DNA from: a bacterium | GTDB taxonomy: Bacteria; SM23-81; DAOVCL01 | Assembly: GCA_029932675.1 (NCBI GenBank) | Contig: JAOZPP010000015.1 | Span: 1 to 50,837 of the forward strand | Length of the DNA stretch: 50,837 nucleotides | Reading direction: 5' to 3' | Shown here: one piece after another, positions 1 through 50,837 of the stretch | Numbering within the stretch: position 1 is the first letter of the stretch | Layout: each line of letters begins with the position of its first letter | Notes under the pieces: generated by a model | What the model was told of the DNA's origin: nothing | The model's database searches: none | The model's input: only the letters and a program-made list of their open reading frames with translations | Translations under genes and position numbers: made by a program

Positions 1-994
1 TTTCAAAGAACACATCCAAGGCCAATTTTGCCCCTTTGACTGTCAAACTTGGGCTCCAAGGAACTTCGGCCAGCACAACTGTATCTATATCTCCAATGTC
101 AACACCAATCTCAAGTGTCATAGTAGCAACGCAAACCCCACACTGAGTTTCCTTCATAAAACTCTCCGCTTCCTCACGAACTTGTTTACTTAAACTTCCA
201 TGATGAACAACGACTTTATCGTTACCCCACAATTTCATGCATTCTTTTGCAATATTTTCTACATTAGCTCTCTTATTACAGAAGATCAACAGTTTCCTTA
301 GTCTTTCTTCTCTTGCATAATTAAAGACCTCTTTAAGTGATCTAACAAGTGTATATTTAATTTCTCGTTTCCCAGGTGTCATAATAACTTCGAAGTCCTT
401 CAAATACCTGCCTCCAACATCTTCGGGATCAGCTATAGTAGCAGATAGAGCATAGATATTAAAATCAGTCTCTGCAAGGTGTTCTAATCTCCTCAAGAGT
501 ATTCGGAGTTGATCTCCCCGATAAGTATTATCAAGGAGATGGATCTCATCTAACACCACTGCTTTTATATTCTTGAAACTTAAAGGATATCTGCAGATTA
601 ACGAATCCAAAGACTCAGGAGTTATTATTAAAAAACTTGGAGGTTTGTGTGAATTAAATTGTGGTTTATCCCCAGTTCTTAATGACAATGAGATATCGAG
701 TTCGTCTAGTTGTTCTTTTAATCGATGATACATATCGTTTACTAACGCTCTAGTTGGAGAAACGTAGGGTATTGCCAAATCTATCCAGTTTTCTCCAAGA
801 CATCTCTCTACTAATGGCGCAACTACTGCCTCTGTTTTTCCGCTTGCCGTAGATGATACAATAATGGCGTTTCTTCCTTCTAAAACTATTGGGATTGTTT
901 TTAATTGAATTTGTCGGAGTTTCCCATATCTACCAAAAAATGTTACCCACGTTCGCTTCAGTTTCTTTTTCAATTCTAATTGATTTCTAATCAC
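1..994 (-). CDS. Lhr-like superfamily 2 DNA helicase, 3' end outside window
   Basis: Partial gene; 331 codons are visible and the frame runs off the window start. Start is GTG at 994, overlapping the previous gene's TGA by 4 bases (GTGA), so translation is probably coupled. Visible motifs: a Q-like RQIQ near residue 28, motif I ASGKT (50-54), PTRAL (80-84), TPES (125-128), DEIH box (149-152), SAT (184-186) and motif V TLEIGVDIG (293-301). This pattern fits ATP-driven Lhr/BrxHI-type helicases. Motif VI (Q-R-x-G-R) is not recognisable after motif V, where the frame reads SPSLTVKGAK. That could be divergence, or a frameshift just before the window edge. Its position at the end of an operon with two BrxD-like ATPases matches BREX- and Ter-type clusters, in which DUF2791 ATPases accompany a helicase. 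Family assignment is good; the biological role is inferred. Confidence 0.85.
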   Translation of the reverse strand, partial: MIRNQLELKKKLKRTWVTFFGRYGKLRQIQLKTIPIVLEGRNAIIVSSTASGKTEAVVAPLVERCLGENWIDLAIPYVSPTRALVNDMYHRLKEQLDELDISLSLRTGDKPQFNSHKPPSFLIITPESLDSLICRYPLSFKNIKAVVLDEIHLLDNTYRGDQLRILLRRLEHLAETDFNIYALSATIADPEDVGGRYLKDFEVIMTPGKREIKYTLVRSLKEVFNYAREERLRKLLIFCNKRANVENIAKECMKLWGNDKVVVHHGSLSKQVREEAESFMKETQCGVCVATMTLEIGVDIGDIDTVVLAEVPWSPSLTVKGAKLALDVFFE

Positions 995-2298
995 TTTAAC
1001 AGTTCCTCTATTGATTTATCAGAATGAAAACGCATAAGATCAAGGAGATCTATTATGCTTTTTATAAACATTCGAGTTTTATCTTTAGGTATCAAATCAT
1101 TAAAATAATTCGAATTCACATTTGCTTGGAAATCATATGCCCTTTGGTAGAGCTTGATAATATTACTCGAGATTTCTATTAAAGACCTCTCATCGAGATT
1201 TTCTAACTCAAAATTTTCTAGACTATTCAACGGCTCCTTATTTAGAACCCACGATGGAGCAAATGCAAAGACAATCTTAACATTGCACGGGATTTTCCAA
1301 ATAAATGATAACTGTTTATACCCACAATATTGGAGATCAGTATAATCACCCCACCACCCTTTGTATATTGGGTGCTCATAAAATTTCCCTTCTCGAACCT
1401 CTTTTAACAATAGCTCGTCATTATTAGCCATTAAAATAAGTCCTCTCAAAAAATTCCATGCTTTATTGTTTTGATATGATGAATACCAGTAATGATCAAC
1501 GCTCTCCGCTTCATCGAGCAATATTAAAAAACCATTCATCCCAAGTATATTTTTTACTGCCCAGCCTACGCCACTTAATAGATAACAATATATATTTGCA
1601 CAGGTAGAGTATTCATACATAGGTGGATAATAATACCAACTAGGCTTTCCCTCAATCCATTCCCAGGTATATTCACCATCAGTTCCATTTCTTATTTTTT
1701 CAACAGCTCTACCAAGATATTCATGACTGTTTGACTCATAAAAATACGCACTGCTTGCTATCTGTCTCAGAAATGCTCTAAAATCACCGTTTCGATGTCT
1801 AAATCTGAATGAGGAAATTATTTTTTCATAAATCACCTTAGGTTTATGAAAAGGTGCTTCATTAGGATCAAGTTCAATTATTGAAACAGCCCAATTATTA
1901 TTTAAAGCGAATGAATAAATATATTCTAAAAGGTGAGTTTTTCCTACACCGTATTCTCCGAGCATCGCCAAAACACCATCATTTTGATTATCCAGCCAAC
2001 TCTTAATTTGCTTTATTTCCTCTCCTCGTCCAAATGTAAATTTTTCCACATATTTATGGGGTACAACGCCTAATCTTAAAGCTTCTATAATTTGTCTTGC
2101 TTTGAATTGCTCTTTTGTGAGCACAGGCTCTAAAAGTCCATGCTTTGACAAAATAGGGGTTTCAGATAAAAATCTAACTTCGTCTCTTCTTACCCATCTG
2201 GTAATTTCATCTTCAAATTCTACGTATAGCTCAAATCCACTAAATCTTTTTTTTAGTATTTTCCCCTTTCCATAAGTTCTATGTTCTACTAATTGCAC
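991..2298 (-). CDS. BrxD/DUF2791-like P-loop ATPase with N-terminal SH3-like domain
   Basis: 435 residues. Residues 8-45 (YGKGKI, then VEFEDEITRWVRRDEV) resemble a small SH3/Tudor-type barrel like those at the N-termini of RapA-type enzymes. A P-loop ATPase follows: Walker A GEYGVGKT (114-121), a conserved-looking APFHK patch (148-152) shared with the next ATPase upstream, and Walker B FLILLDEAE (257-265). The rest is helical with many aromatic residues. The pattern fits the ATP-binding proteins of BREX type 2 (BrxD) and the DUF2791 ATPases described beside Ter-domain proteins and SF2 helicases. It probably uses ATP on or near DNA together with its neighbours. The previous gene ends 14 bases upstream and the helicase overlaps its stop. 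No PglZ or PglX partner is visible, so calling it complete BREX is not justified. Confidence 0.82.
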   Translation of the reverse strand: MQLVEHRTYGKGKILKKRFSGFELYVEFEDEITRWVRRDEVRFLSETPILSKHGLLEPVLTKEQFKARQIIEALRLGVVPHKYVEKFTFGRGEEIKQIKSWLDNQNDGVLAMLGEYGVGKTHLLEYIYSFALNNNWAVSIIELDPNEAPFHKPKVIYEKIISSFRFRHRNGDFRAFLRQIASSAYFYESNSHEYLGRAVEKIRNGTDGEYTWEWIEGKPSWYYYPPMYEYSTCANIYCYLLSGVGWAVKNILGMNGFLILLDEAESVDHYWYSSYQNNKAWNFLRGLILMANNDELLLKEVREGKFYEHPIYKGWWGDYTDLQYCGYKQLSFIWKIPCNVKIVFAFAPSWVLNKEPLNSLENFELENLDERSLIEISSNIIKLYQRAYDFQANVNSNYFNDLIPKDKTRMFIKSIIDLLDLMRFHSDKSIEELLK

Positions 2299-2312
2299 GT
2301 CACATCCCCTAT

Positions 2313-3560
2313 CTACATACCAATATCTTCTGATGTAACAGATTTACCAGTTTTACGTAATTTATGGAACGCTTTAATTATATTCTGAACAAATAGCCTT
2401 TTATAGCCGATTTCCAGTTTTCTTTCATAGGCAGCTTTCGCAATATTTTTTATTGTTTTTTCAAGTGTATCATTTTCAAATTTCACATTATAGGATATTT
2501 TATAAATTGTAGCCAATTTTTCGCCAATTTCCTCTAAAAGTTCAACTGGCTCTGTTGGTATATTCTCAAGATATATTTTAACCCCAGTAGGGTTTATTTC
2601 TGTATCAAAAACTGTTGATACTCTCTGACGTAAAGCTTCATAAATTTGTGCTCGTCCTTCAAAAAAATTCTCATCTGGCACTGCATAGAACCATATAGTA
2701 TTTTTGAAATTAGCATGTCCACATTCGTCTATCAGCTCTCTTAAATTATTCAAAAGGAGACCCTTTTGTGGGGAAGACATGCTTGGTGTTTGTTCGGCCT
2801 CATCCATAAGTCCAATAAGTCCGGCATATCCTATTTCTCTTACCCATTGAACAAGGGAACGAATCATTTTAAAGGCTGTGCTTTTATCAATCTTTTCAAA
2901 AATCTTAAAGCCCTTCAGCATATTTTTGAGTGGGTTCTCACCCTTTAACCACTGCATTATTAACGTAAAATCTTCCTCACGTTTTTCAGCTAAAGCTATA
3001 AACGCCTCCTTTACAGCATTTCTAAAACTTATGCTTTCATAAGGACCCATAGAAGAAGCATATGTATTGAGTTCTCTTAGTACGGTGTCTCCAGTTAGCT
3101 TTGCAGAAAGTTCTTGGTATTTCTCATTGTACCACTTCTTTATAACAGCCTCTATACCCCTATCATATCCTGATAAAAGCTCCTCAGGTGTTTGAGAGTA
3201 TATGAGATTTGCAACTATCGCCTTATAGACTTGCTCTAATTTATGGAATGGCGTTTGTTCAGGACTCAAGGTAATATAAGATGTAATGTAGTCATATTCC
3301 CATGCCAATTCCCTAATACAGTACAAAAAATGAGTTTTCCCCCCACCATATATACCAATTATCATTTTAAATGCTGAACCACCATCTCTTATGAAACTTT
3401 TAAGGTACTCCTCATCTATTGTATCGAGATAGACACCTAATCCTGCTGTGAAATACTGGAATCCATATTCTGGGGGATTTCCCTGCCCTCCAACTATCTC
3501 AATAATTTTTCTTGCGGTATTAGAATCTAACTTTTTATTCTGAATTCTATTCACATTCAT
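2313..3560 (-). CDS. BrxD/DUF2791-like P-loop ATPase
   Basis: 415 residues with ATG start; it overlaps the upstream gene by 4 bases. Walker A is GIYGGGKT (69-76), followed by an HFLY helix. The TPFHK patch (103-107) matches APFHK in the adjacent ATPase, and Walker B is GLIGLMDEAEQ (247-257). The GIYGGGKTHFLY-type P-loop is characteristic of the BREX ATP-binding (BrxD/DUF2791) family, and the length agrees with BrxD. Two related ATPases of similar length side by side suggest a hetero-oligomeric machine. The sequence is rich in lysine, isoleucine and AT-ending codons, unlike the GC-richer genes after 4652, which supports horizontal acquisition. A role in phage or plasmid defence is inferred from family and context. 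Confidence 0.85.
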   Translation of the reverse strand: MNVNRIQNKKLDSNTARKIIEIVGGQGNPPEYGFQYFTAGLGVYLDTIDEEYLKSFIRDGGSAFKMIIGIYGGGKTHFLYCIRELAWEYDYITSYITLSPEQTPFHKLEQVYKAIVANLIYSQTPEELLSGYDRGIEAVIKKWYNEKYQELSAKLTGDTVLRELNTYASSMGPYESISFRNAVKEAFIALAEKREEDFTLIMQWLKGENPLKNMLKGFKIFEKIDKSTAFKMIRSLVQWVREIGYAGLIGLMDEAEQTPSMSSPQKGLLLNNLRELIDECGHANFKNTIWFYAVPDENFFEGRAQIYEALRQRVSTVFDTEINPTGVKIYLENIPTEPVELLEEIGEKLATIYKISYNVKFENDTLEKTIKNIAKAAYERKLEIGYKRLFVQNIIKAFHKLRKTGKSVTSEDIGM

Positions 3561-4411
3561 GATATCGCCTCCCTAAATTTAATATGAGATATATAATTAC
3601 CATCACCCTTTTCACCAGAGGGAATCCAGAGAAAATCCGATTTTCGTCTAGTATATGCTCGTGTTGCAGTAATTAGACTCAGTTCTTTACCATCGAATTT
3701 TCTTTCTTTTAATCTGTGAAGATCATAACTAAAGAAAACACGACCATATTCCCTGTAGTTATCTTTTATGGGATTTGTTCTAAATTTTTTATCCTGATTC
3801 AGAAATGCAAATTCAAAAAGAATGTTCGAAATAGCAATTTGATCACCCATTTTTTTATTCTGGCGATAAACAGCAATTTTATATGCCTCATACAACTTTG
3901 ATAGAAACATCTCATCGTTAAATTGCCACTGTGTGATTTTGGCGTGAACAATTTTCAGCTTTTTAACCACCTCTTCTGGGTTTAGTTCACATATCCCTAA
4001 TTTCTCCTGCTGGGGGCCATACCATATTAAAACTCTAAAGCTGTCTAAATCCACTTCAAGGGTATAGAAGGATACCTTAAGCAAAGGGTAGTGTCCTCTT
4101 AATTCGAAACCCAGTTTTTCCATTTCATTTTCTAACTTCTGCCCGAAAGTTTTCTTTACATCTTCCTCCCATCTAGGAATCTTTGATTTTATACTCTCCA
4201 AATGTCGCTCGATTTCTTCCTTTACGAAATCATCTAATTTGCTCCGTTTCAATGCTTTTTCAATTTTGATCATCTCTTGTTTTATTTTATACAAATTGTT
4301 TAAGGGAGTGTGACGCAACTTCCCAACATCCCTAAAGGTTTTTAATAAATTTTGTAAGTTGACTTTTTCATCTGAAATCAATTTTGTAATTTTTCTCTCA
4401 TTTTCTTTCAT
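3557..4411 (-). CDS. Uncharacterised coiled-coil protein, first gene of ATPase/helicase operon
   Basis: 284 residues; I do not recognise a named family. Residues 1-110 are strongly charged with heptad-like leucine spacing, suggesting a coiled coil. The remainder (from about FELRGHYPLLKV, 121) is mixed alpha/beta with hydrophobic strands. There is no signal peptide, membrane segment or obvious catalytic motif. Start ATG at 4411 is preceded by GAGGTGG, a good ribosome-binding site. It overlaps the BrxD-like ATPase by 4 bases, so it is probably an obligate partner. By position it could be the sensor, adaptor or DNA-binding subunit, but nothing in the sequence settles this. An attC-like hairpin lies about 55 bases upstream. 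Confidence 0.75.
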   Translation of the reverse strand: MKENERKITKLISDEKVNLQNLLKTFRDVGKLRHTPLNNLYKIKQEMIKIEKALKRSKLDDFVKEEIERHLESIKSKIPRWEEDVKKTFGQKLENEMEKLGFELRGHYPLLKVSFYTLEVDLDSFRVLIWYGPQQEKLGICELNPEEVVKKLKIVHAKITQWQFNDEMFLSKLYEAYKIAVYRQNKKMGDQIAISNILFEFAFLNQDKKFRTNPIKDNYREYGRVFFSYDLHRLKERKFDGKELSLITATRAYTRRKSDFLWIPSGEKGDGNYISHIKFREAIS

Positions 4412-4466
4412 ATTGCTGCCACCTCAATTAATACACTCATGTTTTCAGGTTTAAAGTCACCGTTTC

Positions 4467-4532
4467 GCCTAACGGGCGGCAGATAAGCGAAGTTGGGAGG
4501 GCGAAAGCGGAATCGCTTACCTGTTCATAGGC
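4467..4532. repeat. attC-like imperfect hairpin upstream of the AT-rich operon
   Basis: The element begins with GCCTAAC (4467-4473), matching the integron core site RYYYAAC. An 11-bp arm CAGATAAGCGA (4480-4490) pairs with TCGCTTACCTG (4513-4523) with one mismatch. The far end reads GTT-CAT-AGGC, which is the partner core GTTAGGC with three extra bases. Read on the minus strand, the GTTAGGC core is followed within about 60 bases by the 3557-4411 gene, as a cassette would be. The rest of 4412-4651 holds no gene I can support. Alternative: an unrelated mobile hairpin. Confidence 0.4.
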
Positions 4533-4651
4533 AAAGTGACGCTAGCCACCACTTTAGCGTGATAGCTTATACGAACTCTGAAACTCGGTTACACCTCGGC
4601 TTCACGGTATGCAAATACCATTCTGCTATCTAATCCTGTTTCATTCCAACC

Positions 4652-6718
4652 CTACCCCTTCTGCCTCCCTAAGAGGACCTCTATGGCCAGGATGCCCAGG
4701 ACCAGCCAAAGGGCTGTCCGCCAGAGTTCCCTCCCATACCTTGCCTTTCGCACCTCCTCCTCCAGGTCTGCCTTCCAGGGGATGAAGAAGGTCTCCCCTC
4801 CCCTGATCAGTTCCTTTACTTCCTTGGGCTTTAGCTGGGAGGGATCTGATTCCCTGGGGTCGGGGTTGACCGAAAAGATCCCTATCTCCCTTTCATCGGC
4901 GAAGAGTCTCCATATTCCCTTTTCGGCAGGTTCAGGGATGCGGATGAGGAAGTTTGCCCCTCGGAGGAGAGGCTTTAGGGCCATCTTCTCCCCATTAGGG
5001 CGCAGGCAGGTTATCTTTCCCTCTCTCCTCTTGAGGGAGATCTCTACTGGATTGCCTATAATGTTCTCCTTAGATAATTGAAAACTGCCTGCGGCCAAAT
5101 ACCTCACCACCCTCTGGAGAAAGGGGACGATGAACCCTGATCGGGGAAGCTCCGACCAACCGAGGTCAAGTGCTGAAGTGAAGACTATAACCCTCCCTCT
5201 CCCCAACCTTCCCTCCACCAGAGCAGGGAGACCATTGGAGAACCAGGCCAACCCTTGGCTCCCCTTCTTTATCTCCCCTTGATAGGCTAAGTAGGAGGAG
5301 GGAAAGCTGATCTTCTTTCCCTGAAATATGCTGAATATGGGATGGGAATAGTTAAGCTTCTCCAAGGAGAAATAGATATCCTTCTGGTGGGGAATACCCA
5401 CCAGCGGACCCAAGGTCACGGGGGAAATCTCGCTGAAAGGCCCTTGATTGAAGAAACGAGGATCTATCCCCTCTCCCAAGGAGATGAACAACCCTCCCCC
5501 TTCTCGCAAAAACTCCTTGATTGCCGCCACCCGATCGGGGTTGAGGTTGCCCACATTGGCTAAGGCCACCACATCGAAGTCGGAGAGAAGGAACCCGGAG
5601 AGCTCTCCCGCCTCACAGGGAGTTGGCTCCACCGAGAACTTCCCCTCCTGCAGAGGATTCAGGGCTAACTGAAGATAGAAGATATCCTCCCTCATCCCCC
5701 CTACACAGAGGACCTTGATCCTCTCCGGGATGGTGAAGTTGAAGTACCTCCTATTGTCTCCCTTCAGTTCGTCATCGGGTAGTTGGACCCATCCCCAATG
5801 GCTTCCTCCCCCCTCTGGGGTTAGATCGAACTTTATCTGCCCTTCGCCACCGGCCTTGAGGTCGATGTTCTTCTGATCCATCCTTTTCCCATCCAAGAAA
5901 AGCTCCGCGGTCAGGTTGACAAAGGGAGAGGAAGAATTGTTCTTCACTACGGCAACCAGTTCCAGTGGTTTCCCCTCCTCCATTATCCCCCCCCCAACCA
6001 GGTTGAGGGATTTGATCAGTGCATTTCTGGGCTTGGTCTGCTCTGGATAGATGAGATACAACCTTACCCCGGAGGGGATCTCCAAGCCCCTGGCAAAGAG
6101 CTTCCCCCATCCATACCTGCGCAGATCGGTGATTAGGTAGATCTCCCGGTTGAGATTTTGGGAGCGGGAGAGGATGGAGATTGCCTCATTGAGTGCTTCC
6201 TTGAGATCTGTTCCCCCATCGGAGAGTTCGAGCCTTGTTAGCCCCTTTCTCACCAAAGAGAGATTATGAGTAGGGGAAGGAAGAAGAGGGTGGGGATGGT
6301 CGGAGAAGCTGATTAGATCAGCCTCATCTCCCTCCTTAAGCATTCCAAGGACGGTCTCCCCCTTGGCCTTTGCCTCGCGGAAGAGTCCGCCAGCTCCCAT
6401 GCTCAAGGAGTTGTCCACCAGGATTACCGCCGATATCTTAGCGTGTGCTCCCACCAGCCCGGAGAGTACCCCCTTCAGTGCTGGGCGGGCGAAGGCCAGG
6501 GCTAAGAGGAGAAGGGCTAAGGTTCTCAGGATAAGGAGAATTATCTGCCTTATCCGCACCCTTTTCATCCTCGTCTTCTGCAGAAGCCTAAGATACCTCA
6601 GGGTGCTGAAGTAGACCTTCCTTACCTTTTCCCGGTTTAGGAGATGAATGAGAAGGGGGAGAACGGCCACAGATAGGGCGAAGAGGAAGGCCGTGTTCAG
6701 GAAGGTGAGATTAAACAT
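4652..6718 (-). CDS. BatA-like membrane protein with von Willebrand A domain
   Basis: 688 residues. The N-terminal BatA (aerotolerance regulator) domain has two membrane helices (about 5-28 and 57-80) flanking the typical HLLNREK and KVRKVYFSTLRYL segments. A VWA domain follows with a MIDAS-like motif DNSLSMG (about 102-108). The middle is a CARDB/Ig-like stretch, then a class I glutamine-amidotransferase-like fold (from about VLCVGG, 336). A C-terminal helix (ALWLVLGILAIEVLL) anchors it again. Members of this group sit in the inner membrane beside MoxR and DUF58 proteins and are thought to help assemble or mature envelope or redox complexes. It follows the DUF58 gene by 6 bases and is the last gene of the unit. 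Confidence 0.85.
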   Translation of the reverse strand: MFNLTFLNTAFLFALSVAVLPLLIHLLNREKVRKVYFSTLRYLRLLQKTRMKRVRIRQIILLILRTLALLLLALAFARPALKGVLSGLVGAHAKISAVILVDNSLSMGAGGLFREAKAKGETVLGMLKEGDEADLISFSDHPHPLLPSPTHNLSLVRKGLTRLELSDGGTDLKEALNEAISILSRSQNLNREIYLITDLRRYGWGKLFARGLEIPSGVRLYLIYPEQTKPRNALIKSLNLVGGGIMEEGKPLELVAVVKNNSSSPFVNLTAELFLDGKRMDQKNIDLKAGGEGQIKFDLTPEGGGSHWGWVQLPDDELKGDNRRYFNFTIPERIKVLCVGGMREDIFYLQLALNPLQEGKFSVEPTPCEAGELSGFLLSDFDVVALANVGNLNPDRVAAIKEFLREGGGLFISLGEGIDPRFFNQGPFSEISPVTLGPLVGIPHQKDIYFSLEKLNYSHPIFSIFQGKKISFPSSYLAYQGEIKKGSQGLAWFSNGLPALVEGRLGRGRVIVFTSALDLGWSELPRSGFIVPFLQRVVRYLAAGSFQLSKENIIGNPVEISLKRREGKITCLRPNGEKMALKPLLRGANFLIRIPEPAEKGIWRLFADEREIGIFSVNPDPRESDPSQLKPKEVKELIRGGETFFIPWKADLEEEVRKARYGRELWRTALWLVLGILAIEVLLGRQKG

Positions 6719-6724
6719 CGGCTC

Positions 6725-7621
6725 TTAAAAGAGGTGTTTCCTCTTCTGTAGGTAGGCAAAGAGGGCATAATCCAGCGGCACCGAGGTGTCCATAGCCACA
6801 TACTCTATCTTGCCCTCCCCACACTTGGCCTTATAGAGCTGAACCAGGTCTCTGATCTGCTCCTGATAATTCTTCCTTATCTGCCAAGGTTGGGTGAGGA
6901 TCTCCTCTCCGGTCTCCATATCCACAAATATGGCCTCCCTCTGATAGGTGAAGCTCTTCTCCATGGGATCCAGGATGTGGAAGACTATAACCTCATTTTT
7001 TTTATATCTGAAATGCTTTAGGCCCATAAGGATATCTTCCGGCTCAGAGAAGAGATCGGAGATGATCACCACCAACCCCCTCCTCCTTATCCTCTCCGCC
7101 AACTGATGAAAGGTGGAGCTCACCTGAGTGGTATGGGATGGCTTCAGTTTCACCAACTCCTTCAAAAGATCATGCAGATGGCTTCTGGCCGAGCGGGGAG
7201 GGAGGTAGCTGCGCATCCCCTCATCGAAGATGGCCAAGCCCACAGCATCCTTCTGTTTGAGCATCAGGTAGCCGAGGGCTGCCGCCAGGTAGGAGCCATA
7301 TTCTAACTTCGTTATGCCGTTTGATCTATAGCCCATAGAGGCACTGGCATCTAAGAGGATATAGGCCTTAAGGTTTGTCTCCTCCTCATATTCCTTGATG
7401 TAGTAGCGGTCGGTTTTGGCATATACCTTCCAGTCGATGTCCCTGATGGGATCGCCAGGCATATACTGGCGATGCTCGGCAAACTCCACGGAGAAGCCAT
7501 GGTAAGGGCTGCGGTGCAGACCAATGAGAAAGCCCTCTACCACAAACCTGGCCTTCATCTCCATCTTAGAGAGCTGGGAGAGAAACTGGGGGGAAAGAAA
7601 TTTACGGTAGTCCTGAGCCAT
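6725..7621 (-). CDS. DUF58 protein (VWA-like)
   Basis: 298 residues. The DUF58 signature is clear: the GDPIRDIDWKVYAKT block around residues 76-90, followed by a VWA-like core with LLDASASMGY (about 108-117). There is no membrane segment, so it is probably cytosolic and peripheral. It sits between moxR and the BatA-like gene in the classic MoxR-DUF58-VWA arrangement, with its ATG overlapping the MoxR stop by one base (TAATG). The family is thought to act with the MoxR ATPase as a metal-dependent chaperone-like complex. Exact substrates are unknown. Confidence 0.9.
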   Translation of the reverse strand: MAQDYRKFLSPQFLSQLSKMEMKARFVVEGFLIGLHRSPYHGFSVEFAEHRQYMPGDPIRDIDWKVYAKTDRYYIKEYEEETNLKAYILLDASASMGYRSNGITKLEYGSYLAAALGYLMLKQKDAVGLAIFDEGMRSYLPPRSARSHLHDLLKELVKLKPSHTTQVSSTFHQLAERIRRRGLVVIISDLFSEPEDILMGLKHFRYKKNEVIVFHILDPMEKSFTYQREAIFVDMETGEEILTQPWQIRKNYQEQIRDLVQLYKAKCGEGKIEYVAMDTSVPLDYALFAYLQKRKHLF

Positions 7622-8616
7622 TATTCCTCCACCACCTCCAAAAGCCTATCCACGATCTGATCTGTATTCACCCCATCGGCCTCAGCAGTGAAGGAGGTAA
7701 CTATGCGGTGCCTGAGGACAGGTTTAGCCACGGCCCTGATATCTTCACAAGAAGGGGAATAACGGCCATCAAGGACCGCCTTGGTCTTGGCCCCCAAGAT
7801 CATATATTGGGAGGCACGGGGGCCGGCCCCCCAGCTTACCCAGTTCTTAATGAAGTCGGGGACCTCATCTTCAACAGGCCTTGTCTTCCTGGCCAACTTC
7901 ACCGCATAGCTGATTACATGGTCGGAGACGGGAACCCTCCTCACCAAGGACTGGAGCCCCACGATTTCATCCGCCCGCATCACCGGAGAGAGCTCCTGGG
8001 AATAGGCACTGGTCGTTGTCTTCACAATTAGGTTTTCCTCCTCGTTCGAGGGGTAGTTCACATAGATGTTGAACATAAACCGGTCCAACTGGGCCTCGGG
8101 GAGAGGATATGTCCCTTCCTGCTCTATGGGGTTCTGAGTGGCCAGCACATAGAAGGGCTCCTCCAGCTTATAGGTAACCCCCGCAGCGGTGACCTCATGC
8201 TCCTGCATAGCCTGGAGGAGGGCAGCCTGGGTCTTGGGAGGGGTGCGGTTTATCTCATCGGCCAAGATGATGTTAGCAAATATAGGCCCTTTAACGAATT
8301 TAAAACCCCTTCTTCCAGTGGTCTTGTCCTCCTCAATTATCTCCGTTCCAGTAATGTCCGAGGGCATAAGGTCTGGGGTAAACTGAATCCTCTGGAATTT
8401 CAAATCAAGTATCCGGGAAAGGGTGCTGATCATCAGGGTCTTGGCCAAACCCGGGACACCGATGAGCAGGCAATGGCCTCCCGCAAGAAGGGCAATGAGG
8501 AGTTCCTCAATGACCTGATCCTGGCCGACAATGACCTTTCCCATCTCCTTTATAATCCGATCCCGCGCCTGGGCTAATCTCTCCACAGCTTTCAGATCCT
8601 CTCTTTCCTCTGCCAT
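7621..8616 (-). CDS. MoxR-family AAA+ ATPase
   Basis: 331 residues from the preferred start at 8616, which follows GGAGG at 5-base spacing. The frame stays open back to 8808, but the extra N-terminus has no family resemblance. Walker A is the MoxR-type GVPGLAKT, Walker B is ILADEINR, and sensor 1 lies in LATQNP, with a C-terminal lid domain. MoxR ATPases remodel or load cofactors into partner complexes, usually with DUF58 and VWA proteins, both encoded immediately downstream here. Length fits the family (about 320-335). Confidence 0.92.
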   Translation of the reverse strand: MAEEREDLKAVERLAQARDRIIKEMGKVIVGQDQVIEELLIALLAGGHCLLIGVPGLAKTLMISTLSRILDLKFQRIQFTPDLMPSDITGTEIIEEDKTTGRRGFKFVKGPIFANIILADEINRTPPKTQAALLQAMQEHEVTAAGVTYKLEEPFYVLATQNPIEQEGTYPLPEAQLDRFMFNIYVNYPSNEEENLIVKTTTSAYSQELSPVMRADEIVGLQSLVRRVPVSDHVISYAVKLARKTRPVEDEVPDFIKNWVSWGAGPRASQYMILGAKTKAVLDGRYSPSCEDIRAVAKPVLRHRIVTSFTAEADGVNTDQIVDRLLEVVEE

Positions 8617-9290
8617 CTCCACCTCCATTTTATTCATACTTAATAATCTTGGACAAACATAGCGCAGTGCAGTCGCAAACAAATAGGCAGGACCTCTACC
8701 TGGTTTAGCCGGGTTTGAAAGGGCTTTTAGGTCCTGAACCCCCACTAATGGTTTTTGATTCATTAATCGGATAATCGAGAAGCAAAGGCCCAAGGAAGCT
8801 ATTATCAAAAATCTTTAACCACCTTAAATGCCTCTCCCATCAAGGGGGAGGAGACTCCTTTGAATGCTCAGTGCTGTAAGCAAAAAGGTTCACTAAATCA
8901 TTACCCGATCAAGTTGTCAAAAACCATAAGTGCGATAGAAGCCTTACCATTAAGGCAACCGCAAAAGGGTGGCCCCCAAAACCTTGAGAGGGCAGAAACT
9001 TCCCTTCTGCTCCCTGCAAATATCTCTCTAACTTTCGAGGTTTCTCAGAAGCTTCGAAAGGTTTAAGTAAGAAAACACCGAATACACCTAAAACTATCAC
9101 AAGATAATTTTTTGAGGAATTAAGCTCAATGGGAGACTTTAAGAACAACAATGGGATCTTCCCTCTTATTGCGACTTGTGACCTTATCTGGTTGCTACTT
9201 CGCCGCTGGCGATTTGTCGTCTCCAATTTAACGATAACCACCACTAAAGTCAACATTAATTTGGACAAGCAAGAGAAGGGTAAATCTAAC
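8617..9290. other. Intergenic region without supported gene
   Basis: About 670 bases between divergent transcription units (MoxR on minus, ECF sigma on plus). Open frames here have no family resemblance, and the longest overlaps the sigma gene start antisense. I see no tRNA, convincing terminator or repeat. It must hold the moxR promoter, but no near-consensus -35/-10 pair was found. Confidence 0.5.
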
Positions 9291-9319
9291 TTGACTTGGA
9301 GGTTCGTTTTGAGTATAAA
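9291..9319 (+). promoter_or_regulatory. Sigma-70-type promoter of the ECF sigma gene
   Basis: TTGACT (9291-9296), a 17-base spacer, then TATAAA (9314-9319). This puts the transcription start near 9326, giving a leader of roughly 27 bases before the ATG at 9353. No clear Shine-Dalgarno precedes that ATG. The good housekeeping match suggests the sigma gene is not solely autoregulated. Confidence 0.65.
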
Positions 9320-9352
9320 AGATGAAACAATTGCTGATGGCTCCCGTAAATA

Positions 9353-9916
9353 ATGGCGAAGGAAGAAGAGATAATCAAGAAGGCCCTCTCCGGGGACCAA
9401 AAAGCCTATTCACAAATTCTGGGAAGATATCGGAATGCGGTCTTCGGCCTGGTATACCGGATGGTGAGAGATAGGGAGGAGGCCAATGATCTTACCCAGG
9501 AGACATTCATCAGGGCTTTTAAATCCCTCCCCTATTATAGGCCAAAGTACGCCTTCTCTACTTGGCTCTTTAGGATTGCCACCAATAGGTGCATCGATCA
9601 CCTGAGGAAGAGGAAGGTTAGGACTGTTTCCTTAGATCAGGGAGTAGAGACTGAGACAGGGGAGCTGAGAAGGGAGATTCCGGATTCTTCTACCCGTCCA
9701 GATGAGATCTTCTTTCAGAAGAGGAGAATGGTCTCCATCGAGCGGGCCATCGATTCGCTACCCCCAAAATACCGGGAGGTCATTAGCCTGAAACACAAAG
9801 AGGAGAGGTCTTACGAGGAGATAGCCAGGATCTTGGATCTGCCCTTAGGAACAGTAAAGGTGAGGATATTTCGGGCCCGTGAGCTTTTGAAAAAGAAGCT
9901 GAAAAGCCTTTTATAG
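9353..9916 (+). CDS. ECF-family RNA polymerase sigma factor
   Basis: 187 residues. Region 2 contains DLTQETFIRAFKSLPYYRP and STWLFRIATNRCIDHLRK (about 44-83). Region 4 contains SLPPKYREVISLKHKEERSY and an HTH with LDLPLGTVKVRIFRARELL near the C-terminus. It directs RNA polymerase to a specific promoter set, typically envelope or stress genes. It precedes seven plus-strand genes for exported or membrane proteins, which are plausible targets. No anti-sigma (zinc-finger or RskA-like) gene follows it, so how it is held inactive is not apparent. Confidence 0.93.
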   Translation: MAKEEEIIKKALSGDQKAYSQILGRYRNAVFGLVYRMVRDREEANDLTQETFIRAFKSLPYYRPKYAFSTWLFRIATNRCIDHLRKRKVRTVSLDQGVETETGELRREIPDSSTRPDEIFFQKRRMVSIERAIDSLPPKYREVISLKHKEERSYEEIARILDLPLGTVKVRIFRARELLKKKLKSLL

Positions 9917-10020
9917 CAATCAGCTCAGCCACCTATAAATTTACCCCCTTTCATCACTTAGTCTCTCACCCTCATGCAACGCCCCGAGGCATTCAAATAA
10001 CTTAAGCAGGCGATTCAGAT

Positions 10021-12648
10021 ATGAAAACAATCTTGTTGGCTTATCTTGTAACTCTTTTATCAGTAGCCCTCTCCTGGGCAGAGGAAGGAACTTCCCAGGT
10101 GAGGGCATTCCGCACCACGGAGGGAATAAAGATAGACGGCAGGCTTAAGGAGGGGGCCTGGAGCAACCCCGGCATCTCCGGATTTATCCAGAAGAACCCA
10201 AACGAAGGCCAACCGGCAACCCAAAAAACCGAGGTCTGGGTCGCTTACGACGACGAGGCCCTTTATGTGGCTGCGCGTATGTGGGACACGGCACCGGACT
10301 CGATTGTAGGCCGTATAGGCAGACGTGATGCTGGGCTTAACTGTGACGCTTTTGTAGTTTATATAGACTCATATCATGACAAGAGAACTGGCTTCTACTT
10401 CTGGATTAACCCCTTAGGCTCTGTGGGAGATGGGACCCTCTCTAACGACTCCTGGAGCGATGACACCTGGGATGGAGTGTGGGAGGGCGCTGCGCGCATT
10501 GACGGAAAGGGGTGGACCGCAGAATTTCGCATCCCTTACTCTCAACTGCGATTCTCCAGGAAAACCAGGTATGTTTGGGGGATCAACTTCAACCGTTATA
10601 TCGAGAGGTACAACGAAAGCGATTACTTGGTTATGGTGCCCAAGAAGGATTCGGGTTTCGTCTCCCATTTTGCCGATCTGGTGGGGATCGAGGGAATAAA
10701 CCCTCCCAGGCGCTTAGATCTTCTCCCCTATCTGGTGACCAGTGGGAAGTTCCTCCAACATGAAGCCGGCGATCCCTTTCATAAGGGGTTTGAGTTCTAT
10801 AAGAACCTGGGCGCGAACCTGAAGCTGGGGTTAGGGCCCAACCTCACCCTGGATGCTACGATAAACCCAGACTTTGGGCAGGTGGAGGTTGATCCTGCTG
10901 TGGTCAACCTTTCAGCATATGAAACCTATTACGAGGAGAAGCGCCCCTTCTTCATCGAGGGGATGGACATCTTCTCCTTTGGCCAGCGGGGCTCAAACAG
11001 CAACTGGGGTTTTAACTCAGCGGTCCCCCAATTCTTCTATAGCCGACGAATTGGCCGCCCTCCTCAAGGATCGGTAACCCACACGGGTTTTATGGACCTA
11101 CCAGTTAACACCACAATCCTGGGGGCAGCTAAGATCTCTGGCAAGCTTCCCGGTGGTTGGGAGGTGGGAACGATCCACGCCTTAACTGCACGTGAATTCG
11201 CCGATATAGACACCGCAGGCGTTCGCTTTAAGCAGGAGGTTGAGCCCCTCACCTATTACGGGGTAATCCGCACCTTTAAGGATTTGAACCAAAATCGGCA
11301 AGGCATTGGGTTTATGGGGACCGCCGTAGTCCGTAACTTCAGTGATGATTCCCTCAAAAACGAGATGGGGAAGGCGGCAGTTGCCTTAGGCATAGACGGC
11401 TATACCTTCTTGGATCGGGGGAAGACTTGGGTGATAAATGGTTGGCTGGGGGGATCAGAGGTCTGGGGTGAAAGGAACTTCATAGCTGCCCTGCAGGAGG
11501 CCCCGCAACGCTACTATCAACGGCCGGATATCCACTGTGCCCATTTAGACTCAAATCGCACTTCCCTCTCCGGCTGGGCGGGAAGGGTCTCCCTCAACAG
11601 GCAGAAGGGCAACTTCTACCTCAACTCCGCCCTGGGGGTTAACTCTCCGGGGTTTGAGACAAACGATTTGGGGTTCCATTGGCGAAGCAATTTGATCAAC
11701 CACCATCTGGTATTGGGCTACCGCTGGTTTCAGCCGGGGAAGGTCTTCCGTCAAAAATTTGTCAACCTCATTGCGGCGCGCAATTGGGATTTTGACGGAA
11801 ACAAGACCTCCGAGGTCTATATGCTCTTCCTCAACGGCCAACTGGTCAATTACTGGGGGTTTAACTGTGGCTTTGGGGTAAATCCAAGCACCTTGAGCAA
11901 TGAGGAGACCAGAGGGGGGCCATTGATGAGGTCTCCAGGAGGGTATTTCGGCAACTTCTTCATCTATAGCGACAGCCGCAAGCCCGTAGTCCTCAATTTT
12001 TTTGGCAGTTACCATTCTTCCCCGTCTGGAGGGAGATCTTACTATTTCAGGCCGGGCATAGAGTGGAAGCCGGCAAGTTTCCTCACGCTGGAACTGAATC
12101 CAGAATACCAGTGGGCGCACTCCACCGCCAGTTGGGTCGTTGCCCAGCCGGACCCAACTGCAACTGCTACCTATGGCTCTCGTTACGTCTTCTCCGCATT
12201 GGAGCAGAGGGAGCTTTCGGCATCGCTGAGGATGAACTGGACATTTACCCCAAAGCTCAGCTTACAATTGTATATGCAACCCCTCTTGGCTTCCGGGGAT
12301 TACTCTGATTTTAAGGAGTTGGCCAGACCAAAGAGCTATGAGTTTAATCACTATGGTTCAACGATCGAGTACGCTAATGGGGCTTATACGGTTGACCCAG
12401 ATGGGCCAGGACCAGCAGAAAGTTTCTCCTTTAGAGATCCCGACTTCAACTACAAGTCCTTGCGAGGAACGGTGGTCCTTCGCTGGGAATTCCTCCCAGG
12501 TTCCACAATCTACCTGGTATGGACCGAGGACAGAGAAGACCATAGGGATCCAGGGGAATTCCACCCCGGACGGGATCTATTCCACCTCCTAACGGCCAGG
12601 CCAAACAACATCTTCCTCTTTAAACTGGCCTACTGGTGGAACCTCTAA
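10021..12648 (+). CDS. DUF5916 protein with N-terminal CBM9-like domain
   Basis: 875 residues with an N-terminal signal peptide (LLAYLVTLLSVALSWA). Residues about 30-220 are a family 9 carbohydrate-binding-like domain, including IDGRLKEGAW, VWVAYDDEALYVAARMWD and GWTAEFRIPYSQLRF. The remainder is DUF5916, rich in aromatic beta strands and probably an outer-membrane beta-barrel; it includes the conserved stretch TLDATINPDFGQVEVDPAVV. The family is common in FCB-group bacteria; its function is unknown, possibly glycan binding at the surface. It follows the sigma gene by about 100 bases. Confidence 0.9.
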   Translation: MKTILLAYLVTLLSVALSWAEEGTSQVRAFRTTEGIKIDGRLKEGAWSNPGISGFIQKNPNEGQPATQKTEVWVAYDDEALYVAARMWDTAPDSIVGRIGRRDAGLNCDAFVVYIDSYHDKRTGFYFWINPLGSVGDGTLSNDSWSDDTWDGVWEGAARIDGKGWTAEFRIPYSQLRFSRKTRYVWGINFNRYIERYNESDYLVMVPKKDSGFVSHFADLVGIEGINPPRRLDLLPYLVTSGKFLQHEAGDPFHKGFEFYKNLGANLKLGLGPNLTLDATINPDFGQVEVDPAVVNLSAYETYYEEKRPFFIEGMDIFSFGQRGSNSNWGFNSAVPQFFYSRRIGRPPQGSVTHTGFMDLPVNTTILGAAKISGKLPGGWEVGTIHALTAREFADIDTAGVRFKQEVEPLTYYGVIRTFKDLNQNRQGIGFMGTAVVRNFSDDSLKNEMGKAAVALGIDGYTFLDRGKTWVINGWLGGSEVWGERNFIAALQEAPQRYYQRPDIHCAHLDSNRTSLSGWAGRVSLNRQKGNFYLNSALGVNSPGFETNDLGFHWRSNLINHHLVLGYRWFQPGKVFRQKFVNLIAARNWDFDGNKTSEVYMLFLNGQLVNYWGFNCGFGVNPSTLSNEETRGGPLMRSPGGYFGNFFIYSDSRKPVVLNFFGSYHSSPSGGRSYYFRPGIEWKPASFLTLELNPEYQWAHSTASWVVAQPDPTATATYGSRYVFSALEQRELSASLRMNWTFTPKLSLQLYMQPLLASGDYSDFKELARPKSYEFNHYGSTIEYANGAYTVDPDGPGPAESFSFRDPDFNYKSLRGTVVLRWEFLPGSTIYLVWTEDREDHRDPGEFHPGRDLFHLLTARPNNIFLFKLAYWWNL

Positions 12649-12682
12649 GAAATATCAGCCTTACCTGAGAAACTGTGGAAAG

Positions 12683-13735
12683 ATGCAAAGCGTTAACCAC
12701 TTAATCTTAGCCACCTCCCTTATCCTCCTGGCCTCTGCTGGTGTGGAGGCAAGGGGAAGGTATGAGTATCCCCTCTCCCAACAGTTGGAGATTGAACCGG
12801 GGACCAAGGTGATCATAGAGAATTCAGCGGGAGATATCGAGCTGCGCCAGGGATCCCCTGGACAGTTGACCATCGGCGGGAAGAAGGTGGTCAAGGCCTC
12901 CTCCCAGCGAATTGCCGATGCCGAGGCAAAGAGGATAAAGATAGAGGTAGAGAAGGGGAAGGGAAAGGTCCGTATCTGGGTAGAGGATGGGCATCGGAGC
13001 AGGATTTTGTTCGGGATCGGGAAGAGGGTCTCCAGTTGGGCTGACCTTAGCCTCCTGATCCCCCCGAGGTCTCACTTGGAGGTTAATTCCACCAGCGGAG
13101 ATATAAGGGCAAAGGGAATGGAAGGGAGGCTCATCGCCAAGACGGTAAGTGGAGACCTCTCTTTGGAGGGTTTCGTAGGGCCTGTTTTCGTCCACACCAC
13201 CAGTGGTGACCTTAACCTAAGAGGAATAGTGGGGGATGTTAAGGTGGAGGGAACCAGCTCAGACGTGGATTTAGCAGGGATAAAGGGAAACATAGAGATA
13301 AGCACCACCAGTGGGGATGTAAGTAGCCAGGACGTGGAAGGTCACCTCACCGTGGAGGGGACAAGCGGGGATGTGCAGATAACCAGGCTAAGAGGAGACT
13401 TAGAGGTCTCCCTCCATTCGGGAGAATTAAGTGCCAGTGGGATCGTGGGTGGGGTGAAGGTGGAGACAACGAGTGGAGATGTCTACATTGGGACCTCACT
13501 TCTGGGGGATGAGAACTATCGGGTTGATACTTCGAGCGGGGATGTCACCTTCAAAATTAAGGAGACTAGCTCATTCAATTTAGTGATCGATACAGCCAGT
13601 GGAGAGATCGATGTCAAAGCACCCCTGGTAATTAAATCCATCTCCAGGAACCGTTTGATAGGAAGGGTAGGGGCTGGGGGACCAATGGTGAGGATCACCA
13701 CCGCAAGCGGAGATGTGGAACTCTTCTCTCGGTGA
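12683..13735 (+). CDS. DUF4097 beta-solenoid surface protein, TSGD-repeat type
   Basis: 350 residues with a signal peptide ending near GVEARG. From about residue 130, seven units of 18 residues each begin with SGD or a variant (SGDIRAKGMEGRLIAKTV and so on), a regular repeat that predicts a right-handed beta-helix as in DUF4097 proteins. It is probably periplasmic or on the cell surface; molecular function is unknown. It starts 34 bases after DUF5916, and its TGA overlaps the possible GTG start of the next gene. A paralogue with TNGG repeats lies at 18232-19032. Confidence 0.88.
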   Translation: MQSVNHLILATSLILLASAGVEARGRYEYPLSQQLEIEPGTKVIIENSAGDIELRQGSPGQLTIGGKKVVKASSQRIADAEAKRIKIEVEKGKGKVRIWVEDGHRSRILFGIGKRVSSWADLSLLIPPRSHLEVNSTSGDIRAKGMEGRLIAKTVSGDLSLEGFVGPVFVHTTSGDLNLRGIVGDVKVEGTSSDVDLAGIKGNIEISTTSGDVSSQDVEGHLTVEGTSGDVQITRLRGDLEVSLHSGELSASGIVGGVKVETTSGDVYIGTSLLGDENYRVDTSSGDVTFKIKETSSFNLVIDTASGEIDVKAPLVIKSISRNRLIGRVGAGGPMVRITTASGDVELFSR

Positions 13736-15474
13736 GATCGTTCTCCGAGAAGACGACAATAGATATGGTTACACAAACCCAAGGGGGAGAAATAATACAC
13801 AAAGAGAGGAAATTGACGAGGATAATCTTGACAGGGTTGTTGATGGCCGGACTTGTCGGTTGTGCTCCTGTGCAGAAAGAAAAGGGATTTAGGGAAGTAG
13901 CTGGTAGGGTAGAGAGGGTTCCAGAAAAAATGGTTTCTATCACCGTGGACCCCCGAATGGAATTACTGGCTATAGTTCAGCACTTCACTTCCTGGGCTCA
14001 AAAGGGGCATATAAAAAGCAAGACTGCATACAAGGATGATGTCGACCATTATTTTGGAAGGTTCAAAGATCATCCAGTCGTAGCCTATTTCGAAAATCTG
14101 ATTAACTCCAATTTTGCTTACGATGCGCCAGTTCAGTTCATGCTCTACCATAACGATCCCCCAGCGCTTGTGCAAAAAGCTCCATACTCGGACTACTTGA
14201 TTAAAAGAGCAGGGGGTGAGGATAACCTGACGGAATTCGCTAATGAACTAAGAAGTTTTGCTCGCAGGACAAACTTCATGCGGTTCTATCAGGCCCATAA
14301 GCCCCTGTATGACACCTTAATTGCGGAGGTGGACTCATTATTTGATGGGCAAAACTACGTTCAGACCCTTGAAGATTTTTATGGTGAATCGCAGAACAGC
14401 TATAATCTCCTCCTCTCGCCCCTATTTTCAGGGAACTATGGGATACCAATAAAGAGCGGAGCAGGGTATGATCTCTATGCTGTAATCGGCTCCTGTTCAC
14501 TCCGGGGGAAGCGCACCACCTTTGCCTGTCTCAATTACCTTGAAAGTATAACCCTACACGAATGGAGCCATCCTTTTGTAAACCCCCTGATAGACCAAAA
14601 CTATGCACTCTTTGAAAAATCTATTGCTTTGTTTGAACCTATCAAAAGGATGATGCAAAGACAAGCTTATCCCAATTGGAGGGTTACCCTCTATGAGCAC
14701 TTAGTACGTGCTTGTGGCGAGGTTCATCTGCGAGCTAAGCTCCACAAAGATTTCAATAAAAGGAAAGCCTTGGAATACCAGGAAGGAAAGGGGTTCTGGT
14801 ACATCAGCTATATGGACAGTCTGCTCTCCGTTTATGAAACCCATCGAAAGCAATATCCGACCTTCAGCCAATTTGTGCCAATTATCGCTGATAGACTCAG
14901 CCAAATTTCCGTTGCAGATCTACCAGAGAGGATAACCACCTTTAGAGGTCCCTTAGATGCCATCTTCTCTCGCACCGATTGTATCCATCTCATATATCCA
15001 ACTGCTATTGATGAAGAGTCAATCAACGAGGTTAAAAAAGATCTGGAAAACTTTGCCAGATTTCTTTCTTCTGCCCGCATAGAACCTGTGCTTATGAGCG
15101 ATAAAGAGGCTTTGGAGACCGATTGGCAAGATAAAGTTGGCTTTATCTTCGGCAATCCCAGGAGTAACTTGTTCCTTGGGCGACTGGAAATCGGAATTCC
15201 CTTGAGGTTTCGTGATAATGCAATAGAATTTGGAGGGAAAAGATATGAAGGGAGAGGGATACTCTTAATCTCCTGTATGCCGAACCCATTCAATAGGAAG
15301 CTTCCTTTTACTTTATGCATTGCCAACAGGCCGGAAGACCTGATTGGAGCCGGTTCAAGAATTAGAGGCCCCAGTGAGTGGTACGTAGATTATATCATTT
15401 TTCGCAGTGATGAAAAATTAGATGCGGGGTTGTATCATAAAGAGAAAGGCAAATGGTCCCTAACTCCTCAATAA
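13732..15474 (+). CDS. DUF4932-like HExxH lipoprotein (putative metalloprotease)
   Basis: The open frame starts with GTG at 13732 (580 residues). A better start may be TTG at 13813, which follows GAGAGG and gives a compact lipoprotein signal, with LVGC as the lipobox. A zinc-binding motif HEWSH lies at 276-280 (numbering from the GTG), and a downstream glutamate in RACGEVHLRAKL could be the third ligand. This agrees with the DUF4932 family, predicted metal-dependent peptidases. The C-terminal 200 residues have an alpha/beta layout without recognisable motifs. It overlaps the preceding DUF4097 gene by 4 bases if GTG is used. Substrate unknown. Confidence 0.8.
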   Translation: MRSFSEKTTIDMVTQTQGGEIIHKERKLTRIILTGLLMAGLVGCAPVQKEKGFREVAGRVERVPEKMVSITVDPRMELLAIVQHFTSWAQKGHIKSKTAYKDDVDHYFGRFKDHPVVAYFENLINSNFAYDAPVQFMLYHNDPPALVQKAPYSDYLIKRAGGEDNLTEFANELRSFARRTNFMRFYQAHKPLYDTLIAEVDSLFDGQNYVQTLEDFYGESQNSYNLLLSPLFSGNYGIPIKSGAGYDLYAVIGSCSLRGKRTTFACLNYLESITLHEWSHPFVNPLIDQNYALFEKSIALFEPIKRMMQRQAYPNWRVTLYEHLVRACGEVHLRAKLHKDFNKRKALEYQEGKGFWYISYMDSLLSVYETHRKQYPTFSQFVPIIADRLSQISVADLPERITTFRGPLDAIFSRTDCIHLIYPTAIDEESINEVKKDLENFARFLSSARIEPVLMSDKEALETDWQDKVGFIFGNPRSNLFLGRLEIGIPLRFRDNAIEFGGKRYEGRGILLISCMPNPFNRKLPFTLCIANRPEDLIGAGSRIRGPSEWYVDYIIFRSDEKLDAGLYHKEKGKWSLTPQ

Positions 15475-15672
15475 GATCGAGGGAGGGTCAAACACTCATT
15501 AGGATTTTTGGCCCACATCTAAATTGTGGCCATACAAAGACCTACTGTAAAATGGATCCACAGACCTTACTTTGAAAAAAGATGGGCCGTAAATCAATTA
15601 CTTACGCAACCTAAAAATAGTGAACGAGGATTTTTTACCCTTTTCCCGGCTACCAGACATTAAAAAGGGGAA

Positions 15673-16836
15673 ATGATGAGAGGCAAAATAATTAAAGGAA
15701 GATATTGGCTATTTTTACTTTTCCTTACTCCTCTAACTGCTCTTGGCCAAGGCTCTAATCCGCAGGACTCTACCTCAGATACAACCCTGGGCAGGGCAAC
15801 TGAGGTTCATATCGGAAGCGAAGGGATAACCATTGTCAGGGGGGGGAGGGGAAAAGCCTCCACTCGCATCTATCTTGACCGGGATAAGCTCTCCAAATTG
15901 GGTTCTCTCCAATCCCCTGAATCCGAGGGGGGCGGTATCGTCAAATTTGGTGAGGATATCACTATCGAGGAAGGCGAAGTGGTAAACGGGGATGTGGTGG
16001 CCATAGGGGGAAATATTCGGATCGCGGGCACAGTAGTGGGGGATGTATCTGCAGTAGGGGGAGATGTGATAGCTGAGTCCACCGCGGTAATCAGGGGGGA
16101 TGCAGTGAGCGTAGGGGGAAAGGTAGTGAAGGAACCCGGAGCGCAGATTAGGGGGTCCCGGATAGGGACCCACTTTCCTCCAAAGTTCCTTTTCCGTTGG
16201 GGCACTAAGGGTTGGTACCCTCCCCATCCCTATCACCCTCGCCTCTCCCCAGGGGCTGGATTTACCTTCGTTCTCTTCTTCGTCTTCCTCTCCCTCTCCC
16301 TTTTGATCACCCTCTTTCTCCCCACGCACATCCAAAGGATAAATGCTGCCATAGAAAGGGGATTTTTGAAGGCTGGCTTAGTTGGTTTCTTAGTAGATAT
16401 CCTCATCCTGCCGGTCTTCGTTATGCTCCTTATCACAGTTATCGGCATTCCAGTAGCCCTTTTGGTAGAACCAATTGTGCTTTTTGTAGCTATGGTCTTA
16501 GGGTTCGCAGGGATTAGCCTCTTCTTAGGTGAGAAGGTAAATCAAACCACCAGCTTAACCCTCTCCTCCCCTTTAGCCAAAGTATTGGTGGGCGGTGTAA
16601 TTATAGAACTCCTCCCCTTCTTGGCGGTCCTGTTTGGGATAGGGGGGGAGATATTCTCTCCGTTCTCCTGGGTTTTGAACATCGTCGGTTGGTTAACCCT
16701 TTACATTGGGTGGACGGTGGGATTCGGCGCGGTCTTCCTCACCAGATTTGGTTCCAGGACTCCAGCGCCCCCTGAGGTTCCCAGGGCACAGCCCCCCAAA
16801 CCCCCAGAAGAGGTTAAGGAGCCACCCAAGGATTAG
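15673..16836 (+). CDS. Bactofilin-like polymer-forming domain joined to membrane domain
   Basis: 387 residues with a signal peptide (WLFLLFLTPLTALGQG). Residues about 95-165 form short hexapeptide-like turns (GEVVNGDVVAIGGNIRIAG and related), typical of the bactofilin beta-helix. A proline-rich linker is followed by four membrane helices (about 200-345) and a proline-rich tail (PPKPPEEVKEPPKD). The polymer-forming part would lie outside the cytoplasm, unlike classical cytosolic bactofilins. Two ATGs in a row after AAGGGG leave a one-residue start ambiguity. It is probably an envelope scaffold; role inferred. Confidence 0.85.
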   Translation: MMRGKIIKGRYWLFLLFLTPLTALGQGSNPQDSTSDTTLGRATEVHIGSEGITIVRGGRGKASTRIYLDRDKLSKLGSLQSPESEGGGIVKFGEDITIEEGEVVNGDVVAIGGNIRIAGTVVGDVSAVGGDVIAESTAVIRGDAVSVGGKVVKEPGAQIRGSRIGTHFPPKFLFRWGTKGWYPPHPYHPRLSPGAGFTFVLFFVFLSLSLLITLFLPTHIQRINAAIERGFLKAGLVGFLVDILILPVFVMLLITVIGIPVALLVEPIVLFVAMVLGFAGISLFLGEKVNQTTSLTLSSPLAKVLVGGVIIELLPFLAVLFGIGGEIFSPFSWVLNIVGWLTLYIGWTVGFGAVFLTRFGSRTPAPPEVPRAQPPKPPEEVKEPPKD

Positions 16837-17136
16837 GAGGAAATCCTCAGCCCAACCGGACCAGCTCCCAAGATTCGTCTTTTATGGCTGTGCGCTCATA
16901 TTCCCTGATCTGGATGGAGCAGAGAAGGGACCGCGTGATATTACCGCTTCTCTCTTGATGAACAAGATCTTAAAATTTGGGTCCAACTTGTTGCCCGTAA
17001 TTATCTCACCTTGACGGCTTGAGGCGAAGTTCCGCTAATGATAATGGGAGAACGAGGGAATGAGGGACCATTGACCAATGGCTATGAAGGGGCCTGCGAG
17101 ATGAAGCTATAGAAAAGAACCACCAAGGGGGAAATT
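16837..17136. other. Intergenic region, nothing recognised
   Basis: Exactly 300 bases between two plus-strand genes. The short frames inside lack family resemblance, and no consensus promoter spacing or terminator was found. A ribosome-binding site (AAGGGGGAAA) for the next gene lies at the right end. Confidence 0.4.
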
Positions 17137-18210
17137 ATGAGAAAATGCACGTTATATCTCTTCATATCTTTGTTACTTCCCTGCCAATTAGCATATTCTC
17201 AAGGAACAACGCCAAAGCACCGCAGCCTAAACCTAACCATAAAGGGTTATGGAATAAGCCTGGGCAATTCGCCAGGGGTAAACGGACTGAGGGTTAACCT
17301 CGTCGACCATGGATTGAAACAAGTTAATGGCCTCAACTTCACCCTTTGGAAGCCGAAGGAGAATAAGGGTGCCGTGATCAATGGCCTGGCCATCGGCTTA
17401 GTTGCCCCGGAGGCCGAGAGGATAAATGGGGTTTCAATCGGTTGCCTTGGTGTTATCGGGCTTACAAGCTTAAATGGCTTAAACATAGGGGGGTTAGCTG
17501 CTGTCTCCAATGGGCAGGTGAGGGGGATCACCTTGGCAGGCCTGGGATTAGTAGGCCAAAAGGAGATCCTCGGGGTAAACATCGCCGGTTTAGGCACTGT
17601 CTCTGAAGGAGAGGTGAGGGGGCTAAACATAGGGGGGCTCGGCTTAGTGGGGGAGAAGGGGATTGTGGGGATAAACCTAGGTGGGTTGGGCGTTGTTTCG
17701 GAAGGAGAAGTAAGAGGGGTTACGGTAAGCGGTCTGGGAATAGTTGGCCGTGGTGGACTTAAAGGCATAAGCATCGCTGGGTTGGGTGCTGTCTCTGAAG
17801 ACGAGGTAAAAGGAGCTACTTTCGCCGGTTTAGGCGTCGTAGGGCAGAGGATAAGGGGGATAGCCCTCACGGCAGGTGAAATCAGGGCTACGGAGAGGGT
17901 GGAGGGGTTAGCCCTGGGAGCTTATCGGGTAAAGGCCAAAGCCATAAGGGGGATTGCCCTAACCTGTTTAATGACAACTTTTGAATCCTCGCAGGGTTTG
18001 ATCATCGGTCCCTATCTAAAGTCGCAATCCCTGAAGGGGCTTTCTATAGCGGCCCTTAACTCCATCAGCCGCCACCAAGTGGGCATCACCATCGGCCTGA
18101 TTAACTATGCCCAACAGCTAAAGGGGATCCAGATTGGGTTGTTCAACTATGCCGGAAATAACCCCAAATACCTAAAGATATTGCCCCTTGTCAATGCCCA
18201 CCTTGGATAA
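17137..18210 (+). CDS. Exported repeat protein, LA_2272 surface-repeat type
   Basis: 357 residues with a signal peptide ending near QLAYSQG. The body is built from 16-residue units of the type G-(V/I)-(N/T)-(I/L)-x-GLG-x-V-x-x-x-x-x-x, best seen at about 127-242. Units alternate between VG(Q/E)K-like and VSEGEVR-like halves, giving a 32-residue super-repeat. This resembles LA_2272-family surface-repeat proteins. A beta-solenoid is likely. It lies between the bactofilin-like and second DUF4097 genes, in keeping with a surface role; biochemical function is unknown. Confidence 0.8.
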   Translation: MRKCTLYLFISLLLPCQLAYSQGTTPKHRSLNLTIKGYGISLGNSPGVNGLRVNLVDHGLKQVNGLNFTLWKPKENKGAVINGLAIGLVAPEAERINGVSIGCLGVIGLTSLNGLNIGGLAAVSNGQVRGITLAGLGLVGQKEILGVNIAGLGTVSEGEVRGLNIGGLGLVGEKGIVGINLGGLGVVSEGEVRGVTVSGLGIVGRGGLKGISIAGLGAVSEDEVKGATFAGLGVVGQRIRGIALTAGEIRATERVEGLALGAYRVKAKAIRGIALTCLMTTFESSQGLIIGPYLKSQSLKGLSIAALNSISRHQVGITIGLINYAQQLKGIQIGLFNYAGNNPKYLKILPLVNAHLG

Positions 18211-18231
18211 AACCATGAGAAGGGGGACGCC

Positions 18232-19032
18232 ATGTGGGGAAAACTATTGGTTTGGCTACCTGGCTGCCTTGCACTCCTCTTCTGGGGAGTGCAAACATCA
18301 TCTGCTCATCAATACGAGGAGACCTTAGAAAAGGCTTTCGCTTTTAAGCCTGGGGGAAAGCTCATCTTGATCAACACCAATGGCAAGATCAGCGTTGGAG
18401 TGTGGGACAAGGAAAAGATCCTCTTGCGGGCAGAGCTGAAGATCGAGGCCCAGACTCCGGAAGAGGCAAAACGGATAGCGGAAAAGGCGATAGAGATCGA
18501 TCTCACGGATACAGAAATTGAGATTAAGACGAAGAGGGAGAAGGCCACCAGCCTATGGAAGTTGCTCTTTGGGAAGGAGGAAAAGCCAAAGGTGCGGAGG
18601 ATGAACTACGAGCTCACCTTGCCCAGAAAAATTGATCTGGATATGAGGACGGTAAACGGAGGGATCGGTATAGCCGATATCCAGGGGAGAATAGAGGTGA
18701 GGACCACCAACGGGGGGATAGACGTCTCTGGGGTCTCCGGTTTTATCAATGCCCGGAGTACAAACGGGGGGATTAGGGCGGAGCTAAGGAAGGCCGATCC
18801 CCAGGGGTCGATCTCCCTCACCACTACCAACGGGGGAATAAGGCTATCTCTGCCCCAGTCTATTAAGGCAGAGATCTTAGCCAAGACGGCCAATGGGAGG
18901 ATTCACACCGATCTTCCCCTGGAGGTCCAGGGAAGCTTTAGCGGTGGGCGGATTAAGGGGAAGATCAATGGAGGAGGGACCCTAATTGAGCTCCATACAG
19001 CCAATGGAGGAATAGATATCCTATCCCAATAG
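18232..19032 (+). CDS. DUF4097 beta-solenoid surface protein, TNGG-repeat type
   Basis: 266 residues with a signal peptide (LLVWLPGCLALLFWGVQTSSA). A short alpha/beta N-terminal part carries charged helices (TPEEAKRIAEKAIEIDL). From about 138, units of about 18 residues begin with (T/V)NGGI, predicting a right-handed beta-helix. It is the paralogue of 12683-13735, but with asparagine-glycine turns instead of serine-glycine-aspartate. Start ATG follows AAGGGGGA. It lies 14 bases before the M1 peptidase gene and is probably co-transcribed. Confidence 0.87.
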   Translation: MWGKLLVWLPGCLALLFWGVQTSSAHQYEETLEKAFAFKPGGKLILINTNGKISVGVWDKEKILLRAELKIEAQTPEEAKRIAEKAIEIDLTDTEIEIKTKREKATSLWKLLFGKEEKPKVRRMNYELTLPRKIDLDMRTVNGGIGIADIQGRIEVRTTNGGIDVSGVSGFINARSTNGGIRAELRKADPQGSISLTTTNGGIRLSLPQSIKAEILAKTANGRIHTDLPLEVQGSFSGGRIKGKINGGGTLIELHTANGGIDILSQ

Positions 19033-19045
19033 GTGGAGGAGAGAG

Positions 19046-21970
19046 ATGGCCAAAAGAGTATTCCTTTATATCCTCTTTACCCTTTTCCTTGTGGCCCGCT
19101 CAGGCTTAGCTTGGCAGCAAAGGGTAGATTATCGGATTAAGGTGCAACTGAATACCAAGCTTCATATGCTCCAGAGGGAGGAGACCTTAATCTACACCAA
19201 CCAATCGCCGGACACCCTTCATTGGGTCTGGTTCCACCTCTACCCCAATGCTTACCGAGATAATCAGACCGTCTTTGCCCGCGAACAGAGGAGGATGGGC
19301 TCCAGCCGCTTCGCCTTAGCCACCTCTGGGGAGAGGGGTTACATCGAAATCGATTCCCTATTGGCCGATGGGATAAAACCAAAGAGGGAGTTCAAAGAGG
19401 ACGACGGGACCGAGCTAAAGGTTTACCTCCCCCACCCCCTCCTCCCAGGCAATTCGCTCTGCTTCTGCATCGGGTTTCGGGTGAAGATCCCCCATATTTT
19501 CTCCCGCCTGGGCCACAAGGGAAGGCACTACGAGATCACCCAGTGGTATCCCAAAATCGCCGTCTATGATCAATGGGGATGGCATCCCGATGGTTACCAC
19601 GCCATCGGGGAGTTCTATGGGGAATACGGCAACTTCTTGGTAGAGATTACCCTTCCTGCAGATATGACCGTGGGGGCCACCGGGGAACTCATTGGCCCCC
19701 CTGAGGAGGTGGCCAGGTTAAACTACCTGGCCCTCCAGGGGGCCAATCTGGATAGTTTAAGGGCAAGGGGAGAGAAGAAGAAGAAGATCAAAAAAATCAT
19801 CAGGTTCCTCGGGAAAAGGAGAGAGCCGGCTGCGGAGCTCAAAACCTTGGTCTTCCGCGCCCAGAGGGTGCACGACTTCGCCTGGTTTGCCGATGCGCGG
19901 TTCATCCTCAAAAGGGCCAACTACCAAGGGGTGACCATAAATGTCCTCGTCCTCCCTCAAGATGAGGAGAGATGGAAGGATGTGCTTGAATGGGTGCGAG
20001 ATACACTCAAATATTATGGCAACTGGTATGGGAGATACCCCTATCCCCAGATCACGGTAGTGGACGGAAGCTTGGCCGCCGGAGGGGGGATGGAGTATCC
20101 CAATGTGGTGGTGATCTCCCTTCGGCCACTATCCTGGACAAGGGTATTGGAAGAGGTGGTGATGCATGAGGTAGGCCATCAATGGTTCTATGGGATATTG
20201 GGTTCAAATGAGATGGACGAGGCCTGGCTTGATGAGGGAATAAACACCTTCTCCGAGATCAGGTATATGGAGGCTAAATACGGCCGAGAGGAGAACCTCT
20301 TCTCCTGGCCCAAAAGGTTGAGGTTTTTGCCCAACATTGGCGACCGCTGGACGCAGACCTTCCTCTATTGGTTGACGGCAACCAATGGGGTGGAAAAGTC
20401 CACCCTCACCCCCTCTTATAGCTTCATAGACGAGCCCTTGGCCTACCAAGTGGGTACTTATGCCAAACCTGCCTGGATGATGTTTATGCTCAAGTATCTG
20501 GTAGGGGACGAAGTATTCGATCGGATTATGCAGACCTATTTCCGCAGATATAGGTTTAAGCATCCCCATACAGAGGACTTCATCGCAGTGGCCGAGGAGG
20601 TTAGCGGCCAGGATCTAAAATGGTTCTTCAGCCAATGGTTGGAGACCACCAAGACCTGTGATTATGCAATTACCAAGCTCAAAACCCGGCGGGAGGCAGG
20701 TCTCTTTAAGACAGAGGTGGTGGTGGAGAGAAAGGGAGAGGCGGTTATGCCTATAGAGGTTTGTCTTCAGGCTGCGGAGGGAGAGAAGGTCATCCAGCAC
20801 TGGGATGGAAGGGGGAAGAGGACAAAGATCCATTTCCAGACGAGGTCCAGGCCGAAGTGGGCTCAAATCGACCCGGGATGGGGACTATTGGAGGTAGATC
20901 GCTGGAACAACCGCAAGCCTCAGAAGGTGACTATCCATCCGATCTTTGACTTTCCGGACTTCGATAGTTATCAAATCTTCTACGGCCCCTCCCTCTGGTT
21001 TGATCGGGTCGACGGGGCTACCCCTGGGTTATGGCTTCAGGGAAGGCAATTCTTAGATTTCGGCCCTTTTAAAGGGAAAAACCAGTGGATGTTGGGCACA
21101 TCTTGGGGGATAAGGAGCCACGTCTTAAACTGGAAGGCAAGCTATCATACCCCTCTTCCCTTAGGGGGAAGGTGGTCGAGGATCCACCTTCAGGCCAGCC
21201 GTTACCATGGCCGGATATCCTCTTCTGTAGGTTTGAGCTGGCACTTCAGCCCCCACCTCCTCCTGGGCCCAGCACATGAGCTCAGCCTAAAAGGCGAATA
21301 CCTCAAGGTGGAGAACAGGAAATATGTCTATAGGGACGACTGGTCTCCCGGGAAGGTGATCGGACCCGCCATCGACTATTCCTTCTCCTTCCCCGGCATC
21401 CACTTCTTTGGCAAATGGAACTTCTCCCTGAAGTTAGGCCGAAAGGTCTGGGGCGGGGAATACCACTTCAATAAGAGGAGTTTGGAATTAAGGAATAGGC
21501 TCAGGTGGACCAGATGGCTCAATGTGGGACTGAGAACCTTCACCGGATATGTGGGGGGTTCACCTCCCAATCAAGAGCTATTCTTCCTCTCCGGGGGCAC
21601 GGCCCTCACCCCTGGCCATGGGATAATCTGGGAGGAAAAAGGGCGGCTCTCCCCCCAGGAACATCTCTTCGTTAGCGGGGACGGAAATCTGAGGGGATAC
21701 TACGGTCAGCATCTAAAAGGGAAGGCCATCTGGGCCATCAACCTCTCCCTTCCCTTCCCCCATACCCCGCTTTTCTGCTTCTGGGATATGGGGAATGTGG
21801 GATCTAAGCATTCCCTGCGGTCCGCAAGGATGGACTCCGGAATAGGGATGAGGTTTGGTCCCCTGCGGGCGCAGTTTCCCTTCTGGATAAACCGCCCACC
21901 AAGGGGGGAAAGAAAATTTACCTTCCGCTGGCTGGTTGACTTAAACCTCCGCACCCTGGTATCATTTTAG
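19046..21970 (+). CDS. M1-family metallopeptidase fused to Omp85-like beta-barrel
   Basis: 974 residues with a signal peptide (LYILFTLFLVARSGLAW). Residues about 25-560 are an M1 aminopeptidase-like unit: GGGMEYP (near 347), HEVGH zinc motif (374-378) and third ligand in DEGIN (Glu397). After a beta domain (to about 635), the last 340 residues alternate polar and aromatic strands. They contain Omp85/BamA-like signatures: GDGNLRGYYGQHLKGKAIW, a FWDMGNVG strand and a closing GIGMRFGPLRAQFPF block, ending in phenylalanine as outer-membrane barrels do. ATG follows GGAGGAG. This suggests a peptidase held at or passed through its own outer-membrane barrel, like type Vd proteins. M1 assignment is strong; the barrel assignment comes from motif reading. 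Confidence 0.88.
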   Translation: MAKRVFLYILFTLFLVARSGLAWQQRVDYRIKVQLNTKLHMLQREETLIYTNQSPDTLHWVWFHLYPNAYRDNQTVFAREQRRMGSSRFALATSGERGYIEIDSLLADGIKPKREFKEDDGTELKVYLPHPLLPGNSLCFCIGFRVKIPHIFSRLGHKGRHYEITQWYPKIAVYDQWGWHPDGYHAIGEFYGEYGNFLVEITLPADMTVGATGELIGPPEEVARLNYLALQGANLDSLRARGEKKKKIKKIIRFLGKRREPAAELKTLVFRAQRVHDFAWFADARFILKRANYQGVTINVLVLPQDEERWKDVLEWVRDTLKYYGNWYGRYPYPQITVVDGSLAAGGGMEYPNVVVISLRPLSWTRVLEEVVMHEVGHQWFYGILGSNEMDEAWLDEGINTFSEIRYMEAKYGREENLFSWPKRLRFLPNIGDRWTQTFLYWLTATNGVEKSTLTPSYSFIDEPLAYQVGTYAKPAWMMFMLKYLVGDEVFDRIMQTYFRRYRFKHPHTEDFIAVAEEVSGQDLKWFFSQWLETTKTCDYAITKLKTRREAGLFKTEVVVERKGEAVMPIEVCLQAAEGEKVIQHWDGRGKRTKIHFQTRSRPKWAQIDPGWGLLEVDRWNNRKPQKVTIHPIFDFPDFDSYQIFYGPSLWFDRVDGATPGLWLQGRQFLDFGPFKGKNQWMLGTSWGIRSHVLNWKASYHTPLPLGGRWSRIHLQASRYHGRISSSVGLSWHFSPHLLLGPAHELSLKGEYLKVENRKYVYRDDWSPGKVIGPAIDYSFSFPGIHFFGKWNFSLKLGRKVWGGEYHFNKRSLELRNRLRWTRWLNVGLRTFTGYVGGSPPNQELFFLSGGTALTPGHGIIWEEKGRLSPQEHLFVSGDGNLRGYYGQHLKGKAIWAINLSLPFPHTPLFCFWDMGNVGSKHSLRSARMDSGIGMRFGPLRAQFPFWINRPPRGERKFTFRWLVDLNLRTLVSF

Positions 21971-21989
21971 AGGGATGGGGCCAAACCTC

Positions 21990-22480
21990 TCCCCAAAAAT
22001 CAAACCCTTATCAGGTAAATTGGATGGTTGCTGGAAAGGCTTCTACTCTCTCCATCCAATGACAATTCAAGCCGGTAACATCCCCCGGATATTAAACAGA
22101 GCGTGGACGATGATGGCTGGTATCAGGCCCTTCACCATATGGCCACAGGAAAGGAGCGTCCGCAGAGGCCCGGGGTAAGCACCTCCTCGCATACGGTGGC
22201 GTAGATCCAAATGAACGCGACAAGCTGGAGCTTGGTCTATAGCACCGCTAAAGTTTCATCATCTCCTGGATGGAGTATGGCTGGCAGTGAGAGGGCAGCA
22301 ATGGGAAGCACCAACAGCAGAAAGTTAACTTAAATCGGTACGTCCCCCTGATCAGACCGAAAAGACCAAGGCGGCCTCGAGAGATAACCAGCATGATGAC
22401 AAGAGAGAGACCGAGCATTACCGAACGTCTAACAAATGAACTGGGCAAAACACTGCCACTGGGAAGTGACACCTTTTGTC
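21990..22480 (-). pseudogene. Possible relic of a CPBP intramembrane protease
   Basis: No intact gene lies between 21971 and 22551. In one minus-strand frame around 22150-22230 I read LVAFIWIYATVCEEVLTPG, which matches the CPBP (Abi) core with its EE pair, but the usual arginine is replaced by proline. Hydrophobic segments continue in other frames toward 22470, so at least two frameshifts would be needed. Weak evidence; it could be chance similarity. Confidence 0.3.
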
Positions 22481-22497
22481 CTAAATACAGTGCGATG

Positions 22498-22547
22498 AGG
22501 GCAACAAACGCTGAAAGACCAAGGATGCAGGAAAACAGCGGTTAGGG
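22498..22547. repeat. Weak attC-like hairpin beside toxin gene end
   Basis: CGCTG (22509-22513) pairs with CAGCG (22536-22540), followed by GTTAGGG (22541-22547), close to the core GTTRRRY. On the minus strand it follows the toxin stop codon by 4 bases, the geometry of a cassette gene and its attC. The stem is short, so confidence is low. Confidence 0.28.
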
Positions 22548-22551
22548 GGAG

Positions 22552-22812
22552 TTAACCCTTCTCTTTAATCATTTGGTCATATTCACTATGGGAACCAACC
22601 CAAACCCAAATAAAATCTTGACCGTCTTTAATTGCGAGCGCTCTATGATTCATTCCAACCCGGACTGACCAAAAATCCCCCACTTTCTTGAAATGAAGGG
22701 AAGGGTGTAAAGGATCTATTTTAAGTAAATCGAAATTCTTTCTCGCGGTTTCTTGCACGGCCGCAGGAAGTCTTTTGAAGCATTTTCGAAAACGGGTAGT
22801 TGTTTTGTGCAT
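22552..22812 (-). CDS. RelE/ParE-like toxin of a type II toxin-antitoxin pair
   Basis: 86 residues. The compact RelE/ParE fold is visible as FRKCFKRLPAAVQ, a basic helix, DPLHPSLHFKKV, FWSVRVGMNHRALAI and the C-terminal WVWVGSHSEYDQMI. In this subfamily the toxin gene directly follows its antitoxin, and here the ATG comes immediately after the antitoxin TAA with no gap. It is probably an mRNA interferase or gyrase poison; which one cannot be told from sequence. The intact frame suggests it is still functional, unlike nearby toxin remnants. Confidence 0.85.
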   Translation of the reverse strand: MHKTTTRFRKCFKRLPAAVQETARKNFDLLKIDPLHPSLHFKKVGDFWSVRVGMNHRALAIKDGQDFIWVWVGSHSEYDQMIKEKG

Positions 22813-23013
22813 TTAGAGTCCCTTCAGCTTTCCGTCTGCTTTTTCAGCAAGGGCTTCCTTGACCAAAAAATCTAACTTTCCTGATTCTGAATCTCCCTCA
22901 ATCTGCCTGTCCCACCTCTCCCAGTCCCTTTCATAAAACCACTCCCTCAAGCGGGTAAATTCTTCTCTCGAGAGAGATTCAATCGAGGATAAGATTTCTT
23001 CTACTTTTGACAT
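22813..23013 (-). CDS. Antitoxin partner of the RelE/ParE-like toxin
   Basis: 66 residues, acidic. The FTRLREWFYERDWERWDRQI segment followed by DSESGKLDFLVKEAL is typical of antitoxins encoded before this toxin subfamily. ATG at 23013 is preceded by GGAGGAG. It would bind and neutralise the toxin and probably repress the operon, although no clear DNA-binding fold is visible in so short a sequence. Confidence 0.8.
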   Translation of the reverse strand: MSKVEEILSSIESLSREEFTRLREWFYERDWERWDRQIEGDSESGKLDFLVKEALAEKADGKLKGL

Positions 23014-23035
23014 AACTGCTCCTCCATTCTTTTTA

Positions 23036-23099
23036 GGGGTTGACGAAAAAGCTCACCGGAGCGCCAACGCACACGCGGGGCGCTGAGTGGAGGTTGGGC
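23036..23099. repeat. attC-like hairpin between toxin-antitoxin operon and ATPase gene
   Basis: AGCGCC (23060-23065) pairs perfectly with GGCGCT (23079-23084). Outer arms (CTCACCGG against GTGGAG) pair imperfectly, and the right end is GTTGGGC (23093-23099), an exact match to core GTTRRRY. On the minus strand it comes after the relE remnant and before the antitoxin gene, as expected for a cassette boundary. Confidence 0.38.
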
Positions 23100-23120
23100 T
23101 GCATAATGTTTGTACTTCGT

Positions 23121-23200
23121 TCACTCTCTTCGATAAATCTCCCGGCGATGACCAATAGCGTGAATCACAATGGTCTCTTCATATCCCAAAGCGCTTCATA
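23121..23200 (-). pseudogene. C-terminal remnant of a RelE/ParE-type toxin gene
   Basis: The minus strand reads EETIVIHAIGHRREIYRRE followed by TGA, a typical RelE/ParE C-terminal strand (IxHxRR-x-YR). Immediately upstream, in another frame, is HEQKLLELLGDFDEG, resembling its missing part or an antitoxin. No complete frame exists. A decayed cassette gene. Confidence 0.45.
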
Positions 23201-23285
23201 AATGATTAGGTAAACCTTCATCAAAATCACCAAGTAGTTCCAGTAGCTTCTGCTCGTGGAGGTGGTCCAACAACCATCCACCGGT

Positions 23286-24722
23286 TCAGACTTGGTCTTT
23301 GCTAATGTACCGACTCTCCCAGTCGAGACGGCGGGGCGGTTCGATATCGGGAATACGGTCCGCGGGGGTAATCTCGCCGATATCCACCGCGCGATGGCTC
23401 AAGCCCCAAGCAACAGCCAGACGGTGATATTCATCCGTTTTGTTGGCGAGCGACTCAGGCACTGGTATGGGCAGGAAAATCGCCCCATTGTTTCTGGCAT
23501 ATCTCCTCAACCAAGCATCTAGTTCTTCAACTGCCGAATGGAAGAATTGCAGCTTGCTACCACCCCCGATCAAAAGGATCGGAAGCCGGCCGTTCCGCCA
23601 GACGGAGGCTTTCGGGTCTCTGTGGATCTTAGCCTCCCAAATAACGCGCTGGAGCATTTTTTGAAATCGTTTCTTAAACTGAGCTTCTGCCTGGGTGAAC
23701 CCCGAGGTGAGTTGCTCCCGCGAAACCAAATACGGTTCGATGTCGTGAGCTATGGGTGCCAAAGGATCGTGTTTGTCTCGTAGATCGTTAGCTTGTTTTT
23801 CGTATACGCGCTTGAGCGCAAGGATCCGTTCGTGGTGGAGACTGATAGTACCAAGAAGCTGAACGTCGGCTGTCAACAGGCTATAACGATCGCTCCCCTC
23901 ACACGCGTGCAGGATGAAGCTACATACATCGACGGTGGAAGCCCCGATGTCGACCATCACATGCAAACCTTCACGGCGAAGCTCGGATAGAGCATAACCC
24001 ACCGCACCAGCAGCAATCTCCGGTATGATATCGAAATCACACGCGAATTTGTTGTCAATATTCCAGTACTCTGGATCGTCCACCCAATTCAACTCAACAC
24101 TTGCCTTCTTAAGCGTGACGCGTTCTCCCCCCAATGTAGAGAGCATCCATCCAGCCCTTCCCACTCGTCGGAAGCGGCGATTCTCTTCGTTGTCCTCTAT
24201 GCACGGAGAAGGAACGCCCAGGTTTACACTCCATCTAAGCCTTTTGAAATGCCGCACAAGATCACGCTTTGTTTCGAGAAACCACTTCCGGGCATACCGG
24301 AGAAGGAACGCGAGGTAAACAGCGGCCGTTTCTTCAGGACGCAATTCCTGTTTGGTAGGACCGCGGTTGCTGTTTAGGTATTCCTCCTTGGAGAAAAGCT
24401 CCAGCTTGATGTCATTAACCAGTCGTGTGCCTTTACGAGGTTCGAGGGTGCACGCCCCATTTGGTGCCACCCATATCCTGGTTGGCGAGAGGTAAGGCAT
24501 TGACTTGGGTGAAAGTTCACCGAAGTCCACAGCATAGGCAGGATGTCCAGGAAGGTCCGGAGCCTGGATCACCACTTTAGACGCGGAGGTGCCAAAGTCA
24601 AGTCCTATGACAAGCTCGCACTCGCCGCTCTGGCCAGGGCAAGCATACTGCAACATGTGCTCGTCGCAGACGGGCATTGATCCCCCATCTCGCTGGTATC
24701 CACCCAAATCCTTCGATGTCAT
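23286..24722 (-). CDS. Actin/Hsp70-fold (ASKHA) ATPase, helicase partner
   Basis: 478 residues from the preferred ATG at 24722, which follows AGAGG six bases upstream and begins 16 bases after the helicase stop. An open extension to 24779 would overlap the helicase. ASKHA nucleotide-binding motifs are clear: phosphate-1 GLDFGTSASKVVI (near residue 40), phosphate-2 MVDIGASTVDV (near 250) and adenosine motif LLIGGGSK (near 375). No Hsp70 substrate-binding domain is present, and the middle part is unlike DnaK, FtsA or ParM. Arginine codons are mostly CGN, as in the helicase but unlike surrounding genes. It probably hydrolyses ATP in a complex with the SNF2 helicase. I do not recognise a named system. 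Confidence 0.85.
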   Translation of the reverse strand: MTSKDLGGYQRDGGSMPVCDEHMLQYACPGQSGECELVIGLDFGTSASKVVIQAPDLPGHPAYAVDFGELSPKSMPYLSPTRIWVAPNGACTLEPRKGTRLVNDIKLELFSKEEYLNSNRGPTKQELRPEETAAVYLAFLLRYARKWFLETKRDLVRHFKRLRWSVNLGVPSPCIEDNEENRRFRRVGRAGWMLSTLGGERVTLKKASVELNWVDDPEYWNIDNKFACDFDIIPEIAAGAVGYALSELRREGLHVMVDIGASTVDVCSFILHACEGSDRYSLLTADVQLLGTISLHHERILALKRVYEKQANDLRDKHDPLAPIAHDIEPYLVSREQLTSGFTQAEAQFKKRFQKMLQRVIWEAKIHRDPKASVWRNGRLPILLIGGGSKLQFFHSAVEELDAWLRRYARNNGAIFLPIPVPESLANKTDEYHRLAVAWGLSHRAVDIGEITPADRIPDIEPPRRLDWESRYISKDQV

Positions 24723-24738
24723 CTGAACCTCTGTGATC

Positions 24739-27700
24739 TCATTCAACCAGGATGATAGCAATGGCGATCTCCCGAGCATCTGATCGGACCTTACGCCGAC
24801 TCTCGATTCTCAAGCGTTGCTGTTCAACACGGTTGCGCAGGGCGCGGATCCGTCCCTCAGTGGCCTTCACAAGTGAGTCGCGACCATGGGCACGGTGTCT
24901 CTCTAAGATTTCCTCTAGCTTCGCCAATTGCTGCCGGAGGTGTTGCTCCAGAGTGCGAAGCTGAATATCGGCTCGGTCTTCATTCTTCGCCTTCAGCTCC
25001 CGACTGAAGATCTTGTATTCCTCATCGAGGTTACCAAAAAGTACCTCGTTAGCAACATGATACGCCCGTTTGAAATCAACCACATTGCGCGCCTCGAGCC
25101 AGTCCTCCCCGTTGGTCACGGCGGCAACCGCTATCTTCTCTGCAATCTCAGATTCGAGCAGTACATCTGGTCTGTCGAGCGCCGTCGCGGCGTATGCCAG
25201 CTTCTCAATATCCTGTAAACCTCGAAAAGACCAAAGCGCTATGGCCAAAACATACATGCCCGCTCGGACCGGGAGATCAACGGCAGCACCACTCAAAGTC
25301 AGCGCAACTGCGGGGGTGAGCTGCTCTGCGCTTTCTTCGATACGGGTACTCACCATTCTTACGAGCGGATGGAACTGCGAGATCACCTCTTCGGATCGAC
25401 TGCTTGGACCCCCCATGCGATTTTCGAATCGACACCGGACAGGCCGGGAGGAAATCGACGTGAGCCTTGTGGAGAACGAAAGTCGTTTTTGCCTGATAAA
25501 CTCCGCTAGATCGAACTTCGCCTTATCCGATAGTTCGACCTCAAACACAGGAGAGCCTGGCTGTGTCTGGCGCAGCTCGCATCCTGGGAAGTGGAGTCGG
25601 AGGTAATCGAAAACGTATCGCCGGATGTCGTCTCCGCTGATCCAGCGATGTAGCTCGCGCGCCGCATGAATTTGGTTCAAGATGTAGTCGCCGTACGCAA
25701 TGAGATTCGCCGCATTGTCCTCGAGTCGCTGCTCTTCGAGCCGGATATTCTCTAGCGCCTGGGTAGTCTGATCGATCCGTTGCTCTTGCTGCTCTGGCGT
25801 CAAATAACCAGAGAGCAAATCGATTTCCAGCTTGCGTATCTTGTCCCCGAGAATGGCTTCGAAGTCACCCAGAGCTTTGCGACAGAGGTCAAGCTTCTCG
25901 TAAAGACGCCTATAGATTCGAGCATCTATGGTGTTCTCGTAAAGGATGTTCCAGATAATGACCTTGTCGGCCTCCTGGCCAAGTCGGTCAATACGCCCGA
26001 TGCGTTGCTCCAGGCGCATGGGGTTCCACGGAAGGTCATAGTTGATAACGACGCGAGAAAACTGCAGATCGACACCTTCACCGCCAACCTCAGAGGAAAG
26101 TAAGACACTCGGTCCATCAGGTTGGCTGAACCGGAAAATTGTCTCTTCCTTTGTTTCTCTCTGTCCTCCCTTGAGCTGGATGCACGAGACGCCATCCCCC
26201 TTAAGCCGTTCAGCGAGGTAGTCCAGCGTTGCGCGAAAGGCGGAGAAAACTACCACTTTCTCCCGTGGGTGTTCCCGCAGAAAGTTAGTAAGGATGTGCT
26301 TAAGGCGACTGTACTTACTGTCGGCCTCGATCAATCGGTTGAGTTCCACATAGTCCAAGGACCGACGCACGATCTCTGTAACCAAGGGGCCTAGCTCCGT
26401 TCGCCGCTCCTCATCCTCTTCAGCCTCTCCGGTTTCCTCAGACTCCTCCAACTCGATTAGCCTGTTCTGCCACAAGCGAAGCGAGGCGGCCATGCTGCTC
26501 GTCATCTGTCGCTGCGGCTGAACTAACAGGAAGCGCTGGTTCGCATACCGCTGGAGTGCGTACTCGATGACAACCTCAGTGACGAGATTGTAAAAGTTCT
26601 CTTCGACCGGCTTGAGCTCGACGAACTCGGCAATGGGTTCTCTGATGACCCGCCATTCCTTCACATCCCTTTTGCGCGTCCTCGTCACCACGTGGGCTAG
26701 GAGATTCACCGTCTCAAGACGATAAGCCAACCGGCTTCGAATGTCGCGACGTCTCAAATGTTCTGGCACAAGGTGGATTTCCTCGATCATCGCCAACTGG
26801 CGGTTCGACCGGAGAAGAGGATGGCAGCGTGCTCTCTGCAATAGCTTGCGTAACTTGTGGGCATCGAGGTTAGATCCAAGCACGAGATCGCGAGCTTTCA
26901 CTAGCGGGGCATTGGCTTCCAGTATCTGTGAAAAAACCTCCGGCCTTGTGAAGGTGTCTGGATCTAGAAGGCGAAGAAGGTAGAATAGGTCATCGTTGCG
27001 ATTGTGGATAGGAGTCGCTGTCAGGAGGATCGTATACTCCGACACGTTCTTGCATAGCTGTCCGAGCTCGTTAGTTTGCGTTTCCGGGTTTCGTAGATGG
27101 TGCGCCTCATCGATCACCAGGAGGTCTACCAGCCTGTCCTCGCTCTCCATGGATCTAAGAAAACGTGCAAGATCAGTGGCAGATCTCTTATTATTGTTCC
27201 CCTCCCATCCCCGTGGCGGCCGAAGTCCCTGAATGCTAGCGATAACGGCGAAGCCTAGCGACTGCGAGTCCTCGTCTCGCAGTGTGTCCAGCACCTCTCG
27301 AGCGTCACAGATCTGAGCCATAACCCCAAACTTCACTGAAAGCTCACGGTACCACTTATCGCGCAGCGACGCTGGGCAGAGCACCAAAAGTCTGCGCATA
27401 TCAAATCGACTCCGCAATTCGGTCCAGATAAGTCCAGCTTCGATAGTCTTGCCGAGACCAACTTCATCCGCGATGAGGATACCGTTCGAGGGCGACTCGA
27501 GCAGTTTCACCACGGGTTTGAACTGGTAAGCATAGAAGTCGGTGTTGGTCGCCTCCATGCTATAGATTACGTCAGCCAAGCGCCCTGACAGCTTCACGTG
27601 CGTCAGCGTGCGTCGGAGATCGACCGGTCGTCCTAGCTTTTTTGCTTCCAACATGTCCAGCGGTGATAGCCTAAGATCACTGACGCGTTCAAGCTGGCTC

Positions 27701-27870
27701 TCCGGAATCCAGCGGACGCCATCAGCGAACTGGACCTGAAGCAGACGGCGGTTCCGCCGCGTCTGCTCCCGGCCGGTTAGCACCCCGACCCGCGTCGGGT
27801 CGTTCACCAGTCGTACGCGACTGGGCTCGAGCATTCTAGTACCCTGGTTCTCGTACATAAGTACCACCAC
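24739..27870 (-). CDS. SNF2/RapA-like ATPase-helicase
   Basis: About 1040 residues. GTG at 27870 or the in-frame ATG at 27858 may be the start; neither has a strong ribosome-binding site. An SH3/Tudor-like N-terminus (VQFADGVRWIPESQLERV, about 46-63) precedes the SNF2 core: motif I ADEVGLGKTIEAG (134-146), DEAHH, LLTATPIHN, then the second lobe with SSEVGGEGVDLQFS and QRIGRIDRLGQ. A long coiled C-terminus (EEILERHRAHGRDSL and similar) ends the protein. The layout resembles RapA/HepA and the SNF2 proteins of defence systems such as DISARM DrmD. It translocates on double-stranded DNA, or remodels proteins bound to it. Arginine codons are mainly CGN, so transfer is likely. It forms an operon with the ASKHA ATPase. 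Confidence 0.9.
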   Translation of the reverse strand: MVVLMYENQGTRMLEPSRVRLVNDPTRVGVLTGREQTRRNRRLLQVQFADGVRWIPESQLERVSDLRLSPLDMLEAKKLGRPVDLRRTLTHVKLSGRLADVIYSMEATNTDFYAYQFKPVVKLLESPSNGILIADEVGLGKTIEAGLIWTELRSRFDMRRLLVLCPASLRDKWYRELSVKFGVMAQICDAREVLDTLRDEDSQSLGFAVIASIQGLRPPRGWEGNNNKRSATDLARFLRSMESEDRLVDLLVIDEAHHLRNPETQTNELGQLCKNVSEYTILLTATPIHNRNDDLFYLLRLLDPDTFTRPEVFSQILEANAPLVKARDLVLGSNLDAHKLRKLLQRARCHPLLRSNRQLAMIEEIHLVPEHLRRRDIRSRLAYRLETVNLLAHVVTRTRKRDVKEWRVIREPIAEFVELKPVEENFYNLVTEVVIEYALQRYANQRFLLVQPQRQMTSSMAASLRLWQNRLIELEESEETGEAEEDEERRTELGPLVTEIVRRSLDYVELNRLIEADSKYSRLKHILTNFLREHPREKVVVFSAFRATLDYLAERLKGDGVSCIQLKGGQRETKEETIFRFSQPDGPSVLLSSEVGGEGVDLQFSRVVINYDLPWNPMRLEQRIGRIDRLGQEADKVIIWNILYENTIDARIYRRLYEKLDLCRKALGDFEAILGDKIRKLEIDLLSGYLTPEQQEQRIDQTTQALENIRLEEQRLEDNAANLIAYGDYILNQIHAARELHRWISGDDIRRYVFDYLRLHFPGCELRQTQPGSPVFEVELSDKAKFDLAEFIRQKRLSFSTRLTSISSRPVRCRFENRMGGPSSRSEEVISQFHPLVRMVSTRIEESAEQLTPAVALTLSGAAVDLPVRAGMYVLAIALWSFRGLQDIEKLAYAATALDRPDVLLESEIAEKIAVAAVTNGEDWLEARNVVDFKRAYHVANEVLFGNLDEEYKIFSRELKAKNEDRADIQLRTLEQHLRQQLAKLEEILERHRAHGRDSLVKATEGRIRALRNRVEQQRLRIESRRKVRSDAREIAIAIILVE

Positions 27871-28031
27871 ATGGCGGTATTACACTATATCTAACGCTGT
27901 TGGTCCGTCTAACGACCAACCTCACCTGCTGCTATGAGACTAGACCAAAGGCCGCGACGGAATACCGGTCAAGTGGAGCCATTTGCTCGACCTTTTATCC
28001 TGCATTCAAGGTCTACAAAATCCTTTTTGCA

Positions 28032-28222
28032 CTATTTTATCGGTTTTACACCTAAATCCTTGCATATTTTTCTGACCAGTAGACCCCTTATCTCAGAATG
28101 CTTTGGAACAGAAGACTGTCTATTCAAGGCAGGATTATGCCACCATGAATGTTTGGTCCCCTCCCCTCAAAAGCTTACATCCTTAGCTATACAGGTACTT
28201 AACAATCCGCCCTCTCCCATAC
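28032..28222 (-). pseudogene. hicA: hicA toxin remnant (nonsense plus frameshift)
   Basis: One minus-strand frame gives GTKHSWWHNPALNRQSS continuing to VPKHSEIRGLLVRKICKDLG, then KPIK and a stop. This is the standard HicA C-terminal half, including the catalytic-type histidine in TKHSWW. The N-terminal half (VKYLYS, stop, GCKLLR) is in another frame. One extra G near 28160 and a TAA replacing the usual CAA break the gene. HicA toxins are mRNA-cleaving double-stranded-RNA-binding-fold proteins. Inactive here. Confidence 0.7.
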
Positions 28223-28409
28223 AGCTTTACGATAATCGTTTCCAGCAACAGCCAGTGCGTCCTTACGATTAAATTCCAAGGCTTCCCTTAGGGTTACTTC
28301 TAAACTCCCTTTCAATTCCTCATAGGTTTTTTTCCTGACAATTAACCCCAGGCACTTCTTCAATCCAGCCAATCCCCCCTTCCCCTTCCTGCTTTATAGC
28401 CGCTGTATA
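28199..28409 (-). pseudogene. hicB: hicB antitoxin remnant (frameshifted)
   Basis: The minus strand reads YTAAIKQEGEGG then GIGWIEEVPGVNCQE, a good HicB N-terminus. One extra A in a run of A residues shifts the frame before TYEELKGSLEVTLREALE, the usual HicB helix. The start codon is also lost (TAA precedes TAT). It overlaps the hicA remnant in normal hicBA order on this strand. It begins 7 bases after the GTTAGCG end of an attC-like hairpin. Confidence 0.68.
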
Positions 28410-28415
28410 TTACGT

Positions 28416-28476
28416 CGCTAACATTGCGAGTCTGCGGCGTGGCGAAGCCGCGTCTGGAGCATCCGCTTGTTGTGTG
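28416..28476. repeat. attC-like hairpin next to hicB remnant
   Basis: CGCTAAC (28416-28422) and GTTGTGT (28469-28475) sit at the ends. The inner stem is GCGGC (28434-28438) with GCCGC (28447-28451). Outer arms ACATTGCGAG and AGCATCCGCTTGTT pair imperfectly. Length (about 60), asymmetric bulges and end motifs fit integron attC sites, although neither core is an exact match. Confidence 0.42.
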
Positions 28477-28577
28477 CATCCTAAATCAAGGCGGCTCTAC
28501 TGCACAAGCCCTGCACGCCTCCCATTCACGAGTTCTATTCCTGTTTTTTCCGCTGAAGAGTATCGAAGTTACTATCA

Positions 28578-28630
28578 GGCCCAAACCCAGTCCTGAAAGA
28601 AGGCAGACCGCTTATATGGTTTGTTAGGCC
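28578..28630. repeat. attC-like inverted repeat overlapping relE-type stop codon
   Basis: GGCCCAAACC (from 28578) pairs with GGTTTGTTAGGCC (28618-28630), allowing a three-base bulge. The right core GTTAGGC (28623-28629) is exact. On the minus strand the stop codon TAA of the toxin gene lies inside GCCTAAC, an arrangement often seen where a cassette gene runs into its attC. An identical GTTAGGC occurs at 29191, 568 bases away. Confidence 0.42.
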
Positions 28631-28929
28631 AGAATCCTTAAATATCTATCTATATCCATTGCTCCGTGAAATACGCCCAAAATATCAATCATCTCTTTAT
28701 TCCTGATGAGATATGCAATACGATAATGTCCATATAGGAGAACCCTGATTTCTCCTTCAGGTTCTGTTCTATACTTATACCCAATCTCTGGAAAATCCTT
28801 AAGAATCTGTGTCTTCCTATAAATTCCAGATACAACCTCCTGTGCAGCATTCACACTGGCCTTGGAAATGTAGTCATAGATTTCCCTTAGCCATCTTTCA
28901 GCTTCTTGAGTCCACCTTATTTTTGCCAT
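28624..28929 (-). CDS. ParE/RelE-family toxin
   Basis: 101 residues. The ParE signature is complete: WTQEAERWLREIYDYISKAS, the PEIGYKYR loop, EIRVLLYGHYRIAYLI and VFHGAMDIDRYL. It overlaps the antitoxin gene by 13 bases, so translation is coupled. It would poison DNA gyrase (ParE) or cleave mRNA (RelE); sequence alone does not decide. It lies between two attC-like sites, consistent with a mobile cassette. The frame is intact. Confidence 0.9.
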   Translation of the reverse strand: MAKIRWTQEAERWLREIYDYISKASVNAAQEVVSGIYRKTQILKDFPEIGYKYRTEPEGEIRVLLYGHYRIAYLIRNKEMIDILGVFHGAMDIDRYLRILA

Positions 28930-29102
28930 GAACGAATACGCTGCTCCATTTCTTCATTATTAATTAATTTATCCTTGCGGGAATCATCTAAGCCCCTTTC
29001 GATCATCCGTTCAAATGCAAGTTCTCGCATTATTTCCTCATACGATGCGTCTTCAGGTTGTTCTTGTATAATTTTTGCCATTACCTCTTTCGCCTTGGCC
29101 AT
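28917..29102 (-). CDS. Antitoxin partner of the ParE/RelE-family toxin
   Basis: 61 residues from ATG at 29102, which follows GAGGAGGTC at ideal spacing. The frame is open 14 codons further upstream, but that part runs into the attC-like hairpin. MAKAKEVMAKIIQEQP and ASYEEIMRELAFERMI with an acidic C-terminal part fit small antitoxins that precede ParE toxins. It is expected to neutralise the toxin and autorepress. Confidence 0.8.
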   Translation of the reverse strand: MAKAKEVMAKIIQEQPEDASYEEIMRELAFERMIERGLDDSRKDKLINNEEMEQRIRSWQK

Positions 29103-29129
29103 CTCTGACCTCCTCGTATAATATGTTTT

Positions 29130-29197
29130 GCCGTTTAAGTTCACTACCGCTGTGGAAGGCCAGCGGAACAGTGGTTCAGTGCACCGCCATGTTAGGC
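29130..29197. repeat. attC-like hairpin upstream of antitoxin gene
   Basis: The inner stem CCGCTG (29147-29152) pairs with CAGCGG (29161-29166). Outer arms CACTA and CAGTGG extend it imperfectly. The right end is an exact GTTAGGC core (29191-29197) and the left end GCCGTTTAA is degenerate. On the minus strand the antitoxin ATG follows 28 bases after the hairpin, as expected for the first gene of a cassette. Confidence 0.4.
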
Positions 29198-29314
29198 AAA
29201 AATACTAACTCATTTAAAATACGACTTTTAAAAAGGTGTATCACCTTCTTCAGATAAGGTTTCTTCATACCGTTCGATTAAAAATACCAATAATGAGCCA
29301 GTTAGATAGTTCAA

Positions 29315-29551
29315 TTACATCAAGAACCTGAGGGGGCCAGGCCCTTTAATAAAATCCTCGATATAGCTAACCTCTTGTAACGAGCCATCTATATATGCTC
29401 TCAGCTCAGGAGCCTCATGGGTTTCAAGTAACTTCTCTTTTAGATCGTCATAAAAAATAGAGACTTCATTGTTCCATCCATACCCCCTGTTATGATTACG
29501 CATACAATAGCCAATTTTCTGCCGAAGCCTAGCAGGAAGTGAGATTTTCAA
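29315..29551 (-). CDS. Small hypothetical protein
   Basis: 78 residues from a TTG start with AAAAAGG directly before it, so the start is uncertain. No family recognised. It is charged, with a helical middle (DDLKEKLLETHEAPELRAY). It may be a truncated cassette gene, since it lies between the integrase remnant and the first attC-like site and reads in the same direction as the other island genes. Confidence 0.3.
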   Translation of the reverse strand: MKISLPARLRQKIGYCMRNHNRGYGWNNEVSIFYDDLKEKLLETHEAPELRAYIDGSLQEVSYIEDFIKGPGPLRFLM

Positions 29552-29698
29552 CCTTTTTCATCGATTGCGCGTTCATGGCGTTGCGAGAATATAAATACCA
29601 TTGTTTTTTGCCTATTAAACAATGATTAAATTTGCTTAATGATTGCTTATGTGGTTTCCAGATAACACCCCTTTCCGGTTTTCATTCCGTATAAATCA

Positions 29699-29940
29699 TT
29701 ACAAGGGAATTCCATCAAGCTGTTCCGTTTGAAAGCCTTGCGACCGCACCGGTGCCCTTTTCCATCCCCCCAGAAGGTGCGCTACAAAGGAAGGGCGCAA
29801 CGCGTGGGAGGTGACAAGTTTTGCGTTGCCCGCCTTCTTTACGGCCTGCTGGAAGGCCTTCTGCAGGATGGATTCGTCGGCATGGTGGCAGCTTTCCTCG
29901 CCAGTCTTTGAGTAATCCGGGGAGCAGAGTCACAGGACTT
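29699..29940 (-). pseudogene. Remnant of a tyrosine recombinase, probably integron integrase
   Basis: The minus strand carries SPVTLLPGLLKDW in one frame (29910-29940) and then, in another, CHHADESILQKAFQQAVKKAG followed by TSHALRPSFVAHLL. These match two segments of integron-type integrases: the VTLLP strand, and the HxLRHSFATHLL box with catalytic His and Arg retained. The sequence between them is deleted and the catalytic tyrosine region is lost. It reads on the same strand as the cassette-like genes, whereas most integron integrases are divergent. An ordinary Xer/phage-type recombinase is the alternative. Confidence 0.6.
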
Positions 29941-29949
29941 GGTTCCCTT

Positions 29950-30270
29950 GCCGTCGCGGCTAGCGCAAGCCTACCCTCCGCAGCGACTGTTCCCATCTAT
30001 ACATATGATAGCGAATCCTTCCTCCAGTGTCAAGTCCCCTCTTGTTTTGGGTGCTTAAATTGGTGATAGCCTAAACAGGACATCAGACCCCGTAGGTGAA
30101 CTTAGCTCTCTCCCTCCCCACCCTACACTGCGCCAAAAACACGATTCGGCAAAGTTGTGGTAGGAAAGCCAACCAAACCAGAGGTTGCTGGGCTTGTCCG
30201 CCCTCTTGCCAATGGAGGAAATCCCTTCAATTATCAACCTAAAAAATAGCATTTCCTAAGAAGATTTACC
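29950..30270. other. Intergenic region without supported gene
   Basis: About 320 bases between the integrase remnant and the next promoter. No frame with family resemblance, tRNA or repeat was recognised. It probably marks the outer edge of the accessory island. Confidence 0.4.
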
Positions 30271-30299
30271 TTGACATATTTTTTTGTTTAAGCTATACT
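30271..30299 (+). promoter_or_regulatory. Near-consensus sigma-70 promoter
   Basis: A perfect TTGACA (30271-30276), a 17-base T-rich spacer and TATACT (30294-30299). Start of transcription is expected near 30306, giving a leader of about 23 bases with AGGGAGG before the ATG at 30329. This is the best promoter in the window and should drive the DJ-1/kinase/receiver unit strongly. Confidence 0.8.
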
Positions 30300-30328
30300 G
30301 AGCTAATAAAATCAAAAGGGAGGCTCAA

Positions 30329-30922
30329 ATGGTCAAGAAAATTGTATTTCTCCTTCCCCTTTTTCTCCTGGCCACCTGTGGGGGCAAGAAAGTTCCCCCC
30401 CAAATTGCAGAGGGGAAGAAGGTGGTGATGATCATAGCTCCCAAGAATTTTAGGGATGAGGAGTTATTGAAAACTAAGGATATACTAACCAAGGCGGGAG
30501 CCACCGTTAAAGTAGCCAGCACTTCCCTGGATACGGCCATAGGAATGCTGGGAGCAAGGGTAGGGGTGGATCTTCTGCTGGATTCGTTGAAGGTGGCAGA
30601 TTATGATGGGGTGGTGTTTGTCGGGGGAACAGGGGCCTCCCAGTACTGGGAAGACGTGAAAGCACACTCCATCGCCCAGGAGGCTTACAGATCAGGGAAG
30701 GTACTGGGGGCGATCTGCATAGCCCCGGTTACCTTGGCCAATGCCGGCCTTCTTCAGGGAAAGAAGGCCACGGTTTGGAGATCTGAACAGGGAAAAATCG
30801 AGGCTAAAGGAGCTGTGTACACTGGTTCCCCCGTCCAAGTGGACGGGCGAATTATCACCGCCAACGGGCCAACCGCGGCTGAGGAGTTTGGTAAAGCCAT
30901 CCTCAAGAAGCTTTCCCAGTAA
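30329..30922 (+). CDS. DJ-1/PfpI-family lipoprotein
   Basis: 197 residues. The signal peptide has an LATC lipobox (Cys17), so the mature protein is probably a lipoprotein outside the cytoplasm, unusual for this family. The DJ-1/PfpI fold shows KVVMIIAPKNFRDEEL, YDGVVFVGGTGASQYW and the nucleophile elbow GAICIAP with Cys130. The acidic residue that usually polarises the cysteine would be Glu44-45 in RDEEL. Possible roles are glyoxalase/deglycase, protease-like or redox sensing. It is followed 4 bases later by a histidine kinase, suggesting a signalling link. Confidence 0.9.
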   Translation: MVKKIVFLLPLFLLATCGGKKVPPQIAEGKKVVMIIAPKNFRDEELLKTKDILTKAGATVKVASTSLDTAIGMLGARVGVDLLLDSLKVADYDGVVFVGGTGASQYWEDVKAHSIAQEAYRSGKVLGAICIAPVTLANAGLLQGKKATVWRSEQGKIEAKGAVYTGSPVQVDGRIITANGPTAAEEFGKAILKKLSQ

Positions 30923-30926
30923 GCCT

Positions 30927-32540
30927 ATGTGGGAAACCCCTCTGCTCTGCTGGGAGATAAAGGGGTGTGGCCGGAAGGACTGTCCGGTTTACCATCACCC
31001 TGGGGTCTTCTGCTGGCTAGTCGATGGCAACAGGGAGGAGGAGGGAAAACTTCTCTCCCATTGCCTTCATTGTCAGGTCTTCAAGCTAAGTGTAGAGAGG
31101 GCAATTGGCCGTCGATCCGCTGATCTGGCCCTCTATCAGACAGTTGGCCTCATCCTCCAGCAAATGAAGAACTCAGAGGAGGAGCTAAAGGAGAAAGTTG
31201 TCAGCCTCCAAATCCTAAACCTTGTCACCGGCGCCCTGCAAAGCACCACCAAATTGGAAGAGGTATTGCACATCATCTTAACCGGGGTAACTGCTGGTGA
31301 AGCCTTTGGATTCAATCGTGCCTTTATACTCCTCTTGGATGAGAAAGAGGTGATGCTTAAGGGGGAGATGGCCGTTGGCCCCCTTGATGGGGAGGAGGCA
31401 AAATTCATCTGGCAGCAACTGGAGGAGAAGAAACCCTCCCTTAAAGAACTCCTCTTCCCATCTCCCGAGTCCCATCGGAGTGATGGCTTAAATTCCTTGG
31501 TAAGGAGATTATCCATCCCCGTTCACAACCCAAAAGCTATTGGTTCATCCTTAGTGGAGATGAAGTCCTTTTCCTTAAGGACCCCCGGGGAGCTGAAAGA
31601 CCTGGAGGAGGAGTTCGTTAACCTCTTCGGCAGTCAACCGATGGCAATTGTTCCATTGGTGGCCAAGGATAAGGCAATTGGAGTACTCATTGCAGATAAC
31701 AAATTTACCCAAAAGCCAATACTCGATAGGGATGTTGAACTATTGGAGACATTTGCTCATCAAGCCAGTTTGGCCATCGAGAACTCCCGATTGAACCAGG
31801 AGTTGAAGAGCAGGCTCCGGGAATTGGAGGATTCGGAGAGGCAGTTAAGGAAAAATCAGACCTATCTTTTAAAGACAGAAAGGCTTGCCGCCATAGGGAG
31901 GATGGCAGCTACCGTTGCCCATGAAATCCGCAGTCCCCTTGTCCCCATTGGAGGCTATGCCCGGGCGGCCTTAGAGGACTACGACCGCCAGGAGGTCAAG
32001 AGGGAGGATTTAGAGATAATCGTAGAGGAGGTAGAGAGGCTGGAGAAAATATTGGCCAATATGCTCGATTACTCTAAGGAGACCAAACCCGCACTTGAAG
32101 AGCTTGACCTCAACCTTATCGTAAAGAAGACATTAGAGTTGATGGGAGAGAGGTTCAAAGAAAAAGGGGTTAAGTTAAAAACGGAACTTTCCCCTCAACT
32201 TCCCCCGGTTATGGTGGATGGTGAGCAAATACAGCAAGTTATCCTCAACTTGGTTCACAATGCCTTAGAGGCAATGGAAGAGGGAAGGCTCTCCATCAGA
32301 ACAAAGGTAAAGGAGGATTTCGTCTCCTTAGAGGTTGAGGATACGGGTAGAGGTATTCCCAAGGAGGATATCGATCGCCTCTTCACCCCTTTCTTCTCCA
32401 CTAAACCCAAAGGATCGGGGTTGGGCCTCCCAGTGGCAGAGAAGATAGTTGTGGATCATGGAGGATTTATAGATGTCCAAAGTGAGGTGGGGGTGGGCAG
32501 CAAATTTACCGTTAATCTCCCCTTAAAAACCACCTGGTAA
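30927..32540 (+). CDS. Soluble sensor histidine kinase with two-CW Cys-rich and GAF domains
   Basis: 537 residues from ATG at 30927, just after the DJ-1 stop; the frame is open upstream, but only as a shadow of that gene. The N-terminus has a two-CW type cysteine pattern (CWEIKGCGRKDCP, then CWLVDG and CLHCQVF) that may bind metal or an iron-sulfur cluster. A GAF domain, a coiled linker and HisKA follow, with phospho-acceptor His332 in VAHEIRSP. HATPase_c shows NLVHNALEAM, DTGRGIP and GSGLGLP. No membrane helix, so a cytosolic redox- or ligand-sensing kinase. The single-domain receiver downstream is the likely partner. Confidence 0.92.
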   Translation: MWETPLLCWEIKGCGRKDCPVYHHPGVFCWLVDGNREEEGKLLSHCLHCQVFKLSVERAIGRRSADLALYQTVGLILQQMKNSEEELKEKVVSLQILNLVTGALQSTTKLEEVLHIILTGVTAGEAFGFNRAFILLLDEKEVMLKGEMAVGPLDGEEAKFIWQQLEEKKPSLKELLFPSPESHRSDGLNSLVRRLSIPVHNPKAIGSSLVEMKSFSLRTPGELKDLEEEFVNLFGSQPMAIVPLVAKDKAIGVLIADNKFTQKPILDRDVELLETFAHQASLAIENSRLNQELKSRLRELEDSERQLRKNQTYLLKTERLAAIGRMAATVAHEIRSPLVPIGGYARAALEDYDRQEVKREDLEIIVEEVERLEKILANMLDYSKETKPALEELDLNLIVKKTLELMGERFKEKGVKLKTELSPQLPPVMVDGEQIQQVILNLVHNALEAMEEGRLSIRTKVKEDFVSLEVEDTGRGIPKEDIDRLFTPFFSTKPKGSGLGLPVAEKIVVDHGGFIDVQSEVGVGSKFTVNLPLKTTW

Positions 32541-32549
32541 GGAGGTTTG

Positions 32550-32906
32550 ATGGAAAAGATAATGATAGTAGATGACGAAGAGAGAACCCTTGCCCTTTAT
32601 GAGAGAAGACTGAAGAGGAAGGGTTATCAGGTAGTACCTTTAACTGAGGGTAGGAAAGCCTTAGAAAGGGTTAAAGAAGAGGAACCCGATCTGGTGGTCT
32701 TAGACATCAAGATGGGTGATGTTGATGGGCTCCAGCTCCTCAGGGAGATAAAGGGACACCGAAAAAGCCTACCGGTAATCATTAACTCCGCCTATAGCAT
32801 TTACAAAATGGATTTTAAAAGCTGGATTGCCGATGCTTACATTGTGAAGTCCTCAAACTTGGATGAGTTGGAGTCTAAAATTGAGGAGATACTCACTACC
32901 GATTAG
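32550..32906 (+). CDS. Single-domain response regulator (receiver only)
   Basis: 118 residues from ATG at 32550; the preceding TTG is also in frame, but AGGAGG is spaced for the ATG. The CheY-like fold has the acidic pair in VDDEE, phospho-acceptor Asp52 in VVLDIKM, a serine in INSAYS and the conserved lysine in IVKSS. No output domain, so it probably acts by protein contact or phosphotransfer. It follows the kinase by 9 bases. Confidence 0.92.
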   Translation: MEKIMIVDDEERTLALYERRLKRKGYQVVPLTEGRKALERVKEEEPDLVVLDIKMGDVDGLQLLREIKGHRKSLPVIINSAYSIYKMDFKSWIADAYIVKSSNLDELESKIEEILTTD

Positions 32907-33051
32907 CACAACAGTCCGCACCCAATTGTATAAGACTCTCCAAACCTCCATAAACTATAGTCATTTAGCATGCAGCATCCTGCCCTGTAAGGGAGGGAAT
33001 CCCTCGGGGTAATTATCGGGGACCCTCTCCCCTCACAAAGGTGACTTTAAA

Positions 33052-34299
33052 TTGTCCATTATATCCTTCAATCTTCTGATCCTATTGGTCTGCCTCTGCC
33101 TTTCTGCCTTTTTCTCTGGAGCAGAGACGGCCCTTTTCTCCCTTAATCCCTTGACTATAAAGGCGATGGGGAAAAGGGGAAGGTTTATCTCCCAGATTAT
33201 GGCCCGACCGAGGAGAAGCCTGATAACAATCCTGGTGGGCAATATGTTTGTAAACATCCTCGCCTCCAGTTTGGTTACCTCTCTTGCCTTAAAAGTCTTC
33301 GGAACCAAAGGTCTGGCTATCTCCACTGGGGTGATGACTTTCATCATCCTCCTCTGGGGCGAGATTACCCCGAAGACCGCCTCTGCTCATCATCCCCAGA
33401 GGATCTCTCTCCTCGTTGCCCCCCCCTTATACTACTTCTCCCAGTTCATCTCTCCCTTGAGGAAGATGATCGAGGGTTTAACCTCCTTTTTCCTACGGAT
33501 TTTGGGCGAAAGAGAAACGGGAAAGAGGATAAGCTTCAGTGAGGAGGAGTTGAAATTCCTGGTGAGTTTAGGCCACCGGGAGGGAAGTATTGACCTTGTG
33601 GAGAGGGTCCTCCTGGAAGGGATAATAGAATTGGGAGGGACGACGGTCGATTGGGTAATGACGCCCAGGGGGGAGATATTTTCATTAGAAGCTTCCCTTC
33701 CGGTGAAGGAGGCGAAGGGGATGGTGAGAAAGAGTCGATTCTCCCGCATCCCTGTCTGGAAGGAGAAAGAGGAGAATATAGTAGGTATCCTCTATGCTAA
33801 AGATCTCATCTCCTACCTCTTCTCGAGGGAATCGGTAACCATAGGGGAAATCATCCGTCCTCCCCATTTCATTCCAGAAAAGAGGAAGGCCATAGATGTA
33901 CTCAAGGAATTTAAAGAGAAGGGTGTCCATATTGCCTTGGCAATCAACGAATACGGGGAACTAAGCGGTTTGGTCACCATGGATGACCTCCTCAGGGGGA
34001 TAATGGGAGAGGCATTAGGTAGAGGCGGGAAGGAGACCCTCCCCTACCGATTTAAAAGGGATGGGGGAATTATCTGTCAAGCAGATTTGGAATTGGCCAA
34101 ATTCAACCGAGTTTTTGGAGCAACCCTCTCCTCTTCCTCTTACCGCACCCTGGGAGGATACATTATGGAGAAATTAGGGAGGATACCAAAAAAGGGGGAA
34201 AAGCTGCAATTAGATGGACTAACCTACCACATCCTCCAGGCAAGGCCGAACAGAATCGAAAAGGTGGAGGTAAAGAGGGAGGATGAAGCAAGGGGATAA
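33052..34299 (+). CDS. CNNM/CorC-family membrane protein (first copy)
   Basis: 415 residues from a TTG start preceded by AAAGGTG. An N-terminal DUF21/CNNM membrane domain (four hydrophobic segments to about 150, with FFSGAETALFSLN and LLWGEITPKTA) is followed by paired CBS domains (VDWVMTPRGEIFSLE, then VHIALAINEYGELSGLVTMD) and a C-terminal CorC/HlyC domain (FNRVFGATL, GRIPKKGEKL). These proteins take part in magnesium or cobalt export. It is first in a four-gene unit with Mut7-C, a second CNNM protein and Lnt, recalling the E. coli corC-lnt neighbourhood. Confidence 0.9.
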   Translation: MSIISFNLLILLVCLCLSAFFSGAETALFSLNPLTIKAMGKRGRFISQIMARPRRSLITILVGNMFVNILASSLVTSLALKVFGTKGLAISTGVMTFIILLWGEITPKTASAHHPQRISLLVAPPLYYFSQFISPLRKMIEGLTSFFLRILGERETGKRISFSEEELKFLVSLGHREGSIDLVERVLLEGIIELGGTTVDWVMTPRGEIFSLEASLPVKEAKGMVRKSRFSRIPVWKEKEENIVGILYAKDLISYLFSRESVTIGEIIRPPHFIPEKRKAIDVLKEFKEKGVHIALAINEYGELSGLVTMDDLLRGIMGEALGRGGKETLPYRFKRDGGIICQADLELAKFNRVFGATLSSSSYRTLGGYIMEKLGRIPKKGEKLQLDGLTYHILQARPNRIEKVEVKREDEARG

Positions 34300-34759
34300 G
34301 CCGAGATTCGCGGTGGATTCAATGCTGGGAAGCCTGGCTAAGTGGTTGCGGATTATGGGATATGACGCTCTCTACTTTCATAGAGGAGAAGATGCGGACT
34401 TAGAGAGAATTGCCCTCCGGGAGGGAAGGCTTCTCCTCACCAAGGATCAGGAGATAGTAAAGCGGGGAAACTGCCCATCGATTCTGATCAGATCAGATAG
34501 GTTATCCCATCAATTGCGGGAAGTTATCGGTGAACTGAGCCTAAGGTGGGAGGGCAGAACCTTCACCCGTTGTCTGATCTGCAACCTCCCTCTGGTTCCA
34601 TTGGAAAAGGAAAAGGCCAGGGATAGGGTCCCCCCCTATGTCTATCAAACCCAAGAAAGGTTTATGACCTGTCCAGGATGTGGGAGGATATACTGGCCAG
34701 GGACCCATTGGAAGATGATGACCGAAAGGTTAAGAAAGATGGTCGAGGGCTACCTATGA
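34283..34759 (+). CDS. Mut7-C PIN-like RNase domain protein with zinc ribbon
   Basis: 158 residues. The Mut7-C domain shows FAVDSMLGSLAKWLRIMGYD, LLTKDQEIVKR and LIRSDRLSHQLREV, supplying acidic residues expected in the PIN-type active site. The C-terminal zinc ribbon has CLIC (about 93-96) and CPGCGRIYWPGTHW. It overlaps the upstream CNNM gene by 17 bases and the downstream one by 4. Predicted RNA- or tRNA-processing nuclease. Its strict coupling to two CNNM transporters is unexplained. Confidence 0.88.
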   Translation: MKQGDKPRFAVDSMLGSLAKWLRIMGYDALYFHRGEDADLERIALREGRLLLTKDQEIVKRGNCPSILIRSDRLSHQLREVIGELSLRWEGRTFTRCLICNLPLVPLEKEKARDRVPPYVYQTQERFMTCPGCGRIYWPGTHWKMMTERLRKMVEGYL

Positions 34760-35823
34760 TCTACCTTTATCTCTTAGGAATAATTGCCGCCATTGGCTTG
34801 GCCGGCTTCTTCTCCGGCTCTGAGACAGCCCTTGTCTCCTGCAACCGATGGAAGATAAAGAGCCAGGCCTATCAGGGAAGAAAGGGTGCCCTCCTCATCG
34901 ACCACCTCCTGCAGAGGCCAGGGAGGATCTTGAGCACCGCTTTAGTAGGCACTAACCTCTTCGTCATCTCTGCCTCCGTGCTTACCACTGGCCTTCTTTC
35001 CCGTTGGCTCCCAGGGGAAGTATCCATCCTCTCTACCCTAATTCTCACCCCTATCCTCCTCATCTGGGGGGAGATCATCCCCAAATCCCTTTTCTACACC
35101 CACTCCGATCGCTGGATCTTCCCACTCTCCCGGCCCCTTTGGTACATCTATATCCTCTTCTTCCCCTTGGTCTTCCTCTTTTCCAATCTGGCTTGGCTCA
35201 TCCTCAGATCCTTAGGGGTAAAGAGAGAGGAGAAGTTTTCTTCCTTAGTTAGTGAAGAAGAACTCCTTGCTCTCTCTCAGGAGATGGTGGAGACGGGGAA
35301 GTGGAGCAAGGAGGAAAATCAGATGATAGAGAGGGTCTTCCGGTTTGGGGAAGGACCCATAAGGGAGATAATGGTTCCCCTAAGCGCAGTTTCTGCTGTC
35401 GATGTGAAGACCCCTCTTAGAAAGGTTTTAGAACTTATCCAAAAGACCGGCTTCTCACGGATTCCCACCTATCAAGGGAGAAAGGAGAATATCATCGGTG
35501 TCGTTACCGTAAACCAGCTCCTCGCAGCTCATCCTTCAACCCCCTTAAGGAAGCTGGTCAGGCCAGTGGAGATAGTGCCAGAGTCCAGGAGCGTGAAGAG
35601 CCTCTTCATCTCTTTTCAAAGGAAAGGGGAGGGGTTTGCCGTGGTGGTCGATGAACGGGGAGGGGTTGTGGGGGTAGTCACCTTCGAGGATGTAATAGAG
35701 GAGATCGTTGGAGAGATCTCAGATGAATACGACAACAAAAGTGAAATTACGGCATCCTCCACTGGAAGATCAATGAAAAGGGGAGTGACTACCAAAACAG
35801 ATCAACAACAAGAAAAGGAATAG
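34756..35823 (+). CDS. CNNM/CorC-family membrane protein (second copy)
   Basis: 355 residues from ATG at 34756, which overlaps the Mut7-C stop (ATGA). The CNNM membrane domain has GFFSGSETALVSCNRWK and LIWGEIIPKS. CBS pair: IREIMVPLSAVSAVD, then GFAVVVDERGGVVGVVTFED followed by VIEEIVGEISDE. It ends with a short charged tail and lacks the CorC_HlyC domain seen in the first copy, so the two are not simple duplicates and may form a hetero-oligomer. Probable divalent cation exporter. Confidence 0.9.
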   Translation: MIYLYLLGIIAAIGLAGFFSGSETALVSCNRWKIKSQAYQGRKGALLIDHLLQRPGRILSTALVGTNLFVISASVLTTGLLSRWLPGEVSILSTLILTPILLIWGEIIPKSLFYTHSDRWIFPLSRPLWYIYILFFPLVFLFSNLAWLILRSLGVKREEKFSSLVSEEELLALSQEMVETGKWSKEENQMIERVFRFGEGPIREIMVPLSAVSAVDVKTPLRKVLELIQKTGFSRIPTYQGRKENIIGVVTVNQLLAAHPSTPLRKLVRPVEIVPESRSVKSLFISFQRKGEGFAVVVDERGGVVGVVTFEDVIEEIVGEISDEYDNKSEITASSTGRSMKRGVTTKTDQQQEKE

Positions 35824-37299
35824 ATGGAAAGAAGAAACCTCCTCCTCATCTCGCTTTCTGCCCTCCTCTTTGCCTCCTCTTTCCCCCCCTCCCCTCTGGG
35901 TCCCTTGGCCTTCATCTCGCTCATCCCCCTTTGGGAAGCCCTAATTGGGCTTAGCCCATCCTCCTCCTTTCGGCTAGGCTACCTTTGGGGGCTCCTCACC
36001 AACTCACTCTGCCTCTATTGGATATGCTGGGCAACAGTAGGGGGAGGGGTTGGTGCCATCCTCGTCCTCTCCTTCTATGGAGGCCTCTATGGTCTTCTCT
36101 TTGGACTTTTCCAGAAAGGAGGGAGAAAAACCGCCCTTTTTGCTGCCCCATTCCTTTGGTTAAGCTTGGAATACTTGAGATCCCAGGGACAATTGGCTTT
36201 CCCTTGGTTAGATTTGAGCTATACCCAAGGGTATTCTCTCCCCTTTATCCAAATTGCTACTATAACCGGCTCTGCAGGGATATCGTTTTGGGTCGCCTCC
36301 CTCAACCTCATCGGCCTCCTCTTCCTCCACCAGAGGAGATACCTCTACCTTTTTCTCCTTGCCATTTTCCTCCTCGTCCCTTATCTTTGGGGTCACCACC
36401 TCATCGGCCCTAACGACGAAGGGGGGAGGGTAAGGGTAGGCCTGGTTCAGGGAAACATCGACCAAAAGGTAAAGTGGGATGCCCGTTTTCTTGATTATAG
36501 CGTCGATACCTATCTGAGGATGACTAAGGAAGTTGCCTCCCAGAGCCCGGATCTGGTGGTTTGGCCAGAGACCGCTATTCCCTGTTACCTCATGCATAGG
36601 CAAGAGTACAGGGAGAAAGTCGCCGCGTTAAGCACCCAACTCGGCGTTCCTCTTTTAGTGGGGGCGCCTGAGTATATCTTCAACAAAAGCGGTGAACCCA
36701 AATACTATAACGCCGTTTACCTCTTCAGACCTCAATTGGGAGAGGTTGAACATTATTATAAAATCCATTTAGTCCCCTTTTCGGAGAAGATACCGTTTGA
36801 GGAAAGGTTGCCGATTCTAAGGAAGATAAACTTAGGGGAAGCGGATTTCTCTCCCGGGAAAAAGTTTACTCTCTTTGATATAGACCATGCGAGATTTGCC
36901 CCGCTGATCTGCTTTGAGGCCATCTTCCCAAATCTGGTGAGAGAGTTCGCCAATGAAGGAGCAGACTTCCTGGTAAATGTCACCAATGATGGCTGGTTTG
37001 GTCGCACATCAGGCCCTTTTCAACATGCGGAGATAGCCAGGCTCCGGGCAGTAGAAAATAGGATAAGTATGGTCCGCTGTGCAAATACGGGGATCTCCCT
37101 TTTCTATGACCCCTATGGACGGGTGGTGGCCAAGACAAGGTTGTTTACCAGGGTAAATTTAGTCGGCGAGCTCCCACCAAGGGGAAAGAGGACCCTCTAC
37201 ACAAGATGGGGAGACTGGTTCCCCCGGCTCTGTCTGGCTATTACCATCTTGATAGGGATCTTGGCCTTTTTTAGGGGTTTAAAGAGGAGGAGACGGTAA
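35824..37299 (+). CDS. lnt: Apolipoprotein N-acyltransferase
   Basis: 491 residues. Six or more membrane segments precede a carbon-nitrogen-hydrolase-like domain. The catalytic triad is visible: Glu249 in VWPETAIP, Lys313 in YYKIHLVPF and Cys363 in LICFEAIFP. It adds the third acyl chain to lipoproteins in the inner membrane, which implies a double-membrane envelope and fits the lipoproteins encoded nearby. ATG directly follows the CNNM stop. A C-terminal helix (LAITILIGILAFF) ends in a basic tail. Confidence 0.95.
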   Translation: MERRNLLLISLSALLFASSFPPSPLGPLAFISLIPLWEALIGLSPSSSFRLGYLWGLLTNSLCLYWICWATVGGGVGAILVLSFYGGLYGLLFGLFQKGGRKTALFAAPFLWLSLEYLRSQGQLAFPWLDLSYTQGYSLPFIQIATITGSAGISFWVASLNLIGLLFLHQRRYLYLFLLAIFLLVPYLWGHHLIGPNDEGGRVRVGLVQGNIDQKVKWDARFLDYSVDTYLRMTKEVASQSPDLVVWPETAIPCYLMHRQEYREKVAALSTQLGVPLLVGAPEYIFNKSGEPKYYNAVYLFRPQLGEVEHYYKIHLVPFSEKIPFEERLPILRKINLGEADFSPGKKFTLFDIDHARFAPLICFEAIFPNLVREFANEGADFLVNVTNDGWFGRTSGPFQHAEIARLRAVENRISMVRCANTGISLFYDPYGRVVAKTRLFTRVNLVGELPPRGKRTLYTRWGDWFPRLCLAITILIGILAFFRGLKRRRR

Positions 37300-37757
37300 G
37301 GTCTCTAGGTGCCTAAAGCCCTTCTTTATGGGGTGTAAGGGGGAGAACTTCTTAGGAACCTAAGGAAAGCAGTCAACTACTTCTACCGCGCTTTAGTGCT
37401 GGTCAGCTTATTGAGGAGCCCTCTTACCCTCCGTTTTTACAGGGTAGAAGCCGCAGATCACGTAGCCAGACCCAATTTTTGCTACACCTTAGTGTGTAAA
37501 ACCACGAGTAACGAGCTATGAGCCACGATCTCCGATGGTTTCTGGGTTGCAGCTTAGCTGCACTGCGAAAATCTGCGCCCATCCGCTGTTTTGAATTTTG
37601 GAATAAACGGGAGGTAGGTTATAATCGCCAGATTACCCAACAAAGGTCCGAATTGAAAATGCGAGGTGAGAAGTCACAGCCCTTGGCTTTGGTTCTGCTA
37701 TCTTTGATGTAAACCTGAATCTGCCTGGGGCAACCATTAGCATAGAAGGGGGAGAAC
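37300..37757. other. Intergenic region with possible promoter
   Basis: About 460 bases without a supported gene. A perfect -10 TATAAT (37620-37625) lies 16 bases after TTGGAA (37598-37603), and could start a 130-base leader for the propeller gene. CTTAGG-AA-CCTAAG near 37350-37370 is a short palindrome. No terminator with a T-run is convincing. Confidence 0.4.
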
Positions 37758-40019
37758 TTGAAAAGGGTATTTCTTACTACTATCCTCAGCCTTCTACCTT
37801 GTCTGGTCTGGGCTGGTAGTTGGCATACCTATACGAATACCAATTACATCAATGATCTGAGGATTGTCGGCGCTCAGATCTGGTGGGGGACGACCGGTGG
37901 GGTAGTGAGCTATGATAAGGCAGACAGTTCCTATACCATCTACCGGAATACAGAGGGCTTGGGGGGGATAGATGTGCAGGCCGTGGAGGTCGACGAGGAG
38001 GGAAACCTCTGGTTTGGCCTGGCAAATGGGGTATTAAACAGGCTCGGGCCCAACGGGGAATGGAGAAGGGCATCTTTAGAATATGGGATCAACTGTCTCA
38101 TCTACCATAAGCTATATATGTGGGCTGGTACCGAACAGGCTTTGATCGAGTTCGACCCCCAGACTTGGCTCCCTCGAGAGATCTGCGAACAGCCAGGGAC
38201 TGGACTACAAAGGGATAGGCCTATCAGATGTCTCTGGTTTCAAGGTGATACCCTCTGGGTAGGAACAGAGCAAGGGATTTCCTATATCGATGTCGCTCGG
38301 ACGGAGAACTTGCGGGACCCTGCCCAGTGGACCTATTTCACTTCAAGCAATTCCTCCCTTTCAAATAACATAATCAACGCGATCACCTCCTATCAGGACA
38401 CGATATATGCCGGCACCTCAGATGGAATCTATAAATTTGCCGATGGCTCCTGGCACGCACTTGCTGGAAGTTGGCATAGGGGTGTTGTCTATGACCTGAA
38501 GGCTGATTCAGCAAACCTCCTGGTAGTAACCGAAAGGGGGGCCTGGAGCTGGAATGGGTCAAGCGTTGAGCCTCTACAATGCCCATCCCAGGTCCCTCGG
38601 AGAGTAAGCATTGGTCCCCAGGGAGAGATCTGGGTGGGAACCTGGGGGGAAGGAGCCTGTCTCTATCGGAATGGTAATTGGTATTACCCCTTCCAAACCC
38701 AGGGGCCAATCGGGAACCGGATAGCCGATATGGCCTTAGACAGTAAGGGCACTCTTTGGCTGGCCTGTCGTGGATATGGGATGAGCGGATTCGATGGGCA
38801 GAACTGGGAGAACTTCATCCCCATACCAGATGCTACCCTTCACGACAGCTCCGGTCATTATGAAAGCCCTATCTCTAAGGGCATCTGTGCGGTGGCCGTA
38901 GACAAGGTAGGGAACAAATGGTTTGGCCTCTGGTCTGGAGGGGTGATCAAACTCGATCCAGAGGGGGAACAGGCCCTTTATGATGAGGACAACAGTATCC
39001 TCAGGTTTAGCGATCACCGTCCCGAATATAGTTGGGCTACCTGGAATGTGGTGGTAAACCAAATAATGGTAGATAAGGCAAACAACAAATACTTTGCCAA
39101 TTGGTACAATGGGGTAGCCATCTTAGACAGTAGTGAAAACAATTGGGTGATGTATGATCGCCTAATAAGCAGTCGCATCACTGGCAGGCTCATTCAAGAT
39201 ATGCTCATTGACAATCAGGGAGGGAAGTGGTTTGCCCATCGCGACGGAGCAGGGGGTAGCAAAGGAGGGGTAAGTTATCTAGTTGATGATAGAGGTACCC
39301 CTCTTGAGCAAGGGGATGATAGTCTGGTATATTTCTTAGGGGAGTCAGACGGGCTTTTAAACAACAAGGTGAACTCATTAGCTATTGACCTCGATGGCTC
39401 AATCTGGATCGGCACCGATGAGGGGGTGAGCAAGTATGTTCCCTGGCTATCCACGGTGCCTAAACCCGGATATATGTTCCTCCCCAATTATTACGAGACG
39501 ATCGGCCATCAGGAGGTGCGCGCCATAGAGATCGACACCAAAGGGAACAAGTGGTTTGGCACAAGCAACGGTCTGTTCAAATACGAAGAGGAAAACTTCC
39601 TCTGGAGGGAGTATACCACTGAAAACAGCGGCCTCTTAGATGAGAAGATAAATTGCCTTCTCCTGGACAAGAACCGGGGGTATCTCTGGATAGGGACGGA
39701 TAAGGGGCTCTCTATGTATGAGTTAGAGATGGTTAAGCCAAAGCTTAACCTTTCCCAACTTCTCGTCTATCCCAGTCCCCTCCTCCTCTCTCAGGGTAAA
39801 AATGAGGTTAGATTCAAAAACCTGACCGCTAATTCCGTTGTTTATATCTTCACCGTCAATGGCGAACTGGTTAGGGAGATAGACTCTGAAGGCTCTGGCT
39901 TAGTTAAATGGGATGGAAGAAATCAGGGGGGGAACTTGGTGGCCAGTGGGGTATATCTCTGGGTGGTGAGGGAGAAGGGGGGGGACAAGAGGTCTGGGAA
40001 GATAGCAGTGATCAGATGA
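37758..40019 (+). CDS. Exported Reg_prop beta-propeller protein with FlgD-like C-terminus
   Basis: 753 residues from a TTG start with AGGGGGAGA before it. A signal peptide (FLTTILSLLPCLVWAG) precedes many Reg_prop-type blades, recognised by repeats such as GNKWFGTSNGLFKY, GSIWIGTDEGVSKY and GYLWIGTDKGLSMY, probably forming two propellers. The last 90 residues (LLVYPSPL, VYIFTVNGELVREI, VKWDGRNQGGNLVASGVYLW) are a FlgD/T9SS-type Ig domain common in exported FCB proteins. No kinase domain is attached, so it is an exported binding or scaffold protein rather than a hybrid two-component sensor. Confidence 0.87.
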   Translation: MKRVFLTTILSLLPCLVWAGSWHTYTNTNYINDLRIVGAQIWWGTTGGVVSYDKADSSYTIYRNTEGLGGIDVQAVEVDEEGNLWFGLANGVLNRLGPNGEWRRASLEYGINCLIYHKLYMWAGTEQALIEFDPQTWLPREICEQPGTGLQRDRPIRCLWFQGDTLWVGTEQGISYIDVARTENLRDPAQWTYFTSSNSSLSNNIINAITSYQDTIYAGTSDGIYKFADGSWHALAGSWHRGVVYDLKADSANLLVVTERGAWSWNGSSVEPLQCPSQVPRRVSIGPQGEIWVGTWGEGACLYRNGNWYYPFQTQGPIGNRIADMALDSKGTLWLACRGYGMSGFDGQNWENFIPIPDATLHDSSGHYESPISKGICAVAVDKVGNKWFGLWSGGVIKLDPEGEQALYDEDNSILRFSDHRPEYSWATWNVVVNQIMVDKANNKYFANWYNGVAILDSSENNWVMYDRLISSRITGRLIQDMLIDNQGGKWFAHRDGAGGSKGGVSYLVDDRGTPLEQGDDSLVYFLGESDGLLNNKVNSLAIDLDGSIWIGTDEGVSKYVPWLSTVPKPGYMFLPNYYETIGHQEVRAIEIDTKGNKWFGTSNGLFKYEEENFLWREYTTENSGLLDEKINCLLLDKNRGYLWIGTDKGLSMYELEMVKPKLNLSQLLVYPSPLLLSQGKNEVRFKNLTANSVVYIFTVNGELVREIDSEGSGLVKWDGRNQGGNLVASGVYLWVVREKGGDKRSGKIAVIR

Positions 40020-40081
40020 CCCATTTTTAATGGATTCTCCGGTCATCACCATCTAAATCTTCATCGCGATCAAAAAAATCC

Positions 40082-40109
40082 TTGACAAGCGATCAGGGAG
40101 ATATATAAG
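40082..40109 (+). promoter_or_regulatory. Promoter of the rnf operon, very short leader
   Basis: TTGACA (40082-40087), a 16-base spacer, TATAAG (40104-40109). Transcription should begin near 40116, only about 7 bases before the rnfC ATG at 40123, which leaves no room for a ribosome-binding site. The first protein residues match RnfC well, so the start codon is likely right and the mRNA may be nearly leaderless. Confidence 0.6.
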
Positions 40110-40122
40110 TTTACCTCTTCAG

Positions 40123-41439
40123 ATGAGGAAGAAGACATTTAAAGGAGGGGTTCACCCCCCAGCAAGAAAGGAGCTCACCGCTAAATCCCCCATTGCGGCG
40201 ATGCCCCTGCCGGAGGAGGTAGTCCTCCCCTTGAGCCAACACCTCGGTGCCCCGGCCAAACCCTTAGTTCAACCCAACGATAGGGTAAAAACCGGTCAGA
40301 AGATAGCTGAGGCAGGAGGGTTTGTCTCCGTCCCCCTTCATTCCACCATTTCCGGTACAGTTAAGGAGATCGGAGAGTTTCCCCACCCTACCCTGGGCTT
40401 AAGCTTAGGGATTAAGATTGAAGGGGATGGGGAGGATGAATGGGATGAGGGGATCATGGAGAGGGCCAACTATAGCGGCCTTAATCCGGAGGAGCTCAGG
40501 GAGATCATCAAAGAGGCAGGCATTGCCGGTATGGGGGGGGCGGCCTTCCCCACCCATGTAAAGCTCTCCCCTCCTCAGGAGAAGCCTATAGACACCTTCA
40601 TCCTCAATGGAGCCGAATGCGAACCCTTCCTCACCGCCGACCAGAGGCTGATGTTGGAAAATGGTGAGGGGATCTTAGAGGGGATGAAACTCATTATGAA
40701 GGCTCTTGGTTGTAAGAAAGGGTTCATCGGTATAGAGTGCAACAAACCAGAGGCGATTAAAAACCTGCAGAGGCTCTCCTCTGCCTATGGCTATGAGGTC
40801 GTTCCCCTTAAGGTTAAGTATCCCCAGGGGGGGGAGAAACAACTGATCAAGGCGATAACCGGGCGGGAGGTCCCCTTGGGTGGACTCCCGATGGATGTAG
40901 GCTGTGTAGTGCATAACGTAGGCACAGCCTATGCCGTCTACGAGGCAGTAGCCAAAGGAAAACCACTAATTGAAAGGGTTGTTACGGTCACCGGAACCAT
41001 AGTGAAAAACCCTAAAAACTTGCGCACGAGGATAGGAACTACATTCGCCCAACTCATCGAGGAATGTGGAGGGACAACGGAAAAAGTAGGAAAGCTGATA
41101 AATGGCGGGCCGATGATGGGCATTGCGGTGGAGACGGATCAGGTTCCGGTGATCAAGGGGACATCAGGGGTTTTAGTCTTATCCCAGAAGGAGGTTAGCT
41201 ACAGCCAGCCCAGACCTTGCATCTATTGTGGTCGATGTGTGGACATCTGTCCCATGGGACTTATGCCCAATGTCATCGGCAACCTCGCCGAAAAGGAGAG
41301 GTTTACCGAAACTAAGGATTATGGGGTCCTGGATTGCATCGAATGTGGAAGCTGTTCCTATGTCTGTCCGGCCAAGAGAAACCTTGTGCACCTCTTCAAG
41401 TATGCAAAGGCTAAGCTAGCCCAAATGAAAGGGAGCTAA
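40123..41439 (+). CDS. rnfC: Ion-translocating Rnf complex subunit C
   Basis: 438 residues. The N-terminal RnfC barrel-sandwich domain has TFKGGVHPPARKEL and LSQHLGAPAKPLV. NADH/FMN-binding region: GMGGAAFPTHVKL with NGAECEPFLTADQRLM. Two 4Fe-4S motifs are at CIYCGRCVDICP (from 366) and CIECGSCSYVCP (from 406). This cytoplasmic subunit exchanges electrons with NAD. It is first in the order C-D-G-E-A-B, typical of Rnf. It abuts rnfD with no gap. Confidence 0.96.
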   Translation: MRKKTFKGGVHPPARKELTAKSPIAAMPLPEEVVLPLSQHLGAPAKPLVQPNDRVKTGQKIAEAGGFVSVPLHSTISGTVKEIGEFPHPTLGLSLGIKIEGDGEDEWDEGIMERANYSGLNPEELREIIKEAGIAGMGGAAFPTHVKLSPPQEKPIDTFILNGAECEPFLTADQRLMLENGEGILEGMKLIMKALGCKKGFIGIECNKPEAIKNLQRLSSAYGYEVVPLKVKYPQGGEKQLIKAITGREVPLGGLPMDVGCVVHNVGTAYAVYEAVAKGKPLIERVVTVTGTIVKNPKNLRTRIGTTFAQLIEECGGTTEKVGKLINGGPMMGIAVETDQVPVIKGTSGVLVLSQKEVSYSQPRPCIYCGRCVDICPMGLMPNVIGNLAEKERFTETKDYGVLDCIECGSCSYVCPAKRNLVHLFKYAKAKLAQMKGS

Positions 41440-42471
41440 ATGGAAGGCAACCTATTTCTCTCCTCTTCGCCCCACATTAGGGATGATGAATCCATCTCCA
41501 AGATAATGTGGACGGTAAATATAGCGCTACTCCCCGCATTGCTTGGTTCACTCTGGTTCTTCGGCCTCCGAGCTCTCTGGTTAGCCGTGGCGAGCGTCAT
41601 CGCTGCACTGGGGACTGAGGCCCTGTTGGAGAAGCTAATGAAGAAACCATTGACCATCTATGACGGATCAGCGGTGATCACTGGACTCCTTCTGGCCTTC
41701 AACCTTCCCGCTGGTGTGCCCCTCTGGATGCCCATTGTCGGTTCAGCATTTGCCATTGGGATAGGGAAACAGGTCTTCGGGGGATTAGGCTTTAACCCCC
41801 TCAATCCCGCCCTCTTAGGGAGGGCATTCCTAATGGCTTCCTGGCCTGTGCATATGACTACAGACTGGACCCCCACCCGTTATGGGACAATGAATGGGCT
41901 TGATGCGGTAACCAAGGCTACCCCCCTTAAGGTCTACCAATTGGCCAGGCAAACCCTGGCCGCCCATCAGGGTGTAACCCCAGAGCAGGTATGCCAAGCC
42001 AAGGCTACCTTGGCCTCCTTGCCCCATGCCTATAGGAACCTCTTCTTCGGCAATGTTAGCGGGTCTTTAGGGGAGACCTCTTTCTTGCTTCTCTTTGTGG
42101 GAGCCCTCCTTCTCTTCGCCAAGGGATATATAGGTTGGCGGATACCCCTTTCCTTCATCGGGACTGTAGCCCTGGGGGCCTGGATATTTGGGGGAAACAG
42201 GGGACCTTTTACCGGTGATCCCCTCTTCCACATCTTAGCCGGAGGGGTAGCATTGGGCGCTTTCTTCATGGCCACAGATATGGTCACCTCCCCTGTTACC
42301 CCAAAGGGGAAGCTCAGTTTTGGGTTTGGCTGTGGCTTAATTACCGTGCTTATCAGGCTTGTTGGTGGTTACCCAGAGGGGGTTTCCTATTCCATCCTTT
42401 TGATGAACCTAGTCGTTCCCCTTTTGGATAGATACACCAAGCCGAGAAGGTTAGGAGAGGTAAAGGGATGA
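41440..42471 (+). CDS. rnfD: Rnf complex subunit D
   Basis: 343 residues with about nine membrane helices. The flavinylation-type motif reads DAVTKATPL, with Thr161 the expected covalent FMN site; the usual S/T-G-A-T has lysine in place of glycine. FFMATDMVTSPVTPKGK near 275 is the conserved C-terminal loop. It is the inner-membrane core of the Na+ or H+ translocating complex. Its stop overlaps rnfG by 4 bases. Confidence 0.95.
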   Translation: MEGNLFLSSSPHIRDDESISKIMWTVNIALLPALLGSLWFFGLRALWLAVASVIAALGTEALLEKLMKKPLTIYDGSAVITGLLLAFNLPAGVPLWMPIVGSAFAIGIGKQVFGGLGFNPLNPALLGRAFLMASWPVHMTTDWTPTRYGTMNGLDAVTKATPLKVYQLARQTLAAHQGVTPEQVCQAKATLASLPHAYRNLFFGNVSGSLGETSFLLLFVGALLLFAKGYIGWRIPLSFIGTVALGAWIFGGNRGPFTGDPLFHILAGGVALGAFFMATDMVTSPVTPKGKLSFGFGCGLITVLIRLVGGYPEGVSYSILLMNLVVPLLDRYTKPRRLGEVKG

Positions 42472-43049
42472 AGGAAATAATCAAATTTGGTGGCCTCCTT
42501 CTCCTGGTTACTGGAGTGGCTGCTGGCCTTCTGGCCTATGTTGACTCCCTGACCAAACCAAAGATCGAAGAAGGGAAGAGGGCCGAACAGGAGGCTGCCC
42601 TAAGCTGGGTTCTACCTGGGGCCAGGGATGGGGTGATCATCCCCTTCTGTTCTGAGGGCGAAACTATCTATTACCTGGGCTACGCCCATAAGGACACTAC
42701 CGGACTGGTCGGCTATGCCTTCTTAGCCAAGGGGACCGGTTATTCCAGTGAAATCGAGACTATGGTGGGAATGGATACATCCGGGGTGATCACCGGGATA
42801 AAGATACTCTCTCAGAAGGAAACCCCGGGACTGGGCTCTCGGATTATGGAGATAAAGCCTGGAGATGAAGAACCCTGGTTTCAATCCCAATTTAAGGGGA
42901 AGAAGGCCGACCAGGTAGCGGTGGAGAAGGATGGTGGCGAAATCGGGAGCATCACCGGGGCAACCATCTCCTCACGGGCGGTGACCAATTCCATTAGGGA
43001 GAAGGCACTCTTCCTGGAGAAACTCATCAAGGAGGGCAAGGCCAAGTGA
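42468..43049 (+). CDS. rnfG: Rnf complex subunit G
   Basis: 193 residues: one N-terminal membrane helix (GGLLLLVTGVAAGLLAYV), then a periplasmic FMN-binding domain. The flavinylation motif TGATISS carries the expected FMN on Thr166. The covalent FMN needs the transferase ApbE, which is not encoded in this window. It passes electrons between RnfD and the A/E core. Overlaps rnfD and rnfE by 4 bases each. Confidence 0.95.
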   Translation: MKEIIKFGGLLLLVTGVAAGLLAYVDSLTKPKIEEGKRAEQEAALSWVLPGARDGVIIPFCSEGETIYYLGYAHKDTTGLVGYAFLAKGTGYSSEIETMVGMDTSGVITGIKILSQKETPGLGSRIMEIKPGDEEPWFQSQFKGKKADQVAVEKDGGEIGSITGATISSRAVTNSIREKALFLEKLIKEGKAK

Positions 43050-43639
43050 GGGCGGGAAAGGAGTTCTTCAAAGGGATCTACCGGGAGAACCCAATCTTCC
43101 GGTTAGCCCTGGGCCTCTGTCCTACCCTGGCGGTGACCTCATCGGCGTGGAATGGCCTGGGGATGGGACTGGCAGCCACCTTCGTCTTGGTTGGCTCAAA
43201 CTTTATTATCTCCCTTATGCGAAAGGCGATTCCCAAACGAATAAGGATCCCTTGCTTTATCGTGGTAATTGCCACCTTCGTCTCCTTGGTGGAGATGATC
43301 ATGCAGGCTTACTCCCCGCAGCTCTATAGGAACTTGGGGATATTCGTTCCCCTGATTGTGGTCAACTGCATCATCTTGGGAAGGGCAGAGGCCTTTGCCA
43401 GCAGGAACGGGGTGGGCCTCTCTCTCTTGGATGGGATAGGGATGGGGATAGGTTTTACCCTGGCCCTTCTGATCATCGGAGGCATAAGGGAGCTATTGGG
43501 TTCAGGCAAGATCTTTGGGCACCTTCTCCTTGGGTCAGGATATAACCCCGCTCTCCTCTTCATCCTCCCTCCCGGAGCCTTCCTCACCATTGGCCTTCTG
43601 ATGGGGCTCTTTAACTATATCGAGGGGAAGAAGAAATGA
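43046..43639 (+). CDS. rnfE: Rnf complex subunit E
   Basis: 197 residues from a GTG start overlapping the rnfG stop. Six membrane helices. Signature segments are [16 protein letters not shown] (with the cysteine thought to hold an intramembrane iron-sulfur centre together with RnfA) and [12 protein letters not shown]. Homologous to RnfA, with inverted topology. It overlaps rnfA by 4 bases. Confidence 0.95.
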
Positions 43640-44241
43640 ATATCGGACATCTATTAATCATTGCCGTGGCCTCTATTTTGGTGAACAACTTCGTCCTCTC
43701 CCGCTTCTTAGGGCTCTGTCCCTACATCGGTGTCTCCAAGCAGCTTGACTCGGCAATAGGGATGGGGATGGCGGTAATCTTCGTAATGACCATGGCCTCG
43801 CTGGCCACCTGGGCCATCTACACCTACCTCCTGGCCCCAGCCTCTTCCATCTGGAAGGTTGATCTTACCTATCTGCGTACTATCTCCTTTATCCTGGTTA
43901 TCGCCTCCTTGGTGCAACTGGTAGAAATGGTGTTGCAGAAGCTTGTCCCGGCCCTCTATCGGAGCTTGGGCATATACCTTCCTTTGATCACCACAAACTG
44001 TGCCGTCTTGGGGGTGACTGTGCTGAACATAGACAAGAGGTTTGGCTTTGTGGAAAGCGCAGTCCAGGGGTTTACCGCAGGCATTGGCTTCACCTTGGCC
44101 CTGGTTCTCATGGCTGGGATAAGGGAGAAACTTGATCTGGCTGACACCCCCAAACCGCTGAGGGGGATACCAATAGCCTTTATTGTGGCCGGGATAATGT
44201 CCATAGCTTTCCTGGGCTTCTCCGGTTTGGTGACTGAATAA
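43636..44241 (+). CDS. rnfA: Rnf complex subunit A
   Basis: 201 residues with six membrane helices. Typical RnfA segments: [19 protein letters not shown] and [10 protein letters not shown], which supply the two intramembrane cysteines. With RnfE it forms the membrane core that couples electron transfer to ion movement. It ends one base before the rnfB ATG. Confidence 0.95.
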
Positions 44242-44242
44242 G

Positions 44243-45259
44243 ATGCACTCACCAATACTCATACCCATATTGACCGTGGGCGGGCTGGGTTTGATCTTTG
44301 GGGTTGGCTTGGCCTTGGCTGCCAAGAGGTTTGCAGTAAAGGTTGACCCCCGGGTAGAAGAGGTGCTGGAGGCCCTACCAGGGGCAAACTGTGGGGCCTG
44401 TGGCTACCCAGGCTGCTCTGGCTTTGCCGAAGCGGTGGTTGAGGAGAAAGCCTCTGTCGATGGCTGTGTGCCCGGGGGAGCGGCTGTGGCTAAAAAGGTG
44501 GGGAGGATAATGGGCAAGGAGGTGGGGGAAGGGATAAGAAAGATAGCATTTGTCCAATGTCGTGGGGGCAAGGATGAGGCCAAAGTGAAGTTCATCTATC
44601 AGGGACTGCAGAGCTGTGGAGCAGCTTCCCTTCTTTCTGGTGGGGCCAAGGCTTGTAAGTATGGCTGTCTGGGCTATGGGGATTGTGTGCGGGTCTGTCC
44701 CTTCGGTGCCATCCGAATGGGGGATAAAGGGATCCCCATAGTGGATGATGGGAAGTGCACTGGTTGTGGGCTCTGTAGCCAGGCCTGTCCGCGGGGGATA
44801 ATTGCTCTCCTTCCCGCCTCGCAGAAGGTTTTCGTCGGTTGCGTATCCAAGGATAAGGCGGCCATCGTCAAGAAGGCCTGCTCTGTGGGCTGTATAGGGT
44901 GTGGTATCTGTGCCAAAAAATGCCCGCAAGGGGCAATCACCATCAAGGAGAACTATCCCTGGTTCGACTATGAAAAATGCACCGGATGTGGCATCTGCGC
45001 CTGGGTCTGTCCAACCAAGGCCATTGTGGACAAGGTCAAGGCCAGGCCAAAGGCATCAATCGGCACTGCCTGCACTGGATGTGGGATCTGTAAGGAGGTC
45101 TGCCCAACCAAGGCCATCTCCGGGGAGAAGAAGGAGAGGCACCAAGTGGATATGGAGAAGTGCATTGGCTGTGGACTCTGTTTTGAGAGGTGTCCGGTTA
45201 AGGCCATCGATATGGTGGGGGCTTTAGGTTGGGTGGAGGAAGGGAAAGGGGTAGCTTAG
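44243..45259 (+). CDS. rnfB: Rnf complex subunit B, extended with extra ferredoxin-type motifs
   Basis: 338 residues, against about 190 in E. coli. An N-terminal helix is followed by the RnfB four-cysteine motif (ANCGACGYPGCSGF, then a cysteine in DGCVPG). Then come six ferredoxin-type sets: YGDCVRVCP preceded by CKYGC, CTGCGLCSQACP, CIGCGICAKKCP, CTGCGICAWVCP, CTGCGICKEVCP and CIGCGLCFERCP. It accepts electrons from reduced ferredoxin at the cytoplasmic side. The last two sets form an extension beyond the common architecture, predicting more clusters and perhaps another electron partner. Confidence 0.95.
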   Translation: MHSPILIPILTVGGLGLIFGVGLALAAKRFAVKVDPRVEEVLEALPGANCGACGYPGCSGFAEAVVEEKASVDGCVPGGAAVAKKVGRIMGKEVGEGIRKIAFVQCRGGKDEAKVKFIYQGLQSCGAASLLSGGAKACKYGCLGYGDCVRVCPFGAIRMGDKGIPIVDDGKCTGCGLCSQACPRGIIALLPASQKVFVGCVSKDKAAIVKKACSVGCIGCGICAKKCPQGAITIKENYPWFDYEKCTGCGICAWVCPTKAIVDKVKARPKASIGTACTGCGICKEVCPTKAISGEKKERHQVDMEKCIGCGLCFERCPVKAIDMVGALGWVEEGKGVA

Positions 45260-45313
45260 CCGGGATGTGATGGCCTCCATCCGCTGGATTATCCTCTACC
45301 CCCCAGTTTAACA

Positions 45314-46066
45314 ATGGGCCTGTGGCCAACCAAGGGAGGGGTAAATAGGTCCAAGGATATGCCCTTCCTGGACCATTTAGAGGAGCTGAGGTGGCGGATA
45401 ATCAAGTGCTTTTCCTCGGTCATCCTCTTAGGGCTGGCTTCCCTCCTCTTCTCGGAGAAGGTATTGGCTCTGCTCACCCACCCTGTGCTAAGTATCCCCC
45501 ATCCCCCAAAGATAATCTTCCTCTCCCCTACGGGGATGTTTATTGTGCGTATCTGGCTGGCCTTAGCCTGTGGGGTCATCCTCAGCCTTCCCTTCATCTT
45601 CTATCAGGTGTGGGCCTTTGTCGCCCCAGGACTTTTGGCCAAGGAGAGAAGGTATATTGGCCTGATGTCCCTTTTCTCCACCATCTTTTTTCTCTGTGGC
45701 GCTGGCTTCTCCTATCTGATCATCCTCCCTTATGGCTTGCGGTTTCTCCTTGGCTTGGGGACTCCCCAGATAGAGCCCCAATTGGATGTGGGAAAATACA
45801 TCGGGTTCGTGGCCAAGATCATCTTGGCCTTCGGCGCCGTCTTCCAGCTCCCCATCTTCTCCTATTTCCTAACCAGGCTGGGGATAGTATCCCCCCAGTT
45901 TCTACGGCAGAAGCGTAAATATGCCATCGTCCTCATCTTTATTCTGGCCGCTTTTTTGACTCCACCCGATGTCTTCACCCAGGTGGCTATGGCCCTCCCT
46001 CTCCTCTTTCTCTACGAACTGAGTATCTTGGTCTCGGTTTTGGTGAGCAAGAAGGAAAAATCGTGA
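45314..46066 (+). CDS. tatC: Sec-independent protein translocase TatC
   Basis: 250 residues from ATG at 45314; an internal ATG at 45359 would give the classic MPFLDHLEELRWRI start, and neither has a strong ribosome-binding site. Six membrane helices and TatC signatures: FLDHLEELRWRI, FLSPTGMF, FYQVWAFVAPGL, and AAFLTPPDVFTQ. It recognises twin-arginine signal peptides and exports folded, often cofactor-bearing proteins. No tatA/B lies nearby. It overlaps the next gene by 4 bases. Confidence 0.95.
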   Translation: MGLWPTKGGVNRSKDMPFLDHLEELRWRIIKCFSSVILLGLASLLFSEKVLALLTHPVLSIPHPPKIIFLSPTGMFIVRIWLALACGVILSLPFIFYQVWAFVAPGLLAKERRYIGLMSLFSTIFFLCGAGFSYLIILPYGLRFLLGLGTPQIEPQLDVGKYIGFVAKIILAFGAVFQLPIFSYFLTRLGIVSPQFLRQKRKYAIVLIFILAAFLTPPDVFTQVAMALPLLFLYELSILVSVLVSKKEKS

Positions 46067-46914
46067 GGTTTGGTTTTCACATCTCCATAGCCGGGGGCCT
46101 CTCCAAGGTGCCCCAAAGGGCGAAAGCAAAGGGCTGTGAGGCCATACAGCTATTCTCCCGCAACCCCAGGGGATGGAAGTACGGTCCACTCCCGGAAGAG
46201 GAGGTGGAGAAATTCCGTTCTGGGATCTCCCAGGAGGGAATAGAGCCAGTAATCGTGCATATGCCCTATCTTCCCAACCTGGCTACATCCCGATCAGACT
46301 TTTACCGCCGCTCCCTGGATTCCCTCTGCGCGGATCTCCACCGGGCCGATCTTCTGGGGGCTAAGTACTTAGTTATGCATGTGGGAAGCAGTTTGGAAGG
46401 GGAGAGAGCGAGCGCCATAAAGAGATTGGCTCAGGGGATCAATGAGGCGTTCCAAGTAGTGAAGAACGAGGTAATCCTCCTCTTAGAGAATACGGCAGGG
46501 GCTGGAACAGAGCTTGGCGATAGGTTTGAATCCTTTCAACTCATCTTTGAGGAGGTCTCCCAATTGGAGAGGGTGGGGGTTTGCTTAGACACCGCCCATC
46601 TCTTCGAGGCCGGATATGATCTCTCCTCTGCCCAGGGATTAGGGACTACCCTGCAGGAATTCGATCGACTCGTTGGCCTCAGGAAGCTATGCCTCCTTCA
46701 CCTCAACGATTCCAAAACCCCCTGTGGCTCTAAATCGGACAGGCATTGGCACATCGGAGAAGGCGAAATAGGGCTGGAGGGTTTTAGGAGAATAGTAAAC
46801 CATCCCCTGCTTAAGGACCTCCCGGGGATAATGGAAACCCCGCGCAAATCCGATGCCGATGACCTGAGGAATATGGAAGTGATCAGGGGGTTGGTAGAGA
46901 GGGATGATCACTGA
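46063..46914 (+). CDS. nfo: Endonuclease IV (AP endonuclease)
   Basis: 283 residues from GTG at 46063 within the tatC stop. Family signatures: FGFHISIAGGL, LLENTAGAGTELG, VCLDTAHLFEAGYD and LLHLNDSKTPCGSKSDRHWH followed by IGEGEIG. These supply the His, Glu and Asp ligands of the three-zinc centre. It cuts DNA 5' to abasic sites in base excision repair. Length matches the family. The final part, IMETPRKSD, is also conserved. Confidence 0.95.
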   Translation: MRFGFHISIAGGLSKVPQRAKAKGCEAIQLFSRNPRGWKYGPLPEEEVEKFRSGISQEGIEPVIVHMPYLPNLATSRSDFYRRSLDSLCADLHRADLLGAKYLVMHVGSSLEGERASAIKRLAQGINEAFQVVKNEVILLLENTAGAGTELGDRFESFQLIFEEVSQLERVGVCLDTAHLFEAGYDLSSAQGLGTTLQEFDRLVGLRKLCLLHLNDSKTPCGSKSDRHWHIGEGEIGLEGFRRIVNHPLLKDLPGIMETPRKSDADDLRNMEVIRGLVERDDH

Positions 46915-46921
46915 AGGGTGG

Positions 46922-47108
46922 GGCAGGGGTCAGGTCTTGCTTTTTGCCATCAAGTTATGTGGAGACCACCAACCCTGTTGACGCATGTTCTAACAGGAGT
47001 CACAGCACTCCAAGGTTCTACTGAGGGAGGTGAGGAAATTCTTGGGAGTTCACTATTCAGGATAACCTCGAGGGTACGAGGTAGCAAAAAGCAAGACCTG
47101 CCCCCCCC
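46922..47108. mobile_element. MITE/REP-like element with long terminal inverted repeats
   Basis: A perfect 16-bp inverted repeat, AGGTCTTGCTTTTTGC (46932-46947) against GCAAAAAGCAAGACCT (47084-47099), extends outward into G-rich and C-rich ends with one further mismatch. GGGGTCAGGTCTTGCTTTTTGC-type ends are typical of repeats found beside IS200-like REP-associated (Y1) transposases. No transposase frame lies inside, so it is non-autonomous. It separates nfo from the convergent AbiTii-like gene. Confidence 0.7.
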
Positions 47109-47121
47109 ATTTCCCTTAAGG

Positions 47122-48147
47122 TCACCTGATTAGCTTCAGCAGCTCACCTAAGAGGAGGTAGGTCTCTACAAGACAGAGCCCGGCATCGTCCTCATCGGGC
47201 TGAGGAGGAGGATTGAGAAAGGCCCCTAATCTCTCCTCCAAGGCCCTTAACTGGGATAAGAGGATATTGCGGCGCGGTCCTTCCTCTATCCGCTCCCTCA
47301 GGAAACCGCCCAATCTAAGGAAATACTCCTCTGGAGCTACCTGCCTCTTCAACCCATCCTCCCCTTCCATGGGCTTCTCTTGAAAGGGATAAACGGCGTC
47401 AGTAAAGGCTCGCAAGAGCCTCTCGCATTCGGCAATAAGCTCCCCCCAGCCTTCCCCTCTCCTCTTCACTTCCCTATGTTTGGTCACCAATTGGCTGATT
47501 GCCGTGGGACAGAGTTCCTTTAAGTCGCTCTCCACTATCCTCTGGATGTGACCCAATATGTCCTGGGGAAGGCGGGAGAAATTGAGCGAGGTCCATGCAG
47601 AGAGAATCCACTTGTGGACCTTTCCCTTGATCCTTTCATAGACCAGAAGATATTCGGTGAGCTGACGGGAAAGCCTTACCCTCTCTTGGTCGATTCTCGT
47701 TAGGGCCCTCTCTATCTGCGGGGAATATTCTTTGGGATAGAAGAGGCTGGGGGGGTATCTGGTCTGAGAAAGTTCCTCCTTCAGTTCCCTAATCCTCTCC
47801 TCTATCTCCACCAGAGGAAGCTTGTTTAGATAAGCCCTCTTCTGATGGCTCTCCCCTTCCTCACGGGTAAAGACACGGGCACTCCTTAAGAGAAGGCGGT
47901 CGAATCCTACCTCTTTCCCATTTGGGGGAAGGTTATCCTTGGAGAAACCATCCAGCTCCAATCCGAACCAGAGGAAGGCCTCTCTATCCTCCATAAGCCG
48001 GGAAAGCCGCAAGCACCTCCTCACAACCGAACTCAACCTCCTCCGCTCAAGCTCTATATCATCTAAGAGCCCTTCGGCTAGAAGGAGAAGGTCGGTTCTC
48101 TCCTCTGAATCTAATATCTCTTGGTTCACCAATTTTTCCTTTTGCAA
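47122..48147 (-). CDS. AbiTii-like domain protein of unknown function
   Basis: 341 residues from a TTG start; a GTG at 48129 with AAAGGA before it may be better. Residues about 19-70 (LLLLAEGLLDDIELERRRLSSVVRRCLRLSRLM split by short turns, then FLWFGLELDGFSKDNLPP) resemble the AbiTii N-terminal domain of abortive-infection-associated proteins. The rest is helical, with long charged stretches (VEIEERIRELKEELSQ) and a proline-rich region near the end (NPPPQPDEDD). No catalytic motif seen. It lies 77 bases downstream of recG on the same strand and may be co-transcribed with it. A defence role is speculative. Confidence 0.55.
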   Translation of the reverse strand: MQKEKLVNQEILDSEERTDLLLLAEGLLDDIELERRRLSSVVRRCLRLSRLMEDREAFLWFGLELDGFSKDNLPPNGKEVGFDRLLLRSARVFTREEGESHQKRAYLNKLPLVEIEERIRELKEELSQTRYPPSLFYPKEYSPQIERALTRIDQERVRLSRQLTEYLLVYERIKGKVHKWILSAWTSLNFSRLPQDILGHIQRIVESDLKELCPTAISQLVTKHREVKRRGEGWGELIAECERLLRAFTDAVYPFQEKPMEGEDGLKRQVAPEEYFLRLGGFLRERIEEGPRRNILLSQLRALEERLGAFLNPPPQPDEDDAGLCLVETYLLLGELLKLIR

Positions 48148-48224
48148 AAGCTATGCCAAGTTGAGAAATCCGAGAGAACAAGGAATCCGCTCAGGTAGTG
48201 CAACCTGAAGGGGGAAAAATCTTC

Positions 48225-50303
48225 CTATCCCGCCCCTAAAAGCTTTCCTCCCTCCTGAAAGCGGGAGGCAAAGACCCTTCTTAACGAATCAGCCAATGGC
48301 TGATCCTTGGAGGCCAAAGCAAATGCCTCTTGGCGGGCCATACGGAGAAGTGGACCATTGGAGGCCAAATCCGCCACTTTGAACTGAGGCAGGCCATGTT
48401 GCTTAGTTCCCATAAACTCCCCTGGACCCCGCAATCTCAGATCGGCTTCGGCTATCCTAAACCCATCGTTGGTCCTACAGATGGTCTCTATCCTCTCCTT
48501 GGCCTCAGAGGTAAGTGGATAGGAGACTAAAAGGATGCAGTAGGATTGATGTTCTCCCCTTCCTACCCTCCCCCGCATCTGGTGGAGCTGAGAGAGACCG
48601 AACCTTTCGGCGTGTTCTACCAAGATGATCGCGGCATTGGGGACATCAGCCCCCACCTCAACCACGGTGGTGGAGACAAGGATGTCTATCTCCCCCCTGC
48701 GGAACCTCCCCATTATCTCCTCCTTAACTTCCCCCTTCATCCTTCCATGGAGAAGCTCCACCTTGAATTCTGGGAAGACCTCTTTCCCTAAGTGTTCAGC
48801 CATCTGGGTGGCCGCTTTTAGGTCCAGTTTTTCCGACTCCTCAACTAATGGGCAGATGACATAGGCCTGTCTCCCCTCCTTGATCTTCTGGCGAAGGAAG
48901 GAATAGACCTTCCCTCGGTCCTTTTCGCTCCGCCAGCCAGTCTTTACTTCCCTTCTCCCGGGGGGGAGCTCATCCAAGAGGGAGATGTCCAGGTCTCCAT
49001 AGACGGTCAGGGCTAAGGAACGAGGGATGGGGGTAGCTGTCATCACTAGGAGATGGGGTGAGGAACCCTTCCCCCGAAGGGAAGCTCGCTGGACAACTCC
49101 AAATTTGTGCTGCTCATCGATGACCGCCAACCCTAAATTCGCAAACTCCACCCCTTCCTCAATAAGGGCATGGGTACCAATGACCACCTTAATTATCCCT
49201 TCCCCTATGGCCCTTAAAGTTTTCTCCCTTTGGGACTTGGGGAGTCCGCTCACCAGAAGCGTGGTCTCCAGATCTATCGGGCCGAGAAGACGGCCTAGGG
49301 TATGATAGTGCTGCTCGGCAAGTATCTCCGTAGGGGCCATCAGGGCGGCTTGATATCCGTTCTCCACAGCCCAGAGGAGACAGATAAGGGCAACTATGGT
49401 CTTCCCTGAGCCCACATCCCCCTGGAGAAGCCGGTGCATAGGTGATCCACTGGAGACATCCCTGTATATCTCCCGTAACACCCTCCTCTGGGCGGAGGTG
49501 AGGGAGAAGGGGAGGCCTTCAATAAACGACCCGACCAGTGAACCTGGTCTTTTAAATTGCAGGCCATCTTCCTTGATCCTTTCCCTCTGACGCATGGCCA
49601 TAACCAACTCCCAGAGGAAGAATTCCTCGAAGGCCAACCTCTCCTTAGCCCTTTTCACCAATTCCCAAGAGGTGGGAAAGTGGAGGTTACCAATCGCCTC
49701 TTGACGCGAGAGAAGGGAGTGCTTTTGGATAACTTCCTCGGGAAGTATCTCCTCTATTTGGGGGAGGGAGTCCAAAACCCCTTTAATTAGGCTGCGCAGA
49801 GATCTGTTGTTTAATCTGATGGCCTTCAACCCAGCAGTAGAGGGGTAGATGGGGATTATCCTCCCGGTGTGGATGAGTTCCTCCTCTTCCCCCTCTAAGA
49901 CTTCGAACTCAGGGTGAGGCATCTGTAGTCGGCCAAAGAACCTCACTTGGCCGCTGACCATTACCCTCTGCCCCTTTTGCAGGAGGCCCTTGATGTATTT
50001 ATACCCTTGAAACCATACGCATTCGATGAAGCCAGTTCCATCTTCTAAAACGACTACTAACCTCGGCCTTCTCCCCCTTTCCTCACCCACTCCAACCACT
50101 TTAGCCAGGATCGTAGCTGGGGAATTCACCTGGAGGCGGTTAATTGGGGTGAGGTGGCTACGGTCCACATACCTGCGGGGAAGGTAGAGGAGGAGATCCT
50201 CCACCGTCTCCACCCCCACAGCCCTCAGGGCCTCAGCCCTCTTCGGTCCAACCCCCTTTAAGAATTGAACGGGGGTGGTTAGCTCTATCTCTGCATGGTT
50301 CAC
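48225..50303 (-). CDS. recG: ATP-dependent DNA helicase RecG
   Basis: 692 residues from GTG at 50303. The N-terminal wedge domain has an OB-fold (FLKGVGPKRAEAL, LLLYLPRRYVDRS). Helicase motifs: LLQGDVGSGKTIVA, VIDEQHKFGV, MTATPIPRSLALT, STTVVEVGADVPNA and QLHQMRGRVGRGE. The C-terminal motif GPGEFMGTKQHGLPQF is also typical. It regresses stalled forks and processes branched DNA. Length is normal for the family (about 690). Confidence 0.96.
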   Translation of the reverse strand: MNHAEIELTTPVQFLKGVGPKRAEALRAVGVETVEDLLLYLPRRYVDRSHLTPINRLQVNSPATILAKVVGVGEERGRRPRLVVVLEDGTGFIECVWFQGYKYIKGLLQKGQRVMVSGQVRFFGRLQMPHPEFEVLEGEEEELIHTGRIIPIYPSTAGLKAIRLNNRSLRSLIKGVLDSLPQIEEILPEEVIQKHSLLSRQEAIGNLHFPTSWELVKRAKERLAFEEFFLWELVMAMRQRERIKEDGLQFKRPGSLVGSFIEGLPFSLTSAQRRVLREIYRDVSSGSPMHRLLQGDVGSGKTIVALICLLWAVENGYQAALMAPTEILAEQHYHTLGRLLGPIDLETTLLVSGLPKSQREKTLRAIGEGIIKVVIGTHALIEEGVEFANLGLAVIDEQHKFGVVQRASLRGKGSSPHLLVMTATPIPRSLALTVYGDLDISLLDELPPGRREVKTGWRSEKDRGKVYSFLRQKIKEGRQAYVICPLVEESEKLDLKAATQMAEHLGKEVFPEFKVELLHGRMKGEVKEEIMGRFRRGEIDILVSTTVVEVGADVPNAAIILVEHAERFGLSQLHQMRGRVGRGEHQSYCILLVSYPLTSEAKERIETICRTNDGFRIAEADLRLRGPGEFMGTKQHGLPQFKVADLASNGPLLRMARQEAFALASKDQPLADSLRRVFASRFQEGGKLLGAG

Positions 50304-50566
50304 AAAGAAAATATAATTATCTCAGTGCTTTAGTCAAGCACGAATGGACTAAAATTTAGCTGATGACCCCGGAGGGCAACCATCCTGTGGGGGCCTTTCA
50401 CCTCTCCACCTACTCTTACTTCACACCTATTGTTCACACCTCAGGGGCTAAGCTTCCTCCCCCGAAACCGGTACTTCCCTATCCTCACTGGCGAAGAAGG
50501 ACAGTTGCAGAAGGAAATATGAAGGAAGAATTGGTAAGGCAACTGAAGGAGATAGCAAAAAAGGGG

Positions 50567-50619
50567 GGAAGAGCCTCGGAGAGTAGCCTATAATATGGGC
50601 AACAGCAGGAGGCTCTTCC
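50567..50619 (+). promoter_or_regulatory. Hairpin covering the transposase ribosome-binding site
   Basis: GGAAGAGCCTC (50567-50577) pairs perfectly with GAGGCTCTTCC (50609-50619), with a 31-base loop; the right arm ends just before the ATG at 50620. The Shine-Dalgarno AGGAGG (50607-50612) is largely within the stem. Read-through mRNA would hide the start site, a strategy some insertion sequences use against outside transcription. Confidence 0.45.
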
Positions 50620-50778
50620 ATGGCCTATTACCAGATGATCAGAGGGGTGTCCAAGTTTGATCTAAGGCGGCAGATGGTAGAGAGGGCAGAGGAGGTGGGG
50701 ATTAGCCAGACGGCCGAGGAAAGGGTGATTGAGCTACGCCGAAGCCATCCTGCCTGGGGGACGTCTCGGAGTTTCTAA
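50620..50778 (+). pseudogene. Deleted IS481-like transposase remnant
   Basis: 52 codons. MAYYQMIRGVSKFDLRRQMV with ERAEEVGISQTA resembles the helix-turn-helix N-terminus of IS481-type transposases. It jumps directly to EERVIELRRSHPAWG, which normally lies some 60-80 residues further on, so an internal segment is deleted. The frame then ends in TAA. AGGAGG precedes the ATG by 7 bases. No terminal inverted repeat is identified before the window ends. Confidence 0.55.
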
Positions 50779-50837
50779 AAAAAGAGAACCTCTTATCAGG
50801 AATATGGCGAATGAGACGGCCAATGAAGGCAAAGACA

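Follow-up and report, generated by a model that had tools for sequence, protein, structure and literature searches.

A four-gene cassette at the end of a contig

The window, by which we mean the whole stretch of 50,837 nucleotides analysed here, is the complete contig C59 of a 3.03 Mb genome assembled in 116 contigs, and its position 1 is a contig end. Four open reading frames, termed A, B, D and H, follow each other head to tail in this order on the minus strand at its left end. The features of this region are listed below.

3557-4411, minus strand: A, 284 aa, with an N-terminal helical coiled-coil (about residues 1-100) and a conserved C-terminal part
2313-3560, minus strand: B, first BrxD-like ATPase, 415 aa; Pfam BrxC_BrxD 4e-45 over 389 residues; PADLOC BrxD 2e-38 and SngB 1e-21
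3333-3356, minus strand: Walker A motif (P-loop) of B, GIYGGGKT
991-2298, minus strand: D, second BrxD-like ATPase, 435 aa; Pfam BrxC_BrxD 4e-22
1936-1959, minus strand: Walker A motif (P-loop) of D, GEYGVGKT, read as GEYGVGKTH; the Walker B motif of D is LLDEAE
2170-2298, minus strand: residues 1-43 of D, predicted small beta-barrel of five strands (AF2 strands)
2-994, minus strand: H open reading frame, 331 aa, open at the window edge; the helicase part proper is 54-994
54-994, minus strand: H, 5' part of an SF2 (Lhr/BrxHI/SngC-like) helicase, ending before motif VI; DEAD 9e-33, Helicase_C 3e-14
1-53, strand not assigned: end of a dispersed repeat (probable insertion-sequence end, IS1634-like by eye), which cuts the H frame and is also the contig end

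An earlier note on this DNA had described four minus-strand genes with 4-base overlaps at two of the three junctions, and the ORF coordinates confirm this: A and B overlap by 4 bases (3557-3560), B and D are separated by a 14-base gap and D and H again overlap by 4 bases (991-994). It had also reported two P-loop ATPases sharing a (T/A)PFHK patch. The TPFHK and APFHK patches are present in the window's two ATPases and their relation proved far wider, the B and D profiles being homologous over 330 columns (hhalign E 2e-41), and BrxC_BrxD is matched by each of the 16 proteins in the D alignment. NCBIfam BrxD scores were 131 and 68 bits against a cut-off of 350, and a homologous ATPase-helicase pair is present. 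Judged by their sequences, B and D are ancient paralogues of BrxD. The description of the last gene as an Lhr-like helicase likewise held, H carrying DEAD and Helicase_C domains with BrxHI (8e-57) and SngC (2e-56) as its best PADLOC models; it is 74% identical over 316 columns to a complete 527-aa relative in locus L011.

Protein A gave no significant match in Pfam, PADLOC, NCBIfam, PHROGs or PDB sequences, and its assignment to a known fold was rejected, as family and PDB-sequence matches all lay within noise. Its AF2 model (helices at residues 3-31, 36-56 and 61-99; mean pLDDT 53.7) was built from two sequences and is too poor for a fold search; the structure predictions drew on sequences of the window and of L011. 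The connection to Ter systems suggested in the earlier note was not borne out: Pfam detected no TerB domain in A or its relatives, and A gave no profile match to SngA, the TerB protein of Shango. For D, the AF2 model is unreliable (whole-model mean pLDDT 39.5) outside the N-terminal strands at residues 3-6, 10-18, 23-28, 33-37 and 41-43, where pLDDT is about 75. PcrA_UvrD_tudor was weakly matched (0.023) by 1 of 16 D members. This predicted N-terminal barrel may be Tudor/SH3-like and might dock on nucleic acid or on another protein.

Conservation of gene content and order

Searching 386 genomes with five A proteins returned 14 matches, of which one (G093) was taken to be false; 400 genomes around G204, searched next, gave 26 matches, one of them only a short fragment. 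The false match (L048) was rejected as a member of the module, neither B nor D adjoining it. With A and its relatives as queries, 44 loci were gathered. Plasmid searches added loci from Aulosira laxa (L051) and from Desulfomonile tiedjei pDESTI.01 (L053), and in the latter, whose four genes are intact (NC_018026, 10215-15641), the NCBI annotation of B as well as of D reads 'BREX system ATP-binding domain'. The window's A as a query gave no plasmid match, full-length plasmid relatives having been reached through the D query and through proteins of the relatives. The queries used brought up no relatives from phage records or from IMG/VR.

At all 43 loci of the 44-locus table that leave room for it, the gene after A on its strand is B, and D follows B at 39 of 40, the exception (L129) looking decayed. 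Further along, this table has an H-type helicase in 22 loci and an SNF2-type helicase in 7, to which L096, whose A lies off the contig, is to be added; these counts are not independent, many loci of the second set being related to one another. About ten loci carry A-B-D with no recognised helicase adjoining. Pairwise distances among the A, B, D and H proteins co-vary (Mantel r 0.84-0.95, with 0 of 5000 permutations as high), as would be expected if the genes were inherited as a unit. Co-occurrence of the four genes in other genomes, on which the earlier note had staked its proposal, is thus strongly upheld by the 44-locus table, and we conclude that they form a real conserved module, which is shared by many distantly related bacteria.

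Two further genes were observed beside A-B-D. A type II DNA methylase lies directly after it at L046:7443-8870, in a locus without a helicase, and a possible protein of 1820 aa, with no PADLOC match, is encoded immediately upstream of A at L038:12134-17596.

A sister subtype and exchange of the helicase

Seven loci (L098, L136, L137, L139, L140, L145 and L150) show the arrangement A, B lacking a P-loop, D with a P-loop, a further gene E and an SNF2 helicase, the contig of L150 ending after E. The A proteins of this sister subtype were recognised by a profile built without them (E 2e-15 to 8e-8). The SNF2 protein carries an Mrr restriction-nuclease domain at its C-terminus in L096 and L139; the H subtype, which is the commonest, has no nuclease. 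Further exchanges and fusions were found: L097 encodes a B-D fusion of 768 aa with an SNF2 helicase and without E, H and an SF1 helicase are joined in one protein in L044, and in L144 an XPB-like helicase occupies the helicase slot.

The B P-loop is present in 21 of 22 H-type cassettes and in 0 of 8 SNF2-type cassettes, while almost every D protein, in either subtype, retains its own. A Fisher test of the B P-loop against helicase type gave p of about 2e-6, computed with 20/21 instead of 21/22, and this value reflects one evolutionary loss of the B P-loop, not independent events.

E, a protein of about 170-200 aa, is encoded between D and the SNF2 helicase at L098:6287-6826, L096:1678-2247, L136:6961-7533 and their relatives. 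It gave no Pfam match in the three proteins tested and no PADLOC match in the two tested. A and E represent new conserved protein families.

Phylogenetic position of the ATPases and the helicase

In a tree with BrxD and SngB, 17 D proteins formed one clade (81/96) and BrxD and SngB grouped together (94/88); a quick tree covering both subtypes placed 26 D proteins in one group (SH-aLRT 97). For B, a single group was not recovered. Fourteen H proteins formed one clade (100/99) apart from BrxHI, SngC and Lhr, and SngB and SngC each formed fully supported clades of their own. Since D and H form separate clades, the two-ATPase set is an old lineage and does not derive from a recent duplication within BREX. 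The description 'minimal BREX' proposed earlier therefore had to be abandoned: with an ATPase pair and a helicase clade of its own, the module represents a separate old line of descent and not a stripped BREX.

Interruption of the window copy and its horizontal origin

Bases 1-53 of the window recur in the same genome at the ends of contigs C43, C38, C36 and C4 and inside C39. The internal copy in C39 adjoins a transposase-like remnant (L006:914-1279), the designation 'IS1634-like' being a reading of its ORF by eye. The frame of H leaves all its relatives exactly at the repeat boundary, after ...EVPWS, where the relatives go on into motif VI. Using the C-terminal part of the closest relative's helicase as query, the missing 3' end of H was found nowhere else in the assembly, the search returning only the paralogue. 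An insertion sequence has probably interrupted H in the window, and this break probably leaves the window copy inactive. The same insertion-sequence end, probably IS1634-like, breaks the assembly in several places (window 1-53, C43, C38, C36, C4 and C39).

A second, complete A-B-D-H cassette is present in the same genome, on contig C108 (L019:7129-12548). Its A, B and D are about 30-48% identical to those of the window, for which the closest relative is found in a Candidatus Cloacimonadota metagenome-assembled genome (L011), with 65-78% identity. The G+C content of the window cassette is 34.8% against 51% around it, all other segments of the same length on the contig having at least 47.2%. This low G+C content, together with the resemblance to Cloacimonadota as against the unlike C108 copy, points to a recent horizontal arrival.

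Defence and mobile neighbourhood

Defence neighbours were noted by inspection only. The cassette of L149 (7751-13255) is bracketed by a DUF499 ATPase (4070-7117) and a DUF1156 methylase (14420-17380); L147 is laid out alike, with an SNF2 protein coming next, and a decayed DUF499 gene is found in L148. DUF499 ATPase, DUF1156 methylase and SNF2 protein are components of Type-1 BREX-Related systems (PMC12839542). On the cyanobacterial plasmid of L051, the cassette abuts BREX-2 genes that include a BrxD and a BrxHI distinct from B, D and H. On the Desulfomonile plasmid pDESTI.01 it lies near AbiE, and AbiEii is found nearby in L097. A CRISPR-like array, with about 25 copies of a repeat of about 37 bases at a spacing of 63-67 bases, was seen at L098:12353-13988, a few kb from the A-B-D-E-SNF2 cassette.

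The cassettes of the window, L019 and L039 have ordinary, housekeeping neighbours, and Lhr-type helicases include DNA-repair enzymes. Such observations would suit a DNA repair or replication-stress module, made of an ORC-like loader and an Lhr-type helicase, that is merely mobile and has no part in defence. We regard this as unlikely, however, in view of the patchy distribution, the transfer seen in low G+C content, the two unlike copies within one genome and the carriage on plasmids, to which the fusion of SNF2 to an Mrr restriction nuclease and the nesting in DUF499-type systems are to be added.

The genes might instead serve the replication or maintenance of an integrated mobile element, as initiator-like ATPases and a helicase that are selfish and not host-protective; plasmid copies exist and BrxD-like proteins are ORC/Cdc6-type ATPases (PMC12839542). 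In the stretches inspected, however, the chromosomal copies had no recognisable integrase or relaxase gene next to them, and pDESTI.01 has its own ParA. To our knowledge, moreover, neither Lhr nor SNF2 enzymes serve as replicative helicases, and we consider this origin very improbable.

A probable anti-invader module

The explanation that we prefer to repair or element replication, and consider fairly probable, is that of a conserved module directed against invaders and spread by horizontal transfer, in which A-B-D would load or activate a DNA translocase at foreign DNA. BrxD is an ORC/Cdc6 AAA+ ATPase proposed to load or activate BrxHI (PMC12839542), and the same logic fits A-B-D with an exchangeable translocase. 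The paralogous ORC/Cdc6-type, BrxD-like ATPases B and D would form, together with the coiled-coil protein A, an assembly recognising or clamping foreign DNA. This putative assembly would load or activate the translocase, namely H, or SNF2 and SNF2-Mrr in the sister subtype, and the translocase would then block or destroy the invader. D may be the catalytic ATPase or motor, and B a regulatory partner able to lose ATP binding. The defensive role, the formation of a complex, the loading of the helicase and DNA as the target are thus all proposed here as parts of one model.

With a confidence only slightly better than even, we further suggest that these loci represent a new class of defence systems, found in a few percent of the sampled genomes. 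A heteromeric pair of ORC/Cdc6-like ATPases, one of which would be a pseudo-ATPase in the sister subtype, and a coiled-coil adaptor would provide a common loading platform for swapped translocases or nucleases (Lhr-like, SF1 fusion, SNF2, SNF2-Mrr, XPB-like). No mechanism is established for the BrxD-BrxHI and SngB-SngC pairs, and the module shows such a pair with neither the TerB protein nor the remainder of BREX. Its duplicated ATPase and exchangeable translocase, in a set of four genes, make the idea that an ATPase loads a helicase on invader DNA directly testable. The Pfam, NCBIfam and PADLOC 2.0.0 profile libraries do not recognise this family as a system.

Comparison with known systems

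Somewhat as in BREX type 2, an ATPase related to BrxD directly precedes an Lhr/Ski2-like SF2 helicase, likely as loader and motor (PMC12839542). Unlike BREX type 2, the module has two paralogous ATPases instead of one, ATPase and helicase clades of its own and the new protein A, and it is without PglZ, PglX, PglW and BrxC. Neither PglZ nor PglX/BrxX was found beside the window cassette, where the sequence beyond the contig end is unreadable, or as a member in the other inspected cassettes. The earlier note's picture of two distinct BrxD-like ATPases and an unknown coiled-coil protein lacking any PglZ, PglX or TerB partner is supported in this respect. PglZ matches in the genome lie on other contigs, in a response-regulator-like gene on C75 and in a BREX-like locus on C21. 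This latter locus (G000:C21, L151:3-13241) is separate from the cassette and unlinked to it, and carries genes for a possible BrxC-like ATPase, a nucleotidyltransferase, a DNA methylase, PglZ, a BrxL-like ATPase and, after these, a possible nuclease, all named by eye except PglZ, which has a Pfam match.

Shango, consisting of the TerB protein SngA, the ATPase SngB and the helicase SngC, resembles the module as a compact operon with the same order and an unlike first protein. A is a third of the size of SngA, however, and has no TerB_N, TerB or TerB_C; two ATPases stand in place of a single one of SngB type, and the helicase belongs to another clade. TerB_N gave no match in a search of the genome in which the controls also gave no signal, and which therefore says little about the genome as a whole.

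These likenesses raise the alternative of a diverged relative of Shango or BREX type 2 whose sensor or effector (TerB protein, or PglZ/PglX/PglW) would work in trans from another site in the genome. B does match the BrxD and SngB models and H those of BrxHI and SngC, C21 holds PglZ, a methylase and a BrxL-like ATPase, and the L051 cassette abuts BREX-2. The D and H clades nevertheless exclude BrxD/SngB and BrxHI/SngC, C21 is another contig, the BREX-2 of L051 possesses its own ATPase and helicase, and TerB, PglZ and PglX are not members of any inspected cassette in other genomes, so that we judge action in trans to be distinctly unlikely.

With the Type-1 BREX-Related (DUF499) systems (PMC12839542), the anti-invader module that we propose shares a logic of ATPase, translocase and nuclease, and at L147 and L149 it lies within loci of this type. 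It differs in its ATPase family and in having no methylase of its own, and at other loci it occurs by itself. The window cassette contains no DUF499 ATPase, methylase or Swi2/Snf2 helicase, and the DUF499 and DUF1156 genes of L147 and L149 flank the cassette without being members of it. Among the models, those of Zorya ZorD and Dpd DpdE fit the SNF2(-Mrr) protein of the sister subtype best; unlike in Zorya or Dpd, it is preceded by A-B-D and E (about 190 aa), and no Zorya motor or Dpd genes were noted nearby.

Other candidates were set aside. In the passages located on the YprA-helicase systems ARMADA, BRIGADE and TALON (PMC12458937) no BrxD-like ATPase is mentioned, and the components of the BRC and Type-3 BR systems (PMC12839542) differ. 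L050 was rejected as a two-ATPase relative, its 451-aa protein having no ATPase match. This locus of a Deinococcus psychrotolerans plasmid (L050:5011-12425) encodes an LRR-like protein, the 451-aa protein, a BrxD-like ATPase and a helicase, with a second BrxD-like/helicase pair just downstream, and may be another variant of an ATPase-helicase pair.

No four-gene system of this kind is described in the literature searched, which left out most subscription papers and preprints, so that a description may exist elsewhere. By its membership as read from sequence, the cassette belongs to neither BREX type 2 nor Shango, and it is probably a variant of the known ATPase-helicase kind of defence.

Follow-up and report, generated by a model that had tools for sequence, protein, structure and literature searches.

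A widespread fusion of an M1 aminopeptidase to an Omp85-type outer-membrane barrel

The 50,837-nucleotide stretch of bacterial DNA analyzed here (hereafter the window) encodes a single-chain protein in which an M1-type zinc aminopeptidase is joined directly to a 16-strand Omp85-type barrel. Its open reading frame (19046-21970, forward strand, limits confirmed exactly) is unbroken and specifies 974 amino acids. This M1-Omp85 protein is a real and widespread member of the enzyme-on-Omp85-barrel kind, apparently undescribed so far, and lies outside type Vd. A preliminary description made from the sequence had proposed both this architecture and a self-exporting peptidase: the former stands, whereas the latter is unsupported. 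The features discussed below are as follows:

18232-19032, forward strand: DUF4097 (toastrack) gene, 13 bases upstream of the M1-Omp85 gene
19046-19111, forward strand: signal-peptide-like N-terminal segment, residues 1-22 (sequence by eye; helix 2-18 in the model)
19112-20869, forward strand: M1 aminopeptidase part, residues 23-608, with an N-terminal beta domain, a catalytic domain and a beta-sandwich at 540-608 (Pfam, AlphaFold model, PDB matches to IRAP and ERAP1/2)
20084-20098, forward strand: GGMEY, GxMEN-type exopeptidase motif, residues 347-351 (sequence, alignment)
20165-20236, forward strand: HEVGH (374-378) to zinc ligand E397 (sequence, alignment)
20459-20461, forward strand: Tyr472, aligned invariant Tyr
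20969-21967, forward strand: 16-strand Omp85-type barrel, residues 642-974 (two AlphaFold models, Foldseek, VIA-align, hhalign)
21563-21724, forward strand: long loop at the L6 position, joining strand 11 to strand 12; residues 840-893, RGY 883-885 (model strand map)
21779-21793, forward strand: FWDMG (FxDxG motif), residues 912-916, within strand 13 (model strand map)

Peptidase and barrel in one chain

The M1 assignment, first drawn from HEVGH...E and GGMEY, is borne out by a Pfam Peptidase_M1 match at residues 315-531 (E 6.2e-22, 78.7 bits vs. a cut-off of 27.7). The zinc motif HExxH-x18-E is complete, GGMEY retains the glutamate of the GxMEN consensus with tyrosine in place of asparagine, and both this glutamate (E350) and Tyr472, presumably the tyrosine that is invariant in M1 active sites, occupy their columns in 54/54 rows of alignment A4, in which high motif conservation is partly due to the fetch patterns used (one of them HExxH-based); Tyr472 is likewise present in 14/14 rows of alignment A2. 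Judged by its sequence, the catalytic motif set is complete (HEVGH, E397, GGMEY, Y472). NCBIfam returned PepN and LTA4H matches only for the four family members tried, all far under cut-offs. Known M1 aminopeptidases such as ERAP1/2, IRAP, PepN and LTA4H carry a helical C-terminal domain after the beta-sandwich; the present protein shares their catalytic domain and zinc motif, but has a barrel after the beta-sandwich.

The AlphaFold model of the whole protein, built from the 54 sequences of A4, reached a mean pLDDT of 89.1 and a pTM of 0.88. In a PDB search its M1 fold match spans about 630 columns (ERAP1/2, IRAP), and the 50 matches listed were M1 enzymes only, so the barrel was also modeled alone (22 sequences; pLDDT 83.1, pTM 0.81). 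A structural test was needed because the Pfam Omp85 profile (PF01103) scored at the border of significance: residues 795-961 matched with E 4.3e-4 and 20.3 bits for the whole protein, 23.7 bits for the barrel alone and 24.1 bits for the frame with neighbours, against a cut-off of 24, and 4 of the 22 family barrels matched at E 0.01 or better.

Sixteen barrel strands were counted in both models. Foldseek returned 116 PDB matches for the barrel at E 0.001 or better, and every one of the 50 listed was TamA, BamA/BAM or Sam50. VIA-align placed it closest to TamA (Z 19.4, 4.9 A over 278 residues) and BamA (Z 19.4, 4.3 A over 270 residues), with FhaC, CdiB and Toc75-type chains also among the matches. 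Structure prediction and fold search thus recovered the 16-strand Omp85 barrel anticipated from the LRGY block and the FWDMG strand, rather than soluble beta-sandwiches or a barrel of another kind. The barrel profile also matched the Omp85 proteins of the same genome (hhalign E 3e-10), as well as a short POTRA-less Omp85 encoded there (L126). Since this own-genome match comes together with 50 listed PDB matches that are all Omp85, the resemblance is more than chance.

In Omp85 proteins, the arginine of loop L6 pairs with an aspartate of strand 13. The models contain a sole long loop, of 54 residues between strands 11 and 12, which bears LRGY (882-885), and they place FWDMG in strand 13; as modeled, these positions are the Omp85 layout of L6 and of the conserved FxDxG. 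The POTRA-like domain that the preliminary description had considered between peptidase and barrel was not found by Pfam on the 974-residue protein, and the intervening region (540-608) is all-beta in the AlphaFold model and is read as the M1 beta-sandwich. We thus limit the claim to an Omp85-type barrel, as distinct from a POTRA-bearing Omp85 protein.

Distribution, selection and loss of the active site

The source is a draft genome of 116 contigs, in which an assembly chimera or the chance joining of two genes might be suspected. A sister genome (G001) contains a 79%-identical orthologue, with similar identities for the M1 part (79.8%) and the barrel (78.4%). Evolutionarily, dN is far below dS in each half (0.124 vs. 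1.11 for M1, 0.129 vs. 1.08 for the barrel), which indicates that purifying selection acts on both. With this selection, and with full-length relatives in many independent genomes (see below), we reject a chimeric origin as extremely improbable.

Barrel profile A5 was built from 22 sequences, 11 of which come from the set of 145 “relatives” genomes; searched against that set, it identified 14 genomes at E <1e-25, each time within an ORF of 852-1114 aa. The next-best matches were at 4e-17, then 1.6e-12 and weaker, and the few examined include BamA-like proteins with POTRA-type N-termini. One protein from the window's own phylum (L005) matched the barrel model weakly (E 0.014), yet aligns along its length. 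In a scan of genome contigs that used fetch patterns including the one built on HExxH, 74 of the best 80 among at least 585 confirmed loci have an ORF that extends at least 291 residues past its M1 domain; among the other six, five are cut by the contig end and one has an early stop. Organisms represented among the loci include Hymenobacter, Rufibacter, Phaeodactylibacter, Flavobacteriales, Crocinitomicaceae, Chitinophagales, Chlorobiota and Chrysopegis (Kryptonia), as well as WOR-3, TA06, Neomarinimicrobiota, Gemmatimonadota, Latescibacterota, Krumholzibacteriota and Aegiribacteria. Overall, the taxonomic survey suggested at the outset found full-length relatives in Bacteroidota and in eight or more further FCB-type lineages, and none in viral contigs.

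In the phylum to which the Hymenobacter genome G152 belongs, the Bacteroidota barrel profile A7 (38 sequences) matched 43 of 247 genomes, a count of the barrel alone with N-termini unread. Every positive genome has a single copy, the weakest match being at E 4e-57; the ORF measures 927-1055 aa in 42 cases, and the remaining copy sits in a 501-aa frame that has a stop. Phaeodactylibacter xiamenensis carries tandem M1-barrel genes (L107:4971-7946 and L107:7940-11002). On a quick, unrooted M1 tree of 59 rows (seven short, truncated or contig-end rows dropped, and Bacteroidota thinned to one in three), the presence or absence of the barrel takes two changes if four rows whose tails are unassigned are disregarded, and three if these are scored as barrel-less. 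Because the tree is unrooted, a single origin of the fusion is not established.

The Bacteroidota barrels are divergent. Profile A7 aligns with A5 over 311 columns (hhalign 99.2%, E 7e-20), and a direct hhalign comparison of A7 with the own-genome Omp85 profile gave no match (E 0.1), so that these tails are tied to Omp85 via A5. Across A4, the position of the RGY arginine is occupied by Arg in 15 and by Lys in 20 of the 54 rows, and the arginine is gone from most Bacteroidota members.

In some members, the active site has diverged as well. HExxH is lacking in L141/L039 (G057) and L143 (G124); their matches to the M1 model are weak (E 2e-11 and 4e-8, respectively, at a search size of 1000), and those to the barrel model have E 4e-40 and 7e-19. 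A WOR-3 protein (L042) has HKIGR at the zinc motif and Lys in place of E397, and two proteins of the window's own phylum (L004, L005) keep HExxH and have lost the GxMEN glutamate. By alignment, catalytic residues are lost and the barrel is kept in at least three lineages. Because the barrel outlives the active site in some lineages, a non-enzymatic role is also possible and catalysis would not be the sole role, which supports the idea that the fused protein may have a second role, as a binding or assembly module.

Such losses in L141/L039, L143 and L042, along with a full Omp85 fold that includes RGY and FxDxG, would fit a barrel that retains Omp85-type assembly or translocation activity, with the M1 fold replacing POTRA as client-binding module and trimming secondary or lost in places. 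We consider this reading unlikely: nearly all other rows keep the catalytic motifs (which the fetch patterns favor in part), and most Bacteroidota members, as noted, are without the RGY arginine.

Genomic context and other Omp85 proteins

The M1-Omp85 gene is the last of a same-strand run (window 9353-21970) that comprises, in order, an ECF sigma factor (9353-9916), a CBM9/DUF5916 protein (10021-12648), a DUF4097 protein, a DUF4932 protein, two proteins without clear family, a second DUF4097 protein and M1-Omp85. This run looks like an envelope regulon. The DUF4932 protein (13732-15474) contains HEWSH, an HExxH pattern, and is possibly another metallopeptidase by this motif. One further gene in the window (17137-18210) encodes a protein of 357 aa that consists of short, near-regular repeats (VxGVNIxGLG-like) and for which the Pfam search was negative.

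Of the genes in this run, only the adjacent DUF4097 gene recurs beside M1-Omp85, in sister genome G001. A sigma-like gene was seen in L085, and L110 contains a DUF5916-like piece, neither of them in a shared gene order. Counting same-strand genes within 250 bases, the family loci have 48 downstream and 42 upstream neighbors, of which 34 and 33 were scanned. Downstream genes include metallophosphoesterases (10/34) and SppA-type S49 peptidases (6/34), and upstream genes include thioredoxin-like proteins (10/33) and, in a separate count, proteins with Por secretion tails (10/33). Neighbors thus differ across the wider family, and no universal partner was found among the 34 downstream and 33 upstream genes scanned.

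The same genome also encodes BamA-like and TamA-like proteins, and a patatin-POTRA-Omp85 protein of PlpD type (L163:684-3272, contig C21). Three more of its genes (L160:462-3500 on C51, L161:697-3522 on C108 and L162:392-3364 on C55) encode proteins that combine Peptidase_MA_2 with a PD40 propeller and have an Omp85-type C-terminus. HExxH occurs in all three, and PF01103 is above cut-off in two, the barrel of L162 being assigned from a below-cut-off score of 19.2 bits and an RGY motif. On these profile and motif matches, the genome has two different metallopeptidase-Omp85 architectures.

Orientation and comparison with known systems

In a 16-strand barrel the N- and C-terminus lie on the same side, and known Omp85 proteins have L6, the loop that follows strand 11, at the cell exterior. 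As the strand order sets the N-terminus opposite the RGY loop, the M1 domain is expected to be periplasmic. The protein is thus probably an outer-membrane-anchored, periplasm-facing M1 aminopeptidase. Under this model, Sec would export the protein and BAM would insert its C-terminal barrel in the outer membrane, while the M1 enzyme would stay folded at the periplasmic face, where BamA has POTRA (a location suggested by strand order). There it may trim free N-termini, such as those of peptides and of damaged or stalled envelope proteins. Computed support comprises the fusion itself, intact motifs, a 16-strand fold with RGY on L6, no POTRA and wide occurrence.

The order signal-enzyme-barrel resembles that of autotransporters, and the barrel, with or without BAM, could be imagined to carry M1 across the outer membrane, yielding a self-exporting surface peptidase with M1 as passenger. 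Such display is documented for AaaA of Pseudomonas aeruginosa, an outer-membrane-tethered zinc aminopeptidase like the one proposed here, but an M28 enzyme that is surface exposed by a classical autotransporter (PMC3426542). For M1-Omp85 we judge self-export quite improbable: the modeled Omp85 topology sets the N-terminus in the periplasm, the long L6 bears the RGY lock motif and, by analogy with known Omp85 proteins, would plug the lumen, and the chain has neither POTRA nor a demonstrated translocation path. Type Vd, which the preliminary description had cited as a precedent for export, was overturned as such for PlpD, a patatin-Omp85 protein whose enzyme domain was shown in 2024 to remain periplasmic (PMC11116518). 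This comparable protein also supports the periplasmic reading of M1-Omp85.

PlpD and FplA resemble M1-Omp85 in joining an N-terminal enzyme and a C-terminal 16-strand Omp85 barrel in a single chain, but their enzyme is a patatin lipase, with one POTRA before the barrel, in place of M1 and no POTRA. We rejected type Vd membership, since Pfam finds neither patatin nor POTRA in the protein, whereas the PlpD-type protein of the same genome has both. Type Vd passengers characterized up to a 2019 review were lipases or esterases only, according to its accessible text (PMC6555100). Heinz and Lithgow distinguished ten Omp85 subfamilies and accepted POTRA-less ones, among which “Metallo,” “WD40” and “noNterm” likewise have an Omp85 barrel behind a non-POTRA N-terminus; in contrast to M1-Omp85, “Metallo” is based on PF00149, and an M1 member is absent from the subfamilies in the accessible part of that paper, where the word “peptidase” does not occur (PMC4104836). 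PF00149, on which this “Omp85-metalloprotease” subfamily is founded, is the calcineurin-like phosphoesterase family in Pfam.

BepA belongs to another peptidase family and is without a barrel of its own. As a periplasmic Zn-metallopeptidase acting at BAM (PMC8423444), it may offer a functional parallel. The accessible main text of a 2025 study of the BAM complex from Flavobacterium johnsoniae (PMC12611786) does not contain the word “peptidase.” No description of an M1-Omp85 protein was found in the open-licence literature searched, in agreement with the preliminary description, which knew of none.

It is tempting to speculate, albeit as an unlikely scenario, that Bacteroidota-like superphyla possess in M1-Omp85 a separate and ancient outer-membrane machine, insertase- or quality-control-like, in which the M1 fold replaces POTRA as client-handling module and binds, and usually trims, the N-termini of envelope proteins, dead versions being pure binding platforms.

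Omp85 proteins with a patatin or metallophosphoesterase domain were known so far, and a true metallopeptidase fused directly to an Omp85 barrel appears to be new. Its occurrence in cultured genera such as Hymenobacter makes it testable in culturable bacteria, which would show whether Omp85 barrels are general platforms for periplasmic enzymes. M1-Omp85 also provides a second case for the question raised by PlpD, namely whether “autotransporter-like” Omp85 enzymes stay inside.

Follow-up and report, generated by a model that had tools for sequence, protein, structure and literature searches.

Two large genes, encoding a SNF2-family helicase and an ASKHA-fold ATPase, lie side by side in the window, by which we mean the whole 50,837-nucleotide stretch of DNA that was analysed (Table 1). 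Both reading frames are open, as the preliminary description of two large intact genes had stated, and the catalytic motifs are intact. The SNF2 gene is upstream of the ASKHA gene and, as the window ORFs are annotated, the two overlap by 41 nt. The ASKHA protein probably starts at the internal ATG listed in Table 1. This start is the likelier one because GGGGGA lies 5 nt upstream and because the closest homologues begin at the same place in the alignment (with MPIDEHCLQY in L008 and near-identical starts in L009 and L010). The arginine codons set both genes apart from their neighbours, as was also noticed earlier, with CGN shares of 0.78 (SNF2) and 0.82 (ASKHA) against 267/742 (0.36) in the other window genes. 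The accompanying picture of a region full of broken genes survived in part: the flanks (21970-23286 and 27870-30329) carry no long ORF, yet the pair lies between two ParE-type toxin genes, both intact and each accompanied by a candidate antitoxin.

Table 1. Positions of the gene pair, its surroundings in the window and related loci in other genomes.
Feature	Position	Strand	Remarks
SNF2 gene	24739..27870	(-)	1043 aa, open ORF
ASKHA gene	23286..24779	(-)	497 aa as annotated; 463 aa from likely true start 24677
ParE-like toxin and candidate antitoxin	22552-22812 and 22813-23013	(-)	Pfam ParE_like 3.6e-7; context, outside module
ParE toxin and candidate antitoxin	28624-28929 and 28917-29144	(-)	Pfam ParE_toxin 2.2e-15; context, outside module
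Variable stretch containing the pair	21970..30205	.	from nucleotide similarity to same-genus genome G001
SNF2-GHKL pairs	L076:5893-12377, L077:7797-14117, L078:7836-14172, L098, L099, L100, L106
Motorless SNF2-derived protein and ASKHA	L052:8599-11431, L054:3362-6232		cyanobacteria; the 2/68 ASKHA loci without helicase

Nucleotide similarity between the window and a genome of the same genus (G001) covers 18282-21952, where the G001 contig ends, and 30205-32528. Since it stops at ~21.95 kb and ~30.2 kb, the pair sits in a species-variable stretch of ~8 kb, and no ASKHA match was found in G001. An empty integration site was sought in G001, but its contigs break off or diverge on both sides, which leaves the boundaries approximate. 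Direct repeats in the flanks were considered as a target-site duplication and set aside as short and chance-like. No nuclease was found near the pair among the window ORFs.

The SNF2 protein carries the Pfam domains SNF2-rel_dom (7e-26) and Helicase_C (3e-21). Its layout comprises an N-terminal barrel (~aa 15-62), RecA lobes (~110-660), a C-terminal domain (~690-905) and a helical hairpin (~933-1024), and the motifs ADEVGLGKT, DEAH and QRIGRIDRLGQ show little or no variation among 59 homologues. The best Foldseek match of its AF2 model (pLDDT 83) was RapA over the full length (6bog, E 4e-34), and RapA also ranked first in a profile search. With two RecA lobes, an intact Walker A (lysine K141), DEAH and motif VI, and RapA-like flanking domains, the protein is the SNF2/RapA-like helicase that had been proposed, and it is expected to translocate on double-stranded DNA.

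No Pfam family was found for the ASKHA protein. Its AF2 model (pLDDT 87) matched the DnaK nucleotide-binding domain (NBD) best in Foldseek (5obw, E 2e-11), and the profile search returned DnaK (E 2e-5) together with weak matches to ParM and MamK. The earlier label "Hsp70/actin-fold" is thus upheld for Hsp70, while actin is not the nearest relative. Residues G59, D61-T64, K68, K125, E254, D277, G279, G310 and G405-407 do not vary among 59 homologues and cover the phosphate-1, phosphate-2, adenosine and connect motifs of an Hsp70-type NBD, which predicts an active ATPase. After the NBD the model has only a short tail of poor order, with no substrate-binding domain of the kind that follows the NBD in Hsp70 chaperones; the description of a stand-alone ATPase was therefore apt. 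Docking through a simple tail motif was considered and discarded, the C-terminal tail being just moderately conserved. In cyanobacteria, reversed gene order goes together with long N-terminal extensions of the ASKHA protein (L003, L041, L042, L047, L051, L059, L065, L066 and L069), and these were coiled-coil (SMC-like) where checked.

Our analysis uncovered a near-absolute association of the two families, seen from both sides. When genome contigs were scanned with an ASKHA alignment, a SNF2 gene adjoined the ASKHA gene in 66 of the 68 loci, counting a few that are cut off by the end of the contig and one that is just a fragment. These loci span about a dozen phyla, with Acidobacteriota, Myxococcota, Gemmatimonadota, Pseudomonadota, Thermodesulfobacteriota, Cyanobacteriota, Spirochaetota, Nitrospirota, Bacteroidota, Omnitrophota and candidate phyla among the bacteria, and a methanogen. 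Conversely, when the SNF2 profile was run against 1014 genomes of four phyla (399, 386, 115 and 114), all 16 matches above 1100 bits adjoined an ASKHA gene, including 12/12 in genomes that had not been chosen beforehand. The family occurs in ~1% of genomes in the sampled phyla. On plasmids, tblastn found ASKHA relatives in six records, and these records also gave the six best full-length SNF2 matches, adjacent in each case. Over 74 loci, including the window and the plasmids, the order was SNF2>ASKHA in 61 and ASKHA>SNF2 in 13 (mostly cyanobacteria), the genes were never on opposite strands (0/74) and the median gap was 12 nt. Pairwise distances of the two proteins were strongly correlated (Mantel r 0.955, reached by 0/5000 permutations), and clustering of the flanking ORFs revealed no conserved third gene, no other cluster being present in more than 8 of 75 loci. 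In the tree the nearest relative of the window helicase is from an acidobacterium (80%), followed by Myxococcota and Nealsonbacteria; judged by these phylogenies, the pair is horizontally transferred across phyla. No match to the family was found in phages, and a fold search of viral proteins returned just Hsp70 homologues of eukaryotic viruses and generic folds, so that a phage-encoded role is not supported. These genetic observations suggest that the two proteins form a physical complex.

SNF2 matches in the range of 510-665 bits, which form a sister clade, were all (7/7) paired with a sacsin-type protein of ~1050 aa (Hsp90-type GHKL; Pfam checked in four) in place of the ASKHA ATPase. This partner is related to Tiamat TmtA and has, at its C-terminus, a zinc-ribbon/HNH-like motif that weakly matches mREase_IV. 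The sister pair looks like a second unnamed two-gene system, and the swap between an Hsp70-fold and an Hsp90-fold partner suggests selection for an ATP-driven conformational clamp and not for one fold. At another locus (L132), a different SNF2 helicase (278 bits) is followed by a weak GHKL match; pairing of SNF2 helicases with GHKL ATPases may extend beyond the sister clade.

In place of the helicase, the remaining two ASKHA loci carry a protein of 457 or 478 aa, immediately upstream of ASKHA. It retains the barrel at the N-terminus and the C-terminal domain of the SNF2 protein but has lost Walker A, motifs III and V-VI and nearly all, or at least most, of the coiled coil, and its DEAH region is degenerate. 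With 32% identity between the two proteins, this is a maintained gene and not a single deletion. The ASKHA catalytic residues are intact at both loci (position 284 in L052 is E, not D, as in some cyanobacterial homologues), which suggests that ASKHA works with the non-motor parts of the SNF2 protein. Both loci are surrounded by metabolic genes, and this derivative may have another, non-defence role. The idea that it is a common cyanobacterial gene was abandoned, as no further motorless pair was found in 367 cyanobacterial genomes, where the matches were full-length helicases only.

To gain insight into the role of the full-length pair, the gene neighborhood was explored. In PADLOC, 313 models were matched by 89 ORFs flanking the pairs and 7 by 89 control ORFs, which were taken from arbitrary regions of genomes that overlap in part with those of the pairs; the models are redundant and one protein can match many, so these counts overstate an enrichment whose direction is clear. 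Named neighbors include BrxL (L030), PDC-S68 (L061), Mokosh (L006), type I-D CRISPR (L003) and McrBC, Hachiman and AbiE (L002). At L008:1722-16205 the SNF2 and ASKHA genes form a superoperon with a DruE3-like helicase, a second SNF2-like helicase and a DrmMI-like methylase. In sphingomonad plasmids and contigs (L004:10282-19947, L007, L045 and L046), ZacA- and ZacB-like genes (PLD domain) come after the pair, joined at most of these loci by a GIY-YIG gene; these loci possibly represent a larger composite system. Location in defence islands combined with horizontal spread is what is seen in anti-phage systems, and it points to a defence role of the pair.

We propose, with a probability of roughly 65%, that the two genes make up a self-contained defence module, spread by horizontal transfer, in which the ASKHA ATPase switches a RapA-type SNF2 motor. 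ASKHA would probably bind the non-motor parts of the SNF2 protein (N-terminal barrel, C-terminal domain) and act as a nucleotide-driven switch or clamp on the translocase. In the mechanism that seems most likely, and by analogy with RapA, which acts on RNA polymerase, the SNF2 protein would engage the DNA of an invader or proteins bound to that DNA, such as complexes for phage transcription or replication, and the ATP state of ASKHA would load, license or lock it. With no nuclease or methylase of its own, the pair might in this way strip or block foreign nucleoprotein complexes. We hold this remodelling step, taken alone, only tentatively, at about one chance in three. More speculative still would be an immunity class of "chaperone-gated SNF2 remodellers", defined by a RapA-type motor, an Hsp70- or Hsp90/sacsin-fold partner and nuclease-free nucleoprotein remodelling.

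The pair could instead be an incomplete system, acting as sensor or recruiter only, with the effector nuclease supplied by neighboring systems or by the host. The zinc-ribbon/HNH-like motif of the sister partner would fit this model, as would the nucleases added at some loci (NERD in L026-L028, PLD and GIY-YIG in Sphingobium). It is nevertheless unlikely, as no nuclease recurs across the loci and the window has none near the pair.

Less likely again is a place for the pair within DISARM, as one of its sub-parts or as an accessory, with the SNF2 protein as a DrmD that works with DrmA and DrmB in cis or in trans and ASKHA as an extra subunit. The PADLOC DrmD model PDLC02623 fits the SNF2 protein end to end (880 bits, residues 19-1040) and is the only model to match its C-terminal third, so that the helicase is not without a family. 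However, the NCBI model DISARM_DrmD (NF038317) gave 416 bits for the window protein, below its cut-off of 610, whereas genuine DrmD proteins score 939-1338. We built a tree of 70 ASKHA-paired and 7 GHKL-paired SNF2 proteins with DISARM DrmD and other SNF2 proteins. The two paired groups lie together on one side of a branch (SH-aLRT 100) that excludes DISARM DrmD, in what is a quick tree with some long branches and an unsure placement of the GHKL-paired L076. The genuine DrmD loci have neither an ASKHA nor a GHKL neighbor. DrmA and DrmB adjoin the pair at 4 of ~75 loci (L025-L028), and none of DrmA, DrmB or DrmMI, which a class 1 DISARM locus should have, was found among the window ORFs. By these sequence comparisons, the window protein is not DISARM DrmD, and many PADLOC "drmD" calls may belong to a separate system. 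The four loci do indicate that the pair can combine with DISARM-like genes and may sometimes need partners. In L026-L028, the pair is directly preceded, within the first 6 kb, by DrmA, DrmB and a NERD-domain protein; these loci may represent a DISARM variant that lacks DrmD proper.

The full-length RapA fold and the Hsp70 fold might also suggest a housekeeping-like pair that recycles RNA polymerase or acts as a chaperone, with no defence role, and the metabolic genes beside the two motorless pairs would agree with this. It is improbable for a family that is found in ~1% of genomes, occurs on plasmids and in defence islands, is absent from a same-genus relative and, in the window, is foreign in codon usage. 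Maintenance of plasmids or mobile elements, by a ParM-type actin-like ASKHA polymer with the SNF2 protein as DNA-bound adaptor, would explain the plasmid copies and the weak ParM and MamK matches, but is very improbable given the Hsp70 NBD as nearest fold and sequence, the many chromosomal loci, the different fold of the GHKL partner and the lack of a conserved third gene, hence of a ParR-like partner.

Returning to the two-gene defence module, no described system matched it among the PADLOC and NCBI models, and no description of a SNF2-ASKHA pair was found in the open-access literature, the scope of our search. We judge the pair to be an unnamed two-gene system, as the preliminary description had suspected. 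Hsp70-fold ATPases, some without a peptide-binding domain, have been described in prokaryotic conflict systems, namely CoCoNuT CnuD (PMC11090510) and GTPase-centred systems (PMC7159879), where they go with McrBC or TRAFAC GTPases and not with a SNF2 motor. GHKL ATPases near SNF2 helicases are known from MORC-like systems (PMC2292703). Because of these precedents, the kind of system, SNF2-based defence, is already known, with a fair chance that the pair is more than another case of it. What stands out is a whole SNF2 clade tied to either of two chaperone-fold ATPases, with ASKHA staying beside a motorless derivative in two genomes.

The SNF2 protein shares with RapA (HepA), the RNA polymerase-associated SNF2 ATPase, the full-length fold including the N-terminal barrel and the C-terminal domains, but is only ~18% identical to it and belongs to a patchy, mobile family that is always found with an ASKHA partner. 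The ASKHA protein has the fold and catalytic residues of the Hsp70/DnaK NBD, from which it differs by its low identity (13-17%), long extra helices before the adenosine motif, the missing substrate-binding domain and the adjoining SNF2 motor. The partner in the sister clade, a TmtA relative in the same position beside the motor, differs from ASKHA in its Hsp90-type fold, its length and its C-terminal motif.

DISARM class 1 DrmD is likewise a SNF2 helicase of ~1050 aa in defence islands; the window clade is separate from it, mostly lacks DrmMI/A/B/C and has an obligate ASKHA partner. The full Azaca set (ZacA, ZacB and ZacC) was not found: weakly matching ZacA/ZacB-like genes, which recall Azaca (ZacABC) and PDC-M27, directly follow the pair in the Sphingobium lineage alone, whereas the window and nearly all other loci are without them. 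PDC-M61B gave only partial matches, at 18 bits with the window protein and no more than 36 bits with relatives, and no match in 249 Pseudomonadota, where the controls were silent as well.

SNF2 motors recur in bacterial immune systems (DISARM, Dpd, Zorya, Azaca and Hma) and, to our knowledge, little is known about their control. The pair would offer a minimal system, of just two proteins, in which to study how a SNF2 motor in defence is driven by a nucleotide switch. In eukaryotic INO80 and SWI/SNF, the SNF2 motor works with proteins of the actin/Hsp70 superfamily. The resemblance is one of analogy, as the prokaryotic case has no nucleosome, and does not imply common descent of the pairing; if the proposed mechanism is right, the pair would be a prokaryotic functional parallel to the eukaryotic SNF2-Arp remodelling complexes.
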